A DNA stretch of 64,000 bases from Methylotenera sp. GTDB lineage: Bacteria; Pseudomonadota; Gammaproteobacteria; Burkholderiales; Methylophilaceae. The DNA lies in assembly GCA_009693255.1 (NCBI GenBank), contig SHXQ01000007.1, positions 1 to 64,000 of the forward strand, given 5' to 3'. The notes under the pieces were generated by a model. It had not been told where the DNA came from, did no database searches, and was given only the letters and a program-made list of their open reading frames with translations. The first letter of the stretch is position 1. Every line of letters begins with the position of its first letter. Positions 1 through 64,000 of this stretch are shown one piece after another. Position numbers and translations under genes: made by a program.

Positions 1-94
1 TGGCGGAGAGCGAGGGATTCGAACCCTCGATACAGATTTAAGCCCGTATGCTTCCTTAGCAGGGAAGTGCCTTCGACCACTCGGCCAGCTCTCC
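1..94 (-). tRNA. tRNA-Ser (anticodon GCU)
   Basis: Read on the minus strand, this forms a complete class II tRNA. The acceptor stem GGAGAGC pairs with GCTCTCC, and the discriminator G is followed by an encoded CCA (positions 1-3). The anticodon stem CTTCC/GGAAG encloses the loop CTGCTAA, giving anticodon GCT, which reads AGC and AGU. A long variable arm follows, and the T loop reads GGTTCGAATCC. The tRNA lies 118 bp downstream of lysC on the same strand. It ends exactly at the window edge but is complete. Confidence 0.96.
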
Positions 95-212
95 GTTTAT
101 TACGCTAATATTTCAACTAATGTTTCTTAATTGAGGCGCGATATTACTTCAATAGCGCCTAAAAATCAATTTAAAATTAAATCAAAAGCTATTGTTTAAG
201 CTTACCAATAAA

Positions 213-1439
213 CTACATGCCTTCTAGTTCGAAAGCTTTATGTAAAACACGTACTGCTAGCTCTAAGTATTTTTCATCGACAACTACAGCAATTTTAATT
301 TCTGAAGTTGAGATCATTTGAATGTTGATACCTTCTTCAGCGAGTGTGCGAAACATTTGACTGGCAATACCAACATGTGAACGCATGCCAACGCCTACAA
401 CAGAGACTTTAGCAATTTTGTCATCACCATTGATTTCACGTGCACCAATATGCCCTTGTACTTTGTCACGCAAAATACTTAAGGCTTTGTTCATCTCATT
501 TTTGTTTACGGTAAAAGTGAAATCAGTCGCACCATCTGCACCGGTGTTTTGAATAATCATATCCACGTCAATATTAGCGTCAGCAATAGGACCTAGAATT
601 TGGTAGGCAATGCCTGGTTTATCTGGCACGCCAAGTACGGTAATTTTGGCTTCATCACGATTAAATGCAATGCCTGAAATGATCGGTTGTTCCATGGTAT
701 CTTCTTCCTCAAATGTTATTAGTGTACCGTCGCCTTCTTCTTCAAAACTAGAGAGCACACGTAACTTAACTTTATATTTACCTGCAAATTCTACAGAGCG
801 AATTTGCAATACTTTTGAGCCTTGGCTGGCTAATTCAAGCATTTCTTCAAAAGTGATTGATTTTAAGCGGCGCGCTTCAGGAACTACGCGTGGGTCAGTT
901 GTGTAAACACCGTCTACATCAGTATAGATCTGACACTCGTCAGCCCCTAGCGCCGCGGCAAGTGCTACGCCAGTGGTGTCAGAACCGCCGCGGCCTAATG
1001 TTGTGATGTTGCCATCCTTATCTACGCCTTGAAATCCTGCAACCACGCATACATAGCCCGCATCTAAATCTGCTTTAAGATTGTGTTGATCAATGTCTAG
1101 AATACGTGCTTTGGTGTAAGCATTGTCAGTCAGAATTTTAACTTGTGCGCCGGTATAACTTTTAGCTTTAATACCCAGCTCGATTAATGCGAGCGCAGTC
1201 ATTCCGATAGTGACTTGTTCACCCGTTGAGATAATCATATCTAACTCACGCGGATCCGGCTCAGCCATCAGTTCTTTGGCTAGATTGATTAGTTTATTTG
1301 TTTCTCCAGACATAGCAGAAACTACCACCACGACTTGATGCCCCATTGCCTTATAGCGTGCCACACGACGGGCTACATTGCGGATTCTTTCAGGATTAGC
1401 GACTGAAGTGCCACCATATTTTTGTACGATAAGTGCCAT
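213..1439 (-). CDS. lysC: aspartate kinase (aspartokinase)
   Basis: Phosphorylates aspartate, the first step toward lysine, threonine, methionine and diaminopimelate. The 408-residue product opens with the kinase signature KYGGTS (residues 7-12). It has the FQGVD...GRGGSD substrate region near residues 135-153 and two C-terminal ACT domains from about residue 260 (VLGVPDKPG, VVGVGMRS), the usual site of feedback inhibition. Length is normal for a monofunctional enzyme. It is the downstream partner of alaS, 40 bp away, and shares the lysine/DAP theme with dapA at 41784. Confidence 0.97.
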   Translation of the reverse strand: MALIVQKYGGTSVANPERIRNVARRVARYKAMGHQVVVVVSAMSGETNKLINLAKELMAEPDPRELDMIISTGEQVTIGMTALALIELGIKAKSYTGAQVKILTDNAYTKARILDIDQHNLKADLDAGYVCVVAGFQGVDKDGNITTLGRGGSDTTGVALAAALGADECQIYTDVDGVYTTDPRVVPEARRLKSITFEEMLELASQGSKVLQIRSVEFAGKYKVKLRVLSSFEEEGDGTLITFEEEDTMEQPIISGIAFNRDEAKITVLGVPDKPGIAYQILGPIADANIDVDMIIQNTGADGATDFTFTVNKNEMNKALSILRDKVQGHIGAREINGDDKIAKVSVVGVGMRSHVGIASQMFRTLAEEGINIQMISTSEIKIAVVVDEKYLELAVRVLHKAFELEGM

Positions 1440-1479
1440 TTTTAACTCTTTTTTTGTCTATGCTGTTTAAAATTAATTG

Positions 1480-4128
1480 CTAATTCAGTTTACTGCTTAT
1501 CCAGCCTTCTACGCTAGCAAGCGCTTGTGGCAAATGACTCGCATCGGTGCCACCTGCCATTGCCATATCTGGCTTACCGCCACCTTTACCGCCGACTTGC
1601 TGTGCAACAAAGTTCACTAATTCGCCGGCTTTGACTTTGCTAATTAAGTCCGAGGTGACGCCAGCTGCCAAACTTACTTTCCCGTCATTCACGCTTGCTA
1701 AAACAATAGCAGCTGATTTTAGTTTATCTTTTAGCTTATCTATGGTCTCGCGCAAGGTATTCGCATCAGCACCTTCTAAGGTGGCGGCTAATACCTTGAT
1801 GCCAGCAATTTCAATCGCTTGCGTTAGTAAATCATCGCCTTGTGATGAGGCTAGTTTAGATTTTAAGCGAGCTAATTCTTTTTCTAAAGATTTAGCATGG
1901 TCGCTTAATTGAGCTACTTTGTTGGCAAGCTCGCCACTAGGGGCTTTAAGTTCATTCGATAATTGTGCGATTAATGCTTGCTGGGTATTGATTAATCTTA
2001 ATGCGCTATTGCCTGAGGTCGCTTCCAATCGACGCACTCCCGCCGCAACACCAGACTCACCGACAATTTTGAATAACCCAATATCACCGGTTCTGCTTAC
2101 GTGGGTGCCACCACATAATTCGCGTGAACTGCCGATATCAAGCACGCGGACTTCATCACCATATTTTTCGCCAAACAGCATCATCGCGCCTGTTTTTTGC
2201 GCAGCTTCAATATCCATCACCCGTGCTTGGCATGTGGTATTGGCTAGAATCTCTGCGTTGACTATGGATTCCACTTGCGCAATTTCGCCATCGCTCATGG
2301 GCACATTGTGCACAAAGTCAAAACGCGTCTTATCAGCGTCTACCAGCGAACCTTTTTGTTGTACATGCGAACCCAATACTTCGCGTAGCGCTTTGTGCAT
2401 CAAGTGGGTGGCGGAGTGGTTGCGCATGATATTGGCACGAGCAATTAAATCTACGTTGGCTTTTAAAGCGTCACCCACATTCAGTGTGCCGGTTTTCAAA
2501 ATACCGTGATGCCCAAATACGGCGGCTTGAATCTTTTGGGTATCTTCTACCGCGAAAATGCTGTGATCACTTTTCAGCAGGCCATTATCGCCAACTTGCC
2601 CACCTGATTCTGCATAGAATGGCGTCTTATCAAGTACGACTATACCTTGTTCGCCCTCAGTGAGTTGTTTAACAGCGGCGCCATCTTTGTATATGGCGAG
2701 TACTTTGGCGTTAGCTTCTAGCGTTTCGTAGCCTTTAAAATCAGAGTTTTTGCCACTATAGTCTAGATTGGCTGCCATTTTGAACTTGCCTGCAGAGCGG
2801 GCCTGTTCTTTTTGACGTGACATCGCGGCATCAAATGCAGCGCTATTTACAGTGACATTACGCTCGCGGCAGATGTCAGCGGTTAAGTCGAGTGGAAAGC
2901 CAAAGGTGTCATGCAGTTTAAAGGCAAGATCGCCATTAAATGTGGCATTGCCAGACTTAGCCATTGTAGCCAGTTCTGTTTCTAAAATTTCCATACCGTT
3001 TTCTATGGTTTCAAAGAAGCGGTCTTCTTCAAGCTTAAGGGTATTGGTAATGCGTGTTTGCTCAGTTTTTAGCTCAGCGTAAGCGCCACCCATTTCAGCG
3101 ACCAAGTCCGCCACTATTTTATGGAAAAATGCAGCGCGTGAACCTAGCTTGTAGCCGTGGCGAATAGCGCGGCGGATGATGCGACGCAATACGTAGCCGC
3201 GACCTTCATTGCCCGGAATCACGCCATCGGCAATTAAGAACGAACAGGCGCGAATGTGATCCGCTAACACTTTCAAGCTAGGGCTGGTCAAATCAGTGGT
3301 CTTGGTTTCGCGTGCGGCGGCAGCGATCAAGCCTTGGAATAAATCAGTTTCATAATTGGCATGCACATGTTGCAATACGGCTGACAAGCGCTCTAAACCC
3401 ATGCCTGTATCTACGGATGGCTTTGGTAGTGGATGCATTACGCCAGCTTCATCGCGATTAAACTGCATGAAAACGTTATTCCAAATTTCAATGAAGCGGT
3501 CGCCATCTTCATCAAGACTACCAGGAGGGCCGCCAAAGTGATGCGCACCGTGATCGTAGAATATTTCGGTACAAGGTCCGCAGGGGCCGGTGTCGCCCAT
3601 CATCCAAAAATTGTCAGAGGCATAGCGCGCGCCTTTGTTGTCACCAATACGAATAATGCGGCTCGCTGGTACACCTATGGTGTTGAGCCAAATGTTGTAA
3701 GATTCATCATCGTCGGCATACACGGTGACGGTGAGCTTTTCTTTAGGCAGTTTAAAAACAGCCGTTAGCAATTCCCAAGCAAATGCGATGGCGTCTTCTT
3801 TGAAGTAATCACCAAAACTAAAATTACCCAGCATTTCAAAAAATGTATGGTGACGCGCGGTGTAGCCGACGTTTTCAAGATCATTATGTTTGCCGCCAGC
3901 ACGTACACATTTTTGGCTAGTGGTGGCACGACTGTAAGGCCGTTTATCAAAGCCAAGAAAGACGTCTTTAAACTGATTCATCCCAGCATTGGTAAATAGT
4001 AGCGTTGGGTCGCCATGGGGCACCAGCGAGCTGGAGGCAACCACTTGATGACCTTTTGAAACAAAAAAGTCAAGAAAAGCTTGGCGGATTTCGTTGCTAC
4101 TCGGGTTGCTGCTTAGTTTAATGGTCAT
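1480..4128 (-). CDS. alaS: alanine--tRNA ligase
   Basis: Charges tRNA-Ala and edits mischarged Ser and Gly. The 882-residue product is full length. The class II catalytic core is N-terminal ([11 protein letters not shown] start, then [11 protein letters not shown]). The editing domain shows the zinc-binding HSATH motif near residue 570 and CGGTH near residue 672. The C-terminal C-Ala domain is Gly-rich ([15 protein letters not shown]). It sits between recX and lysC, with 34 bp to recX, in the order recA-recX-alaS-lysC that is common in beta- and gammaproteobacteria. Confidence 0.98.
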
Positions 4129-4162
4129 TTTATTTTTCGATTAATATCTTTGAGCTATTTTC

Positions 4163-4615
4163 TTAGTCTTCTATTTCAGTCTGATTTAATGCTTTTTTAA
4201 TCACATCAAAGCTAAACCCCCGGCTTTGTAAAAATCTCGCCTGTTTAGCCCAATTTTCACGGCTAGTCGGGCTGGCTTTATATTTCTTTCGGCATACAGC
4301 TACTGCGTGTTCTAGTTCATGTTCTTTTATTTCAGTCACGGCATTGGCAATTAAGTCGTCTGCCACACCTTTTTCACGCAGCTCATTAGCCACGCGAGCA
4401 CTGCCAAATCGAGCTTTCCTGGCATGCACCAATTGCTCGGTAAATCTGACATCACTTAGCCAGCCTCGTTTTTTAAAATCATCGAGTATGGCTGGGATGT
4501 CGTCAGATTCTTCAGCAAAAGGTTTTAATTTTTGCGCTAGCTCAAAGTAAGAGTACTCGCGCTTGCCGAGGTAATCTAGCGCACGCTGCCGTAAACTTTT
4601 AGCTTGAAATTCTAT
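4163..4615 (-). CDS. recX: regulatory protein RecX, probable ATA start
   Basis: RecX binds RecA filaments and limits RecA activity in the cytoplasm. The frame encodes SLRQRALDYLGKREYS near the N-terminus, the RecX signature, followed by three-helix repeats to the end, giving 150 residues, the usual family length. Between the in-frame stop at 4661-4663 and codon TTG at 4430-4432 there is no ATG, GTG or TTG codon. Starting at that TTG would remove about 60 residues of the conserved domain. The best start is ATA at 4613-4615, preceded by GAGG (4623-4626) with a 7-nt spacer. It lies 35 bp after recA on the same strand. A mutated start codon or sequencing error is the alternative; the family assignment itself is secure. 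Confidence 0.8.
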   Translation of the reverse strand: MEFQAKSLRQRALDYLGKREYSYFELAQKLKPFAEESDDIPAILDDFKKRGWLSDVRFTEQLVHARKARFGSARVANELREKGVADDLIANAVTEIKEHELEHAVAVCRKKYKASPTSRENWAKQARFLQSRGFSFDVIKKALNQTEIED

Positions 4616-4650
4616 TTTCTTGCCTCGTTTTAGATTACCACGATGCTGCG

Positions 4651-5706
4651 TTAGTCTTCTTCAGCCCGCACCGCTGGCATTGCTTCAGCCCGCACCGCTG
4701 GCATTGCTTCTTCTGCCAGAGCTTTCATATTGGCGCGTATTTTTGCGTCAATTTCGTTAGCAATGGCTGGATGTGCTTTTAGGTAATCACGCGAGTTATC
4801 TTTGCCTTGGCCAATTTTTTCGCCATTGTAGCTATACCAAGCCCCGGCTTTTTCTACGAATTTTGCATTAACGCCAAGCTCAATGATTTCGCCTTCACGT
4901 GAAATGCCTTCGCCGTACAAAATATCAAATTCAGCTTGTTTGAACGGCGGCGCCACTTTGTTTTTAATCACCTTAACGCGCGTTTCAGAACCGATGACTT
5001 CGTCACCTTTTTTAATCGCACCTGTGCGACGAATATCCAAGCGTACAGAAGCGTAAAATTTAAGTGCGTTACCACCAGTAGTAGTTTCAGGGCTACCAAA
5101 CATCACGCCGATCTTCATGCGAATTTGGTTGATGAAAATTACCAAAGTGTTGGTGCGTTTAATGTTACCGGTCAGCTTACGTAAGGCTTGGCTCATTAAA
5201 CGTGCTTGCAAGCCCATGTGTGAATCGCCCATTTCGCCTTCAATTTCAGCGCGCGGCGTCAGTGCGGCAACCGAGTCAATGACAACGATATCGACTGATC
5301 CGGAACGCACTAGCATATCTACAATTTCCAAGGCCTGCTCGCCAGTATCCGGCTGTGAGATAAGCAAATCTGGCACATTGACACCTAGCTTAGCTGCGTA
5401 TTGTGGATCTAGCGCATGTTCAGCATCAATAAAAGCGGCGACGCCACCAATTTTTTGCATTTGCGCAATGACAGAAAGCGTTAGGGTGGTTTTACCTGAG
5501 GACTCAGGGCCGTAAATCTCCACCACACGGCCGCGTGGTAAACCGCCAATGCCTAGGGCAATATCAAGGCCTAACGAGCCAGTGGAAACTGACTGAATAT
5601 CCTCGCCTATGCTGCCATCACCCATGCGCATAATAGAGCCTTTGCCGAACTGCTTTTCAATCTGCGCTAATGCTGCGGCAAGTGCTTTGCTTTTGTTGTC
5701 ATCCAT
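4651..5706 (-). CDS. recA: recombinase RecA
   Basis: ATP-dependent strand-exchange protein and SOS co-protease. The product has 351 residues. Walker A is GPESSGKT (residues 66-73), and loops L1/L2 ([19 protein letters not shown]) are intact. The acidic C-terminal tail is unusual: it ends in a repeated octad (AMPAVRAE twice, then ED) caused by a 24-bp tandem duplication. The gene lies 58 bp downstream of the pncC/cinA-type gene on the same strand, and I saw no CTGT-N8-ACAG LexA-like box in that gap. Confidence 0.98.
4660..4707 (-). repeat. 24-bp tandem duplication at the 3' end of recA
   Basis: Two identical 24-bp copies abut each other (4660-4683 and 4684-4707; each begins ttcagcccgc on the plus strand). 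They are in frame and duplicate eight residues of the RecA C-terminal tail. The repeat ends 9 bp before the recA stop codon. Confidence 0.95.
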
Positions 5707-5764
5707 GATGTTTTGCCTTTATATTTTCTGAATTTTTTATTGCTTTTTCTAACCTGCAATTATT

Positions 5765-6268
5765 TCATAAATCAAGGCTTAAAGTAAGTGTAATCAGCCC
5801 TTCAATTAGGGTTTTTGCCGATTGCTGGCGAATCTCTTGGCGGTTGCCAATAAAGTGGTGCGTCGCGGAAATCGGTGCGCAATCTAAACCAATCCAAGCA
5901 AAGCATACCGTACCAAGCGGTTTAGCTTCAGTTCCGCCCGTTGGGCCAGCAATACCAGTAACAGCCGCGCTTAAACTTGCGCCACTTACGCCAAATGCGC
6001 CCATTGCCATTTCAATGGCAGTTTCCTCGCTCACTGCGCCAAAATCACTTAAGGTAGCACTAGATACATTTAACAGCATTTCTTTAGACTGATTGCTGTA
6101 GGTAATAAAGCCGCATTCAAACCAAACCGAGCTACCAGCAACGCGGGTGATAATCTCTGCGCACAAGCCACCTGTGCAAGATTCCGCAAGCGTTAGCGTG
6201 AGTTTGCGTTGTGTTAGTTGTTGGCCAAGTTGCTCGGCCAAAGCGGTTAAGTCAATGTCGTCAGTCAT
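5765..6268 (-). CDS. pncC: nicotinamide-nucleotide amidase (CinA C-terminal domain family)
   Basis: Predicted to deamidate NMN to nicotinate mononucleotide in pyridine nucleotide salvage. The 167-residue protein is a stand-alone CinA C-terminal domain. It carries the signature LAESCTGG near residue 27, then AVSEETAIEMA and AVTGIAGPTGGT. It lacks the N-terminal molybdopterin-binding-like domain of full CinA, as in E. coli PncC. It lies between pgpA (4 bp) and recA (58 bp). The pncC-recA adjacency is frequent in proteobacteria, so co-transcription is likely. Confidence 0.9.
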   Translation of the reverse strand: MTDDIDLTALAEQLGQQLTQRKLTLTLAESCTGGLCAEIITRVAGSSVWFECGFITYSNQSKEMLLNVSSATLSDFGAVSEETAIEMAMGAFGVSGASLSAAVTGIAGPTGGTEAKPLGTVCFAWIGLDCAPISATHHFIGNRQEIRQQSAKTLIEGLITLTLSLDL

Positions 6269-6272
6269 TGAG

Positions 6273-6773
6273 TCAACCCCATGCCATTAACTGTAAAGCT
6301 GAAATCGCATAAATGGCCGCGAGCAGGTCATCAAACATCACCCCAAAACCATTTTTGAGTTTGGCGTCACATTGTCGAATCGGAAACGGTTTCCAAATAT
6401 CAAATAGGCGGAATAATAAAAAGGCGGTTAGCCACCATTGCCATTCATTTTTTGTAAAAGCGAGCACCAACATCATGGCGACAATTTCGTCCCACACGAT
6501 AGCGCCATGGTCAGCTACACCTAACGCTTTGCCGGTGATATTACAAAAGTAAATGCCCGCTAAAACACACACAGTTATGATTGTTAACTGAAGGTGTAGC
6601 GGGTATACAGAAACCAGCCAAAACAATGGCAAGCCAACTAAGCTACCAAAAGTGCCAGGGGCTTTGGGGGCTAAACCACTACCAAAACCTAAACCAAAAA
6701 AATGCGCCGGGTGCTGTAGTAAAAACTGTAAGTTAGGCGCTTTAATCCGCACTTGCCTATCTAAAGTGATCAA
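6273..6773 (-). CDS. pgpA: phosphatidylglycerophosphatase A
   Basis: Inner-membrane enzyme that dephosphorylates phosphatidylglycerophosphate to phosphatidylglycerol. The 166-residue protein has the PgpA motif GFGSGLAPKAPGTFGSL near residues 29-46, the metal-binding DHGAIVWDE segment and several hydrophobic helices. The TTG start at 6771-6773 overlaps the end of thiL by 17 bp and has an AAGGA site about 8 nt upstream. GTG at 6752 is an alternative. The thiL-pgpA-pncC order is a common proteobacterial arrangement. Confidence 0.93.
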   Translation of the reverse strand: MITLDRQVRIKAPNLQFLLQHPAHFFGLGFGSGLAPKAPGTFGSLVGLPLFWLVSVYPLHLQLTIITVCVLAGIYFCNITGKALGVADHGAIVWDEIVAMMLVLAFTKNEWQWWLTAFLLFRLFDIWKPFPIRQCDAKLKNGFGVMFDDLLAAIYAISALQLMAWG

Positions 6774-7749
6774 AGCCGACTTCCTTAAAATCTAAAACCT
6801 CATCATTAAAACCATGCACAATTAAATCCTTACCCGTAGTAATCTTCCCAATACAACTTAAAGGCAATGCGAGAGATTCACTGAGCCGGGTAATTTCAGC
6901 ATGCTGTTCAGCGCTTGCGGTAAAGCATAACTCATAATCGTCACCACCGGCTAATAGCATACCGAGTACGCTGGTGTTATATGGCCTAGTGCTATCTACC
7001 CCACTGGAGGCTAGTCCGGCCAGTGCAAAGCTAAAATGAGGGGAGTGTGGAATATCTTTTAAGTAGATTGCCGCACCCACGTTGGAGCGCTCTAGAATAT
7101 GCCCTAAATCAGCCAATAAACCATCTGAAATATCAATGGCACTATGCGCAATTCCAGTTAAGGCTAATCCTAAAGCCACTCTTGGTTGTGGGGTGTGTAG
7201 CGCCATCGCGCAACTTGTAAAAGCCTCAGTGGCTAAGGTTAACTTTCCCTGTAGGTGCGCTAAAGCTAAGGCGGCATCCCCCAAATTGCCTGACAACCAA
7301 ATTTCATCGCCAAGCTTAGCGCCACTTCGTTTAATGGCTTGATTAATAGGTACTTCTCCCATAATTTGTATGCTAATGGTGAGTGGTCCGCGGGTGGTAT
7401 CGCCGCCAATTAAATCGACATTAAACGCCTCCGCGCAGGCAAAAAATCCGCGGGAGAATTCACTAAGCCATGGTTGATCCACTTCTGGCAAAGCGATGGC
7501 CAATGTCGCCCACTTAGGATTAGCTGCCATGGCTGCCATGTCGGATAGGTTGACTGCGAGTGATTTCCAGCCTAATTGATAAGGATCGGCATCGGCGAAG
7601 AAATGTGTGCCGGAAACGAGCATATCGGCTGAAATGGCTAGCTCCATATTGGCGGCGATAGTAATGAGTGCAGCATCATCACCACCGCTTAAGTTGGTAT
7701 GCTGCGTTGCACGCGTGAAATAATGACGGATTAAATCGAATTCTGACAT
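6757..7749 (-). CDS. thiL: thiamine-monophosphate kinase
   Basis: ATP-dependent conversion of thiamine phosphate to thiamine pyrophosphate. The 330-residue product opens with FDLIRHYF and shows the ThiL/PurM-fold signatures GGDDAA (residues 22-27), a metal-binding segment in LIGGDTTRGPL and AIDISDGLLADLGHI. The C-terminal GGDDYELCF is the family hallmark. The gene lies 6 bp downstream of mog and overlaps pgpA. Confidence 0.96.
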   Translation of the reverse strand: MSEFDLIRHYFTRATQHTNLSGGDDAALITIAANMELAISADMLVSGTHFFADADPYQLGWKSLAVNLSDMAAMAANPKWATLAIALPEVDQPWLSEFSRGFFACAEAFNVDLIGGDTTRGPLTISIQIMGEVPINQAIKRSGAKLGDEIWLSGNLGDAALALAHLQGKLTLATEAFTSCAMALHTPQPRVALGLALTGIAHSAIDISDGLLADLGHILERSNVGAAIYLKDIPHSPHFSFALAGLASSGVDSTRPYNTSVLGMLLAGGDDYELCFTASAEQHAEITRLSESLALPLSCIGKITTGKDLIVHGFNDEVLDFKEVGFDHFR

Positions 7750-7755
7750 GGCACT

Positions 7756-8346
7756 TTAAGAGCTAGGTTTAGTGGCCGACTTTGGTCTAAAAGATTTTAT
7801 GATAGATTCGTTCGTTTCTAGATAAGGTCCACCGATTAAATCTAAGCAATAAGGTATGGCCGAGAAAATTCCATGCACTTTTTGATGGCCATCACCATCT
7901 TTTAAGCCGGTTAACGTTTCGGCGATTGCTTTGGGTTGTCCGGGCAAGTTGATAATTAAGCAATGCTTGCGTATCACGGCTACTTGTCTAGACAATATAG
8001 CGGTAGGCACAAAGTTAAGGCTGATTTGACGCATTTGTTCGCCAAAGCCAGGCATTTGCTTGTCGGCAACAGCAATCGTGGCTTCTGGCGTGACGTCTCG
8101 CAAGGCTGGGCCCGTGCCACCAGTCGTTAAAATTAAATGACAACTTTCATGATCGACTAAATCAATTAAGGTGGATTCAATTTCGGTTTGCTCATCGGCA
8201 ATCAATCTGGTGACATATTGTATGGGAGTGATGAGCGCGTTATCTAACCAGTTCTTGAGGGAGGGCAAGCCTAAGTCTTCATATTCGCCACGACTGGCAC
8301 GATCACTAATGGAAACTAAACCAATTTTAATGAATTCTTTTGTCAT
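7756..8346 (-). CDS. mog: molybdopterin adenylyltransferase
   Basis: Adenylates molybdopterin before molybdenum insertion. The 196-residue protein has the MogA/MoaB signatures IGLVSISDRASRG near the N-terminus and TTGGTGPALRDVTPEAT around residue 91. NLPGQPKAI follows near residue 138. It heads the thiL-pgpA-pncC cluster. The molybdopterin oxidoreductase at 47238 is the only obvious client in this window. Confidence 0.93.
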   Translation of the reverse strand: MTKEFIKIGLVSISDRASRGEYEDLGLPSLKNWLDNALITPIQYVTRLIADEQTEIESTLIDLVDHESCHLILTTGGTGPALRDVTPEATIAVADKQMPGFGEQMRQISLNFVPTAILSRQVAVIRKHCLIINLPGQPKAIAETLTGLKDGDGHQKVHGIFSAIPYCLDLIGGPYLETNESIIKSFRPKSATKPSS

Positions 8347-8409
8347 TTGTTTGTCATGAGTATTACGTAAGTCTTCATCATACCATTACCAACATTAAAG
8401 GATTTTTTC

Positions 8410-9219
8410 ATGCGCACTTATGCTACTCATTTAACGACGCTAACTGATGTTAATCCCACCAATTTTGCCAAGAAAAAATTAATGCTGCTTGTATTGTTAA
8501 GTTTAGGCGCGCTCTTGTTATGTAGCCAATTGTATGCGGCCGAGCAAAACCTCTACGCCAAAAACTACCAAGCACAAAATACCAGTCAGCTAAAATCCTT
8601 AAGTGCGCAACCAGACACCAAAATGTATTTGAGTAATCACAAGGGCGAAGACAACATCAGCATGCTGGAAGATGGCTATGACATGATGGGTTCAACCGGT
8701 TTCAGTGGCACATTTGCCTCGGTAGATGGCGCCCTGCAGTTTGGCAAAACCATTAAGGCCGATAAGGTATTGGTTTATCGCAAATACGGCTCGGCAAAAA
8801 CCGGCAGCGCTAAATTTGAAGTGATTAAGCAGGCAGCTAAAACCGGTGGTGAAATCGACGAGAAAGACTTAGTGGAAGATCCCACCGAATACAACTATTA
8901 CGCCAGTTACTGGGCTAAATTACCTATGCCACTATTAGGCGTACATGTGATTAAGTTGGTAAAGGCCGCTTCTGATGATGGTGAAGTAAGCGTTGAGGTG
9001 CGGGGCTTAAAAATTATAGCCGTGATTAAAGATTCGCCGGCTGCTAAGGCGAACATAGTAAAAGGCGATACTTTGTTAAAAATAGGCGATGTGTCACTAG
9101 TTAAAGCCGACGACCTATTTGCCGCAGTTAAGCGTTATGCTGGACAGATCGTACCCATCAAATTACAGCACGATGGGGCTGAGGTTAATGTCAATTTAGC
9201 ACTAAATTCACGGTCATAA
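8410..9219 (+). CDS. secreted PDZ-like domain protein of unknown function
   Basis: I do not recognise a named family for this 269-residue protein. The N-terminus has a basic stretch (FAKKKLM) and a hydrophobic core ending at YAA-EQ around residue 44, a plausible signal peptide. Residues 195-265 read like a PDZ domain (GLKIIAVIKDSPAAKA then GDTLLKIGD), the fold used by HtrA-type proteases for substrate binding. No Ser-His-Asp protease domain is present. The middle region is Lys/Tyr-rich and unassigned. It stands alone, divergent from mog and convergent with the antiporter. Confidence 0.7.
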   Translation: MRTYATHLTTLTDVNPTNFAKKKLMLLVLLSLGALLLCSQLYAAEQNLYAKNYQAQNTSQLKSLSAQPDTKMYLSNHKGEDNISMLEDGYDMMGSTGFSGTFASVDGALQFGKTIKADKVLVYRKYGSAKTGSAKFEVIKQAAKTGGEIDEKDLVEDPTEYNYYASYWAKLPMPLLGVHVIKLVKAASDDGEVSVEVRGLKIIAVIKDSPAAKANIVKGDTLLKIGDVSLVKADDLFAAVKRYAGQIVPIKLQHDGAEVNVNLALNSRS

Positions 9220-9234
9220 ACTTGATGACAGGCT

Positions 9235-10470
9235 TTAACTTTCTAGTAAATTTAGCTTACCAGCAAGCCATTTTGTGCTAGTGGCTTGCAATAAAATGGT
9301 CAGCAAAATCGCCATAAAAGTGACCGAGGCGATGACGTCGCTGTAAGGCACTTTCATCCCTACTAGCATGCCTGCCAGTGCACCTGGTATCACACCTGTT
9401 TCACGTGTCCAGCACATAAATAACAGCTCTTTAAGGGTCCACTTGGCAGCTCTGTTAGGTAGTGCGCAGGCAAATACCACTAACGGGCGCGCGATTAACA
9501 TAAACACGATGACCACGCCTAGTGCGCCCCAAAAATACTGTTGAAGTAGTGCAAAATTAACTTGTGACCCAAGCAACACAAAAATAAAAATACGCATAAT
9601 GAGTGATGTTGTCAGGATGAAGTCTTCTAATTTACTTTCTTCACCTTCATCCATTTTAAAACCGAGTAAATCTTTATTACCTAGTACCATGCCAAATACA
9701 AAGACTGCCATAAAGCCGCTGGCATGCAGATTATCTACACTTAAATAAGCTGCGGCAACAGACATGAGTGTGACTACCGGAGCGTACTCAGCCAAAAAGC
9801 TGTATTTCTCATGGGCAATCAATAAGGCCGCTAAGTAACCCAATATTGCGCCACCAATTAAGCCTAGTAATGATTGTTGTAATAAGGAAAGTAAATTTTT
9901 ACTGATAGAAAAGTCAGCGCCTGATATTGCCACAGCTAATACGGCAAAAGTCAAAATAGCCCCCATGGCATCATTAAAGGCAGATTCACTCATGACGGTT
10001 TGCGCGACTTTAGCGCGGATTTTTACTTGTCGAAATACCGGCACCAGCGTTGCTGGATCGGTCGAGGCAATGACTGCACCTAATAATAAGGCAAAAATAA
10101 AGGGTAAATGGAGTAAGTATTGTGCGGCAAATGCAGTAACAACCGCACTAATCATGACGCCCAATGTGGCTAAGGAGAGTAATGTTGGCCACACTCCTTT
10201 AAGTACGCTTAAACGCACACTGGCGCCACCATCAAATAAAATATAGCAGGAGCCAAAAATCAGCAATAGTTGGTTTAATGTAGAGTCTACTTTTATGTCA
10301 ATAACAGCCAGCCCCACCCCACCTAGTACCATACCCGCTAATAAAAACATAACGACATCTGGTACTTTGAGTAAGCGGGCGATAAAACCGGTCACTGTCC
10401 CAACGCCTAAAATAATGCCAATCAAAAATAACAGTTCTTTGGCGTGCAGAATAGCGGGAGAGTGTTCCAT
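9235..10470 (-). CDS. cation:proton antiporter (CPA1/NhaP-like)
   Basis: Inner-membrane exchanger, probably of Na+ or K+ for H+. The 411-residue protein is almost entirely hydrophobic with roughly 12 predicted membrane segments. It contains the ion-binding pair Asn-Asp in SESAFNDAMGA near residue 165, which in this superfamily marks the electroneutral CPA1 type (CPA2 members have Asp-Asp there). STDPATLVPVF nearby is the other conserved helix break. There is no C-terminal TrkA domain. It lies 8 bp downstream of darP. Ion specificity cannot be read from the sequence. Confidence 0.85.
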   Translation of the reverse strand: MEHSPAILHAKELLFLIGIILGVGTVTGFIARLLKVPDVVMFLLAGMVLGGVGLAVIDIKVDSTLNQLLLIFGSCYILFDGGASVRLSVLKGVWPTLLSLATLGVMISAVVTAFAAQYLLHLPFIFALLLGAVIASTDPATLVPVFRQVKIRAKVAQTVMSESAFNDAMGAILTFAVLAVAISGADFSISKNLLSLLQQSLLGLIGGAILGYLAALLIAHEKYSFLAEYAPVVTLMSVAAAYLSVDNLHASGFMAVFVFGMVLGNKDLLGFKMDEGEESKLEDFILTTSLIMRIFIFVLLGSQVNFALLQQYFWGALGVVIVFMLIARPLVVFACALPNRAAKWTLKELLFMCWTRETGVIPGALAGMLVGMKVPYSDVIASVTFMAILLTILLQATSTKWLAGKLNLLES

Positions 10471-10477
10471 TATTTTT

Positions 10478-11092
10478 TTAGCTAAAGCTATCGTTTAGCC
10501 CATCATTGGGCGCGTAGTCTGAGTTGGCATCGCTATTTTCCTGTGAAGCTTGGCTAACTTCACGTAGCAGTTTGAAAATCTCACGACTACTTTTAGGCGG
10601 CTTGCCAGCGGTTAGTTCTTTTTGCGCATTGCGAATTAAAGTACGCAGTTGTTGAATATCTGTTTGTGGGTAAAGCGTAATAAATTCGGCCAACACGTCT
10701 GCATCTGCAATCATACGATCACGCCAGCGCTCTAGGCCATGAAAGTAGGCGTTTTCGGCGGTATGTTTGCCGTCCCAGCGAGCGAGTTGCTCTAAGATAG
10801 GCGCGTTATCAATTTCACGCATCAGTCGACCTAAATACTGTTTATGCCGGCGTGTTGCGCCATTCGCGGTAATCTTTTTAAAATCTAGCACGGCAGTGAT
10901 TACTGCATCTGGTAAATCCAATTTTAGTAGTTTGTCTTTAGGGAGCTCTGTGAGCCTTACGCCAAGCGCTTGTTGGTCATCTGCCTCAGCCTTGAGTTGT
11001 GTTTTGCTAATAGGCTCTTCAGCGTTTAATTTAGAGGCTAAATTCGCATCGTAACTAAAATCAATGCCACTGTTTGTCTTTTTTGGTTTCAT
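10478..11092 (-). CDS. darP: ribosome biogenesis factor DarP (YjgA, DUF615)
   Basis: Cytoplasmic 50S-assembly factor. The 204-residue protein is helical and charged. It has the family segment ITANGATRRHKQYLGRLMR near residues 75-93 and then WRDRMIADAD. It diverges from pmbA/tldE, the same pairing as yjgA-pmbA in E. coli, which supports both calls. The acidic C-terminal tail after about residue 185 (SDANSDYAPNDG) is low complexity. Confidence 0.92.
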   Translation of the reverse strand: MKPKKTNSGIDFSYDANLASKLNAEEPISKTQLKAEADDQQALGVRLTELPKDKLLKLDLPDAVITAVLDFKKITANGATRRHKQYLGRLMREIDNAPILEQLARWDGKHTAENAYFHGLERWRDRMIADADVLAEFITLYPQTDIQQLRTLIRNAQKELTAGKPPKSSREIFKLLREVSQASQENSDANSDYAPNDGLNDSFS

Positions 11093-11184
11093 ACTGCGGT
11101 ATTATAACAGCCTTAGTTTTTAGAACATATTTTTAGCGCATACTCAGCGCACACGTGGCCTATTTGGTGAAAGATAGAATGGTT

Positions 11185-12525
11185 ATGGCGGATTTGCGCT
11201 TTAGTTATAGTTTAGATGAAATTAAGCAAATGTCGGAAGATGTGCTTAAAGTTGCAAAAAATCTTGGCGCTAGTGCGGCAGAGGCGGAGCTTAGCTTAAG
11301 TATTGGGCAGAATGTTTCGGTGCGTTTGAACGAAGTGGAAAACATAGAATACAACCGCGATAAAGGCATGTCAGTGACTGTCTATTTTGGGCATCAAAAA
11401 GGCCATGCTAGCACCTCAGATTTAACCCCACAAGCGTTGAAAGACACCGTCGTAGCGGCTTGCAATATTGCTAAGTACACGGCAAAAGATGAGTTTTGTG
11501 GCTTGGCAGACGCCAATTTAATGGCAAAAAATATTCTGGATTTAAATCTGCATCATCCTTGGGATATTTCTGTAGATGAGGCTATTATGCTTGCCAAGGA
11601 ATGTGAAGCGGCGGCCTTAAGTGTCGATACGCGCATCACAAACTCTGAAGGGGCGAGCGTTTCAACTGGTGAGGGTTATTTTGCCTACAGCAATAGTCAT
11701 GGCTTTACTGGGGGTTATCCAAGTTCAAGGCATGGGGTAAGTTGTTCTGTCATTGCTGAGTCCGGCGATAGTATGCAGCGAGATTATTGGTACAGCACAG
11801 CGCGGGCGGCTGTGGATTTACAAATGGCGGCTGATATTGGTCGGTTGGCGGGAGCGCGCACAGTCAGGCGTTTAAATTCACGCAAAATAAGCACTCGCCA
11901 AGTACCTGTCTTATTTGAGGCGCCATTAGCCAGCGGCCTCATATCCTCGCTAATCAGCGCAATTTCAGGCGGTAGTTTATACCGCAAGTCATCATTTTTA
12001 TTAGATAGTTTGGGTAAGCAAGTGGCCAGCCCAGTTTTAAATATAGTTGAAGAGCCCCACCTTAAAAAAGGTTTGGCAAGTAGCCCGTTTGACAATGAAG
12101 GCGTGGCCACGCATACGCGACAGTTAGTCAAAGACGGCGTGTTGCAAGGCTATGTGTTGGGCAGCTATTCTGCGCGCAAACTCGGCATGCAAACTACTGG
12201 CAATGCCGGTGGCAACCATAACTTGATCGTGCAATCTTGCGGCAATGATTTTGCGGGAATGCTCAAACAAATGGACACGGGTTTACTAGTGACGGAGTTG
12301 TTGGGCACCGGTATTAATATGGTAACCGGCGATTACTCTAGAGGTGCGGCTGGTTTTTGGGTTGAAAATGGCGTTATTATTCACCCGGTAGAAGAAATTA
12401 CAATTGCCAGCAATATGGCGGATATGTTGAAAATGATTCTTGGAATCGGTACTGATGTCATTACGCAGGGTTCAAAGCAAGTGGGCTCAATTTTAATCGA
12501 GCGTATGACGGTAGCCTGCGAATAA
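11185..12525 (+). CDS. pmbA: metalloprotease subunit PmbA/TldE
   Basis: Partner subunit of the TldD/TldE protease, which degrades unfolded peptides and processes some RiPPs. The product matches the PmbA family across its length (about 446 residues from this start), with N-terminal AAEAELSLSIGQNVSVR and C-terminal family blocks GNAGGNHNL, LLGTGINMVTGDYSRGAAGFW and ITIASNMADML. A longer frame begins with GTG at 11155, but ATG at 11185 (or 11179) fits the family better. No tldD is in the window. The presence of a RiPP precursor (hvfA) elsewhere is only a loose connection. Confidence 0.93.
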   Translation: MADLRFSYSLDEIKQMSEDVLKVAKNLGASAAEAELSLSIGQNVSVRLNEVENIEYNRDKGMSVTVYFGHQKGHASTSDLTPQALKDTVVAACNIAKYTAKDEFCGLADANLMAKNILDLNLHHPWDISVDEAIMLAKECEAAALSVDTRITNSEGASVSTGEGYFAYSNSHGFTGGYPSSRHGVSCSVIAESGDSMQRDYWYSTARAAVDLQMAADIGRLAGARTVRRLNSRKISTRQVPVLFEAPLASGLISSLISAISGGSLYRKSSFLLDSLGKQVASPVLNIVEEPHLKKGLASSPFDNEGVATHTRQLVKDGVLQGYVLGSYSARKLGMQTTGNAGGNHNLIVQSCGNDFAGMLKQMDTGLLVTELLGTGINMVTGDYSRGAAGFWVENGVIIHPVEEITIASNMADMLKMILGIGTDVITQGSKQVGSILIERMTVACE

Positions 12526-12562
12526 TGGGGTTTATCCCAGTATTCGATGGGTGAGACTATTG

Positions 12563-13321
12563 TTATTTAACGGCTTCTACTTCTTCAATATCGTCTTTAA
12601 TAAACTCGTCTGGCACTAAACCATCTTGCACCAAACTTGCCCGTCTTTGTAGGTAGGCGTCACGCATAAAAGCGTAAGGATCTAAAGAAGCTTCATCTAT
12701 CAAGTCCGTTGCAGCAAGTAATTCTGTACGCTTGCCTATAAATTGAGCTGCACGCAGTTGATTGTGCAGTCTAACCTCGCCAATACTGTGTGTGTAAGTG
12801 ATAGGGTCAGTTGTCACTGTATCAAATACCAAGCCAGCGGTATCGCGCAAGCTGGATGGACCAAGAAATGGCAATACTAAGTAAGCACCACTGCCGACAC
12901 CCCAATAGCCTAAAGTTTGACCAAAATCTTCTTTATGCTTTTCTATGTTATCCATTTCTGCAACGTCGATAAAGCCAGCAAGACCAACCGTGCTGTTGAT
13001 GACAAATCTTCCAGCATCGGTAAAGGCGTGGGTAAATTTAAACTGTAATAAATCATTGAAAACAGTCGTGATTGAGCCTAAATTTCTAAAGAAGTTATTA
13101 AACCCAGTGCGTATAGGAGAAGGTGTAATTGTTTTGTATACGGTACCGACAGGTTTGAAGAGGGCTTTATCAGTCACATCATTAAACTTATAAATGCCAC
13201 GATTCATGCATTCAAGAGGGTCTTTATTGGATTGTGTCGCGCAAGCCGAGAGCGTGGTTAACGCCAGCAAGCTAGTCATGGCGACGGTTGTTTTGGCGTA
13301 AGTGATTATTTTAGCATACAT
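12563..13321 (-). CDS. mlaA: MlaA/VacJ outer-membrane phospholipid-removal lipoprotein
   Basis: Outer-membrane component of the Mla lipid-asymmetry pathway. The 252-residue product has a lipoprotein signal peptide with lipobox LSAC (Cys27). The MlaA core follows: CMNRGIYKFND near residue 38, GRFVINSTVGLAGFIDVA, and GQTLGYWGVGSGAYLVLP. The mlaFEDCB genes are not adjacent, as is common. It converges with pmbA with 37 bp between them and no evident terminator. Confidence 0.95.
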   Translation of the reverse strand: MYAKIITYAKTTVAMTSLLALTTLSACATQSNKDPLECMNRGIYKFNDVTDKALFKPVGTVYKTITPSPIRTGFNNFFRNLGSITTVFNDLLQFKFTHAFTDAGRFVINSTVGLAGFIDVAEMDNIEKHKEDFGQTLGYWGVGSGAYLVLPFLGPSSLRDTAGLVFDTVTTDPITYTHSIGEVRLHNQLRAAQFIGKRTELLAATDLIDEASLDPYAFMRDAYLQRRASLVQDGLVPDEFIKDDIEEVEAVK

Positions 13322-13577
13322 CTTAAAACCTCTAATGGTGATATTTCTTAAACTGTAGCGCCTGAGCGTTTAAACATAAATGATAAGAATATCAACGGAA
13401 ACACTGCGTATTACTTTAACTTAGCATGTCGTGATTGTCTAGTATTTCTGTTTTTATTAACATAATCGTTGTTTTCTTACCAATAGCAGCGCTTAAGGGG
13501 CACAATTTGCGAGGAGAAATTATTTTTTAAATTTGACCTTTAACGTTTGATATAACACTATAGAACACTTATTTTAG

Positions 13578-14065
13578 TCAAGTGTTTTTATAGGGCATGA
13601 ATACGCCATAAGGTTTGCCTGCTAAGGGTAATAGTTCATCTTTTTCAAAAATCACATGATCTTTATAGTGATGAAACTGGATATGCATGATGCCAAGTTG
13701 CTGAGACACCTAGGTGTCACGGGCAGTGGCTTTGGGTTCGTAGCGTGGTTGCTAAATACCGCAGCAACTTGTAGAGAATGTGCTAATTTAGGAATTTCCT
13801 GTTGTGCACTGCCATGGCGTACGATTAAGTCCTCACCTTGGTTTTGTAATGCTATTTTAAGTTTGAGGATGGCTTCCCAAATAAACTCGACGCGGCGGCC
13901 TGATTTTTCGGTTAAATTGTCAAGAATATCCGTGTCAAATACAAAGGCACAAAAAACTTACTCTGAATATTTTAGCGCATGATAAAGCGCCGCATGGCCA
14001 TAGTCACGTAAGTCACGTCTAAACCAAACTAAAGATTTTTCATAGCTTGGTTGAGCGGATGTCAT
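13578..14065 (-). pseudogene. deoxyribodipyrimidine photolyase, N-terminal remnant
   Basis: On the minus strand the sequence from ATG at 14063-14065 reads MTSAQPSYEKSLVWFRRDLR, the classic photolyase/cryptochrome start. It is stopped by TAA at 13958-13960 after about 35 codons. It then continues in frame with photolyase-like VFCAFVFDTDILDN and GRRVEFIWEAI up to VAAVFSNH. A frameshift near 13741-13745 (expected NHDYEP) moves it to a frame with a further TAG at 13710-13712, followed by QFHHYKDHVIFEKDELLPLA and GKPYGVFMPYKNT, ending at TGA 13578-13580. Only the first third of the gene survives; the FAD-binding domain is missing. It begins 2 bp after rlmH on the same strand. Confidence 0.88.
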
Positions 14066-14067
14066 GG

Positions 14068-14535
14068 CTATTCGCGATGATAGGGATGATTATTAATGAC
14101 CGAATGGGCGCGATATAGCTGCTCGGTCAGTATGACGCGTACCATGGCGTGTGGCAGTGTAAGTTTTGATAACCCCCAAAGCCAATCAGCCTTCTGTTTC
14201 ACAGATGAATGCAAGCCATCTGCACCACCGATAATCAATGCGACATCACGCCCTGATAACTGCCAATCTTTTAACTTATCAGCTAGTTGTAGGGTGGTCA
14301 CTTCTAGGCCGCGCTCATCTAACGCAATGCAGTAGTCTTTGCCGATGGCGTCTAAAATCCTCTTGGCCTCAATCAGTTGGATGTTTTCTGTGCTGTTACC
14401 CGCTGCGCGTTTTTCGGGTTTGATATCGATGATTTCTACACTAACTTCGCGCGGCATGCGCTTGGTATACTCTAGGCATGCAGTGTCTACCCAACCTGGC
14501 ATTTTGTGACCTACCGAGATAATACGTAGTTTCAA
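14068..14535 (-). CDS. rlmH: 23S rRNA (pseudouridine1915-N3)-methyltransferase
   Basis: SPOUT-class methyltransferase acting on helix 69 of 23S rRNA in assembled ribosomes. The 155-residue product has the expected length and signatures: LRIISVGHKMPGW at the N-terminus, CIALDERG in the middle, FIIGGADG-type ALIIGGADGLHSSV for SAM binding, and C-terminal MVRVILTEQLYRAHSVINNH ending in YHRE. It follows rsfS by 57 bp, the standard rsfS-rlmH order. Confidence 0.97.
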   Translation of the reverse strand: MKLRIISVGHKMPGWVDTACLEYTKRMPREVSVEIIDIKPEKRAAGNSTENIQLIEAKRILDAIGKDYCIALDERGLEVTTLQLADKLKDWQLSGRDVALIIGGADGLHSSVKQKADWLWGLSKLTLPHAMVRVILTEQLYRAHSVINNHPYHRE

Positions 14536-14592
14536 TGACTATCCCTTAGCGATTACAAAACAGCGTCTTCGCGCTTAAAACGCTTAGTCAAT

Positions 14593-14994
14593 TTAATCTA
14601 CGTTACTGTCTGACTTAATATGCCCACGGCGGTTTTCAGCCTCACCCCATAGCTGCTCAAGATTGTAGTAGGCGCGGGTGGTTGGCACCATAATATGCAC
14701 CACAATATCGTTTAAATCGACTAGCACCCATTCACCTTCTTTTTCGCCTTCAGTACCGCGGATGGCATAGCCTTTTTCTTTAAGTTTTTCACGTACATTG
14801 TCGGCAATTGCTTTGGCTTGACGGCTAGATGTTGCGCTGGTAACGATCATATAGCTCGTCATAGAGGTAAGCTTGCGCACATCCATGACGGTAATATCAA
14901 AGCCTTTAATATCTTCAATCGCGTCAACGACTGCAAGTTTCAATGTTTCTAAATAGTTTGCGTCTGAGTTTACTGCATTTAAATCTTTTGTCAT
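14593..14994 (-). CDS. rsfS: ribosomal silencing factor RsfS
   Basis: Binds ribosomal protein L14 and blocks subunit joining in slow growth. The 133-residue product carries the family blocks LKLAVVDAIEDIKGFDITVMDV-like (truncated here: AIEDIKGFDITVMDVR), YMIVTSATSSRQAKAIADNV, and GEWVLVDLNDIVVHIMVP. In many proteobacteria nadD precedes rsfS; here panD does. The rsfS start codon directly abuts the panD stop, suggesting co-translation. Confidence 0.96.
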   Translation of the reverse strand: MTKDLNAVNSDANYLETLKLAVVDAIEDIKGFDITVMDVRKLTSMTSYMIVTSATSSRQAKAIADNVREKLKEKGYAIRGTEGEKEGEWVLVDLNDIVVHIMVPTTRAYYNLEQLWGEAENRRGHIKSDSNVD

Positions 14995-15375
14995 TTAAGC
15001 GGCCTGTACTGGAATTGCGTTACGTTGAGATAGTATGCGATTTTGATCATCCACATACACAAGTTGGGGTGAGAACTTTAGCAGTTCAATTTCATGGTAA
15101 TTAGCGTAACTGGCAATAATCATAATATCCTGAGGTTGCGCTTTATGTGCAGCAGCGCCGTTGACGGAAATGATGCCAGAATGACGCTCAGCACGAATGG
15201 CGTAGGTCGTAAAACGCTCGCCGTTAGTGACATTGTAAAGATGGATTTGCTCATACTCACTAATATTAGCGGCCTCTAATAACGCCTCGTCAATAGCACA
15301 ACTGCCCTCATAGTGCAGCTCGCTATGCGTTACATGCACGCGGTGCAACTTAGATTTAAGCATCGTTCTTTGCAT
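14995..15375 (-). CDS. panD: aspartate 1-decarboxylase precursor
   Basis: Makes beta-alanine for pantothenate. The 126-residue proenzyme has its self-cleavage site Gly24-Ser25 within HYEGSCAID, which generates the pyruvoyl cofactor. N-terminal [20 protein letters not shown] and [14 protein letters not shown] are diagnostic. Alignment of Gly24-Ser25 with the E. coli enzyme supports the start at 15375. It lies 137 bp downstream of panC, so all three pantothenate-specific genes panB-panC-panD are together. Confidence 0.97.
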
Positions 15376-15512
15376 GTCGTTAACCGATTGTAAAAAGGGT
15401 ACGTATTATAGTCTTTTCAAGGACTTATTCAAATTTTAAATCCATCAATAGTGATTGATGCGAAAACGCCGCCTGCGGTTTGCTGTTACGTCATTAAGGA
15501 CTGCTAATGAAT

Positions 15513-16376
15513 TTAGCGCAAAAATTCAATATTATCAATCAGCCTAGTATTGCCTAGTTTTGCCGCCGCCAATACCACTAAACGGACGTCTGTGCTGGAG
15601 GCGGAATCCAAGGTAAGTGCTGATTTTATTGAAAAATAATCAACAACCCAGCCTTGTATTTCTAGCCTAGCGCTGGCTTCATTTTCAAGTTGCTGAAAAT
15701 CAAGATTGTTATTTTGCGGGGTGCTACTTTTAATTTGAGTAACGATGTGCTGCAAAGCCAAATTTAATTGGTTTGCCTGTTTGCGGTGTGCGCTAGATAA
15801 ATAGCCATTGCGCGAGCTCATAGCTAGTCCGCTTGTTTCGCGTACCGTGTCAACCCCAATAATTTTAATCGGTAAATTAAACTGCTTGACCAGCTGCTTA
15901 ATGATGAACAGTTGTTGAAAGTCTTTTTGGCCAAATACGGCAACTTGTGGCATGACCATGTTGAATAGTTTCAACACTACTGTGGCAACACCAGAAAAAT
16001 GCCCTGGCCGCGATGCGCCGCATAGCGCATTAGCAATAGGCGGTGGCGTGATGGTCATGGTTTGATTAAGCTGATCTCCATCAAAATCTGGATACATTTC
16101 GGCTACCGTTGGCGCAAATACAATGGTTGCATCTACGGCTTTTAGCTTCTCACAATCGGCTACTAAAGTACGGGGGTATGTCGCTAAATCTTCATTCACA
16201 GAAAACTGTAGTGGGTTCACAAAAATACTCACTACTACGCATTGTGCATGCTGTTTGGCGACTTCTACTAAGTGAATGTGGCCGGCATGTAGGTTGCCCA
16301 TGGTTGGTACAAATGCGATATTCGTTTGATTTTTTAGCGCTTGCCTTAACTCAGTAGCGGTATGGGTAATTTTCAT
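15513..16376 (-). CDS. panC: pantothenate synthetase
   Basis: ATP-dependent condensation of pantoate with beta-alanine. The 287-residue protein has the nucleotidyltransferase motif PTMGNLHAGHIHLV near residue 25, VSIFVNPLQF, GHFSGVATVV, and VFGQKDFQQL. It ends LIDNIEFLR. Its ATG overlaps the panB stop codon (TAATG), indicating translational coupling. Confidence 0.97.
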   Translation of the reverse strand: MKITHTATELRQALKNQTNIAFVPTMGNLHAGHIHLVEVAKQHAQCVVVSIFVNPLQFSVNEDLATYPRTLVADCEKLKAVDATIVFAPTVAEMYPDFDGDQLNQTMTITPPPIANALCGASRPGHFSGVATVVLKLFNMVMPQVAVFGQKDFQQLFIIKQLVKQFNLPIKIIGVDTVRETSGLAMSSRNGYLSSAHRKQANQLNLALQHIVTQIKSSTPQNNNLDFQQLENEASARLEIQGWVVDYFSIKSALTLDSASSTDVRLVVLAAAKLGNTRLIDNIEFLR

Positions 16377-17188
16377 TAGTAGCTATGCTCTTGCGCAGGA
16401 AAAGTTTTATTTTTTACGGCTTGCACATAGTTACTAATGGCATGTTGAATACTGTTGGTTTCACATAAGAAGTTTTTAACAAACCTAGGAATTTTAAAAT
16501 CACTTGGATTTTTGCCAGAAACACCAGAGTAAATACCTAACAAATCTTGGAGGACTAACACTTGCCCACTACAATCAATGCCAGCGCCAATGCCGATGGT
16601 CGGAGTTTTAATACTAGCGCTAATTTTTTTAGCAAGCGCCGCGGGGACCATTTCTAACACGATAAAACTCACCCCAGCCTCGCTCATAGCAATAGCATCT
16701 GCCATAATTTTTGATGCACTTTCATCGGTCTTACCTTGAATTTTATAACCGCCCAGTTGATTGACCGATTGCGGGGTAAAGCCTAAATGTGCGCAAACAG
16801 GAATACCACGCTCCACCAAGTAGCGCGCGGTTTTCACTTTACTACCGCCACCTTCAATTTTAACGATGTCGGCACCAGATTTAATTAACCAAACTGCATT
16901 TTTATAAGCAGCTTCATCGTCATGTTCATAGCTACCAAGTGGCATGTCGGCCATAATAACGGTATCTGGTGCGCCAGTAGCAACGCTTTTAGTGTGGTAA
17001 GTCATATGATGCATGCTCACATTTAGCGTATTTTCTGCGCCTTGCAGTACCATGCCTAAAGAGTCGCCAACCAGTAAAATATCGACACCAGCTAATTCCA
17101 TTAGCTTGGCAAAAGTGGCGTCATAGCAAGTAAGCATCGCGATTTTCTCGCCAGTATTTGCCAATCTTTCAAGTTTGGTTAAATTCAT
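16376..17188 (-). CDS. panB: 3-methyl-2-oxobutanoate hydroxymethyltransferase
   Basis: First committed step of pantoate synthesis. The 270-residue TIM-barrel protein shows MLTCYDATFAKL, LLVGDSLGMVLQG, the metal-binding region VIMADMPLGSY, GGYKIQGK and IGIGAGIDCSGQVLV. It is fused by a TAATG overlap to panC and lies 23 bp downstream of the deoxynucleoside kinase gene. Confidence 0.97.
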   Translation of the reverse strand: MNLTKLERLANTGEKIAMLTCYDATFAKLMELAGVDILLVGDSLGMVLQGAENTLNVSMHHMTYHTKSVATGAPDTVIMADMPLGSYEHDDEAAYKNAVWLIKSGADIVKIEGGGSKVKTARYLVERGIPVCAHLGFTPQSVNQLGGYKIQGKTDESASKIMADAIAMSEAGVSFIVLEMVPAALAKKISASIKTPTIGIGAGIDCSGQVLVLQDLLGIYSGVSGKNPSDFKIPRFVKNFLCETNSIQHAISNYVQAVKNKTFPAQEHSY

Positions 17189-17211
17189 GAGTAGAATTGA
17201 TATGCTAAGGA

Positions 17212-17859
17212 TTAGTCAAAATTCGGATTAAAGAATTCGCGTTGACCTTTAATCTGCAAAATACGCGTGAGTAATAAATCTAGCGCGCCAGGATTTTTTA
17301 AAATGTTCAATTTTTCATTATTGACCATGAGTACTGGTGAGGTATCGTAGTTGTGAAAGAACTCACTATAGGCGTTTGCTAACCGCTCTATATATTCGCG
17401 TGGAATGTCTAATTCATAACTTACATTACGTTCTTCAATGCGCTCCATCAGCGCATCAACTGGGGTTTGCAGGTAAATCACCAAGTCAGGTTTCGGTACT
17501 TTTAATTGTAAGTGCTGATAAATTTGATGATACAAAGCATACTCTTCATCATCCAAGTTTAAGCGGGCAAATATAAGATCTTTTTCTAAGAAAAAATCAG
17601 CCACAATCGGTTTGGCAAACATGTCACGTTGATTTAAATCGGTAATCTGGCTGGCACGCTGAAACAAAAAGCACAGTTGGGTAGGCAGGGCATAGCGCTG
17701 CGCATCCTGATAAAAGCGCGCCAAAAATGGGTTGGCTTCGGCCTTTTCGGACAAATAGTCCACAGGAAACTTATCCGCCAACATTTTTGCCAAGGTGGTT
17801 TTTCCGCAGCCAATCGGGCCTTCAATGACGATATAAGGGAATTTATTAAAAATGCTCAT
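17212..17859 (-). CDS. deoxynucleoside kinase (dNK family)
   Basis: Predicted nucleoside salvage kinase. The 215-residue protein has a P-loop, IVIEGPIGCGKTTLAK, at residues 10-25. SEKAEANPFLARFYQD follows, then the ERSI-like segment after ADFFLEKDLIFAR, and the lid region LMERIEERNVSYE. Its closest family is deoxyadenosine/deoxyguanosine kinase, but substrate preference cannot be fixed from the sequence. It sits 13 bp downstream of folK, a pairing common in betaproteobacteria. Confidence 0.9.
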   Translation of the reverse strand: MSIFNKFPYIVIEGPIGCGKTTLAKMLADKFPVDYLSEKAEANPFLARFYQDAQRYALPTQLCFLFQRASQITDLNQRDMFAKPIVADFFLEKDLIFARLNLDDEEYALYHQIYQHLQLKVPKPDLVIYLQTPVDALMERIEERNVSYELDIPREYIERLANAYSEFFHNYDTSPVLMVNNEKLNILKNPGALDLLLTRILQIKGQREFFNPNFD

Positions 17860-17872
17860 GTGACTTTTAAAC

Positions 17873-18364
17873 CTATAGTTTCTTGATGCCAGTAAATTGA
17901 TGGCTTTCCATCAATTGCGCTATTTTGCCATGATTCGGCAGTGATAAATGGGGTGCGATTTCAAATAATGGCAATAAAATAAAACCACGACTATGCATAC
18001 GGGGGTGCGGCAAGGTGAGTTTGCTCGTGTGCATTGTAATATCGTTATATAACAATAAATCGCAATCTAATACACGTGGTGCATTGATGTAAGGGCGCTC
18101 ACGACCGGCAGTTTTTTCAATATCAAACAAAGCCTCCAATAAGGCTAACGGTGTTAAGTCAGTCTCTAGCAATACTACCGCATTAATAAAATCAGGCACA
18201 GGCTGTTGAGGGTCATACACACAGTCGATGGGCGCGGTTTGATAAAGTGATGATTGCTTAACCAGGCACGTGCGTGGGATATTCCCTACAGCATGCAGGG
18301 CGTTTTGCACTTGCTTAACCGGGTCTTGTAAATTACTACCTAGCGCAACAAAAGCCTGATTCAT
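17873..18364 (-). CDS. folK: 2-amino-4-hydroxy-6-hydroxymethyldihydropteridine pyrophosphokinase
   Basis: Folate biosynthesis: transfers pyrophosphate from ATP to hydroxymethyl-dihydropterin. The 163-residue protein starts FVALGSNLQDP. It has FINAVVLLET, the metal-binding APRVLDCDLLLYND near residues 94-107 and the TLPHPRMHSRGFILLPL hallmark. It follows pcnB by 12 bp, the widespread pcnB-folK order. Confidence 0.97.
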   Translation of the reverse strand: MNQAFVALGSNLQDPVKQVQNALHAVGNIPRTCLVKQSSLYQTAPIDCVYDPQQPVPDFINAVVLLETDLTPLALLEALFDIEKTAGRERPYINAPRVLDCDLLLYNDITMHTSKLTLPHPRMHSRGFILLPLFEIAPHLSLPNHGKIAQLMESHQFTGIKKL

Positions 18365-18376
18365 CGAAAGCTTAGG

Positions 18377-19837
18377 TTATGCTGCATCAGCACTATTGTC
18401 ATCAAGGGCCACCACTTTTTTGCGGTTTCTTTTTCTACGCTTTTTGGGGGCGGTGTCAGCTTGCAGCATGGCTGCGCGCGCTTCACCATCAGCATCCGCA
18501 AACGCCGTCCACCATTCCCCTAATTCCGTGGGCAGCTCGCCAGATTCGCAGCGGAGTAATAGAAAGTCATAGCCAGCCCGATAGCGTGGATGGGTGAGTA
18601 AGCCAAACGGACGCTTACCAGCACGCTGCTCAAAGCGTGGTTGCAGGCCCCATATTTCTTTCATGGTTGCCGTATAGCGATTGTGAATCGCCAGTTTTTC
18701 TGCTTGTGTTGCAATCACTTCCGTCATCGCCATATGTAAGGCTGGAATCGCATGATGACCCTCAGTTTTATAGCCATTCCACGCTGTGAGCATTTCATGC
18801 CAGAGCAAAGTTGCGAATAAAAAGCTAGGATTAGCAGACTTTCCAGACAGGATACGGTCGTCAGTATTTTGCAATGCCAGCATGACAAAGCGCTCACCCA
18901 TGGGCTGTTCTAACACGACATCTAGCATAGGCAGTAAGCCGTGGTGTAAATGCTGTTCACGCAATGCCGTCACGCTTTCCATGGCGTGCCCAGATAAAAA
19001 TAGTTTGAGCATTTCGTCAAACAGGCGGCTAGGCGGCACGTCTTGCAATAAATCGGCCATTTTGGCGATAGGTGCTTGGGTATTTGGTTCTATCTTTAAG
19101 CCTAACTTAGCAGATAAACGCACTGCTCGTAACATGCGCACGGGATCTTCGGCATAACGGGTTTCTGGTTTACCTATCATGCGTAACACGCCTGCTTTTA
19201 TATCGGCATAGCCATGATGAAAGTCGAGTACTTCTTGGCTAGCAGGGTTGTAATATAAGGCGTTGGCAGTAAAGTCACGGCGTACGGCATCATCTGCAAT
19301 AGAGCCAAATACATTGTCGCGAATAATACGACCAGAGTCAGTGACTTTTGAGTCACCTTCGGCCTCAAGATGACTGCCGCGAAAAGTAGACACCTCTATG
19401 GTTTCATCGCCAAATAAAACATGCACCAATCTAAATCTTTTGCCAATCAGGCGAGAGCGTCTAAAAATCCGATTGACTTCTTCTGGTGTGGCGTCGGTAG
19501 CGACGTCAAAATCTTTAGGCGTGCGATTAAGCAGTAAATCGCGCACCGCACCGCCAACAATGTAGGCCTCAAACCCCGCCTTATGCAAGCCCTCAGTTGT
19601 TTTTAGGGCAGCATTACTTAATAGATTGCGGTCTATTTTATGCGTTTTATGTGCGATGGATAGTGCGCCATGATTGATGTAGTCTGCGTTTTCATGACTA
19701 GGTTTTTTTGTGTCCAGTTTTGATCTGAGCGTAGGTCTGCGTGGCTGATTTTGCGGGGTGCTAGCATACGCAACTTGGTTGTGCGAGGATTTGGCATGTT
19801 TGGGCTTGAAGATTCGATCTAGCAGTTTTTTAATCAT
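18377..19837 (-). CDS. pcnB: poly(A) polymerase I
   Basis: Adds 3' poly(A) tails that promote RNA decay. The class II nucleotidyltransferase head has AYIVGGAVRDLLLNRTPKDFD, with the catalytic Asp pair in the DFDVAT segment. RRIFRRSRLIGKRFRLVHV and RDFTANALYYNP follow. The C-terminus is strongly basic (KKRRKRNRKK), typical of PAP I rather than CCA-adding enzymes. The frame can be extended to TTG 19861, but ATG at 19835-19837 (MIKKLLDRIF) is the more likely start; either overlaps or nearly abuts the adenosyltransferase gene upstream. Confidence 0.95.
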   Translation of the reverse strand: MIKKLLDRIFKPKHAKSSHNQVAYASTPQNQPRRPTLRSKLDTKKPSHENADYINHGALSIAHKTHKIDRNLLSNAALKTTEGLHKAGFEAYIVGGAVRDLLLNRTPKDFDVATDATPEEVNRIFRRSRLIGKRFRLVHVLFGDETIEVSTFRGSHLEAEGDSKVTDSGRIIRDNVFGSIADDAVRRDFTANALYYNPASQEVLDFHHGYADIKAGVLRMIGKPETRYAEDPVRMLRAVRLSAKLGLKIEPNTQAPIAKMADLLQDVPPSRLFDEMLKLFLSGHAMESVTALREQHLHHGLLPMLDVVLEQPMGERFVMLALQNTDDRILSGKSANPSFLFATLLWHEMLTAWNGYKTEGHHAIPALHMAMTEVIATQAEKLAIHNRYTATMKEIWGLQPRFEQRAGKRPFGLLTHPRYRAGYDFLLLRCESGELPTELGEWWTAFADADGEARAAMLQADTAPKKRRKRNRKKVVALDDNSADAA

Positions 19838-19857
19838 GGCTGGATTATAACTTAAAT

Positions 19858-20406
19858 TCAATCATGTCCATTTTTCCACAATACATCGCGCATACCAGCT
19901 TCTTGGTTAATCGTGCGGCACATCACAAACAATAAATCAGATAGGCGATTTAAGTATTGCAATGAAATATCGGTGACTTTTTCATTGCGATGAAGCTCAA
20001 CTAATTTACGTTCTGCACGGCGACATACCGTACGAGCAAGGTGACAGTAAGCCGCTGCTTTTGTCCCGCCAGGTAAAATAAACTCCTTTAGTGGCGCTAA
20101 TTGGTCATTTAATAGATCAATCGATGCTTCTAAATCAGCAATACGAGATTGCTGCAAAATGACGTAACCTGGGATGCAAACTTCACCGCCTGCATTAAAC
20201 AAATCATGCTGAATTTGTGTGAGTGATGATCGTAAGGTTTGTGGCAAGGATTCTGTGAGCACAATGCCAATGATAGAATTTAACTCGTCGATATCGCCCA
20301 TGGCTTCTATACGCAAACTGTCTTTGTTAATTCGGCTACCGTCGCCTAGCCCCGTGGTGCCATCGTCGCCGGTGCGGGTGTAAATTTTACTCAGTCTATG
20401 TCCCAT
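19858..20406 (-). CDS. ATP:cob(I)alamin adenosyltransferase, PduO type
   Basis: Converts cob(I)alamin to adenosylcobalamin. The 182-residue protein has the N-terminal ATP-binding motif YTRTGDDGTTGLGDGSR and GDIDELNSIIG. FILPGGTKAAAYCHLART follows, then C-terminal RLSDLLFVMCR, all standard for the PduO/MMAB family. It diverges from murI; the two possible starts (20406 here, 20398 for the longer murI frame) overlap. No B12-dependent enzyme is in the window. Confidence 0.95.
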   Translation of the reverse strand: MGHRLSKIYTRTGDDGTTGLGDGSRINKDSLRIEAMGDIDELNSIIGIVLTESLPQTLRSSLTQIQHDLFNAGGEVCIPGYVILQQSRIADLEASIDLLNDQLAPLKEFILPGGTKAAAYCHLARTVCRRAERKLVELHRNEKVTDISLQYLNRLSDLLFVMCRTINQEAGMRDVLWKNGHD

Positions 20407-20478
20407 AATGAAACCCCTTGCGGGCTTATAATCTCAATAGTTTATAATATAAGCATTGTAACTGATGACGACTTGGCA

Positions 20479-21300
20479 ATGAGCGCACAAACCATCATAT
20501 CTAGTGAAATACCAGTGGCGACTAACCCCATTGGCGTCTTCGATTCTGGCGTAGGGGGTATCTCTGTCTTAAGACATATCCATGCATTATTGCCCCAAGA
20601 GCAGTTGTTTTATGTCGCAGATAGTCAATATGCGCCTTACGGTAATAAAACAGATGTAGAAATCCAAGCCCGTTGTTTTGCAATAGCCGATTTTTTAATC
20701 GCAAAAGGTGCAAAAGTCTTAGTGGTTGCCTGTAACACGGCGACTGCCGCGGCAATTGATGTTATGCGTGAAAAATACAGTTTGCCGATTATAGGCATGG
20801 AGCCTGCGGTTAAGCCGGCGGCAGATGCTAGCAAAAATGGCATCATTGGCATTCTTGCGACTGTTGGAACGCTCAAAAGTGCACAATTTGCGGCATTGCT
20901 GGAAAGTTATGGGCGGAACGTGGAAGTGGTTACTCAAGCCTGTGTGGGTTTGGTGGAATGTATTGAACGCGGCGAACTCACTGAAAAAAATACCAAAGAC
21001 CTCATCCAAGAATATTGCACACCATTGCTGGCGGAGGGCGCAGACACTATAGTGCTTGGGTGTACCCATTACCCATTTGTACGCGCGCTAATTTTAGATG
21101 TGGTAGGTCATGACGTTGCACTAGTGGATACGGGAGCGGCGGTGGCCAATCAGTTAAAAAATCGTTTAGTTGAAAAGGGGTTGCTGTCGACGAGTAATCA
21201 ACCTGGCAACGTGATTTTTTGGACCAATAATATCGCCATGAACGCAACGCAGGTGATAGAAATGTTGTGGGGTGCGCATGCAGAAGTGAATGTTTTATGA
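20479..21300 (+). CDS. murI: glutamate racemase
   Basis: Supplies D-glutamate for peptidoglycan. The product (273 residues from this start) has GVFDSGVGGISVL, the first catalytic Cys in VVACNTATAAAI and the second in IVLGCTHYPFV. The frame can be extended to 20398, inside the divergent adenosyltransferase start. ATG at 20479 puts the conserved GVFDSG about 20 residues from the N-terminus, as in the family, so I prefer it. A bidirectional hairpin follows the gene. Confidence 0.95.
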   Translation: MSAQTIISSEIPVATNPIGVFDSGVGGISVLRHIHALLPQEQLFYVADSQYAPYGNKTDVEIQARCFAIADFLIAKGAKVLVVACNTATAAAIDVMREKYSLPIIGMEPAVKPAADASKNGIIGILATVGTLKSAQFAALLESYGRNVEVVTQACVGLVECIERGELTEKNTKDLIQEYCTPLLAEGADTIVLGCTHYPFVRALILDVVGHDVALVDTGAAVANQLKNRLVEKGLLSTSNQPGNVIFWTNNIAMNATQVIEMLWGAHAEVNVL

Positions 21301-21334
21301 GGGGCTAAGCCGTATAGCTAATACATGCAATAAA

Positions 21335-21361
21335 AAACAGGCTATTAATAAGGGCCTGTTT
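21335..21361. terminator. bidirectional Rho-independent terminator after murI
   Basis: AAACAGGC (21335-21342) pairs with GCCTGTTT (21354-21361) around an 11-nt loop. Runs of A upstream and T downstream flank the stem. It lies 34 bp after murI and 34 bp before the end of the convergent broken gene, so it could serve both strands. Confidence 0.7.
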
Positions 21362-21395
21362 CTTGTGAATATTCAAACAATACTAACGATGAGCG

Positions 21396-21954
21396 CTAGG
21401 CTAAGATGACTTTTCGCCCGCTTATTTTTTGATCTTCATCTTTATCCCAGTTCTCTTCAGAGACCATATAGCCATCTACAGTTGCGGCACGCATCTCAGA
21501 AATATAGGGATCAGCATTCCCTAACTTACTATTTTCTTCACTAAACATCGGATCATTTGGCGGAGTCACTGGGAAACGCCAGTATATTTTTTCAACCTGA
21601 CTGCCGGTAATGCGGAAAATATGCGCGATTAAATTGTTTTCTAAAATGTTTGAGAATCTAAATCGCTTTAATGGCGTGGACTGTATTTGCACATTAAAGT
21701 TTTTAGAATTTGGGAGTTGAAAGCAAGTAACAAGCACTTCTACCCCAGTGTTTAAAAAATACTCAGTAACAAAATCCGTTATTATTGCGAAGGTTCTTTC
21801 TTACTCTTTTTTCCGCTTCAAGATAAATAATAAGTATGAAAGTAGAGCGATAACATCTGCTGCAACAATGTACATCACAATTGAGTTGAAGCTAACCGTC
21901 AAGGTAAACGTAACATTCCTTTTTTAATACGTATCTTTTCTTGAATAGTGTCAT
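21396..21954 (-). pseudogene. broken gene for a single-pass membrane protein of unknown family
   Basis: From ATG at 21952-21954 (AAGGGG six nt upstream) the frame reads MTLFKKRYVLKK and is then lost. Dropping one G in the A6GG run restores a second frame reading NVTFTLTVSFNSIVMYIVAA and then a hydrophobic segment ending ILKRKKE. That is stopped by TAA at 21801-21803, and the same frame continues without further stops as ERTFAIITDFVTEYF through PLKRFRFSNI and VEKIYWRFP to the end at 21396. The last 113 codons alone are open from GTG 21735-21737, with GGGG five nt upstream, so a shortened soluble product is possible. I do not recognise the family; the coding reconstruction is an inference. Confidence 0.5.
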
Positions 21955-22022
21955 TCAAGCCCCTTGGATACAATCAGCTTGGTCTAGTGGGAATGTAAAT
22001 TGACGGTGCTGGTCAATTCAGA

Positions 22023-22220
22023 TTAATGCGCTAAAACTGATTCCCCTGCTTTAAGTTTGTATTTTGTACCACAATAAGGGCAAGCGACATGCCCCGTGTG
22101 GGCGATGTCTAGAAACACCCTTGGGTGCGACGACCAAAGTGCAACTTCGTTGCTTGGGCAGTGTAATGGTAGGTCTTTTGCCGAGACTTCAATTTCTTTT
22201 ATATTGGCCATAGGATTCAC
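22023..22220 (-). CDS. small zinc-finger protein (NDUFS6-like domain)
   Basis: A 65-residue protein with the pattern of the bacterial zinc-finger family related to mitochondrial NDUFS6: Cys21, then HPRVFLDIAHTGHVACPYCG with His33/His41-His44 candidates and Cys47-x2-Cys50. In betaproteobacteria this small gene usually lies beside ilvE, as here. Its cellular role is not established, and nothing in the sequence ties it to complex I directly. Confidence 0.85.
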   Translation of the reverse strand: MNPMANIKEIEVSAKDLPLHCPSNEVALWSSHPRVFLDIAHTGHVACPYCGTKYKLKAGESVLAH

Positions 22221-22232
22221 TTAATTCTAAAT

Positions 22233-22260
22233 CGTCATTGCTGACTAGTCAGCAATGACG
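22233..22260. repeat. perfect 28-bp palindrome
   Basis: cgtcattgctgact is followed immediately by its exact reverse complement, with no spacer. It lies between ilvE and the zinc-finger gene, 13 bp upstream of the latter's start. No T-run follows on the minus strand, so it does not look like a standard terminator. It may be an operator, an RNA hairpin or a mobile palindrome. Confidence 0.9.
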
Positions 22261-22315
22261 TACACAAGAGAGCAAGATTCTAATGAACATCAGAATGACA
22301 ATCAATTCATAAAAT

Positions 22316-23248
22316 TTATACTAACGTCAACCAGTCTGCATGCTTAGCTGACTTGCCCGTTACCGCATCAAAGTACATTTTTTGTAATTGTTTGGTAATT
22401 GGCCCAGCAGTACCTGTGCCAATATTGCGGCGATCAAGCTCACGTATCGGCGTAACTTCCGCTGCGGTACCCGTAAAAAAGGCCTCGTCGGCTGAATATA
22501 CTTCGTCACGCGTAATGCGTTTTTCAATCACAGTTAAGCCGATTTCTGCAGCAAGTTGTAAGATTGTGTCGCGGGTAATGCCTTCTAGCGCACTGGTTAA
22601 GTCTGGCGTGTAGAGTTTGCTATTGCGAATAATAAATATGTTTTCGCCTGAGCCTTCTGCTACAAACCCATCTACATCTAGTAGCAAGGCTTCATCGTAG
22701 CCATCAAGCGCGGCCTCTTGGTGCGCTAAAATACTATTCATATAGTTGCCATTGGCTTTGGCTTTACACATGGTGATGTTCACGTGATGACGTGAGAATG
22801 AGGATGTTTTTACACGAATACCATTATCAAGCGCGTCTTGACCCATGTATGCACCCCATTTCCATGCGGCAACAATCACGTGTGTGGACAGCGTTTTAGC
22901 AGAAATACCCATTGCCTCAGCGCCATAAAATGCCATTGGACGCATGTAGGCAGATTCTAAATTGTTTTCGCGTACAGCGGCTTTTTGCGCCTCCATCATC
23001 TCTTCTTTGCTAAACGGCATTTTCATTTGCAAAATATGAGCACTGCGAAATAGACGATCGGTATGCTCTTTCAGGCGGAAAATAGCGGTACCTTTATCTG
23101 TTTTGTAAGCGCGTACGCCTTCAAATACGCCCATGCCGTAATGCAAAGTATGCGTTAAAACGTGGGTTGTGGCATCGCGCCAGTTAACCATCTGCCCGTC
23201 GTACCAAATTACGCCGTCGCGGTCTGCCATTGAGGTTGGAATTGCCAT
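22316..23248 (-). CDS. ilvE: branched-chain amino acid aminotransferase
   Basis: PLP-dependent (fold type IV) last step of Val, Leu and Ile synthesis. The 310-residue product opens with DGVIWYDGQMVNWRDAT and has LHYGMGVFEGVRAY. The PLP Lys lies in the CKAKANGNYMNSILA region near residue 165, followed by EALLLDVDGFVAEGSGENIF and FFTGTAAEVTPI. Length is standard. It pairs functionally with leuA at 60958. It diverges from the SCO gene. Confidence 0.96.
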   Translation of the reverse strand: MAIPTSMADRDGVIWYDGQMVNWRDATTHVLTHTLHYGMGVFEGVRAYKTDKGTAIFRLKEHTDRLFRSAHILQMKMPFSKEEMMEAQKAAVRENNLESAYMRPMAFYGAEAMGISAKTLSTHVIVAAWKWGAYMGQDALDNGIRVKTSSFSRHHVNITMCKAKANGNYMNSILAHQEAALDGYDEALLLDVDGFVAEGSGENIFIIRNSKLYTPDLTSALEGITRDTILQLAAEIGLTVIEKRITRDEVYSADEAFFTGTAAEVTPIRELDRRNIGTGTAGPITKQLQKMYFDAVTGKSAKHADWLTLV

Positions 23249-23389
23249 GTTGCTACCTTTTGAACGAATTTTGTAAAAGTATTATTGTAAACTAAAGGGT
23301 GTAATTCTTGTCGCATGTTAAAATCAAATATGCTTTAAATATAGAGATATATTCACAATTGTAACGATTAATTGAGGTTTTGAAGTGAT

Positions 23390-23965
23390 ATGCGTTATTT
23401 TCTGACGGTTTTATTAATAAGTGTTTTAACGGCTTGCAACCCTGCATTTGAGGAAAATAAATTTGTTGCCACTGATATTACTGGAGCTGATTTTGCGCAA
23501 ACACTAAGCTTGACTGATCATACTGGCAAGCCACGTAGCTTGGTAGATTTTAAAGGTAAAGCGGTGGTTTTGTTTTTCGGCTATACGCATTGCCCAGACG
23601 TTTGTCCAACCACCATGATAGACCTAAAGCAAACCATGAAACTGCTTGGGACACACGCAGATGAACTACAAGTATTGTTTGTAACGCTAGATCCAGCGCG
23701 AGACACACAAGCCGTGTTAGCGCAATTCGTTCCGTCTTTTGATGAGCGATTTATCGGTTTGCGTGGAAATGAACAAGAGACGGCCGTAGCCACTGAAAGC
23801 TTTAAAATTTACGCAAAAAAAGTAGAAGCACAAGGCAAAGGAGGTTATACGGTAGACCACAGTGCAGGTATGTACGTTTTTGACAAAGCTGGCAAGATTA
23901 GGCTGTATATTGATTACGGCCAAAAGCCCGCGGATATTGCCAATGATATTAAGCAGATACTTTGA
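23390..23965 (+). CDS. SCO1/SenC-type copper chaperone lipoprotein
   Basis: Periplasmic thioredoxin-fold protein that helps build the CuA centre of cytochrome c oxidase or handles redox stress. The 191-residue protein has a lipobox LTAC (Cys16). The copper ligands are the CPDVC pair Cys68 and Cys72 and His157 in TVDHSAGMYV. All three are present, so it should bind copper. No oxidase subunit gene is near. It diverges from ilvE. Confidence 0.94.
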   Translation: MRYFLTVLLISVLTACNPAFEENKFVATDITGADFAQTLSLTDHTGKPRSLVDFKGKAVVLFFGYTHCPDVCPTTMIDLKQTMKLLGTHADELQVLFVTLDPARDTQAVLAQFVPSFDERFIGLRGNEQETAVATESFKIYAKKVEAQGKGGYTVDHSAGMYVFDKAGKIRLYIDYGQKPADIANDIKQIL

Positions 23966-24107
23966 TATTAAACTGAAGTTGTAGTGACTAGATGTCCCGA
24001 TAGTAGACACAGAATTTTGTCACTTCCGACCCATAGCAGCCGAATGACTCTGAACATTCTATTTCTTAGGCACACTCAACATTTTTCAACCACTTAGGGT
24101 TACACCG

Positions 24108-24383
24108 GTGTTATCAGAACTCTTGATGATATTTTTTAGCTCAAGGAAGCAAATCACCATCACCAATCGTTGGCAAGAACCATTTGGCGACAGGCAACAA
24201 GAACTAGTGATGATTGGCATTGATATGGATAAAGCTGCATTAATAGCCGAGTTTGATCGATGCTTACTTACACCAAATGAAATGTTGCTAGGCGAAATGG
24301 GTGAGTATATGGAAGGCTGGAAAGTCTTTAATGACCCTTTCCCAGCATGGTGTCAGCATGAAGAAGAAGCTGAGATGGCATAA
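24108..24383 (+). pseudogene. COG0523 (CobW/ZigA-type) metallochaperone GTPase, C-terminal remnant
   Basis: From about residue 23 the frame reads RWQEPFGDRQQELVMIGID and then a DPFPAW ending, which is the CobW C-terminal domain. The whole GTPase domain (Walker A GxxGxGKT, the CxCC metal site) is absent. The frame upstream to 24054 contains PLRVTPVLS, weakly reminiscent of the family N-terminus (PVTVLSGF), so a large internal deletion is possible. Any product would start at GTG 24108 and be 91 residues. It lies 3 bp before DUF1826. Confidence 0.8.
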
Positions 24384-24386
24384 AGC

Positions 24387-25106
24387 ATGATTTCATATCG
24401 AATACCATCGATTCAATTGAATCAGTCACAAGAACATTTGCCATTGAATATGGTTCAGTTTAAAGAAAGTTCAGTTGACGCTAAGGCTGAATTTATCCCA
24501 CTAGAAATGCTCGATATTTTTGAGCATGATCGACAAATTAAAGTGATTGAGCGCCCCATCAATCATAACATCTCACAATACTTGGATACCGCAGCACCAA
24601 AACTAGCTAGCGGCTTTAAATATGCAGTGCGAGCAGGTCAAGCGATTTCAGCCAAACTGTTGGCAGATAATGTGCTACCTAATCAAGCTGGTCGAGATGC
24701 ATTTCTAGCTGATTTAGACTGTTTGAGTGATTTATATTTCGACTTGATAGCTTGCCCTCAAGTAAGCTTACGCTTAGAAGTTTTAAATACAGCCATGTGC
24801 CCTAAATTTCATGTCGATAACACAAGAATTCGCATGCTGTGTACCTATCAAGGCCAAGGCACACAATGGTTAGACGACCAATATGCTGATAGAGCTAAAT
24901 TAGGCATGGGGTCAGGCAATTTAGACGATAGTCAGTCTGGCTTAATTCTAGATACGCAAGCTGTACATGTAGTACCTGCCTTTGCCATTGCCTTATTAAA
25001 AGGTAGCTTATGGCAAGGCAACCACATGCGCGGCATTATTCATCGTTCACCAGCTGTTTTAGGTAATCAACCCAGAGTAATGCTTGCGATTGATGCTATC
25101 TGGTAG
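24387..25106 (+). CDS. DUF1826 domain protein, probable zinc-limitation gene
   Basis: The 239-residue protein matches DUF1826. Family-type segments are CPKFHVDNTRIRMLCTYQG near residue 147 and the IHRSP block near the C-terminus, suggesting a 2-oxoglutarate-oxygenase-like or metal-binding fold with conserved His (inferred). In proteobacteria DUF1826 genes are typically next to COG0523 GTPases in Zur-controlled zinc-starvation operons. Here the COG0523 partner is reduced to a fragment. I saw no convincing Zur box upstream. Molecular function is unknown. Confidence 0.82.
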   Translation: MISYRIPSIQLNQSQEHLPLNMVQFKESSVDAKAEFIPLEMLDIFEHDRQIKVIERPINHNISQYLDTAAPKLASGFKYAVRAGQAISAKLLADNVLPNQAGRDAFLADLDCLSDLYFDLIACPQVSLRLEVLNTAMCPKFHVDNTRIRMLCTYQGQGTQWLDDQYADRAKLGMGSGNLDDSQSGLILDTQAVHVVPAFAIALLKGSLWQGNHMRGIIHRSPAVLGNQPRVMLAIDAIW

Positions 25107-25173
25107 TTTTTAACCAGATCTTTTACGAACACAGCAAATCAGCTACCCATAAAGCGGACATGCATCACGTAAT

Positions 25174-25203
25174 AAAAAGGCGAGCCAATCGGCTCGCCTT
25201 TTT
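25174..25203. terminator. bidirectional Rho-independent terminator
   Basis: AAAAAGGCGAGCC and GGCTCGCCTTTTT form a perfect 13-bp stem around the loop AATC, with T residues to 25204. It lies between DUF1826 (plus) and the end of hppA (minus), and the A/T runs on both sides fit termination on either strand. Confidence 0.92.
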
Positions 25204-25235
25204 TGATAACTAAAAATTACTAAGCAATACTAAAT

Positions 25236-27281
25236 TTACATATGTAATAAGGGCACTATTAGCAAGGCCACAATGTTGATGATTTTAATCAAAGGATTTA
25301 CTGCAGGGCCGGCGGTATCTTTATAGGGGTCACCAACAGTATCGCCAGTCACGGCGGCTTTGTGTGCTTCTGAGCCTTTGCCACCGTGGTTGCCATCTTC
25401 GATATACTTTTTGGCGTTGTCCCAAGCGCCACCGCCAGTGCACATTGAAATTGCCACAAACAAGCCTGTCACAATAGTACCCATCAACATGCCACCTAAT
25501 GCTACAGGGCCAAGTAGTAAGCCAACCGCAACAGGAACTGCTACTGGTAATAATGACGGAATCATCATTTCTTTAATGGCGGCAGTAGTGAGTAAATCTA
25601 CAGCCTTGCCGTATTCTGGTTTACCAGTACCATCCATAATGCCTTTAATGTCACGGAATTGGCGACGGACTTCTTCAACTACTGCGCCGGCTGCGCGACC
25701 TACCGCTTCCATCGCCATAGCGGCGAACAAAAACGGGATTAAGCCACCTATGAACAGGCCAATAATGACCATAGGGTCGCTTAAATCAAATTTAGCGACT
25801 ATACCCGCACCTTCAAGTTTGTGCGTGTAGTCGGCAAATAGCACTAATGCGGCTAATCCTGCAGAACCAATGGCATAACCCTTAGTGACTGCTTTAGTAG
25901 TATTACCTACCGCATCTAATGGATCTGTTACATCACGAACTTCTTTCGGTAAGCCTGCCATTTCTGCAATACCACCAGCGTTATCAGTGATTGGGCCGTA
26001 AGCATCTAAAGCCACTACAATGCCTGCCATACTTAACATAGAGGTTGCTGCAATGGCTATACCGTATAGGCCACCTAAGTGAAAGGCAGTCCAAATAGCT
26101 AGACACACTGAAAGTACTGGCCAAGCAGTTGATTTCATTGAAATGCCAATACCGGCAATAATGTTGGTGGCATGGCCTGTCGTTGAGGCTTGTGCAATGT
26201 GTTTTACTGGGGCGTAATCTGTGCCTGTGTAATATTCAGTAATCCACACCAATGCCGCGGTGAGGACTAAACCTACCGCGCATGCGCCAAATAGTTGATT
26301 AGCAGAAACTGCTAAATCCCCTGCCATTAAGCCCTCAGGGAACATTTTCATGGTCACAAAGTAAAATGCCGCTAGCGATAATGAACCAGCCACTGCTAGA
26401 CCTTTGTATAAGGCAGGCATCACGTTTTTCATGCCAGGTGAAGCTTTAACGAAGAAGCAGCCTACGATAGATGCGACGATAGACACCGCAGCCAACATGA
26501 GCGGGTAGAGGATGCCATTAGCGCCAGCATTGGTGAGTAATAGGCTACCTAATACCATGGTGGCAATTAATGTCACTGCATAGGTTTCAAATAAATCGGC
26601 CGCCATACCTGCGCAATCTCCTACGTTATCCCCTACGTTATCGGCAATGACTGCTGGGTTGCGAGGATCATCTTCTGGAATGCCGGCTTCTACTTTACCC
26701 ACTAAGTCGGCCCCAACGTCGGCACCTTTAGTGAAAATACCGCCGCCCAAACGCGCAAAGATTGAGATCAGGGATGAGCCGAAAGCTAAACCAATTAAAG
26801 GGTTTAAATCGACGGCCTGATCTGGCATTGTTATTGACAGTAAGTAGGCATAAAAACCAGCGACACCTAATAGCCCTAAACCAACGACGAGCATACCGGT
26901 AATCGCGCCACCTTTAAATGCGACATCAAGTGCTGGGGCTATGCCGCCAGTTGCAGCTTGCGCAGTACGCACGTTAGCTTTAACTGAAACATTCATGCCA
27001 ATGAAGCCGCAGGCACCTGACAGTATGGCGCCGATTACAAAACCAACGGCGGTAGTCATACCTAAAAATATACCAATTAAAACGGCAAGAACAATGCCGA
27101 CTACAGTAATAGCTTTATATTGTCGCGCTAAGTAAGCTGCTGCGCCCTGTTGAATTGCACCGGCAATTTCTTGCATGCGTGCATTACCGGCTGGCAAGCC
27201 TGAAATCCATTTACTCATTACTACGCCATACAGGACTGCTAAAAAAGCAGCGCCGATAGCAATCATTAGTGCAACTGACAT
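25236..27281 (-). CDS. hppA: membrane-bound H+-translocating pyrophosphatase (K+-independent type)
   Basis: Hydrolyses pyrophosphate and pumps protons across the inner membrane. The 681-residue protein has about 16 membrane segments and the substrate-binding signatures [20 protein letters not shown] and [19 protein letters not shown]. It also has the C-terminal [14 protein letters not shown]. The segment [21 protein letters not shown] carries Lys and Thr at the two positions that in K+-dependent enzymes are Ala (GNTTAAIGK). This marks the K+-independent H+ pump class. Confidence 0.97.
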
Positions 27282-27587
27282 GACTTCTCCCTATCTAAAT
27301 TTTTATAAATTACGTGAGCTTTAAAGTATTTTTTAAAGTGTTAAAAATAAAACTAGTACGAATTGAGGCAGTTCAAAGTGTGAACTGTATAGCGCCCTTA
27401 TAAACCAATGCAAGCTTACGAATAATCTGTTGCTACCCGAGTAATTATTGATGCCAAGAATAGGTAACAACAATTCATTATTACACTAATAAGCTGGGCT
27501 AACAACATCTAGATTAAGCCGTCATCGCTAATCGTCTTGGTCTAGGTAAAGTGCGCTGTGGCAGTCGCTAGGCGGCGTATGTATTTT
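27282..27587. other. intergenic region with an inverted repeat upstream of hppA
   Basis: A 306-bp gap between hppA and the DUF721 gene, both on the minus strand. It contains the inverted repeat cagttca-N5-tgaactg (27369-27387), about 90 bp upstream of the hppA start, a possible operator or hairpin. No ORF, tRNA or riboswitch fold was recognised, and no sigma70 promoter could be assigned with confidence. Confidence 0.5.
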
Positions 27588-28004
27588 TCAATCAGCTTTT
27601 GTAGCTAATCTAGCGAGCGCATTACCAAGTGCCGTGCCAGATAACTTTTCTGCTAATTGATGCAGCTCTGTGCCAGCTTTTGTACTGAGTTTTTTGATGG
27701 TTTTTGGCTTGGTTTGCGGGGTAGATTTTACTTGCACTTTCACCCGAATTGAAGTAACTTCACAACCTTGCTTTTCTAGCTGAATCAACAAGCTAGGGAT
27801 GAAAAGCTTAATTTTTGCAGCAACGGCATTATTGTTAGCGCATAAATTTAATTGTTTGTTTTTAATACTGCTGGCATGGCTAAATTTTGCTAAGTTGTCA
27901 GGGGCAATCGCCCCCCAAATTTCTTGCGCGGCCTGAGCCTCCCTTGAATGTGCATTTAACGCAATAAGTTCAGGTTGCTTAAGTAGCGCGTTAAACTGAC
28001 GCAT
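27588..28004 (-). CDS. DUF721 (DciA-like) protein
   Basis: A 138-residue protein of the DUF721 family. The family fold covers about residues 20-95 (AAQEIWGAIAPDNLAKFSHA and then LNLCANNNAVAAKIKLF), and a basic tail follows. DciA members load the replicative helicase DnaB in bacteria without DnaC, but family membership does not prove that role here. It diverges from the M23 peptidase gene upstream of secA, the usual betaproteobacterial context. Confidence 0.8.
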   Translation of the reverse strand: MRQFNALLKQPELIALNAHSREAQAAQEIWGAIAPDNLAKFSHASSIKNKQLNLCANNNAVAAKIKLFIPSLLIQLEKQGCEVTSIRVKVQVKSTPQTKPKTIKKLSTKAGTELHQLAEKLSGTALGNALARLATKAD

Positions 28005-28045
28005 GGCGGTAGGCCTTGAAAGTGTGAGTAGTGGTTAGGAATGTT

Positions 28046-28963
28046 ATGAATATCATCTTTATCTCAAATAGTATGGCGAAAGCAAAAACGCTATCTGTGC
28101 TGCAAGTGAGCATGATTACCCTTGCGCTGGTTATATTGCCCATATTGCTTACGCTATTACTGATTGTGCCACAGGAAGCTGCTGTGCAACAGGGGGTGAA
28201 GTCATTGATTCCGCCGCAACTTAGATTTTCTTTCAATGCGAGTAATCCACAAAAACATCTCGATGCTTACGCTTTGCAATTAGGTGAACTGCAAGCGCGT
28301 ATCATGCGTTTAGATGCGCAAAGTGAGCGTTTAGCAAAGCTGGCGGGAGGAAAAAAGGAACTGCCAACTACAAAAAAAAGTGCTAACCCTGCCACCAATA
28401 CATTACCGTCAGCCAACCGCGGTGGGCCATTAGTGCTTAATACCCCATTTTCCGAAGCAGATTTGCAGAAGGATATTACCGAGTTAACGGCAAGAGTAGA
28501 GTTTGATACAGAGTATTTAAGTAATTTAGAGGCTAAATTACTTCAGCAAAGTGTGCTTAAAGGCACCCTGCCAAATAGTAGCCCTGTCGATGCGGCATTT
28601 AATTCATCTAGTTACGGCTGGCGCATAGACCCATTCAATGGCAATAAAGCCTTTCATGAAGGGTTGGATTTTTCAGCAGAGACAGGGGCGCCGATATTTT
28701 CCGCGGCAGGCGGCATAGTAACGAGCGCAGAATATCAGCCTGATTATGGTAAAATTGTCAAAATTAATCATGGCTCTGGTTTGGAGACGCGCTATGCGCA
28801 CGCCTCTAAATTGCTGGTTAAAGTGGGTGAGCGTGTTAAAAAAGGCCAGGTAGTGGCAGAAGTGGGAAATACCGGTCGTTCTACAGGGGCACATTTGCAT
28901 TATGAAATAAGATTGAACGGCAATGCTTTAGACCCTAGAAAATATCTTAATGCGAGTAATTGA
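28046..28963 (+). CDS. M23 family (LytM) peptidoglycan endopeptidase
   Basis: Membrane-anchored cell-wall peptidase or amidase activator. One N-terminal membrane segment lies near residues 15-40. A helical coiled-coil-like region follows (LGELQARIMRLDAQSERL), then the M23 domain from about residue 190. Zinc ligands are visible in FHEGLDF (H-x3-D) and HLHYE near residue 285. GNTGRSTGAHLHYEIR is the family block. ATG at 28046 has AGGA six nt upstream and is preferred over GTG 28031. It precedes secA by 135 bp. Confidence 0.93.
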   Translation: MNIIFISNSMAKAKTLSVLQVSMITLALVILPILLTLLLIVPQEAAVQQGVKSLIPPQLRFSFNASNPQKHLDAYALQLGELQARIMRLDAQSERLAKLAGGKKELPTTKKSANPATNTLPSANRGGPLVLNTPFSEADLQKDITELTARVEFDTEYLSNLEAKLLQQSVLKGTLPNSSPVDAAFNSSSYGWRIDPFNGNKAFHEGLDFSAETGAPIFSAAGGIVTSAEYQPDYGKIVKINHGSGLETRYAHASKLLVKVGERVKKGQVVAEVGNTGRSTGAHLHYEIRLNGNALDPRKYLNASN

Positions 28964-29098
28964 ATTAATGGAAGTTAAGCCCAGGTATGTCTCACACAAT
29001 CGCATATAGCCCAACAAAATAAACAGCATAAAGTCACAAATATCCTCTCAACTAACTAAAAAGTTTTTTTATCCTTTAAGCGGAAAGTCCCTCATTTC

Positions 29099-31816
29099 AT
29101 GATTTCAACGTTGTTCAAAAAAATATTCGGTAGCCGTAACGAAAGGCTAGTCAAACAGTATGCGCAAAAAGTACAAAACATCAATGCCCTAGAACCTGCC
29201 ATGCAGGCGCTATCTGATGAGGCGCTTAAAACGAAGACTGCAGAGTTTAAACAACGCTACGCCAATGGTGAAACTTTAGATCAGCTATTGCCTGAGGCCT
29301 TTGCCGTGGTGCGTGAAGGTAGTCAGCGTGTGCTAGGCATGCGGCATTTTGACGTGCAAATGATTGGGGGCATGGTGCTTAATGCCGGAAAAATTGGTGA
29401 AATGCGTACTGGTGAAGGTAAAACTTTAGTCGCGACCTTGGCCGTTTACTTAAACGCACTGGCTAGTAATGGCGTGCATGTGGTGACGGTGAACGATTAC
29501 CTTGCTAAGCGCGATGCTGAATGGATGGGCAAGCTTTATAATTTCTTAGGCTTGTCTATAGGGATTAACCTTTCGCAAATGCCTAACGATGTTAAGCGTC
29601 AAGCTTATGCTGCAGATATTACTTACGGCACTAATAACGAATATGGTTTCGACTATTTGCGTGACAACATGGTGCACAACTGTGAAGAGCGCGTCCAACG
29701 AGGTTTGAGTTACGCGCTGATTGATGAGGTGGATTCAATCTTAATCGATGAAGCCCGTACGCCGTTGATTATTTCAGGTCAAGCCGATGATAGCATTGCG
29801 CTCTATAGCCAAATCAATACGGTGGCGACAAAGTTGGTGCCACAAACGGAAGAAGAAGGCGCTGGGGATTTTTGGGTTGATGAAAAAGCTCAAAATGTCG
29901 TGATGTCTGAACAGGGCCATGAGCACGCAGAAGACCTACTGACTACATCCGGCTTGTTGCCAGAAGGGTCAAGTTTGTATGAGGCAGCCAATATTACCTT
30001 GGTGCATCATTTGTATGCGTCGCTACGTGCACGCAACCTTTACCATAGAGATCAACACTATGTGGTGCGTGATGGCGAAGTGATTATTGTTGATGAAATT
30101 AATGGCCGTATGATGCCTGGACGTCGCTGGTCAGATGGTTTACATCAAGCGGTTGAAGCTAAAGAGGGCGTTGAAATTCAAAAAGAAAATCAAACGCTAG
30201 CCTCTATCACTTTTCAAAATTATTTCCGCATGTATGCCAAGTTATCAGGCATGACCGGTACCGCAGACACCGAAGCCTATGAATTTAACCAGATTTATAA
30301 TTTGGAAACAGTGGTGATTCCAACGCACCGCCCCATGTTACGTAAAGATAATATGGATAAAGTCTATCGTACTGCGCAGGAAAAATATGCGGCTGTTATT
30401 TTAGATATTAAAGATTGTCAAAGTCGTGGTCAGCCGGTATTGGTCGGCACCACTTCGATTGAAAATTCAGAACTCATTTCACAATTATTGAATGTTGAAA
30501 AATTAGAACATCAAGTGCTGAATGCTAAGCAGCACGAGCGAGAAGCGCATGTGATTGCTCAAGCGGGCCGGCCTGGGGTGATTACCATTGCCACCAACAT
30601 GGCTGGTCGTGGTACCGACATCGTATTGGGCGGTAACCCTGAATCAGATATTGAGTTGGTTAAACATGATGCAGCGCTTACAGACGCAGAAAAAGAAACC
30701 CGTATCGCTACACTTAAAGCGGAATGGCAGCAGCGGCATGACGCAGTATTAGCCGCTGGAGGCTTGCATATTGCCGGTACCGAGCGCCATGAATCTCGTC
30801 GTATCGATAATCAGTTGCGTGGTCGTTCAGGTCGCCAAGGGGATGCGGGCTCAAGTCGCTTCTATCTTTCATTAGAAGATCAGCTATTACGTATTTTTGC
30901 TTCTGACCGCGTTTCGGCCATTATGGAAAAGCTTAATATGCCTGAAGGCGAGGCCATTGAACACCCATGGGTGACGCGTGCCATTGAAAATGCCCAGCGT
31001 AAAGTTGAAGGCCGTAACTTCGATATTCGTAAACAACTACTTGAATACGATGACGTGGCAAATGACCAACGCAAAGTGATTTACGAGCAAAGGAATGAGT
31101 TGTTGGAAGCTGCTGATGTCGGCGACACCATACAGGCGATGCGTGAAGATGTGCTTGTCAGCATGATTGCAACACACATTCCACCCAATAGCGTTGAAGA
31201 GTTATGGGATGTGCCTAGTTTGGAAAAAGAGCTTAAGGCAGAAACCGGCCTTGAAATTGCACTGCAAAAAATGCTGGAAGATAATCCTGACTTACATGAA
31301 GAAACGCTACGCGATCGCATTATTGAGGCGGCTAACGGCACTTATGTTGCTAAAGAAGCGCAGGCAAGTGCAGATATTATGCGTCAGTTTGAGCGTTCAG
31401 TGATGTTGCAAAGCTTGGACAACCATTGGCGTGAGCATTTGGCCGCGCTGGATCATTTACGTCAAGGCATCCATTTGCGTTCGTATGCGCAAAAAAATCC
31501 TAAGCAAGAATACAAGCGCGAGGCATTTGAGTTGTTTGAAGGCTTGTTGAATGCAGTGAAAAGCGAAGTGACCAAAGTGACCATGTTGGTGCAGGTTAAA
31601 AACGAGGCCGATGTTGAAGCGGTGGAAAAACCGGTTGAAGTGGCAAATGTGCAATACCAACACGCGGATTACGATGAGGCTTCAGCCAACCCTGCCGATG
31701 ATGCTGAGTTTAGTGCGCAGCCTATGGTGCGTGAAGGTCTAAAAGTAGGGCGTAATGATCCTTGCCCATGTGGGTCTGGTAAAAAATACAAGCAATGTCA
31801 TGGTGTTTTAAGCTAA
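29099..31816 (+). CDS. secA: preprotein translocase ATPase SecA
   Basis: Motor of Sec export. The 905-residue product is full length. Walker A is MRTGEGKT (residues 102-109), and [12 protein letters not shown] forms Walker B near residue 207. The NBD2 block [15 protein letters not shown] and the helical scaffold are intact. The C-terminal zinc site is [14 protein letters not shown]. The downstream DUF1289 gene starts 20 bp after the stop. secY/secE are elsewhere, but secDF-yajC lie at 55250-58491. Confidence 0.98.
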
Positions 31817-31836
31817 ATCAGAACGGAAGTTTGAAT

Positions 31837-32037
31837 ATGTCTGAAAATACACAAAATGAGATTCAATCCCCTTGTATTAGCGTCTGTACCATGGACGATT
31901 CAACAGGCTTATGCCTGGGTTGTTATCGCACAGTCGACGAAATTAAAGTTTGGCGGGAAATGAGCCAGCAACAGCAAGTAAACTTGCTGGTAGCGCTAGA
32001 AGAACGACAATTACAACAAGCACGTTTAGACGATTAA
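31837..32037 (+). CDS. DUF1289 protein with four-Cys motif
   Basis: A 66-residue protein from ATG 31837. DUF1289 pattern: SPCISVCTMD with Cys13 and Cys17, then LCLGCYRTVDEIKVW with Cys26 and Cys29. These four Cys could bind a metal or cluster, which is inferred. The longer frame to 31795 overlaps secA and is not supported. It is convergent with hvfC and overlaps its end by 4 bp. Function of the family is unknown. Confidence 0.85.
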   Translation: MSENTQNEIQSPCISVCTMDDSTGLCLGCYRTVDEIKVWREMSQQQQVNLLVALEERQLQQARLDD

Positions 32038-32828
32038 AATGTTATAGCAGTATGGTGATAAACACCAATGATGACGCCTTGCTTGCTTAAGTTGTTGAGC
32101 ATTTCCAATCCAAACTGAGTCACACTTTCTGGTGGCAACTGGCCGAGCTCATTGGCAATCACAGTGAGTGCTTGCTTACTCGTGGTGCCTTCTTGTTGTA
32201 ACAATTCAATAAGCCGGTAAGTCACAGGATTTAACTCAACAAACTCAACTAAATATTCAGCATTGCGATACACCAAAAGCAATGTCATTACTTGATCTTT
32301 AGGTTTGTAGCTAGGCGAAATCTTCTGCACGGCGTATTGGTAATTGAGTAACTGCATGGTCGGTGTAAATGCCGGTTGATATTCTAATAAATCACCAACG
32401 GGATTGATGGTTCGCTTGTTGAGATTGGCGTCAGTTTGAAGATCCGGTATGGTTGAAACGATTAGCTCCACCCATTCGTAGTGGCAAAGACTGACCAAAT
32501 AAGGCGGCAATTTTTCTCTGACAAGCAAATGCTCCTGAGATAAGTAGCTTAAAAATTCTTCAGGAATTTCCCGGAAAATGGGCGAGTTTGCCGAATGTTC
32601 GCGAAAAAATCCGCGTATTAATTTTAGCCAAGCACGCTTTCCTAGCACTTTTTGCGCTACTGGAAAACAAGCCGAAACATATTCAAATAGATTATTAAAG
32701 ACAATGTCTTTGTAAACGTCCATGCGTTTGGCGTTTACATTTTGTGGTCGAGGCTGGTTGATCGGGTCGCGAATATAGGCGGTGAATGCTTGCTGGTACT
32801 GCTGAAAGCTTGGCATAATTTTTGACAT
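32034..32828 (-). CDS. hvfC: HvfC/BufC-type MNIO partner protein (DUF2063)
   Basis: Recognition/partner subunit that cooperates with a DUF692 MNIO oxidase in modifying Cys-rich RiPP precursors. The 264-residue protein starts with the DUF2063 helical domain (FTAYIRDPINQPRP near residue 16, then RMDVYKDIVFNNLFEYVSAC). The C-terminal part has a winged-helix-like region (LIELLQQEGTTSKQALTVIA). It lies 9 bp downstream of hvfB on the same strand. No DoxX-like hvfD is present. Confidence 0.88.
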   Translation of the reverse strand: MSKIMPSFQQYQQAFTAYIRDPINQPRPQNVNAKRMDVYKDIVFNNLFEYVSACFPVAQKVLGKRAWLKLIRGFFREHSANSPIFREIPEEFLSYLSQEHLLVREKLPPYLVSLCHYEWVELIVSTIPDLQTDANLNKRTINPVGDLLEYQPAFTPTMQLLNYQYAVQKISPSYKPKDQVMTLLLVYRNAEYLVEFVELNPVTYRLIELLQQEGTTSKQALTVIANELGQLPPESVTQFGLEMLNNLSKQGVIIGVYHHTAITF

Positions 32829-32837
32829 GTTGATGAC

Positions 32838-33734
32838 CTAATTAGGCGCCTGAAATGTAGTTGTGTTAGCTATTTGATAGCTATTTTGTAAGGCTGCTAT
32901 TTTATTGACTTCATGCATCAATACGGATAAAGGCGGTATGTTGTTGTCCCGTTCTAAGCAGGTGGGAAATAATCCAAATAGTTGATAAGCCTCTTCAAGC
33001 AATGTCCACACTGGCTCAATCACATCGGTGCCATGCGTATCAATCAGTAAATCAGGCGCTTGCTGAAAATGCCCCGCCATATGTGCGTAGGCAATGCGCT
33101 CTCCGGGAATTCCGCCCAAGAACTTGTGCGCATCAAACCCAAAATTGATGCTGTTGACGTAGATATTATTGATGTCTAGATGTAATAGGCAATCTGCCTC
33201 AGTGAGTACGGCATTGATGAAAGTGAGTTCATCCATGGAGGAGATTGGTGATTGTACATAAAAAGACGCGTTTTCTACGGCGATGCGCTGACCTAAAATA
33301 TCCTGAGTTTGGCGTATGCGCGCTGCCACATATTGAACCGCCTCTTCAGTAAATGGAATGGGCAGTAAATCATACAAATAACCTTGTTTACCGTTGTAGC
33401 CATCTGTTGCGTAGCTTAAGTGTTCGGTATAAAGCGGTATTTGGTATTGCTGCAAGAATTGCTTAATTTGACTTAAGAACTCGGTATTGAGCGGCGCCAA
33501 ACCGCCCAGTGAAAGGCATAAGCCATGGCAAACAATGGGGTAGCGCTCGGCAAACCAATCAAGCTGTTTCTCTGCTTTGCCACCAATAGCCATCCAGTTT
33601 TCGGGGGCTATCTCTACAAAGTTAATGTTGGCAATAGACGTATCAGCAACATTAGCCTGCATTTGAGGTATAAGCTCACGCTTTAAGCCTAAGCCCACTC
33701 CCTTGATTTTTGAATGTGCATGATTAAACATCAC
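32838..33734 (-). CDS. hvfB: HvfB/BufB-type multinuclear non-haem iron oxidase (MNIO, DUF692)
   Basis: TIM-barrel oxidase predicted to convert Cys residues of the HvfA precursor. The 298-residue protein has DUF692 blocks GVGLGLKRELIPQ, INFVEIAPENWM, VCHGLCLSLGG, LYTEHLSYATDG, RIAVENASFYV, LHLDINNIYVNSINFG and AYAHMAGHFQ. The conserved His, Glu, Asp and Asn side chains that bind the iron cluster are visible in these blocks. It is 58 bp downstream of the precursor gene and directly upstream of hvfC. Confidence 0.93.
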   Translation of the reverse strand: MMFNHAHSKIKGVGLGLKRELIPQMQANVADTSIANINFVEIAPENWMAIGGKAEKQLDWFAERYPIVCHGLCLSLGGLAPLNTEFLSQIKQFLQQYQIPLYTEHLSYATDGYNGKQGYLYDLLPIPFTEEAVQYVAARIRQTQDILGQRIAVENASFYVQSPISSMDELTFINAVLTEADCLLHLDINNIYVNSINFGFDAHKFLGGIPGERIAYAHMAGHFQQAPDLLIDTHGTDVIEPVWTLLEEAYQLFGLFPTCLERDNNIPPLSVLMHEVNKIAALQNSYQIANTTTFQAPN

Positions 33735-33792
33735 GAGGTTAAAACAAGAGTTTTTAGTAAGCAGTCATGTTTAATCAGACTAACATTAACAA

Positions 33793-34152
33793 TTATTTTT
33801 TCTTTTCAGCGCTACATTTGCCTTCGACCGCTTTTGCTGCACCGCAATAACCTTCTTTAGTTTTTTCCATAGCGGCTTTGTCAGACATTTCTTTTTTCAT
33901 TTCCGCGCTGCATTTGCCTTCAGCCATCTTTTCAGCACCACATTTTCCTTCATGCATTTTTTTTATCGAGGCTTTTTTGCTAGCACCACATTTTCCAGCT
34001 TTCATTTTGCTGTCATTGTCGGCCACTTGATAGCCTGCGGATAATGTTTTTGCGCTAAATGGATTCTCAGCAGCAAGTGCTGGGCTTACTGCGATTGATA
34101 AGGCGAATGCACCGCTGATAGCCAGTGATATTGTTTGGTGTGTTTTGTTCAT
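33793..34152 (-). CDS. hvfA: HvfA-like RiPP metallophore precursor
   Basis: A 119-residue secreted peptide precursor. Residues 1-28 form a Sec signal ending ALAA, followed by the family-type N-terminus ENPFSAKTLSAGYQ. The core carries five Cys (55, 71, 81, 103, 113), each within [A/E]G[K/Y]C[G/S]A: AGKCGA, EGKCGA, EGKCSA, EGYCGA and EGKCSA. Such EGKCG motifs in HvfA and bufferin families are modified by MNIO enzymes and bind copper. GGAG lies just upstream of ATG. Metal identity is not shown by sequence, and the spacing between motifs is irregular. Confidence 0.9.
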   Translation of the reverse strand: MNKTHQTISLAISGAFALSIAVSPALAAENPFSAKTLSAGYQVADNDSKMKAGKCGASKKASIKKMHEGKCGAEKMAEGKCSAEMKKEMSDKAAMEKTKEGYCGAAKAVEGKCSAEKKK

Positions 34153-34178
34153 GATAACTCCTTTTTAATAATTAAATA

Positions 34179-34431
34179 TTAACTCTCGATTGTACTCATA
34201 ATTCTAGTTTTTGCTACTACGCTAAGTCTTATCGTGACGTCATTCTCAGTGTCCTGTCTAATGCCTCGAACGATATCAACAAGCCAACGTAGTTGTTGAT
34301 TAAAGTGATGACACGCATTACAAATAAAAAGATGGAATTTCAACGTCATCCGATCTGACCATAGATAATGGAACCTCTAAAGACTGTGAGATCATTTGAC
34401 TAGCCTGCTTACAGTTGAGCATTAATTTCAT
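34179..34431 (-). pseudogene. zinc-binding anti-sigma factor, one-base insertion
   Basis: From ATG 34429-34431 the sequence reads MKLMLNCKQASQMISQSLE and then drifts out of frame. Removing one A (complement of T34362, in TCTATGG) restores PLSWSDRMTLKFHLFICNAC. The protein then continues through FNQQLRWLVDIVRGI to IES and TAA at 34179-34181, 83 residues in all. HLFICNAC is the H-x3-C-x2-C zinc site of small ZAS-type anti-sigma factors. As written, translation would stop at a TAA after about 38 codons. Confidence 0.82.
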
Positions 34432-34435
34432 GATG

Positions 34436-34926
34436 CTATCCTGCAATCCAATGTAGCTCTAGACATTTTCTTAATCTCATTCGGGCTTAATATAACATCA
34501 CCCAGGCATTGGTCGCAGTAATTCCGAGTACCTTACAAATATGTTCACTGTCAGTTTCAGCTACGCCGCGCATCATAAAAATTGTCGCTAATTTGTTCGG
34601 CAGTTTATCAAGCCAATGACCAGAATTGTCGAAAAAGTCATCCATACTGGTGTCAGAAGCATCTGGGTCGATTAAATCAGAAAGCGGTTGCTCGCGGATT
34701 TGTTTGCGTTGCAAATCAATAATTTTATGTTTGAGTATGCCGGTAAGCCAAGTTCTAGCAGTAGAGTCGCCTTCAAAATTATTGTTCTTGATGGCGGCCA
34801 GCAAGGTTTCTTGAACGGCATCTTCAGCTTGATGGAGGTCGCGTAGTCTTGCTAAGGCAAAGCGATATAGATAGTCTCCATGGCTATGAAGCCAGTCATT
34901 TGCATTGTCATCCCCCTAGTACTCAT
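34436..34926 (-). pseudogene. ECF RNA polymerase sigma factor, multiply disrupted
   Basis: ATG 34924-34926 overlaps the DUF1841 stop (ATGA). The G5 run at 34912-34916 shifts the frame, after which the ECF region 2 reads NDWLHSHGDYLYRFALARLR and EDAVQETLLAAI. Region 4 follows, but GHW is joined directly to LDKLPNKLATIF, where ECF group members I know carry roughly 25-30 linker residues. A TAA at 34487-34489 interrupts WVMLY-ARMRLRKCLELHW, and the natural stop is 34436-34438. Frameshift, likely internal deletion and nonsense codon make this a clear pseudogene. It precedes the anti-sigma remnant by 4 bp. Confidence 0.88.
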
Positions 34927-35366
34927 GGCAAATACCCTAGTTTTTGTTGCAGTAAGTTCAGATAGTGTTCTGAATCTAAAGGTGCATTATTACGCTGCGC
35001 TTGCCAAATGGTTTCAGCCAGACAGTCAATTAAGTCATGGTAGGCGAGGTGAGCATCGTTATGTTGCTGGCGTAATTGATCATAAATCTGAGTGATACCT
35101 ATGGGCTGGTTGATGCTGATTTGTTCAATTACGGATAAATGTAAGCTGATATGCAAAAAAGGGTTAGTTTCACCCATTTCCGGAAAATATTGTTGATTCA
35201 CGTAACGCTCTGGTGCATTGAATACCACATGATATTCCGGATGCATTTGTATCACCTCAACCGCTATTTTTTCTAAATCTGATAGGGTTAAGTGTTGCTT
35301 AAATTTAGACCAAGAATCAAATAGAAACTGGCGGGCTTGATCTCGACTGGGCTTGTATAAACTCAT
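34923..35366 (-). CDS. DUF1841 family protein
   Basis: A 147-residue cytoplasmic protein matching DUF1841 (YKPSRDQARQFLFDSW start, AVEVIQMHPEYHVVF, HISLHLSVIEQISINQP, HLAYHDLIDCLAETIW). It has several conserved His that could suggest metal binding (inferred). Function is unknown. It starts 1 bp after nth ends and shares an ATGA overlap with the dead sigma factor gene. Confidence 0.88.
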   Translation of the reverse strand: MSLYKPSRDQARQFLFDSWSKFKQHLTLSDLEKIAVEVIQMHPEYHVVFNAPERYVNQQYFPEMGETNPFLHISLHLSVIEQISINQPIGITQIYDQLRQQHNDAHLAYHDLIDCLAETIWQAQRNNAPLDSEHYLNLLQQKLGYLP

Positions 35367-35367
35367 T

Positions 35368-36015
35368 TTAATTTTTTAAACCGTTATATTCTTTGGCCTG
35401 ATATTCACATAAATCTTCAATACAACATTCCGCGCATTTGGGCTTACGGGCAATGCAGGTATAGCGACCATGCAAAATCAATAGGTGGTGTGCATCGTGC
35501 ATAAATTCTGCCGGTATGGTTTTGAGATATTTATTTTCCACCTCTAATACTGTTTTACCTGTCGCAAGTTTAATGCGATTGCCTAATCGAAATAAATGTG
35601 TATCTACCGCTATAGTGGGCTCGCCAAATGCCGTATTTAATATGACATTGGCCGTTTTACGGCCTACACCAGGTAAGCGCTCTAGCGCTGCCCGCGTATC
35701 GGGTACTTGCGACTGGTGCGAGGTGATTAACATTTGACAAGTGGCCAACACGTTTTTGGCTTTGGTATGATATAAGCCTATGCTATTAATGTATTGCTCC
35801 AAGCCGTGTAAGCCCAGCGCCAATATGCTTTCTGGGGTATTGGCAACGGCGTATAGTTTGTCGGTTGCTAGATTGACGGCTTTATCAGTGGCTTGTGCGG
35901 ATAAAATTACCGCCACCAACAACTCAAACGTACTGTGATGTTTGAGCTCTGTTGAGGGATTAGGAATAGCAACACTTAAGCGCCTGAATATTTCAAAGCG
36001 TTTCTCAGTATTCAT
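35368..36015 (-). CDS. nth: endonuclease III
   Basis: DNA glycosylase/AP lyase for oxidised pyrimidines. The 215-residue protein has the helix-hairpin-helix LPGVGRKTANVILN with the catalytic Lys, and AVDTHLFR with the catalytic Asp. The [4Fe-4S] motif C-x6-C-x2-C-x5-C lies in TCIARKPKCAECCIEDLC near the C-terminus. It follows rsxE by 41 bp, the classical rsxABCDGE-nth order. Confidence 0.97.
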   Translation of the reverse strand: MNTEKRFEIFRRLSVAIPNPSTELKHHSTFELLVAVILSAQATDKAVNLATDKLYAVANTPESILALGLHGLEQYINSIGLYHTKAKNVLATCQMLITSHQSQVPDTRAALERLPGVGRKTANVILNTAFGEPTIAVDTHLFRLGNRIKLATGKTVLEVENKYLKTIPAEFMHDAHHLLILHGRYTCIARKPKCAECCIEDLCEYQAKEYNGLKN

Positions 36016-36056
36016 CAGTGATTTCTTAACTATTTGCCGCGCTTGTCGAACGCGGA

Positions 36057-36743
36057 CTAATGGCTGAGTATTGGTTTGAGTGGTGGCGTCAGCGTATTAG
36101 TCTTAGCTGTTTTTCTAATTTCAACCCAGTTACGCACGGCAATTAAGGTGCCTAAGCCTAAAAATGCCCCAGGCGGTAATACGGCCAGTAAGAATCCATG
36201 GTAATCAGGGATAACGGTGAGTACAAGCTGCTTAGCCTCGACGCCAAAAACTAAATCCAAACCAGAAAACAGGGTGCCTTTTCCAATAATTTCACGCATA
36301 GCGCCGAGCAAACCTAGTACGAGCGCCAATCCTATGCCCATTGTAAAGCCATCTAATATTGAAGGCACGGATTCATTTTTAGCGGCAAAAGATTCCACAC
36401 GTGCTAGAACGATACAGTTCACCACGATAAGTGGAATGAAAATCCCTAATACTTTATGTAGTGGATGCGCAAAGGCATTGATGGATAAATCAATGACTGT
36501 CACCAATGCCGCAATGACTAAAATGAACACGGGTACGCGAATCTCACTAGGAATGAATTTACGTACCGGTGATACCGAGCCATTGGCCGCCGCCATGACT
36601 AATGCGGTGGCGACCCCTAGGCTTAAGCCATTCACTGCGGTGGTGGTCACTGCTAGCGTTGGGCATAAACCTAAGAGCTGGACTACGCCAGGATTTTGCT
36701 TCCAAAGACCGTTGACTGTAATTTCTTGATAGAGATTGCTCAT
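36057..36743 (-). CDS. rsxE: Rsx/Rnf complex membrane subunit RsxE
   Basis: Integral-membrane subunit of the ion-coupled electron-transfer complex. The 228-residue protein starts with LWKQNPGVVQLLGLCPTLAV and has about six hydrophobic helices, including LGIFIPLIVVNCIVLAR (RnfA/E family signature). It pairs with RsxA. It lies 20 bp after rsxG. A short soluble C-terminal tail (KTAKTNTL...) follows the last helix. Confidence 0.96.
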   Translation of the reverse strand: MSNLYQEITVNGLWKQNPGVVQLLGLCPTLAVTTTAVNGLSLGVATALVMAAANGSVSPVRKFIPSEIRVPVFILVIAALVTVIDLSINAFAHPLHKVLGIFIPLIVVNCIVLARVESFAAKNESVPSILDGFTMGIGLALVLGLLGAMREIIGKGTLFSGLDLVFGVEAKQLVLTVIPDYHGFLLAVLPPGAFLGLGTLIAVRNWVEIRKTAKTNTLTPPLKPILSH

Positions 36744-36763
36744 GAAAAATTCTCCAAAATTCT

Positions 36764-37405
36764 CTAAACTATTTCAGCGTTCACTGCAAAAATAGATTGT
36801 TTATTTATTTCGTAAAACTGTAAAGCTTTTAAAACTGCTTCGACCACCGCTCGTGGCGTAATCGTGGCACCGACCATGTAATCAAACTTACCGCCGTCTT
36901 TTTTAACCTGCCATTTTTCAGCAGGTGTTCGCTGGACAGATTCATTATTAAATAGTTTTATCCAGTTGCCACGTGCAATATCAATGTAATCGCCCAGCCC
37001 AGGGGTTTCTTTGTGTGCCAGTACGCGAACGCCACTGATAGAGCCATCCGCACGAATCGCAATGAGTACTTTAATGTCGCCACTATAACCATTATGCGCA
37101 ACAGCTTCTAATATTACCCCCACGGTTTTATGGTTGAGTTTTGCAATGTTGGCGATAGTGGGTAAGCGGTTGCCTAATAGATCATTGGGGGCTATTGCTA
37201 CCTGCGCTTTCAGTAATTCATTATCGTAGCTATTTTCAGGCATAATTTGCTTAAATAGCGCTAATCGCGCTTCTTTCTCACTGGCTTCGATAGGCGCACG
37301 GGTGATATCAAATACATAGGCGAGTAAGAGTGTGCCGACAAAAGCAAAGGTCAGCATGGTAATGGTAGTTTTTAACGCATTTTTTAATATTGCATTGTTA
37401 AGCAT
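36764..37405 (-). CDS. rsxG: Rsx/Rnf complex FMN-binding subunit RsxG
   Basis: Periplasmic-facing flavoprotein subunit. From ATG 37403-37405 (MLNNAILKNALKTT) the product is 213 residues with one N-terminal membrane helix. The flavinylation site is the Thr in VGATITPRAVVEAV near residue 180, the S/GAT-x-T motif that carries covalent FMN. The frame extends to 37450 inside rsxD, but the start just after the rsxD stop (1 bp gap) is more natural. Confidence 0.94.
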   Translation of the reverse strand: MLNNAILKNALKTTITMLTFAFVGTLLLAYVFDITRAPIEASEKEARLALFKQIMPENSYDNELLKAQVAIAPNDLLGNRLPTIANIAKLNHKTVGVILEAVAHNGYSGDIKVLIAIRADGSISGVRVLAHKETPGLGDYIDIARGNWIKLFNNESVQRTPAEKWQVKKDGGKFDYMVGATITPRAVVEAVLKALQFYEINKQSIFAVNAEIV

Positions 37406-37406
37406 G

Positions 37407-38426
37407 TTATTTCTCGTGACCAAACACGCGTGGCTGCGTAAGGGCATCAATCAGTGGTACGCACATATTCATCAATAACACGGCAAATGCCACGCCATCG
37501 GGGTAGCCGCCATAGGCGCGGATTAAATAAGTAAGTAGTCCAACGCCAGCGGCAAAGTAGAGCTTACCTTTTGGCGTGGTTGGGCCGCTGACGGGGTCGG
37601 TAATAATGAAAAATGCACATAACATGGATGCACCGCTCATTAAATGAAACAGCGGGTTAGCAAAATGAGCTGAATCGGCAATATAAAACATCAAGGAAAT
37701 CGTGGTGAGTACCGCCAAAAATGCGGTGGGTAAATGCCAACTAATAATGCGTTGTTGGAGTAAGTACAAGCCACCTAGCAAATAGGCGCCGCTGACGACT
37801 TCTCCGCCTTTGGCGCCAAACATGCCAAATATTGGTGTCGCTGTGATGCTAGCCACAGTCTGCTTGAGCATTAATTGTGTCTTCAAGTAGTCGAGCGGTG
37901 TGGCTGAGGTGATGGCATCCACTTTAATTTCATTGGGCAGCACATTGTTGAAAATGAAATGCAGTTGGTCCATAAAGCCAAGCGGATGCTCTGCTAATAG
38001 TAATGGCGCAGGCCATTTAGTCATGATCAGTGGAAATGAAATGAGTAACACTGCGTAGCCTACCATGGCGGGATTAAATGGGTTGTAGCCCAAACCACCG
38101 TAAAGTTGTTTTGCGATGACGATAGCAAACAATGTTCCTACAACAACTAGCCACCAAGGCGCTAAGGGGGGGAGCGCTAAAGCCAGTAGCCAAGCAGTGA
38201 CTACCGCGCTCATATCCATTAAATAGGGTCGGATAGGGCGTTGACGAATTTTAAGTAAGGCAGCTTCGGCAATAATAGCCGTGCTAGTGGCGAGCGTCAG
38301 CGATACTAAAATCCCACCACCATATATCCAGGTGTAGGCCATGATGCCAGGCACTAGCGCGAGCAACACTTTAAGCATAATAGTGCTAACGGTAGGTGCG
38401 TCGGTGATGTAGGGTGAGCGGTTCAA
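37407..38426 (-). CDS. rsxD: Rsx/Rnf complex membrane subunit RsxD
   Basis: Multi-pass subunit with covalently bound FMN. The 339-residue protein has about ten hydrophobic segments. The flavinylation motif is SATPLD within AITSATPLDYL near residue 172. YGGLGYNPFNPAMVGYA and the C-terminal FFIITDPVSGPTTPKG are RnfD signatures. It lies between rsxC (13 bp) and rsxG. Confidence 0.96.
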   Translation of the reverse strand: MNRSPYITDAPTVSTIMLKVLLALVPGIMAYTWIYGGGILVSLTLATSTAIIAEAALLKIRQRPIRPYLMDMSAVVTAWLLALALPPLAPWWLVVVGTLFAIVIAKQLYGGLGYNPFNPAMVGYAVLLISFPLIMTKWPAPLLLAEHPLGFMDQLHFIFNNVLPNEIKVDAITSATPLDYLKTQLMLKQTVASITATPIFGMFGAKGGEVVSGAYLLGGLYLLQQRIISWHLPTAFLAVLTTISLMFYIADSAHFANPLFHLMSGASMLCAFFIITDPVSGPTTPKGKLYFAAGVGLLTYLIRAYGGYPDGVAFAVLLMNMCVPLIDALTQPRVFGHEK

Positions 38427-38439
38427 AAGGTTATCCTAT

Positions 38440-40293
38440 TTAATCTAGTATCTTGGGCTCGACAGACGATTTCGCTTTTTCGCGGATCGCATCAGTTTCA
38501 TTGATTTCAGTCTGAACTGCGGCACTGACGCCGTCTATATTTTTCGGCGCAAGGCCGGCTTGTGTTGCGGCTAGTTTCGCCGCCCTTGCACGCGCTATTG
38601 CTGCAGCAATCAGCGCTTGTTTATCCACAGGTTCTGCTGATGGAGCTGTTGTAGGTGTGGCGGCTAATTTTTGTGCCTTAGCCCGTGCAATGGCGGCGGC
38701 AATGGCTGCCTGCTTATCTGTCGCGGCTGACACAGTACTTCCAGCGTGAGGGGAAGATACTTTGTTTTCTGGGCTCACTTCAGGTGTCGACGCCTCGGAC
38801 GCCTTAATGTCCGATTTCCCCACCTGTGCACGTTCTGCGTGTTTTTGCGCACGCTCTAATTTCTCGCGCTCAATACGAGCCAATCTAAAATCATTGCGCT
38901 CACGGGCTAAGTCCGCTGCCTCCTTGGCTTTATCGGCTACAATAATTTCACTTTTTGCATAGCGATAATATTGCACCAGCGGGATGTCGCTTGGGCAGAC
39001 ATAAGTGCAGCAACCACATTCTATGCAGTCAAATAAGTTGTAGTCGCTGGCTTTCTCAAAGTCATCCGACTTTGAAAACCAGTATAGTTCTTGTGGTTGC
39101 AAATTGACCGGACAAGCATCTGCGCAACGTGCGCAGCGGATGCAAGGCATGGCGGGCGGTGGTGTCGGGAATAAATTAGGGGCAGCTGCGATGATGCAAT
39201 TTGCCGCTTTTGTAATAGGGACTGGGCTCTTGGGTAAATCAAACCCCATCATGGGTCCGCCCATAATGAAATGTGTGGTGTCTTTTTTAGCGCCACCAGC
39301 TGCCGTTATGAGGGATTGAAGTGGTGTGCCAAATAACACTTCAAAATTCTGAGGCTGTGCGACATTGCCAGTCACCGTCACAATGCGGCTAATGGAAGGC
39401 TCACCAAATACAAAATAGCGATAAATCGCCAACACCGTCGCTACATTAAATACTTGTATGCCGACGTCCGTTGATCGCTTGTCATTGGGAATCTCAATCG
39501 CAAGTAACAAGTGAATTAAGCGGCGCGCATCACCACTAGGGTATAGCGTAGGCACGACCTTGACGATGATGTCATTACTGATGCAAGCGCTGGTCATCGC
39601 GCTGGCGGCCTGTGGTTTGTTGTCCTCAACACCAACAATGCATTTTTCGGCCCCCAACAAATGCTGAACGATTTCAATGCCTCGAACAACTTCATCGGCA
39701 CGTTCGCGCATCAGCATGTCATCACAAGTGATGTAGGGCTCACACTCAGCCGCGTTAATCACCAAGGTGTGAATGTTAGACTTGCCATTAGTGTGCAATT
39801 TAATGTGTGTTGGGAATGTGGCGCCACCCAAACCAACAATGCCTGACGCACGCAAGCTATCTACTAGCGCTTTTTTGTCTGTATTTCGCCAGTCAATAGG
39901 ATGCAATTGCTGCCAGCTATCCTTACCATCTGGCGTTATGGTGATGCAGGTATCAGGTAGGCCGGAAGGATGCGGAATCACTTGCTCGTTGATGGCCGAT
40001 ACGATGCCTGAAGTGGGCGCGTGTATGGCGGCTGATACCGTACCTTCTGCTTCAGCAAGCATTTGTCCTTTAAGGACATGGTCGCCAACTTGCACTTTAA
40101 CTTTAGGTATATAGCCTACATGCTGGCGTAGCGGTAATGTCAGACTTTCAGGGATGGCAAGCTTACTGATCGCACGCGTGGTTGACTCGGCTTTGTGATC
40201 AAGCGGATGCACGCCGCCATTAAACGCGAAAACGTTTTTATGGGTAGCGTCGCCGCGCATTAAATTACTGGCAAAGTGGATTATTGCATGCAT
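38440..40293 (-). CDS. rsxC: Rsx/Rnf complex iron-sulfur subunit RsxC
   Basis: Cytoplasmic electron-entry subunit. The 617-residue protein has an N-terminal RnfC barrel (FNGGVHPLDHKAES near residue 24) and a flavin/NAD-binding middle domain (GLGGATFPTHIKL). Two [4Fe-4S] sites lie at CIRCARCADACP and CIECGCCTYVCP near residues 380-425. The C-terminal 150 residues are Ala/Lys-rich with two similar blocks (AAIARAKAQKLAAT and AAIARARAAKLAAT), typical of proteobacterial RsxC tails. It lies 28 bp after rsxB. Confidence 0.96.
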   Translation of the reverse strand: MHAIIHFASNLMRGDATHKNVFAFNGGVHPLDHKAESTTRAISKLAIPESLTLPLRQHVGYIPKVKVQVGDHVLKGQMLAEAEGTVSAAIHAPTSGIVSAINEQVIPHPSGLPDTCITITPDGKDSWQQLHPIDWRNTDKKALVDSLRASGIVGLGGATFPTHIKLHTNGKSNIHTLVINAAECEPYITCDDMLMRERADEVVRGIEIVQHLLGAEKCIVGVEDNKPQAASAMTSACISNDIIVKVVPTLYPSGDARRLIHLLLAIEIPNDKRSTDVGIQVFNVATVLAIYRYFVFGEPSISRIVTVTGNVAQPQNFEVLFGTPLQSLITAAGGAKKDTTHFIMGGPMMGFDLPKSPVPITKAANCIIAAAPNLFPTPPPAMPCIRCARCADACPVNLQPQELYWFSKSDDFEKASDYNLFDCIECGCCTYVCPSDIPLVQYYRYAKSEIIVADKAKEAADLARERNDFRLARIEREKLERAQKHAERAQVGKSDIKASEASTPEVSPENKVSSPHAGSTVSAATDKQAAIAAAIARAKAQKLAATPTTAPSAEPVDKQALIAAAIARARAAKLAATQAGLAPKNIDGVSAAVQTEINETDAIREKAKSSVEPKILD

Positions 40294-40321
40294 GCTTAGG
40301 TTTTATTTGTTTGAGTACTAT

Positions 40322-40894
40322 TTAGATTGGCGTCAGTGGAATCAAAGGGAGTGCAATAATTGGGATCACTGGATATTTCCATTTCCAGTTATCTGGGTTT
40401 TCTGCAATAGGCTCCATTGTGATGCAATCGACTGGGCAAGGCGCTACGCACAACTCGCAACCGGTACATTCAGAGGCAATGATGGTATGCATGTGCTTAG
40501 CTGCGCCTAGGATGGCATCCACTGGGCAGGCTTGTATGCAAAGTGTGCAGCCTATACAAGTAGCCTCATCAATAAAAGCGACAGATTTTGCCTTAGGTAC
40601 TCCATGTTCCGCATTGAGTGGCTTATATTCCACACCCATCAAATCGGCCAAAGCATGCGCGCCAGCATCACCACCAGGCGGACATTGGTTAATATCGGCT
40701 TCACCCGCTGCAATAGCCGTTGCATAAGGCTTGCAGCCAGGGTAGCCGCACTGACCACATTGTGTTTGCGGCAAAATAGCATCAATACGCGCCACCAAAG
40801 GGTCGCCTTCTACTTTAAATAATAAAGCAGAAATGCCTAATAACACCCCAAGGACTAGGGCAAGGCCAAGCATAATATAAAGTGCAATTAACAT
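40322..40894 (-). CDS. rsxB: Rsx/Rnf complex ferredoxin-like subunit RsxB
   Basis: The 190-residue protein has an N-terminal membrane anchor and a 4Fe-4S domain with [13 protein letters not shown] near residue 48. Two further clusters are [14 protein letters not shown] and [15 protein letters not shown] near residues 113-155. It transfers electrons between RsxC and the membrane flavins. It lies between rsxA (38 bp) and rsxC. Confidence 0.96.
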
Positions 40895-40932
40895 TTTTTG
40901 ATAAGCATGTTCTTATAACTATAGGACTTAGC

Positions 40933-41526
40933 CTAGTATTTATCCAGGCCAGCAAAGCCCATAAACGCAAGGCTCATGAGCGAGGCGGTAATCATGGCGA
41001 TGGCAGATCCTTTGAGTGCAACAGGGATGTCGGCTGCTTCTAGTCGTTCGCGCATGGATGCGAATAGAATCAATACCAGTGAAAACCCGATGGCACCGCC
41101 TAAGCCAAAGAAAAGTGATTCAATAAAGCTATGGCTAGCTTGTGCATTTAATAATGGAATGCCTAACACGGCGCAGTTGGTAGTGATGAGCGGTAAGAAT
41201 ATCCCTAGGCCTTGGTATAAGGATGGGAAATTCTTTTCCATGACCATTTCAGTGAGTTGTACGACACCGGCGATGATTACTATAAATGACAGTGTGCGAA
41301 GATACTGCAAATTATTAGGCTCAAGCAGATAGTGGTTGATCCCCCAGCTCGTCATTGAGCCTATGCTTAACACTAATGCCGTAGCCCCGGCCATGCCGAT
41401 AGAAGCTTCTAATTTTTTAGAAACGCCCATAAATGGGCATAGCCCTAGAATTTTAACCAGCACGATGTTATTCACGAGCACTGTGCCGATTAAAATCATT
41501 ATGTAGTGATGGAAATCAATAGTCAT
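40933..41526 (-). CDS. rsxA: Rsx/Rnf complex membrane subunit RsxA
   Basis: First gene of the operon. The 197-residue protein has six membrane helices with [17 protein letters not shown] and [15 protein letters not shown], the Cys-bearing sites that in Rnf/NQR share an intramembrane iron centre with RsxE. The operon either reduces SoxR or drives ferredoxin/NADH electron transfer. No soxR or nif genes are in the window to decide. It diverges from dapA. Confidence 0.96.
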
Positions 41527-41618
41527 GGCGAGTTTCTGAATGGGTAAGCTAAATTATAGCGTGTTTATTCTTTATCTAAGTAAGCAAAAGACCGATCTAG
41601 CTATCGGGACGCATAATA

Positions 41619-41639
41619 TAACGCTAATTTTTAGCGTTA
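41619..41639. repeat. inverted repeat in the rsxA-dapA divergent promoter region
   Basis: TAACGCTAA-TTT-TTAGCGTTA: a perfect 9-bp arm repeat with a 3-nt centre. It is about 93 bp upstream of rsxA and about 145 bp upstream of dapA. The location fits an operator; a hairpin is the alternative. No regulator could be assigned. Confidence 0.75.
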
Positions 41640-41783
41640 GCAAAGTATAAGTCATTATATCTTTATAAGATTATCGAATATCTACCTAGGCCACTAAGCT
41701 GAAGTGCGTATTAAATTTAGCCAGACAAACTTTGCGTGGAGAAACTATTTATTTGCCAAGCTTTTAAGTTAAAATGTAGGATT

Positions 41784-42698
41784 ATGAATACTTTAGGTTT
41801 GCGTATGTTGCAAGGCAGTTCAGTAGCCAGAGGTAGTTTGGTGGCCATCGTTACGCCAATGTTTGAAGATGGCGCTTTAGATATTGCCTCTTTAAATGCC
41901 TTGATTGAATTTCATATTGATCAAGGCACGGATGGCATAGTGATTGTAGGTACGACTGGTGAGTCACCTACGGTTGATTTTGACGAACACTGCTTATTGA
42001 TCAAAACGGCAGTGGCTCAAGTCCGTGGACGAGTGCCAGTCATTGCCGGCACTGGCGCCAATTCAACTAAAGAAGCCATTACACTAACGCAGAAAGCCAA
42101 AGAATTGGGCGTAGATGCCTGTTTATTGGTTGCGCCTTATTATAACAAGCCTACCCAAGAGGGCTTGTATCAGCATTTCAAAGCGATTGCCGGCGCGGTA
42201 GATATCCCGCAAATTCTTTACAATGTCCCTGGGCGAACCGCTTGTGACATTAGTAACGATACAACGCTACGCTTAGCCGCGCATGCTAACATTATTGGTA
42301 TTAAAGATGCCACCGGTGGTATCGAGCGTGGTACAGATTTATTGTTGCGTGCGCCCAAAGATTTCGCAGTATTGAGTGGCGACGATGCGACAGCGATGTG
42401 TTTAATGTTACTCGGTGGTAAAGGCGTTATTTCGGTGACCGCTAATGTGGCGCCAAAGCTCATGCATGACATGTGTGTGGCTGCCGTTGCGGGGGATGTA
42501 TGTACTGCGCGTGAAATTAATGCAAAACTATTTCAGTTACATCAAAAACTGTTTGTTGAGGCAAACCCAACGCCGGTGAAATGGCTGTTGGCGCAAATGG
42601 GCTTAATCAAAGCAGGTATTAGATTACCGATGGTGCCGCTGTCAGCGCAATACCATGAGGTATTGCGCAGCGCTTGCAAACCAGCACAACTTTTATAG
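41784..42698 (+). CDS. dapA: 4-hydroxy-tetrahydrodipicolinate synthase
   Basis: Condenses aspartate semialdehyde with pyruvate in the DAP/lysine pathway. The 304-residue protein from ATG 41784 has [22 protein letters not shown], the Tyr relay in [14 protein letters not shown], the Schiff-base Lys in [10 protein letters not shown], and LYNVPGRT. The frame extends to 41736 without family support. It precedes bamC by 58 bp. Confidence 0.96.
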
Positions 42699-42756
42699 TA
42701 TTTACTTAATATCGCTCGTTGCAACAATTTATAAAGCATTTTATAAAGAGGTCTGA

Positions 42757-44031
42757 ATGAAACAAACCAATATCAAACACCGAAATATCAAGCATGGCGT
42801 AGTCTATCTGTTGGTTATGGCTAGTTTGGTGGCTTGCGACTCTATCCCGTTCATCAATAACACTTCAGACTACAAGGGCGCTGGTCGATCACGTCCATTA
42901 GAAGTGCCACCAGACTTAACGGCGAGTCCGGTGAGCGATGCTTATTCCATTCCTGGCAGTACCAACTATTCAAGTTATACCCAAGCGCAAGAAGGCCAAA
43001 AGGTAGGTGTTGAAAAGGTATTGGTGACGCCAGATGGTGTTCGATTAGAAAAAGCCGGTGCGCAGCGCTGGTTGGTGGTGAATTCCTCTGCAGAGAAAGT
43101 ATGGCCAGTCATACTCGAGTTTTGGGCAGATCAAGGGTTTGCCGTACGTTCAGAAAATGCACAATTAGGCGTGATGGAAACTGAATGGATTGATTCTGAA
43201 GCCATCAAAAAAGATGAGACGGGAAATTGGGGCAATAGATTCGATAAAATGTTAGACAAGCTGTCAGGCTATGCGGATAAGAAAAAGTTTCGTACACGTA
43301 TTGACCGTGGTAATGAAACAGGAACGACCGAAATTTACATGACGCATCGTTCAGTTTCAGATGCACCCGATGATGGTAAAAATAGAATTAAAACGCAATT
43401 AGGTGAAATTGATACCGGCTATAAATTAGAAGGAAAAACCGCTGTTGCGGAAGATGTACGAGATGCCGAGTTAGACGCTGAATTATTACGTCGTTTAATG
43501 GTAAAGCTAGGGGTTGCTGAGCAAAAATCAAAAGAGATTATTGCCCAAGGCGTGACTTTGAAACGCGCTGAGGTGGTGAAGGAGGCTGATGGTAGTGCCA
43601 CCTTGATATTAAATGATGCATTTGACCGCGCATGGCGTCGTGTAGGCTTAGCGCTAGATCGAGTCGGGTTTGTGATTGAAGATAAAGATCGGTCTAACGG
43701 CGTATATTTTGTACGCTACGCGGATGTGGATATCGACGACACGCCTAAGAAAAAGAAAGGTCTGCTAGATACCTTGAAATTCTGGGGCGATGACGATAAA
43801 AAAGAAGCTGGTACGGTCAGCAATAAAGACGAAAAAAGCATGGTTGAAAAGCTAAAGTTCTGGGGTACCGACGATAAGAAAAAAGTGAATCCAGAAAAAC
43901 AATACCGTATTAAAGTGGCTGATGGCAACAAAGATAAGGCCATTGTGACGGTGGTGGATAAAGAGGGTGCGCGCGTTCGTACTACCACGGCAAACCGCAT
44001 TGTGGCGCTCATGTACGAGCAATTAAAATAA
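42757..44031 (+). CDS. bamC: outer membrane assembly lipoprotein BamC
   Basis: Component of the beta-barrel assembly machinery. The 424-residue lipoprotein has lipobox LVAC (Cys27), then the unstructured BamC N-terminal signature (RSRPLEVPPDLTASP near residue 45). Two helix-grip domains follow (AQRWLVVNSSAEKVWP and DAFDRAWRRVGLALDRVGF). Two short similar segments, LLDTLKFWGDDDKKEAG and MVEKLKFWGTDDKKKVN, lie between about residues 335 and 375, an unusual charged insert. The dapA-bamC order is conserved. Confidence 0.93.
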   Translation: MKQTNIKHRNIKHGVVYLLVMASLVACDSIPFINNTSDYKGAGRSRPLEVPPDLTASPVSDAYSIPGSTNYSSYTQAQEGQKVGVEKVLVTPDGVRLEKAGAQRWLVVNSSAEKVWPVILEFWADQGFAVRSENAQLGVMETEWIDSEAIKKDETGNWGNRFDKMLDKLSGYADKKKFRTRIDRGNETGTTEIYMTHRSVSDAPDDGKNRIKTQLGEIDTGYKLEGKTAVAEDVRDAELDAELLRRLMVKLGVAEQKSKEIIAQGVTLKRAEVVKEADGSATLILNDAFDRAWRRVGLALDRVGFVIEDKDRSNGVYFVRYADVDIDDTPKKKKGLLDTLKFWGDDDKKEAGTVSNKDEKSMVEKLKFWGTDDKKKVNPEKQYRIKVADGNKDKAIVTVVDKEGARVRTTTANRIVALMYEQLK

Positions 44032-44049
44032 CGATATCTGACAACTGCA

Positions 44050-44823
44050 ATGCGTTTTGCTTCGCTAGGTAGCGGTAGTGCCGGCAATTCCCTGCTGGTA
44101 AAAGTGCATCACACCGTGTTGATGCTAGATTGTGGCTTTAGCGTTAAAGAAACAGCATCTAGGCTTGCGCGTTTAAATGTTGAGCCTAGTGCTTTAACTG
44201 GTATTGTCATTACGCATGAGCATGATGATCATGCTGGTGGTGCCTTTAAGTTTGCTGCTAAGTATAAAATTCCCGTGTGGCTTACTTATGGCACTCTTAA
44301 AATGGTTGGGCGCTACATGCCAAATCAACACGATATTCAGTTCAATGTTATTGATAGCCACAGCGCTTTCACCATTCACGATATACAAGTACAGCCTTAT
44401 CCAGTGCCGCATGATGCGCGCGAACCTATCCAATGTGTTTTCTCTGACGGTAATCATTCATTAGGCGTACTGACAGATGTAGGTCGTAGTACCCCTTATA
44501 TTGAAGAGCAGTTAAGTGGTTGCAAAGCATTGGTATTGGAATGCAATCATGATGCCAGCATGTTGCAAGCGGGACCTTATAGCTGGGCGCTAAAGCAGCG
44601 GGTTGGTGGTGATCTAGGGCATTTAGAGAATTCTGCTTCTGCCAAAATACTATCAAAATTAGATAATAGTCAATTACAGCATATAGTGGCAGCCCATTTA
44701 AGCGTTAAAAATAACACACCTACATTGGCCAAAACAGCCTTAGCTAGAGTATTAGGCTGTGATGCAGATTGGGTTGGTATTGCTGATCAAGCTGTAGGTT
44801 TTGATTGGCGCGTGATTAGCTAA
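44050..44823 (+). CDS. MBL-fold metallo-hydrolase (YycJ/WalJ-like)
   Basis: A 257-residue beta-lactamase-fold protein with RFASLGSGSAGNSLLV at the N-terminus. The metal motif is H56-x-H58-x-D60-H61 in ITHEHDDHAGG. DVGRSTPYIEEQL and CNHDASML follow, and AAHLSVKNNTP carries the C-terminal His. The best match is the YycJ/WalJ group, possibly a nuclease. The substrate is unknown. It starts 18 bp after bamC and ends before a strong terminator. Confidence 0.88.
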   Translation: MRFASLGSGSAGNSLLVKVHHTVLMLDCGFSVKETASRLARLNVEPSALTGIVITHEHDDHAGGAFKFAAKYKIPVWLTYGTLKMVGRYMPNQHDIQFNVIDSHSAFTIHDIQVQPYPVPHDAREPIQCVFSDGNHSLGVLTDVGRSTPYIEEQLSGCKALVLECNHDASMLQAGPYSWALKQRVGGDLGHLENSASAKILSKLDNSQLQHIVAAHLSVKNNTPTLAKTALARVLGCDADWVGIADQAVGFDWRVIS

Positions 44824-44842
44824 GCAGCGGGGCATTAAAAAT

Positions 44843-44871
44843 AAAAAAGCCGACTAAAAGTCGGCTTTTTT
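44843..44871. terminator. bidirectional Rho-independent terminator
   Basis: AAAAAAGCCGACT and AGTCGGCTTTTTT form a perfect 13-bp stem with an AAA loop. It separates the plus-strand dapA-bamC-MBL unit from the minus-strand lipoprotein gene. Confidence 0.94.
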
Positions 44872-44886
44872 AATACTAAAAGCTAA

Positions 44887-45072
44887 TTACTTAGCAGCTT
44901 CAGCAGGAGCAGCAGCTGGTGCAGCTTCAGCAGGAGCTTCAGCAGCAGCTGGTGCAGCTTCAGCAGGAGCTTCAGCAGCAGCTGGAGCTTCAGCAGGAGC
45001 TTCAGCAGCTTTTTCGCCACAAGCAGTAACAGCAAGAGCTAACAATGCAGCAAGTAAAAGTGAACGTGTCAT
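44887..45072 (-). CDS. small Ala/Glu/Pro-repeat lipoprotein
   Basis: A 61-residue lipoprotein: signal MTRSLLLAALLALAVTAC with Cys18, then GEKA and a tail built almost only of Ala, Glu and Pro in 11-residue units (AEAPAEAAPAA). The repeat is exact at DNA level over 33-bp units. The tail is acidic and should be extended in the periplasm. AAGGA lies upstream of ATG. Function is unknown; a spacer or envelope-tethering role is possible but not demonstrated. Confidence 0.8.
   Translation of the reverse strand: MTRSLLLAALLALAVTACGEKAAEAPAEAPAAAEAPAEAAPAAAEAPAEAAPAAAPAEAAK
44911..45006 (-). repeat. 33-bp tandem repeat within the lipoprotein gene
   Basis: The unit beginning agcagctggtgcagcttc recurs at 44911, 44944 and 44977 (period 33 bp). 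The first two copies are identical over at least 30 bp, and the third lacks 3 bp. All are in frame (11 codons), so copy number may vary among strains. Confidence 0.9.
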
Positions 45073-45389
45073 TTTGATTCCTTAAAGGTTTATAACGGGT
45101 TAAAAAAACTTTTTCGATAAGCGCTGAAAAGTTTTATCTCATTAGCTATACCGAGTGGCGCAAATTCTACCAGTAATCCTAAAAAAAACTAGTGCTTTAT
45201 ATGGGGTGGGTGACATTTATTTAAAAAAAGACTGATTTTTACAAGAATTTAACAATTTATTGGTTTTTCCGCCAATAAGAAGGCCCTTATTCTGCGATAA
45301 AGCCCCCTGATATACGTCGATATACTGAAGATTGTATGGCCTAGCTTGTGCTAGTTGCAACTTACTTGTTTACATCATATTAGTTCAGG
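45073..45389. other. intergenic region, no gene recognised
   Basis: A 317-bp gap between two minus-strand genes. It holds the leader of the lipoprotein gene, a short inverted repeat aataag-N6-cttatt (45274-45291) and a direct repeat gatatac at 45309 and 45319. AT-rich runs are frequent. No ORF with coding character, RNA gene or riboswitch was recognised. Confidence 0.5.
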
Positions 45390-45890
45390 TTATAAGCCAA
45401 ATTTTGAAATGGCAACCACATCATGTGTGGCGTTTAGTAATTCTTTAAATCTTATATTCAGTAAGCTCGTGCTTGCAAGATCATTCAAGCCATATTTAAA
45501 GCGTGCTTGGTCAATAAGAATGCGCTTGATGTAGTTTTGCTTGTCAGCCAATATAAAGCAGTCTTTTTCGTGCTTTGCTGATTGATTGGTTACATAAACT
45601 ATCATTTTATGTTTGTAAGTCGCGAGCAAGCTTAATAGCTGAGGGAATTTTTCTAGGAGAAAGCGAGTGTGCTGCAAAATAATGGTCAAATAACTACTGG
45701 GGTTTTTGTTTAAAAATTGTTGCAATAGTACATATTTTTGTGGGCTAGAGAAATCACCGTGACTTAAATCCTGGCCAAAAATCAGTAGTTCGTGTTGGGC
45801 GCTTGCCAGAACAAGATTAATGGCCTCAGCATAGCGTTGCTCACCAATAATCAGCTGGTTTGGCATAAGTATTTCGTCGTTACCCATCAT
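45390..45890 (-). CDS. hypothetical protein coupled to roxA
   Basis: From ATG 45888-45890 the product is 166 residues. It looks like a degenerate phospholipase-D-like or DUF7931-type domain (GEQRYAEAINLVLASAQHEL then LLIFGQDLSHGDF, and later DCFILADKQNYIKRI). The HKD catalytic motif of phospholipase D is not present. AGG lies about 10 nt upstream of ATG, and the start is 11 bp past the roxA stop, suggesting one operon. Function unknown. Confidence 0.75.
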   Translation of the reverse strand: MMGNDEILMPNQLIIGEQRYAEAINLVLASAQHELLIFGQDLSHGDFSSPQKYVLLQQFLNKNPSSYLTIILQHTRFLLEKFPQLLSLLATYKHKMIVYVTNQSAKHEKDCFILADKQNYIKRILIDQARFKYGLNDLASTSLLNIRFKELLNATHDVVAISKFGL

Positions 45891-45901
45891 TTTTTGATGA
45901 C

Positions 45902-47101
45902 CTAATGCTGAATCAGTTTGCGGGGAATAACATGAAGGTAACCAGCCATATACCAATTATAAAGCTGTTGTAGTAGTGTTGAATCTAGCGCTTGATTAGC
46001 CATTAAATCATCGCTAATAAGGCGCCGCTTGTCAGAAAGACGCTTTAATATGACGGCTGATTCGCCGGTGAAATTGGCCATTTCCCCATTCAGAAAGAAA
46101 TTATCGCCAGCAAATAGCATTAAGCTTTTTAGGTCAAGCGCAATGCCAATAGTCGTCACTTTTTCAGAGAAAGTACGTAAAGATATTTTTTTATTAGCAT
46201 CAAAAACTACGTCTGACTTAGGGTCAGAAAGATAGGTGCCTAAAAATTCTGAAACCATAGCCTCAGACCATTTAACTTTTTGTAAATTGGCGCTGACAGT
46301 ACTAATCATTTTTTTGCCAATTTCAGCAGGGTGTTTTTGCCAAGTTAAATCAGCATCTTGGTAGATGCCATCCAATACCCATTGGGCTTGATTCAATTTA
46401 TCCTGCATAAAGCCTAAAAACTCAGTCGCAAGCTCTTGGTTTTTTGGGGCACGAAAACCAATGGAATAGGTCATACAGTCTTTACCTCCGTCTGATACGG
46501 CGATTCCCCAATGGGCAAGATGAGGTGGTAAATACAGCATGTCTCCTGCTTCCAGCAACCACTCTTGTGCGGTGTCAAAATTTTGCAAAATACGTAAAGG
46601 GGCACCCTCAATTAAGCTTAAGTCTGTTTGTGCGCTGATGCGCCACAGACGCTTACCTTGGCCTTGCAATAAGAACACATCATAACTATCAAAGTGAGGC
46701 CCCACGCCGCCGCCATCAGGGGCGTAACTGACCATGAGGTCATCAAGTCGCGCATGTGGAATAAAGTTAAATTGCTGTAATAGCGCAGCCGCTTCTGGCA
46801 AATGATGATTAACGCTTTGTACTAATAAGGTCCAGTGATGTTGTTCGGATGGTTTGTCTGGTAGTTTGGCAAAATCAGCCTCATCAAAAGGACCGTGATG
46901 GGCATGCCATTTCCCCTTAATATACTCAACAATGCGTGATTGCACGTCATCCTCGCAAGCTAAGCCAGCCAACTCTTCGGGGCACAGTAGCCCCTCAAAG
47001 TGAGGAATTGCATTTTTAATCAGCAAGGGTTTTTTTTGCCAATATTCGTCCAGAAATTGGCTAGGCGTAAGATTGTTTAATAACAGTAAGGGTGTGTTCA
47101 T
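45902..47101 (-). CDS. JmjC/cupin ribosomal oxygenase (RoxA/YcfD-like)
   Basis: Fe(II)/2-oxoglutarate oxygenase of the group that hydroxylates an Arg of ribosomal protein L16. The 399-residue protein has the iron triad His136 and Asp138 in GPHFDSYDVFLLQ with His197 in HLAHWGI. YWQKKPLLIKNAIP near residue 20 and the winged-helix C-terminal domain also fit YcfD. The gene begins a two-gene unit with the unknown ORF at 45390. It diverges from the molybdoenzyme. Confidence 0.9.
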   Translation of the reverse strand: MNTPLLLLNNLTPSQFLDEYWQKKPLLIKNAIPHFEGLLCPEELAGLACEDDVQSRIVEYIKGKWHAHHGPFDEADFAKLPDKPSEQHHWTLLVQSVNHHLPEAAALLQQFNFIPHARLDDLMVSYAPDGGGVGPHFDSYDVFLLQGQGKRLWRISAQTDLSLIEGAPLRILQNFDTAQEWLLEAGDMLYLPPHLAHWGIAVSDGGKDCMTYSIGFRAPKNQELATEFLGFMQDKLNQAQWVLDGIYQDADLTWQKHPAEIGKKMISTVSANLQKVKWSEAMVSEFLGTYLSDPKSDVVFDANKKISLRTFSEKVTTIGIALDLKSLMLFAGDNFFLNGEMANFTGESAVILKRLSDKRRLISDDLMANQALDSTLLQQLYNWYMAGYLHVIPRKLIQH

Positions 47102-47237
47102 AGCGTAATTTTAATCGCATTTTCTCAAGATGTATCAATTATAAAAGCGCTCATGGGTTGCTCTGATATACAACTATGGTTATAGTTAAGCCCATAAGGA
47201 TAGTGACTTATTTTAATTAATTGAGGAACTCTTTAAA

Positions 47238-49364
47238 ATGAATAAATCGACTGAGGTGAAAACTTTTCATGGAGGTTGTCCGCATGATTGCCCAGATACC
47301 TGTGCTATGGTCTATACGGTTAAAGATGGCAGGCTCTTATCAGTAACCGGCAATACGGAACACCCCATGACCCGGGGTGGTTTATGTGTCAAATTAAAAG
47401 ATTATGAGAAGCGTCATTATCACCCTGATCGCCTGCTTCATCCTCTCAAAAGAACAGGGCCCAAGGGTAGCAAGCAGTTTAAACGCATTACTTGGGATGA
47501 AGCGCTAGACGAAATTACCAGCAAGTGGAAAGCTATTATTGCCACCGATGGCCCGCATGCCATTATGCCTAACAGTTATTTAGGCAATCAAGGTCTGGTG
47601 CATGGCTTAAATGGCGGCGATGCCTTTTTTAACCGCATGGGTGCTACGGTAACTGAACGCACCTTCTGCGGGGAAGGTTCATGCACTGCGTGGTTACTTA
47701 CCGTTGGGCCTACCGCTGGTGTTGACCCTGAAAGCTTTATCCATTCTAAATACATTGTCATCTGGGCATGTAATTCGGTCAGTACAAACCTGCATCATTG
47801 GCATATTGTTAAAGAAGCCCAGAAAAAAGGCGCGAAGGTGGTGGTAATTGATTCTTATGCCTCAAAAACCGCCAAAGAAGCCGATTGGCATATAGCGCCA
47901 AAACCTGGCACTGATGGCGCACTCGCCATGGCGATGATGAACGTGATTATTACAGAGGGTTTGGTCGATCAAGACTATATTGATCGCTACACCGTGGGCT
48001 ATGCAGAACTAGTAGAACGTGTCAAAACCAGAACGCCTAGATGGGCAGAAAAAATTACCGGCATTGCCGCCGACGACATCCGCAAATTTGCCAGGGAATA
48101 TGCTACCACGCCACCAGCGGCAATCCGTTTAGGTGTCGCGCTAGAGCGTAGTTACGGAGGTAGCCAAGCCATACGCGCGGTCACTTGTCTGCCTGCCTTG
48201 ATTGGCGCATGGCGCCACGTGGGTGGTGGTGCGCTGCAATTTCCGGTGTGGGAGCACCCGTATAAATTTGATGTGATTTCACGTCCGGATTTAATCCCGG
48301 AGGGCACGCCAGTGGTGAATAACTTGCAACTAGGCCGCGTACTGACCGGCGAAATAAAACTCAAAACGCCGATTAAATCCATGATGGTGTGGAACACCAA
48401 TCCTGTCACGCAGGCACCTGAAACTGATAAAATTATTAAAGGCTTGGCACGTGAAGATTTATTCACGGTAGTTGCGGAGCATTTTATGTCCGATACGGCC
48501 GCCTATGCCGATATTGTGCTACCTGCCGCCATGGGTGCGGAGATGGAAGATATGGTGCTGTCATGGGGGCATTTGTACCTCACCTATAATGCAAAATGCA
48601 TAGCACCACCGGGCGAAGCGATGCCTAATAACGAAATTTTTAGACAGTTAGCCAAGCGTATGGGCTATGAAGAAGATAACTTCAAATGGAACGATACTGA
48701 ATGCTTAGAAAACTATGTGGATTGGGCTTCACCAACCTGTGACGGCATTGATTTAGAGTATTTACGTGTACATGGCTTTGCGCGCTTAAAAGCATTTGGC
48801 GATAAAGACACGCGTGCCCGTCATGCTAAAGGTGAATTCCCTACACCCACAGGAAAATGCCACTTTTTGGTAGAAGGTGCCAAAAATTTTGTGGCTGGGC
48901 CATTCCGGCAGATGTATGACGGTTTCCAACCTGGCGAAGATATTGATCCTTTGCCAGATTATTTGGCCTCCCGAGAAACGCCCGCCACCAATCCAACCTT
49001 GGCCGCTAAATACCCGCTCAACATTATTTCACCCAAGAGTCATGGTTTTTTAAACTCTTGCTATGCCAATGTGGCAGAGAAAATTAAAGGGCAGGGTGAG
49101 CAGTTTGTCATGATTAATCAGTTAGATGCCACGGCACGAAATATTAAACTAGGTGACGTCGTAAAAGTATTTAATGATCGAGGGGTGTTTGAGGGGGTGG
49201 CGAGAATCTCGGATGATGTGAATGAGGGGATTGTGGTGGCGACCTTAGGCTATTGGCGTCAACTCAATAATGGCACGGTGAACTGTATTAGCTCAGCGGA
49301 GTTTGGTGATATGGGACATTCGACAACGTTTAGTGATAACTTAGTCGAGGTGGCATTGCGCTAG
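47238..49364 (+). CDS. molybdopterin-dependent oxidoreductase with N-terminal [4Fe-4S] site
   Basis: A 708-residue CISM/DMSO-reductase family enzyme. The N-terminal cluster ligands are Cys14, Cys18, Cys22 and Cys50 (GGCPHDCPDTCAM and GGLCVK). A candidate Mo ligand is the Cys in ERTFCGEGSCTAW near residue 140. IVIWACNSVSTN, MMVWNTNPVTQAPE and the C-terminal dinucleotide-binding domain are standard. There is no Tat signal, so it is probably cytoplasmic. No electron-transfer partner is adjacent, and the substrate is unknown. Confidence 0.88.
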   Translation: MNKSTEVKTFHGGCPHDCPDTCAMVYTVKDGRLLSVTGNTEHPMTRGGLCVKLKDYEKRHYHPDRLLHPLKRTGPKGSKQFKRITWDEALDEITSKWKAIIATDGPHAIMPNSYLGNQGLVHGLNGGDAFFNRMGATVTERTFCGEGSCTAWLLTVGPTAGVDPESFIHSKYIVIWACNSVSTNLHHWHIVKEAQKKGAKVVVIDSYASKTAKEADWHIAPKPGTDGALAMAMMNVIITEGLVDQDYIDRYTVGYAELVERVKTRTPRWAEKITGIAADDIRKFAREYATTPPAAIRLGVALERSYGGSQAIRAVTCLPALIGAWRHVGGGALQFPVWEHPYKFDVISRPDLIPEGTPVVNNLQLGRVLTGEIKLKTPIKSMMVWNTNPVTQAPETDKIIKGLAREDLFTVVAEHFMSDTAAYADIVLPAAMGAEMEDMVLSWGHLYLTYNAKCIAPPGEAMPNNEIFRQLAKRMGYEEDNFKWNDTECLENYVDWASPTCDGIDLEYLRVHGFARLKAFGDKDTRARHAKGEFPTPTGKCHFLVEGAKNFVAGPFRQMYDGFQPGEDIDPLPDYLASRETPATNPTLAAKYPLNIISPKSHGFLNSCYANVAEKIKGQGEQFVMINQLDATARNIKLGDVVKVFNDRGVFEGVARISDDVNEGIVVATLGYWRQLNNGTVNCISSAEFGDMGHSTTFSDNLVEVALR

Positions 49365-49421
49365 AAGGGTGCTTTGGCTACTAGATTTTGGCGATGGTTG
49401 AGAATGAAGTAAAATCGCACT

Positions 49422-50438
49422 ATGAATATTTACACACTTGCCAAACCTTTTATTTTTCAGCTTGATGCCGAAATTGCTCACGACCTCACTTTAAAAACCT
49501 TAAAATCTGCCCAAAGTTTGGGGGCTTTAAAGTGGTATCCTGCGCCACCTAGTTGCCAACCACGGCAAGTCATGGGTATTACCTTCCCTAACCCAGTAGG
49601 ATTAGCCGCAGGCTTGGATAAAAATGGGCTGGTCATAGAGGCTATGGCGGCCCTAGGCTTTGGTTTTATTGAAGTGGGTACCGTTACCCCTAGGCCGCAA
49701 CCTGGCAACCCTAAGCCGCGCTTATTTCGCGTAAAAGAAGCACAGGGCATTGTGAATCGCTTTGGCTTTAATAATTTGGGCGTAGATCACTTAATAGAAA
49801 ACGTTAAAGCCGCTAAATACCAAGGCGTGCTTGGTATTAATATTGGTAAAAACTTTGATACACCAATAGAAAATGCGGTGGAGGATTACTTGATTTGTAT
49901 GCAAAAAGTCTATGCACATGCCAGTTATATCACGGTGAATATTTCATCACCCAACACTAAAAATCTGCGTGCTTTGCAGGAAAAAGAAGCATTGTCGCAT
50001 TTGTTGGCCACGTTAAAGGCAGCGCAAACTAAACTTTCAGATCAGCATGGTAAGTATGTCCCCATTACCTTAAAGATAGCGCCAGACTTGGAGTATGAGA
50101 AAATCAATGAAATTGCGGACTTGTTGATGGCGCATCACATAGACGGTGTGATTGCGACGAATACCACTTTGGCTCGTGATAGGGTGCAAGGTATGACGCA
50201 TGCCGATGAAGCGGGAGGCCTGTCAGGCGCGCCAGTACATGAAAAATCAACTTTAGTGATAGGGAAATTGTCACAACGTTTGCAAGGTACTTTGCCGATT
50301 ATTGGTGTGGGTGGTATTTTAAGTGGCGCAGACGCCGCTGAAAAAATTGCCGCCGGCGCTGACTTGGTGCAAGTGTATAGCGGTTTGATTTATAAAGGAC
50401 CCAAGTTGGTCCATGAGATTTGTAAAACTTTAGGATAA
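49422..50438 (+). CDS. pyrD: dihydroorotate dehydrogenase (quinone), class 2
   Basis: Membrane-associated pyrimidine enzyme that passes electrons to quinone. The 338-residue protein has the class 2 N-terminal helix. [19 protein letters not shown] and [20 protein letters not shown] follow, with the catalytic Ser in the [14 protein letters not shown] segment. [16 protein letters not shown] and YSGLIYKGP close the barrel. Its stop overlaps the next ATG (TAATG), coupling it to the GST gene. Confidence 0.97.
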
Positions 50439-51040
50439 TGGCTTTAGCTATATTGTATTCGTATCGCCGCTGCCCCTACGCCATGCGCGCAAGAATGGCG
50501 CTCAAATTGGCGAAAATTGATGTTGAAATCCGTGAAATTTCTTTACGCAATAAGCCCGCCCACCTATTACAAGTTTCGCCTAAAGCAACCGTCCCTGTAT
50601 TGGTGCTGCAAGATGGTAAAGTGATGGATGAAAGCTTAGATATCATGCATTGGGCATTGCAAGCGCATGCCATGGGAGTGAATATCCGTGCGCGTGATGA
50701 GGCTCTTGTTTTAGAGAATGATGGTGCGTTTAAACGCGCTTTAGAGGGCTATAAATATCCAGAGCGCTACCAAAGTTTAACGCAGCAACAGCATAGAGCG
50801 CAGGGAGATATTTTTTTGCAAAAGCTGGAAAATTTACTGCATGAAAATAACTATTTGTTCAGTACTACACCCAGTTTGGCAGACATCGCGATATTTCCGT
50901 TTGTTCGGCAGTTTGCCGCAGTGGACAATGTTTGGTTTGAAGCCACGCCGTATCTAAAATTGCAAGCATGGCTGAAGAGGCTTGTTGAATCTGAATTATT
51001 TGCCAGGGTGATGGAAAAACAGCCCACTTATGTCAAATAA
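50438..51040 (+). CDS. glutathione S-transferase family protein
   Basis: A 200-residue GST-fold protein. The N-terminal thioredoxin-like domain has SYRRCPYAMRARMALKLA with Cys12 at the active-site position and the cis-Pro block KATVPVLVLQDG. DESLDIMHW follows, then a C-terminal helical domain (SLADIAIFPFVRQFA). Cys12 suggests an Omega/glutaredoxin-like chemistry. The substrate is unknown. It overlaps pyrD by one base. Confidence 0.87.
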   Translation: MALAILYSYRRCPYAMRARMALKLAKIDVEIREISLRNKPAHLLQVSPKATVPVLVLQDGKVMDESLDIMHWALQAHAMGVNIRARDEALVLENDGAFKRALEGYKYPERYQSLTQQQHRAQGDIFLQKLENLLHENNYLFSTTPSLADIAIFPFVRQFAAVDNVWFEATPYLKLQAWLKRLVESELFARVMEKQPTYVK

Positions 51041-51074
51041 TTGGACTGTTTTTCTTGCGCGCATGATGGGAAAG

Positions 51075-53348
51075 TTATACCGCCACCAATGCACTTTCTG
51101 ATGAGGCTTTGTTATTGGAAAAAATAAGTTTAACTTCATCTTTATCATCAATATCCACATGCACCGTTCCGCCATTTGCCAACTTGCCAAATAATAATTC
51201 ATCTGCCAGCGCCTTACGTATTGTGTCCTGAATCAATCGTGCCATAGGCCGAGCGCCCATCAGTGGATCAAAGCCTTTTTTACCTAAGTAAGTTTTTAGT
51301 GCATCACTGAAGGTTACTTCGACTTTTTTATCATGCAACTGATCTTCAAGTTGAATCAAGAATTTATCGACCACGCGGATAATGATATCTTGTGACAGTG
51401 AAGCGAACGATACGGTCGCATCTAAGCGGTTGCGGAATTCCGGAGAGAATAAGCGTTTAATATCAGCTTGCTCGTCGCCAGTTTGCTTAGTCGTGGTAAA
51501 GCCCATGTTCGCTTTAGATAAGTTCTCCGCCCCAGCATTGGTGGTCATAATGAGGGTCACATTTCTAAAGTCCGCTTTGCGCCCATTATTGTCGGTGAGA
51601 GTGCCGTGGTCCATCACCTGCAGCAAAATGTTAAAAATATCGGGATGGGCTTTTTCAATCTCGTCTAGCAACAATACGCAATAAGGATGTTTGGTGATGG
51701 ATTCGGTCATCAAGCCACCTTGCTCAAAGCCCACGTAGCCTGGAGGTGCCCCAATTAGGCGCGATACCGCATGACGCTCCATGTACTCACTCATGTCAAA
51801 GCGAATCAATTCTATGCCCATAATGTAAGCCAATTGTTTGGCTACTTCAGTTTTACCTACGCCAGTGGGTCCGCTAAATAAGAAATTTCCTATGGGTTTA
51901 TTGCCTTGACCTAAGCCACTGCGCGCCATTTTTATGGCCGATGTCAGCACTTCAATCGCTTTATCTTGACCAAACACCACGGCTTTTAAGTCGCGCCCTA
52001 AGGTTTTAAGCGCACTGCGGTCATCGTTAGAGATGTTTTTTGGTGGGATACGTGCAATTTTAGCAACGATATCTTCAATCTCTTTGTTGCCTATGATTTT
52101 TTTCTGTTTTGATTTCGGCAATATGCGTTGCGCGGCACCCGCCTCATCAATCACATCAATTGCTTTGTCCGGTAAATGGCGATCATTGATATATTTAGCC
52201 GATAATTCAGCCGCAGTAATCAATGCACTTGTCGCGTATTTAACGTTGTGATACGACTCGAAGCGTGATTTTAAGCCTTTTAATATTTCTATGGTTTCAG
52301 GCACACTAGGTTCAGCCACATCGATTTTTTGGAAACGGCGTGCTAAGGCATGATCTTTTTCAAAAACACCGCGATATTCCTGATAAGTGGTAGCCCCAAT
52401 ACACTTGAGCGTACCATTTGACAGGGCTGGTTTGAGCAAGTTGCTGGCATCTAAAGTGCCGCCGCTGGCAGAGCCAGCGCCGATTAGGGTGTGAATTTCA
52501 TCAATAAATAAAATGGCATCAGGGTCTTCAGCTAGTTGCTTCATGACGGCTTTTAAGCGCTGTTCAAAGTCACCGCGATATTTGGTGCCGGCCAATAATG
52601 CCCCCAAGTCTAAGGCGTAAACGGTTGCATTAGCCAATACCTCTGGAATGTCTTTTTCTACAATACGCCGCGCTAAGCCTTCAGCGATGGCGGTTTTACC
52701 TACGCCCGCTTCGCCCACTAATAAAGGGTTATTCTTACGGCGGCGGCAAAGTGTTTGTACAACACGCTCTAACTCAGGACCGCGACCAATCAGCGGGTCA
52801 ATTTTCCCTGCGGCCACTTGTGCATTTAAATTAAGGGTGTAATTTTCAAGCGCACCATTGGGTGCTACTTCAGCGTCTACTTCTTGATCGGCACTTTCTG
52901 CTTTTGCCGACTCACTAATTTTTGACACGCCATGTGATATGAAATTGACCACATCTAAGCGTGTTACACCTTGTTGGTGTAAGAAAAATACGGCATGTGA
53001 ATCTTTTTCACCAAAGATGGCGACAAGTACATTTGCGCCGGTGACTTCTTTTTTGCCAGAGGACTGCACATGTAACATAGCGCGCTGAATGACGCGTTGA
53101 AATCCTAATGTAGGCTGGGTATCAACATCCTCTTGGCCGCTGACTGTTGGGGTATGTTCATTGATATACTGATTGAGTTCGGTGCGTAATATTTCTAGTT
53201 TTGCCCCACACGCACGCATGACCTCGGCGGCGGTTGGGTTGTCTATCATCGCGAGTAGCAAATGTTCAACCGTAATGAGCTCGTGACGCTTTTGTCGCGC
53301 GTCCATAAATGCCATGTGTAGGCTAACTTCTAATTCTTGAGCAATCAT
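51075..53348 (-). CDS. clpA: ATP-dependent Clp protease ATP-binding subunit ClpA
   Basis: AAA+ unfoldase that feeds ClpP. The 757-residue protein has the N-domain (ELEVSLHMAFMDARQKRHE) and two Walker A motifs, GEAGVGKT near residue 210 and GPTGVGKT near residue 495. IGAPPGYVGFEQGG is the pore loop region. The C-terminal MARLIQDTIRKALADELLFG is standard. The IGF/L loop for ClpP was not pinned down. It follows clpS by 101 bp, and clpP is not in the window. Confidence 0.97.
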   Translation of the reverse strand: MIAQELEVSLHMAFMDARQKRHELITVEHLLLAMIDNPTAAEVMRACGAKLEILRTELNQYINEHTPTVSGQEDVDTQPTLGFQRVIQRAMLHVQSSGKKEVTGANVLVAIFGEKDSHAVFFLHQQGVTRLDVVNFISHGVSKISESAKAESADQEVDAEVAPNGALENYTLNLNAQVAAGKIDPLIGRGPELERVVQTLCRRRKNNPLLVGEAGVGKTAIAEGLARRIVEKDIPEVLANATVYALDLGALLAGTKYRGDFEQRLKAVMKQLAEDPDAILFIDEIHTLIGAGSASGGTLDASNLLKPALSNGTLKCIGATTYQEYRGVFEKDHALARRFQKIDVAEPSVPETIEILKGLKSRFESYHNVKYATSALITAAELSAKYINDRHLPDKAIDVIDEAGAAQRILPKSKQKKIIGNKEIEDIVAKIARIPPKNISNDDRSALKTLGRDLKAVVFGQDKAIEVLTSAIKMARSGLGQGNKPIGNFLFSGPTGVGKTEVAKQLAYIMGIELIRFDMSEYMERHAVSRLIGAPPGYVGFEQGGLMTESITKHPYCVLLLDEIEKAHPDIFNILLQVMDHGTLTDNNGRKADFRNVTLIMTTNAGAENLSKANMGFTTTKQTGDEQADIKRLFSPEFRNRLDATVSFASLSQDIIIRVVDKFLIQLEDQLHDKKVEVTFSDALKTYLGKKGFDPLMGARPMARLIQDTIRKALADELLFGKLANGGTVHVDIDDKDEVKLIFSNNKASSESALVAV

Positions 53349-53410
53349 TTTAGATCCTTACGTTTCAATATTATGTCTAAGCCCGACTCAAGTTGATTAC
53401 ACTACGCTTA

Positions 53411-53458
53411 CGCCAGTTTTATGCTGGAAACTTCACTATTGCGCCAGCTTTATACTGG
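53411..53458. repeat. two similar small hairpins between clpS and clpA
   Basis: CGCCAGTTTTATGCTGG (53411-53427) and CGCCAGCTTTATACTGG (53442-53458) differ at two positions. Each has CCAG/CTGG arms around a T-rich centre. The second overlaps the last codons of clpS. On the message strand the two elements are 14 nt apart, and no U-run follows. Confidence 0.75.
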
Positions 53459-53761
53459 CTCTATTGTACATTGCAAAGGATGCTGTAGTTCTTTTGCGAA
53501 GTTTAGCACCTGATGCATTTTTGTTTCTGCGATGTCTTGTGGATATATGCCACATATCCCTACGCCTTCAGTATGCACTTGGAGCATAATTTTTGTCGCT
53601 TGTTCACGACTTTTATTAAAAAATCGCTCGATACATTCAACGACAAATTCCATGGGCGTGTAATCATCATTTAGCAGCAACACTTTAAACATGGGTGGCA
53701 ATTTTGTTTTTTCGATTTCAGGTTTAAGTATTGTGTTGCTATCGTTTGGTGAGTTAGCCAT
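53450..53761 (-). CDS. clpS: ClpA adaptor ClpS
   Basis: Delivers N-degron substrates to ClpAP. The 103-residue protein has the conserved core [20 protein letters not shown] (residues 29-48), [23 protein letters not shown] and the C-terminal LQCTIEPV. The Asn-Asp in LLNDDYTPM belongs to the N-end residue pocket. It precedes clpA on the same strand, the standard operon. Confidence 0.97.
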
Positions 53762-53874
53762 ATCTATCTATTTTGAGCTAACCTATAAAAAATTCAAGTC
53801 TAATTTGAATAGCTTGATGATAAATGGCTCATTAAATTTCATTGTGTGGAATAGGCAGGAAAAAGACTGGCAAA

Positions 53875-55146
53875 TTAAGGAAATATTTTAACGATTTTGA
53901 CAATCCGGTCTTGGGTTTGCACAATTTCTAGTACATGATTGCCAACCTTAAAGCTGGTGTTGGATTCTGGGATATCTTCAAAATGTTCGATGATTAAGCC
54001 ATTAAGCGTACGTGGACCGTCAAGTGGGAAGTTTAGGTTTAACTTTTTATTGAGATCGCGCAAGGTGCTACTGCCGTCTACCAACCAACTGCCGTCGGCT
54101 TCTTTTCGATAACTCCCGGACCTAGAAGGCGATTGTGTGGTGAAGTCACCTATCATTTCTTCTAAAATATCTTCTAACGTCACTAAGCCTTTAAACTCAC
54201 CGTACTCATCTACTACCAGGGCTACGCGTTGCTGCTTCTCTTGAAACTGTTGTATTTGTGTATAGAGTGGTGTGCCAGATGGGATGAAGTATGGCTCGGC
54301 AATGATCTCAAGTAATGATTCTTTGTCTAAATCGTTGCTTTCATAATTGCTGCGTAATTGCGACATGACTTTACGCAAATGTAATATACCAATAATTTCT
54401 TCTTTCTCACCTTGCCGTACAGGTAAGCGCGTATGCTGGCTGTTGAAAATTTGCTGAAAAATGTCGTCCAGCGGCGCATCAAAATCAATAGATTCCACTA
54501 AAGTGTGTGCAGTCATGACGTCATCTACCGTGATTTTTTCTAAATCAAACAAATTCAACAAAATAGACCGGTGTTTTTTAGGCATGAAATGCCCTGCATC
54601 AGTCACAATGCTGCGCAATTCTTCAGTAGAAACGGCATGATGCGCCTCTTCAAAATTGACTTGCATGCCGAGTAAGCGCATAAAGCCTTTAACAAAAATA
54701 TTCACAAACGACACGATAGGGTTAAATAGCCAAAGCAAGGGGTAGAGTAAATAACTACAAGCATAGGCAAACTTTTCGGGGTGGGCGGCCGCGATGACTT
54801 TGGGTGAAATTTCACTAAAAACTAAAATAACAAATGTCAGCACTAGCGAGCCAATCGCTAACACGTACTCCCCTTCACCAAATAATTGATGACTAATCAC
54901 GACTTCTAATGCGGATGAAGCGACAATACACAGCGTATTACCTAGCAGAATAACGCCTAGAAGTTTGTCGGTTTTGGAAAGTAAAATGCTCGCCAAGCGA
55001 GCTCCACGATGGCCTTGCTTGGCCAAATGTTTCATCCGATAACGGTTGAGTGACATGAGGCTAGTTTCTGAGATGGAGAAAAAAGCTGTACACAGGAGTA
55101 GCAACAGCAAAACGCCTAACTGCCAGTTTAAGGGAATATTATCCAA
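53875..55146 (-). CDS. CorC/HlyC (CNNM) family metal transporter
   Basis: The 423-residue protein has the DUF21 membrane domain (about four helices, residues 5-180; ISETSLMSLNRYRMKHLAKQ near residue 25). Two CBS domains follow (VMTAHTLVES to RLPVRQGE and LVVDEYGEFKGLVTLEDILE). A C-terminal CorC_HlyC domain ends the protein (LNLNFPLDGPRTLNGLI). Such CNNM proteins are usually linked to Mg2+ or Co2+ efflux; the ion here is not shown. It stands alone, 113 bp after clpS in the opposite reading direction of transcription start. Confidence 0.92.
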   Translation of the reverse strand: MDNIPLNWQLGVLLLLLLCTAFFSISETSLMSLNRYRMKHLAKQGHRGARLASILLSKTDKLLGVILLGNTLCIVASSALEVVISHQLFGEGEYVLAIGSLVLTFVILVFSEISPKVIAAAHPEKFAYACSYLLYPLLWLFNPIVSFVNIFVKGFMRLLGMQVNFEEAHHAVSTEELRSIVTDAGHFMPKKHRSILLNLFDLEKITVDDVMTAHTLVESIDFDAPLDDIFQQIFNSQHTRLPVRQGEKEEIIGILHLRKVMSQLRSNYESNDLDKESLLEIIAEPYFIPSGTPLYTQIQQFQEKQQRVALVVDEYGEFKGLVTLEDILEEMIGDFTTQSPSRSGSYRKEADGSWLVDGSSTLRDLNKKLNLNFPLDGPRTLNGLIIEHFEDIPESNTSFKVGNHVLEIVQTQDRIVKIVKIFP

Positions 55147-55249
55147 GGAAGTCTAATTTATGTGGTGAACGGTATAGTGAGTGTAACTGTGAGCGCTACT
55201 ATAAATCAAGTGTGCTTAATAACTAGCGCACTTGATTAAGTCGGTTGGA

Positions 55250-56230
55250 TTAGGCAAAGTCTGAAGGATGTGGCTCAGCAAGCGTTTCTTTTTTGCCAGC
55301 GTCTTTTATGGCGCCTTCTTTTTTATCCACATCACCAATTAAGTTGGCACGATTTACGCCCAACCACATAGCAATTGGGCAAGCCACCAATACTGAAGAG
55401 TAAATGCCAAATAAAATGCCAATGGTGAGTGCTAGTGCAAAGTTATGCAGCACTTCACCACCAAATAACAGCATAGAACCAACCATGGTTTGCGTCATGG
55501 TGTGGGTAATAATGGTGCGTGACATGGTGCGGGTAATCGCATTGTCTATCACTTGCACCACGCTAGCTTTGCGCATTTTACGGAAGTTTTCGCGCACGCG
55601 GTCAAAGACCACCACAGATTCATTGACCGAATAACCCAAGACCGCCAAAATTGCCGCAAGTACGGTCAGGTTAAACTCCCATTGAAAGAAGGCAAAAAAG
55701 CCTAAAATAATGACCACGTCATGCATGTTGGCAACAATTGCGGCTACCGCAAAACGCCATTCAAAACGAAGCCATAGATATAGCACGATGCCTAAGCTCA
55801 CAAAAAATAGCGCCAAGCCCCCATTTTCATAGAGCTCATCGCCCACTTGTGCACCAACAGCCTCTACTCGACGGATTTCTGCGCTTGGATCTGCGGCAAC
55901 TAATGCATTTTTAACTTGTTCAGAAAGCTGCGAAACAGACAGTCCTGCTTTGATAGGTAGGCGAATCAATACGTCATGACTAGAGCCAAAGTTTTGCACA
56001 GTCGCTTCCTCTAAGCCTATGCTATCTACCGCTTTACGCACACTTTCTAGGTTAGCCGCTTGTGGATAGTTGACTTCCATGACGGTGCCGCCAGTAAAGT
56101 CGACGCCAAAATTTAAACCACGCGTGGCTAAAAATACAATCGCTAAGATGAATGTCACCAATGATATTGCGGTCGTCAAACGACCGTAACTCATAAAGGG
56201 AATATCATTTTTAATTCTAAATAATTCCAT
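55250..56230 (-). CDS. secF: protein translocase subunit SecF
   Basis: Inner-membrane accessory Sec subunit that uses the proton gradient to pull out substrates. The 326-residue protein has six membrane segments, the first at residues 18-38. FGVDFTGGTVMEV and the Asp/Arg-bearing VNESVVVFDRVRENFRKMRK and RTIITHTMTQTMVG are family signatures. It follows secD by 31 bp. Confidence 0.97.
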   Translation of the reverse strand: MELFRIKNDIPFMSYGRLTTAISLVTFILAIVFLATRGLNFGVDFTGGTVMEVNYPQAANLESVRKAVDSIGLEEATVQNFGSSHDVLIRLPIKAGLSVSQLSEQVKNALVAADPSAEIRRVEAVGAQVGDELYENGGLALFFVSLGIVLYLWLRFEWRFAVAAIVANMHDVVIILGFFAFFQWEFNLTVLAAILAVLGYSVNESVVVFDRVRENFRKMRKASVVQVIDNAITRTMSRTIITHTMTQTMVGSMLLFGGEVLHNFALALTIGILFGIYSSVLVACPIAMWLGVNRANLIGDVDKKEGAIKDAGKKETLAEPHPSDFA

Positions 56231-56261
56231 AATTTTCTACTCTAAATAATAGGGGGTATGG

Positions 56262-58106
56262 TTAAGCTTGGTAAATTTGACCTATGGACAACTTACTGAC
56301 CTTGCGGCGATAGCCGTAGATTAGGTTAACCATGGCGCGCGATACCAGCACAGCACTAAACATTGAAGTCAAAATACCCAGTACATGCACTACCGCAAAG
56401 CCTTTAATTGGACCTGTACCAAACATAAACAGTGCTAAACCGGCAATTAGGGTGGTCACGTTTGAGTCTAAAATCGTATCCCAAGCACGCTCATAACCGG
56501 CATGAATGCTGGCTTGCGGTGTGTTGCCATTGCGCAATTCTTCCCGCACGCGTTCGTTAATCAGCACGTTGGCATCAATTGCCATCCCTAGCGCTAAGGC
56601 AATCGCGGCCAAGCCCGGTAAGGTAAGAGTGGCCTGCAACATGGATAACATCGCTACTAATAATAATAAGTTAATGGCTAGTGCCACCACGGAGACCACA
56701 CCAAATGCCATGTAATAAATCATCATCATTAGCGCAATGGCGGCAAACCCCCACATGGTTGAATGCATGCCGCGGTTGATGTTGTCTTGCCCCATGCTAG
56801 GGCCAACGGTACGTTCTTCAATAATATCCATAGGCGCGGCAAGTGCACCGGCACGCAACAGCAATGAGATGTCAGTGGCTTCTTGCGTGTTGGCCATACC
56901 TGAAATTTGTACGCGACCGCCACCAATTTCTTCGTTAATGGTAGGCGCGGTAATGACTTCAGTACTGCCTTTTTCAATCAGCAATATCGCCATACGCTTA
57001 CCCACATTTTCGCGGGTAACTTGTTGAAAAATGCGTGCGCCACGCGCATCTAGCGTGACGTTGACGGTATTTCTGCCGGACTGGCTATCCACCCCAGGTC
57101 CTGCATCGGTAATGTAATCGCCAGTGAGGGCTACGTTCTTTTTCACTAAAATGGCACGACCATCACGGTTTTTAAATACATCGTCGCCTAATGGCGCCTG
57201 GCCTTTTTCAGCTTTTTCCAGGGTGGCAGCATCATTTTTATCTTCATCGACTAAGCGAATTTCTAAAGTAGCTGTGCGCCCTAAAATATCTTTTGCTTTG
57301 GCGGTATCTTGTACGCCAGGCAGTTGTACAACGACACGGTCCGCCCCTTGTTGTTGAATAATCGGCTCTGCTACGCCCAGCTCGTTAATACGGTTGTGTA
57401 AGGTTTGAATATTTTGCTTGATGGCAAAATCTTGAATGCGTTTTTGTTCCACTAAATTGAGTGATGCTTTAAGCATTTTCTCTTCACCGATGGTTGATTC
57501 GGTAAGGGTTAAGTTTGGATACTCTTTGCTAATCACCGCTTTAGCCTTGATCAGTTCAGCTTCATTGTTGAAGCTAATCTGCACGGTTTCACCTTCGCGG
57601 CTAACGCCAACGTAGGAAATGCGCTCTTTACGTAGTGCGATTCTAAAGTCGCCAACAAAACGCTCAGCGGCTTTACTTAAGGCTGCTTTCATGTCGACTT
57701 GCAGTAGAAAATGCACCCCGCCACGTAAATCTAAGCCTAGGTACATAGGCTTCGCGCCTAAATTACGTAACCAGTTAGGGGAGCGAGACAGTAAGTTGAG
57801 CGCTACCGTATAGTCTTTACCAAGGTTTGCTTGTAAAACATCTTTAGCTTTGATTTGTGTGTCGGTATTAGCAAAGCGTGCTTTAACGCCACGTGCATCA
57901 AGATACACACCATCGTATTCAATTTTTTCTTGTTTGAAGATAGCCTCGACCTGGCCTAGCAATGCGGCGTCCAGTTTTGTTGTGCTTTTAGCTGGCGTAA
58001 TTTGCACGGCGGGTGATTCGCCAAAGAAATTTGGAATGGTGTAAATTAGCCCAATCAAAATCATGATTGCAACGAAGATGTTCTTCCACATAGGATAGCG
58101 GTTCAT
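56262..58106 (-). CDS. secD: protein translocase subunit SecD
   Basis: Partner of SecF. The 614-residue product has an N-terminal membrane helix, the large periplasmic domain (LGLDLRGGVHFLLQVDMK near residue 125, then RINELGVAEPIIQQQGADRVV) and five C-terminal helices (GMAIDANVLINERVREEL). Length and order match E. coli SecD. It follows yajC by 67 bp. Confidence 0.98.
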   Translation of the reverse strand: MNRYPMWKNIFVAIMILIGLIYTIPNFFGESPAVQITPAKSTTKLDAALLGQVEAIFKQEKIEYDGVYLDARGVKARFANTDTQIKAKDVLQANLGKDYTVALNLLSRSPNWLRNLGAKPMYLGLDLRGGVHFLLQVDMKAALSKAAERFVGDFRIALRKERISYVGVSREGETVQISFNNEAELIKAKAVISKEYPNLTLTESTIGEEKMLKASLNLVEQKRIQDFAIKQNIQTLHNRINELGVAEPIIQQQGADRVVVQLPGVQDTAKAKDILGRTATLEIRLVDEDKNDAATLEKAEKGQAPLGDDVFKNRDGRAILVKKNVALTGDYITDAGPGVDSQSGRNTVNVTLDARGARIFQQVTRENVGKRMAILLIEKGSTEVITAPTINEEIGGGRVQISGMANTQEATDISLLLRAGALAAPMDIIEERTVGPSMGQDNINRGMHSTMWGFAAIALMMMIYYMAFGVVSVVALAINLLLLVAMLSMLQATLTLPGLAAIALALGMAIDANVLINERVREELRNGNTPQASIHAGYERAWDTILDSNVTTLIAGLALFMFGTGPIKGFAVVHVLGILTSMFSAVLVSRAMVNLIYGYRRKVSKLSIGQIYQA

Positions 58107-58173
58107 AGTCTGGCTCTAGTCAATAACGGGTTTTGGATTAAGAAATAGCGGTCAACATACTTGCGCAATAATT

Positions 58174-58491
58174 TTATAGACTCTTAATAGTTCCTTTTGG
58201 TAATGCACTTTGTACGGCTTGTTTTTGCACGGTAATTTCTGTGTTGGCGGCAATTTCAACCGTAACAAATGCATCGGTGACTTTAGTGATTTTGCCTACT
58301 ATGCCGCCACTGGTAATCACTTCATCGCCTTTTTGTAAGGCGGCAATCATGATTCTTTGTTCTTTCGCCGCCTTCATTTGTGGACGAATAATCATGAAGA
58401 AAAATAATACAAAAATAACGATGAGCGGGAGAAAACTCATTAAATCATTAGCTGATGTGGCGCCTGCTGCGTATGCATTTGAAATAAACAC
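58174..58491 (-). CDS. yajC: preprotein translocase subunit YajC
   Basis: A 105-residue single-span protein of the SecDF-YajC complex. The membrane helix lies near residues 16-37 (FLPLIVIFVLFFFMIIRPQMK), followed by KGDEVITSGGIVGKITKV. It lies 87 bp after tgt and before secD, the tgt-yajC-secDF cluster. Confidence 0.97.
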   Translation of the reverse strand: MFISNAYAAGATSANDLMSFLPLIVIFVLFFFMIIRPQMKAAKEQRIMIAALQKGDEVITSGGIVGKITKVTDAFVTVEIAANTEITVQKQAVQSALPKGTIKSL

Positions 58492-58578
58492 GATGATGAC
58501 CTCTTAAAAATAACTTAACTTACAAAAAATTAGCTTCGGATTTTAACACATACTCGCAGTTAGTGCAGACTGGGAGTA

Positions 58579-59706
<1,128 letters not shown>

Positions 59707-59779
59707 TTATTGATAGGTCGCGATATTATCACAAGGCTTTGTTATACTTACTTAACTTATTCATGAATGGTTCAAAAGC

Positions 59780-60589
59780 ATGGCCGAATCTAACGACAAG
59801 ATAATCCCTAACGATAAAGTCAAGCGCAGAGGCGCTGATAATACGAGTTTGCGCGCGCGTGGCATCTACCTACTGCCTAATTTATTTACCTCAGCAGCGT
59901 TATTTGCTGGTTTTTTTGCCATTGTGCAGGCCATGAATGGACATTTTGAGCTTGCCGCTATTGCGATTTTTATTGCCATGGTGTTAGATGGGTTAGATGG
60001 TCGCGTCGCGCGCATGACTAATACGCAGAGCGCGTTTGGGGCAGAATACGACAGTTTGTCTGACATGGTTTCATTTGGTGTAGCACCGGCACTGATTCTC
60101 TATGTATGGGCTTTGAAGCCATTAGGTAGGTTAGGTTGGTTGGCGGCTTTTATGTATTGCGCCTGCGCCGCTTTGCGCTTAGCCCGATTTAACACCAAAT
60201 TGGAAGACGAGCATCAAGACAAGCGCTATTTCCAAGGCTTGCCTAGCCCTGGTGCCGCGGCATTATTAGCCGGCTTTGTCTGGGTGTCATACGAGTACGG
60301 CGTAAGCGGTCGAGATGTATTTTTCGGGGTATTGCAGTGGAAATGGATGGCTTGGGGGATTACGGTGTTTGCCGGCGCTTCCATGGTGACAGATTTACGT
60401 TATTACAGTGGCAAAGATATCAACTTAAAACACAGCGTGCCATTTTTTGTGATTTTAGGCATTATGTCGGTCATTGTGCTGGTGTCTTATAGCCCGCCAG
60501 AAGTGTTATTTTTTGTGATGGTGGTTTATGCGCTTTCAGGCTACGTACTTTGGGTGCGTGATAGATTAAAGAAAAATACCGCTGATTGA
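59780..60589 (+). CDS. pssA: CDP-diacylglycerol--serine O-phosphatidyltransferase
   Basis: Makes phosphatidylserine, precursor of phosphatidylethanolamine. The 269-residue membrane protein has the CDP-alcohol phosphotransferase motif D-G-x2-G-R-x-A-R...G-x3-D-x3-D in the DGLDGRVARMTNTQSAFGAE segment continued by YDSLSDMVSFG. ARFNTKLED follows. In betaproteobacteria pssA is often directly upstream of leuA, as here, with 368 bp between them. Confidence 0.95.
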   Translation: MAESNDKIIPNDKVKRRGADNTSLRARGIYLLPNLFTSAALFAGFFAIVQAMNGHFELAAIAIFIAMVLDGLDGRVARMTNTQSAFGAEYDSLSDMVSFGVAPALILYVWALKPLGRLGWLAAFMYCACAALRLARFNTKLEDEHQDKRYFQGLPSPGAAALLAGFVWVSYEYGVSGRDVFFGVLQWKWMAWGITVFAGASMVTDLRYYSGKDINLKHSVPFFVILGIMSVIVLVSYSPPEVLFFVMVVYALSGYVLWVRDRLKKNTAD

Positions 60590-60672
60590 GGTGCTACTAA
60601 CGCATACCGTTGGCATCGCTTGCAAATTAAATGCTTGCGGAACGCACTAAAAAACACTATATTTCTATCACT

Positions 60673-60807
60673 ATGTTGAATTTATCTATTCCAAGTATTT
60701 TGTTTACGCTTAGCTTATTGGCTAGCGCATTACGCTTACGCAAATTATTTGCGTTACGTGCCGCTGTATCGAGTAGCCAAGCGCAGCGCACTCAACACCT
60801 GCGCTAG
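60673..60807 (+). CDS. Leu-rich 44-residue leader-like ORF upstream of leuA
   Basis: ATG 60673-60675 opens a 44-residue frame (MLNLSIPSILFTLSLL start) with 11 leucines, 10 of them in the first 28 residues. Most Leu codons are TTA or TTG. It ends at TAG 60805-60807, 150 bp before leuA, and an inverted repeat follows 36 bp later. This resembles a leucine attenuator peptide. No clear Shine-Dalgarno site is visible, and no typical terminator U-run follows, so coding status is uncertain. Confidence 0.35.
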   Translation: MLNLSIPSILFTLSLLASALRLRKLFALRAAVSSSQAQRTQHLR

Positions 60808-60843
60808 CGCGCAAACTAACCCCCCACACCCAATGTATTAAAA

Positions 60844-60867
60844 CGTTGCATCATAAAAACTGCAACG
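60844..60867 (+). repeat. inverted repeat in the leuA leader region
   Basis: CGTTGCA (60844-60850) pairs with TGCAACG (60861-60867) around a 10-nt A-rich loop. It lies between the Leu-rich ORF and leuA, 90 bp upstream of the leuA start. No U-run follows, so it is not a classical terminator; it could be an operator or an antiterminator stem. Confidence 0.55.
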
Positions 60868-60957
60868 AAATGCTATTATTTGAGCGTAATGCACTGCAGC
60901 CAACATATACTAGCGATTAATTAAAGATTAAATCGAATTGAAAGTCAGGAAGTATCT

Positions 60958-62496
60958 ATGAAACAAGATCAAATTATCATTTTTGACACCACTTTGCGTG
61001 ATGGCGAACAAAGTCCAGGTGCGGCCATGACTAAAGAAGAAAAAGTGCGCATTGCCCGTCAACTTGAGAAGTTAGGGGTTAACGTGATTGAAGCCGGCTT
61101 TGCTGCGGCTAGCCCAGGTGATTTTGATGCAATATCAGAAATTGCAAAAATTATTAAAAATGCAACCGTATGCTCACTTGCGCGGGCTAGTGAAAACGAT
61201 GTGCGACGTGCGGGAGAGGCTATTAAGCATGCGGCCAGTGGGCGCATTCATACGTTTATAGCCACCAGCAAAATCCACATGGAAAACAAACTGCGCATGA
61301 CCGAGGATCAGGTGGTCGAGCGTGCCGTGCAAGCGGTGAAATGGGCGTTGGAATATACCAATGATGTTGAGTTCTCGGCCGAAGATGCGGTGCGCTCTGA
61401 TATGGACTTTTTGGTGCGTGTGTTTGATGCGGTTATTCAAGCTGGGGCGACCACGATTAATGTGCCGGATACGGTGGGTTATTCTATTCCAGCCCCTTGG
61501 GGTGAGCGCATGCGTGAGCTCATTAAACGTGTACCCAATAGCGATAAAGTCATTTGGTCTACCCATTGTCATAACGATTTAGGCATGGCGGTTGCCAACT
61601 CCTTGGCGGCAGTGATGGGCGGCGCACGTCAAGTCGAATGTACGATCAATGGCTTAGGTGAGCGTGCTGGTAATGCTAGTTTAGAAGAAGTGGTGATGGC
61701 ATTGCGTACGCGTAAAGATGTTTTTAATCTGACAACCAGTGTGGATGCCACGCAAATTGTCGCGACTTCAAAATTAGTCTCAACCATTACCGGCTATCCA
61801 GTACAGCCCAATAAGGCAATTGTTGGCGCCAATGCCTTTGCACATGAATCTGGCATTCATCAGGATGGTGTATTAAAGCATCGTGAGACATACGAAATCA
61901 TGCGTGCTGAAGATGTGGGTTGGGGCGCAAATAAATTAACTTTAGGTAAATTATCTGGACGCAATGCCTTTAGAACACGCTTGAAAGAGCTGGGGATTGA
62001 GCTTGAAACAGAAGATTTATTGAATGCTGCATTTGCTCGCTTTAAAGATTTAGCGGATAAAAAGTCTGAGATTTTTGATGAAGATTTGCATGCGTTGGTG
62101 AGTGATGAGTATTTGTCGGTAGCTACAGAGCATTTTAAATTGGTGTATTTACAGGTGGCGTCAATTACGGGAGAAATTCCACATGCCATGATCACCTTGT
62201 CAGAAAACGGGATGGAAAAGCGCGCGGAAGCTAGCGGCGGCGGTCCGGTGGATGCGGCTTTTAAGGCGATTGAAAACATTGCGAAGAGCGCGGCTGAGTT
62301 GCAGCTTTATTCTGTGAATAATATCACCAGCGGTACGGATGCGCAGGGTGAAGTGACCGTACGCTTATCTAAAGGCGGTCGTATTGTGAATGGGCAGGGG
62401 GCAGATACAGATATTGTGGTCGCTTCAGTGAAAGCCTATTTGAACGCACTTAATAAGATTCAGTCGAAATCCGAGCGCGCGCATCCGCAGGTGTAA
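60958..62496 (+). CDS. leuA: 2-isopropylmalate synthase
   Basis: First committed step of leucine synthesis. The 512-residue protein starts [19 protein letters not shown] with the metal-binding Asp. [29 protein letters not shown] (HxH metal site) and [19 protein letters not shown] follow. [17 protein letters not shown] is the acetyl-CoA region. A C-terminal allosteric domain (from about residue 390) is present, so leucine feedback inhibition is expected. AGGAAG lies near the ATG. Confidence 0.98.
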
Positions 62497-62548
62497 GCAG
62501 CAGGGTTGCGCGATTAGCGCATCAAATGGAATGGGGCTTTTGAAACTT

Positions 62549-62573
62549 CCATACACCATGTATGGCTTTTTTT
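62549..62573 (+). terminator. Rho-independent terminator after leuA
   Basis: CCATACA-CCA-TGTATGG (62549-62565) is a 7-bp stem with a 3-nt loop, followed by C and seven T (62567-62573). It lies 53 bp after the leuA stop. Confidence 0.88.
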
Positions 62574-62614
62574 GAAGTCTCGTTCTTACGCAATCTTGGA
62601 ATGACATAAGTCTG

Positions 62615-63490
62615 ATGAAAATTAAAAACCAAAGCCTGCTGGTTGCTTTAGCGTTGTTTTGCACCTACTTCATTTGGGGCTCAACTTATCTTGGTATTCG
62701 TTTTGGCATAGAGAGTTTCCCGCCATTTTTGATGGCTGGCATGCGCTTTACTGTTGCGGGACTCATTTTATATAGGGTCATGCGCTATCTGGGCTCACCT
62801 AGCCCTACAAAACAGCAGTGGTTAGGAGCAAGTGCTGTGGGTATTTTGTTGCCGGCCTTGGGCAACGGTACTGTGTGTTATGTACAACAAACGGTATCCT
62901 CTAGCGTGGCGGCGCTTTCTATCGCTACTGCGCCAATTTGGATGGCTATTTTCTCATCCATTTGGGGGCATAAAATAAGCGCGCAAGAGTGGTTGGGTGT
63001 CGCCGTTGGTCTAGTGGGTATTGTTTTATTGAATGTTGGGGGCAGTTTGCATGGCGATTTCACGAGTGCGCTATTGCTTATATTTGCTGCCGCCAGTTGG
63101 TCGTTTGGCTCAGTGTGGGGTAGGCGCTTAGACATGCCTGTTGGGCTAATGGCCAGTGCCGCGCAAATGTTAGTGGGCGGCTTAGTGCTGTTAGTGATGA
63201 GTGCTTTGCAAGGCGAAACTTGGCCGCAACACATTAGCCAAAAGTCATGGGCTGCAATGGTGTTCTTAGTGGTGCTCGGGTCATTGGTGGCCTACAGTGC
63301 TTATCAATATTTACTAAAAACCGTGCGGCCTTTGGTGGCAAGTAGTAATACTTTTGTGAATCCGGTGGTGGCTTTCATCGTCGGCATTTGGTTTGCAAAT
63401 GAGCATGTAGCCGCAATAGAATTGGTAGCGCTAGGCGTGATATTAGTGGGCGTATTTTTAGTGTTATCTGCCAGTAATAATGAAATTTGA
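62615..63490 (+). CDS. EamA/RhaT family exporter
   Basis: A 291-residue inner-membrane protein with ten hydrophobic segments arranged as two EamA (DMT superfamily) repeats. The first repeat opens with TYFIWGSTYLGIRFGIESFP and the second with AASWSFGSVWGRRLD. The family exports amino acids or metabolites; substrate is unknown. It is separated from leuA by a terminator and precedes the HAD gene by 32 bp. Confidence 0.9.
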   Translation: MKIKNQSLLVALALFCTYFIWGSTYLGIRFGIESFPPFLMAGMRFTVAGLILYRVMRYLGSPSPTKQQWLGASAVGILLPALGNGTVCYVQQTVSSSVAALSIATAPIWMAIFSSIWGHKISAQEWLGVAVGLVGIVLLNVGGSLHGDFTSALLLIFAAASWSFGSVWGRRLDMPVGLMASAAQMLVGGLVLLVMSALQGETWPQHISQKSWAAMVFLVVLGSLVAYSAYQYLLKTVRPLVASSNTFVNPVVAFIVGIWFANEHVAAIELVALGVILVGVFLVLSASNNEI

Positions 63491-63522
63491 TTTTAAAAAA
63501 ACTTACAATAAAGACTTTAACC

Positions 63523-64000
63523 ATGAAACAAAATCTTGCACTATTTGATTTAGATAATACTTTGCTAGCAGGCGATAGTGATTACAACTGGAGCTTATTT
63601 CTGATTAACCAAGGTTTGCTTGATGCTAAAGCCCACCAAGAACGCAATGAGCAGTTTTATCTAGATTATAAAAATGGCAATTTGGATATTGACAAGTTTT
63701 TAGAGTTTCAATTAAAACCGCTTGCACAACACCCTGTCAAGTTTTTAGATGCCCTGCATGTTCAGTTTATGGATCAAGTCATTCGCCCGATGATGACGCA
63801 AAAGGCGCAAGCCTTAGTTGATAAGCATAAGGCGCAAGGGGATTTATGCTTAATCATTACTGCGACCAATAGCTTTGTGACGCGGCCGATTGCCAGCGCT
63901 TATGGGATTAAGCATTTAATTGGCACAGATCCTGAAATGGTGAATGGCGAATACACAGGCGGTGTGACTGGCGTACCTAGTTTTCAGGAGGGAAAAGTGA
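63523..64000 (+). CDS. HAD-IB family phosphatase (partial, cut by the window end)
   Basis: ATG 63523 opens a frame of 159 codons with no stop before the window end. The HAD motif I is LALFDLDNTLLAGDSDYNW (residues 5-23). Motif II follows in the CLIITATNSFVTRPIA segment, and the cap is helical. Betaproteobacterial homologues near this length act on histidinol phosphate or serine phosphate, but the substrate is not fixed by sequence. The C-terminal third with motif III lies beyond position 64000. Confidence 0.88.
   Translation, partial: MKQNLALFDLDNTLLAGDSDYNWSLFLINQGLLDAKAHQERNEQFYLDYKNGNLDIDKFLEFQLKPLAQHPVKFLDALHVQFMDQVIRPMMTQKAQALVDKHKAQGDLCLIITATNSFVTRPIASAYGIKHLIGTDPEMVNGEYTGGVTGVPSFQEGKV

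Follow-up and report, generated by a model that had tools for sequence, protein, structure and literature searches.

An hvfABC captophorin locus with a broken sigma/anti-sigma pair in a small Methylotenera-like genome

We analyzed a window of 64,000 nucleotides from Methylotenera sp. (positions 1 to 64,000 of contig SHXQ01000007.1). The source is a methylotroph-like freshwater bacterium, whose genome is a draft of 1.40 Mb in 24 contigs and is 84.7% complete. According to its list of open reading frames, the window holds a complete hvfABC set on the minus strand, in the order A-B-C: hvfA (33793-34152), which encodes a precursor of 119 amino acids with five cysteines and is homologous to 28 other precursors from the genus; hvfB (32838-33734), which encodes a MNIO oxidase of 298 amino acids; and hvfC (32034-32828), which encodes a DUF2063/RRE partner protein of 264 amino acids. 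Just upstream, on the same strand, are the remains of a zinc-finger anti-sigma gene (34182-34437) and of an ECF sigma gene (34442-34912), followed by an intact DUF1841 gene (PF08897; 34923-35366), which is a conserved neighbor in relatives, and an intact nth-like endonuclease III gene (35368-36015; named from its sequence). On the other side, a DUF1289 gene identified with Pfam (31795-32037, plus strand) is convergent with hvfC, and its stop overlaps hvfC by 4 bases. Beyond nth, at 36057-40293, we recognized from the translations open reading frames that resemble an Rnf electron-transport cluster.

HvfB matches PF05114 (E = 1.5e-99) and passes the NCBIfam model for HvfB (NF003818; 394.9 bits, cut-off 360). 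HvfC contains PF09836 and PF22106 and passes NF050145 (255.4 bits, cut-off 142). Among solved structures, 3bww is related in sequence to HvfB, and 3dee to HvfC. The initial annotation had described an hvfABC metallophore locus with these coordinates, which is confirmed by the open reading frames and by the curated cut-offs that HvfB and HvfC both exceed. It had also compared the layout to HvfA and to bufferins. The first comparison holds and the second does not: HvfA had no match to DUF2282, or to any other Pfam family, and HvfB scores 264 against the cut-off of 310 for NF050167. These sequence matches place the locus in the EGKCG/oxazolin (captophorin) branch instead of Buf1/DUF2282. As a side observation, one other locus (L180, 466-2007) encodes a natural single-chain fusion of a MNIO and a DUF2063 partner (513 amino acids, with PF05114, PF09836, and PF22106), which resembles the HvfBC fusion that was engineered in PMC13419390. 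Long open frames hinted at HvfB fusions in L171 and L176 as well, but we rejected these as overlapping frames in GC-rich DNA.

HvfA begins with what appears, by inspection, to be a Sec-type signal with an ALA/AENPF-like site. Repeated xGKCx motifs lie behind the signal, and the gene is just ahead of the MNIO gene. All five of the motifs that had been described as [A/E]G[K/Y]C[G/S]A were located by alignment, on the minus strand: AGKCGA (33982-33999), EGKCGA (33934-33951), EGKCSA (33904-33921), EGYCGA (33838-33855), and EGKCSA (33808-33825). The cysteines are at positions 55, 71, 81, 103, and 113, with spacings of 16, 10, 22, and 10. HvfA is below the NCBIfam cut-offs for precursors (22.3 versus 95 for NF050188 and 19.0 versus 19.5 for NF050137), which may be a limit of these models for this genus.

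The serines after cysteine and the long spacer between motifs 3 and 4 had been proposed to mark a distinct product, but both are common in the genus, so they do not mark one: 24 of the 28 other precursors have serine after a cysteine, and 18 have a spacing of at least 16 between cysteines (at least 22 in 4). The tyrosine in EGYCGA is unusual, as had been suggested, in that none of the 28 relatives has an aromatic residue before a cysteine. A further difference is near the start of the mature peptide, where all 28 of the other genus precursors have a tandem pair of cysteines five residues apart (C-x4-C). The window's precursor has a single cysteine there, in motif 1, and the gap in the alignment is exactly five residues. 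Across a broader set of 114 credible precursors (described below), 110 have a tandem pair, which is missing from the window, L113, L143, and L162. In L113, EGKCGG occurs as five single motifs at intervals of 13-16 residues, so single-motif precursors do occur in nature. In L143 and L162, cysteines that are four residues apart (KCGNICGG and RCGTFCGG types) replace the five-residue pair; L143 is paired with an ERDL enzyme and L162 with an ERDF enzyme. The unusual features of the locus are the lost C-x4-C pair, the tyrosine, and the pseudogenized sigma/anti-sigma switch, of which the initial annotation had mentioned only the tyrosine.

A missing hvfD/DoxX gene had also been pointed out. No open reading frame for DoxX adjoins the hvf locus in the window, and the single DoxX match in the source genome is on another contig (G000:C23). 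However, this is not a special feature, as six of the eight other hvf-bearing genomes of the genus that we searched lack a DoxX gene near the operon (in G031 and G020, such a gene lies close to the operon on the same contig). Seven of eight same-genus genomes without hvf have a DoxX match of comparable score.

In relatives, the gene order is DUF1841, ECF sigma factor, anti-sigma factor, hvfA, hvfB, and hvfC, after which DUF1289 and secA lie on the opposite strand. Among the 28 other loci from the genus, 25 have a sigma match and 26 have an anti-sigma match just before hvfA. As for the loci without the full pair, the contig of L045 starts near the anti-sigma gene, L036 is from genome G015 (discussed below), and L056 has neither gene. 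Intact sigma proteins from relatives carry PF04542 and PF08281, and the anti-sigma proteins carry PF13490 (L029, L002). Comparison with these relatives indicates that both genes are broken in the window, so the intact pair that is expected of a sigma/anti-sigma-controlled hvf operon is absent. The sigma gene has lost about 23-26 codons internally, which leaves two pieces, the second of them with a premature stop, and the first ATG, GTG, or TTG in the frame of this gene is at 34804. The anti-sigma gene is spread across two different frames, and the remnants of the two genes together span 34182-34912. Elsewhere in the source genome, the one further sigma match is 26% identical (E = 2e-7). A promoter scan gave 9 sites versus 10.9 expected, or nothing above chance, and by eye, we found no promoter motif that is shared by the relatives before the sigma gene or hvfA.

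The role of the pair in relatives is suggested by Neisseria. As described in PMC2893595, sigma-E of Neisseria meningitidis and its ZAS anti-sigma factor autoregulate their own operon (NMB2140-2145), removing the anti-sigma factor switches this operon on, and the gonococcal operon NGO1948-1943 is arranged identically. NGO1945 is the 3dee partner protein (PMC12452194). Because the Neisseria operon turns on without its anti-sigma factor, the intact pair is likely to be an on-switch; by analogy, the pair probably switches the hvf operon of relatives on under stress. Smaller genomes of Methylophilaceae are reported to have fewer sigma factors (PMC6794327).

In a survey of the class, 214 of 369 genomes had a match at E ≤ 1e-60 and 117 were over the family cut-off (versus 1 and 0 of 14 control genomes). 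From part of the listed matches over the cut-off, we used 110 loci (30 + 80 stretches). Outside the genus, at least 2 of these 110 loci have sigma matches; these counts are lower bounds because the 80 stretches extend 1.2 kb beyond hvfB on its upstream side. Besides its presence in the genus, DUF1841 is just upstream of hvfB on the same strand in 26 of the 110 loci, from many families. We found no paper in the open PMC literature that names the DUF1841 family. It is not dedicated to hvf, because it is kept in genomes of the genus that lack hvf.

Although the switch is dead, the enzyme has been retained: the window's HvfB has no changes at the 103 columns that are invariant in the 28 other rows from the genus. 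Nor are there any changes at the 81 columns that are invariant across all other rows of the alignment. In pairs with the window, dN/dS was 0.04-0.09 for hvfB (4 of 9 pairs estimable), 0.09-0.17 for hvfC (5 of 9 estimable), and 0.10-0.32 for hvfA (9 of 9 estimable), with many saturated dS values.

We searched 61 genomes for hvfB, of which 37 (including the source genome) are from the genus. A relative of hvfB is present in 29 of the 37 and absent from 8. By the rough sizes of the drafts, the 8 genomes without hvfB have 1.2-2.5 Mb (six of them have 1.2-1.6 Mb), and no other of the 29 genomes with hvfB is as small as the source genome. Besides the window's state, we found four others at the same place in relatives, the first being the intact operon. 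In G015, the regulator pair is gone, HvfA has two cysteines, and hvfA begins about 50 bases after DUF1841. In seven of the eight genus genomes without hvf, nothing was detected between DUF1841 and DUF1289. G009 (L071) has the opposite loss: the sigma and anti-sigma genes are kept, hvfABC is absent, and DUF1841 is a remnant. Separately, a contig of G021 (C154) has two short hvfB-like pieces with stops, alongside that genome's intact hvfB.

A weakly supported tree of nth, DUF1841, and SecA groups the window with G015 and G020; the grouping of G015 with G020 has a support of 64, and the node that joins them to the window carries no support value. At hvfB, dS is 0.78 for the pair G015/G020 and 1.75 for the window against G015. 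Because G020 keeps both the sigma and the anti-sigma gene, the switch was probably lost separately in the window and in G015. More broadly, the locus is being lost around the window, because the HvfA of G015, the closest of the relatives that we compared, has only two cysteines and 8 of 37 genomes lack hvfB.

We also considered the enzyme's specificity. According to PMC13097082, Phe250 of FonB, next to the base Asp249, is placed against the residues that flank the substrate cysteine and is named as a determinant of substrate selectivity in captophorins; FonB-F250D accepts a Phe-variant substrate that the wild type refuses. The structure 3bww has Asp-Phe in ERDF, and the window's HvfB has ERDN (Asp263-Asn264). 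We infer that ERDF corresponds to FonB 249-250, which would put Asn264 (codon at 32943-32945, minus strand, from the alignment) at the Phe250 site. The same source reports that FonBC modifies a minimal two-repeat peptide but not a one-repeat peptide, that phenylalanine before the cysteine strongly hampers FonBC, and that when the residue after the cysteine was varied in both repeats, FonBC took only alanine besides glycine among the residues tried. Given these results, the window's motifs with tyrosine before cysteine or serine after it would be poor substrates for FonBC.

To compare this residue with the precursors, we tabulated 159 loci (our own, the genus, outgroups, and the survey, after removing three duplicates). 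We dropped 45 that lacked a credible precursor and kept 114, including, by hand, the two-cysteine precursor of G015. The pattern failed to capture the residue after ERD in 11 of these loci, and we read those by eye. The residue is phenylalanine in 68 loci, of which 7 have serine, histidine, or asparagine after some cysteine, and another residue in 46 loci, of which 36 do. (The pattern classified L178, with aspartate after two cysteines, as "Gly/Ala only.") Five methanotroph loci combine a Phe enzyme with serine motifs, and for L118 and L145, which are among the seven Phe loci, the serine either precedes the motifs or follows a lone final cysteine. A Fisher test on the whole table of 114 loci ignores kinship; outside of the Methylophilaceae and a group of methanotrophs (L008-L022), the association is weak, with counts of 2 of 63 for Phe and 2 of 8 for non-Phe (p = 0.06). 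The three precursors with tyrosine, phenylalanine, or histidine before a cysteine (the window, L143, and L164) all accompany a non-Phe enzyme. This association fits a relaxed gate in the enzyme, but it derives mostly from two clades.

Overall, we think it likely that the window, from a small Methylotenera-like genome, holds a biosynthetically complete captophorin locus of the EGKCG type whose local sigma/anti-sigma switch is gone. In this family, HvfB and HvfC convert cysteine to 5-thiooxazole, and the active state has a mixed-valent diiron cluster (PMC13419390); 5-thiooxazole is also the product that PMC13097082 and PMC13419390 assign to the EGKCG branch, and captophorin products bind copper (PMC13097082). 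By analogy, HvfC, with its precursor-binding domain, would help the multinuclear-iron oxidase HvfB act on HvfA, and the cysteines in the xGxC[G/S] motifs would become 5-thiooxazoles at most of the five sites. The modified HvfA would then be exported by Sec and would bind or buffer copper in the periplasm. In relatives, the zinc-finger anti-sigma factor would hold the ECF sigma factor until the operon is switched on under stress. Because both genes are dead in the window, expression there, if any, must be independent of the switch and would come from elsewhere, such as read-through from nth-DUF1841. DUF1841 is the simplest source, and a plausible one, because its stop is within about 12 bases of the sigma start in 18 of the 22 genus genomes for which both ends could be placed (after four duplicates were removed by hand). 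Several observations count against a working locus: the lost cysteine pair, the limits of FonBC, the two cysteines in G015, the 8 of 37 genomes without hvfB, the dN/dS of hvfA, and the lack of a promoter signal.

Alternatively, the whole locus might be decaying, with a dead regulator, a degrading precursor, hvfBC that is intact only for lack of time, and no useful product. Besides the broken sigma and anti-sigma genes, the lost cysteine pair, and the tyrosine in motif 4, this would account for the related HvfA of G015 and for the absence of hvfABC from 8 of the 37 genus genomes, six of which are of similar size (1.2-1.6 Mb) to the window's genome. We consider decay unlikely, however, given that no invariant column of HvfB has changed and that dN/dS is low for hvfB and hvfC, albeit with many saturated pairs; also, five cysteines persist in recognizable motifs, and a five-single-motif precursor without the pair is found in L113. 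It is hardly credible that the lesions are errors of sequencing or assembly in a normal, fully regulated operon, even though the genome is an incomplete draft in 24 contigs: the two neighboring genes carry several distinct lesions, including a deletion of over 60 bases, while the adjoining hvfABC, DUF1841, DUF1289, and secA all read open, and G015 wholly lacks both genes.

Could the tyrosine before cysteine and the serines after it lead to a chemically different product, or to another metal? Asn264 at the presumed Phe250 site and the excess of serine, histidine, or asparagine after cysteine in the non-Phe loci might suggest so. But serine is common in the genus, the association is mostly due to two clades, and PMC13097082 treats specificity around the cysteine as separate from the thiooxazole chemistry. 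This makes a different product very unlikely, and most of the earlier grounds for one fail, while the identification of hvfABC stands. More tentatively, and with considerable doubt, we can combine the captophorin reading with the change in the enzyme: the gate of HvfB in methylotrophs may have opened through a change to Asn, Thr, Ser, Leu, or Ile, together with the replacement of tandem EGKCG pairs in the precursors by single motifs, with serine after cysteine, about 10 residues apart, and the window's captophorin may be made without a stress-sigma switch, as a standing copper buffer of a small-genome cell.

By itself, the gene cluster is ordinary, within a known and very large RiPP family (more than 20,000 captophorin examples; PMC13097082). 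What deserves attention is the dead switch, the lost cysteine pair, and the link between Asn264 and the serine motifs. The locus is a natural experiment, with biosynthetic genes under purifying selection and a dead regulator, and its relatives stand at other stages, with an intact operon, without the regulator, without the whole operon, or with a regulator but no hvfABC. A natural asparagine variant, with matching changes in the precursor, is present as well, at what is probably the selectivity residue described in PMC13097082. We found no account of this locus in the open PMC literature, which does not prove that none exists.

The locus can be compared to three kinds of known systems and to its own relatives. 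It shares with bufferins 1 and 2 a MNIO with a DUF2063 partner, an exported cysteine-rich precursor, and, potentially, copper (PMC12452194), but it differs in lacking DUF2282 in HvfA and in having an HvfB under the bufferin-maturase cut-off. The known EGKCG captophorins are oxazolin (HvfABC of Haemophilus influenzae), fontiphorin (FonABC), and gonophorin (NgoABC), as described in PMC13097082 and PMC13419390. Like them, the window has a MNIO and a DUF2063/RRE partner, a Sec-type precursor with repeated xGKC[G], and the order A-B-C. Unlike them, it lacks the tandem EGKCG pair, has serine after cysteine in two of the five motifs and tyrosine before cysteine in one, has an HvfA below the precursor cut-offs and Asn at the presumed Phe250 site, and has sigma and anti-sigma pseudogenes but no DoxX at the locus. 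The Neisseria sigma-E/MseR operon (NMB2140-2145) also has an ECF sigma factor with a zinc-type anti-sigma factor, and the related gonococcal operon holds NGO1945; however, the Neisseria operon has a working pair and a DoxX-like gene, whereas the window has a dead pair and no adjacent DoxX (PMC2893595). The locus also resembles the 28 sigma/anti-sigma-hvfABC operons of its own genus in the Methylophilaceae: the genes, their order, and their neighbors are the same, but in the window, the regulator pair is broken and one pentapeptide motif is lost.
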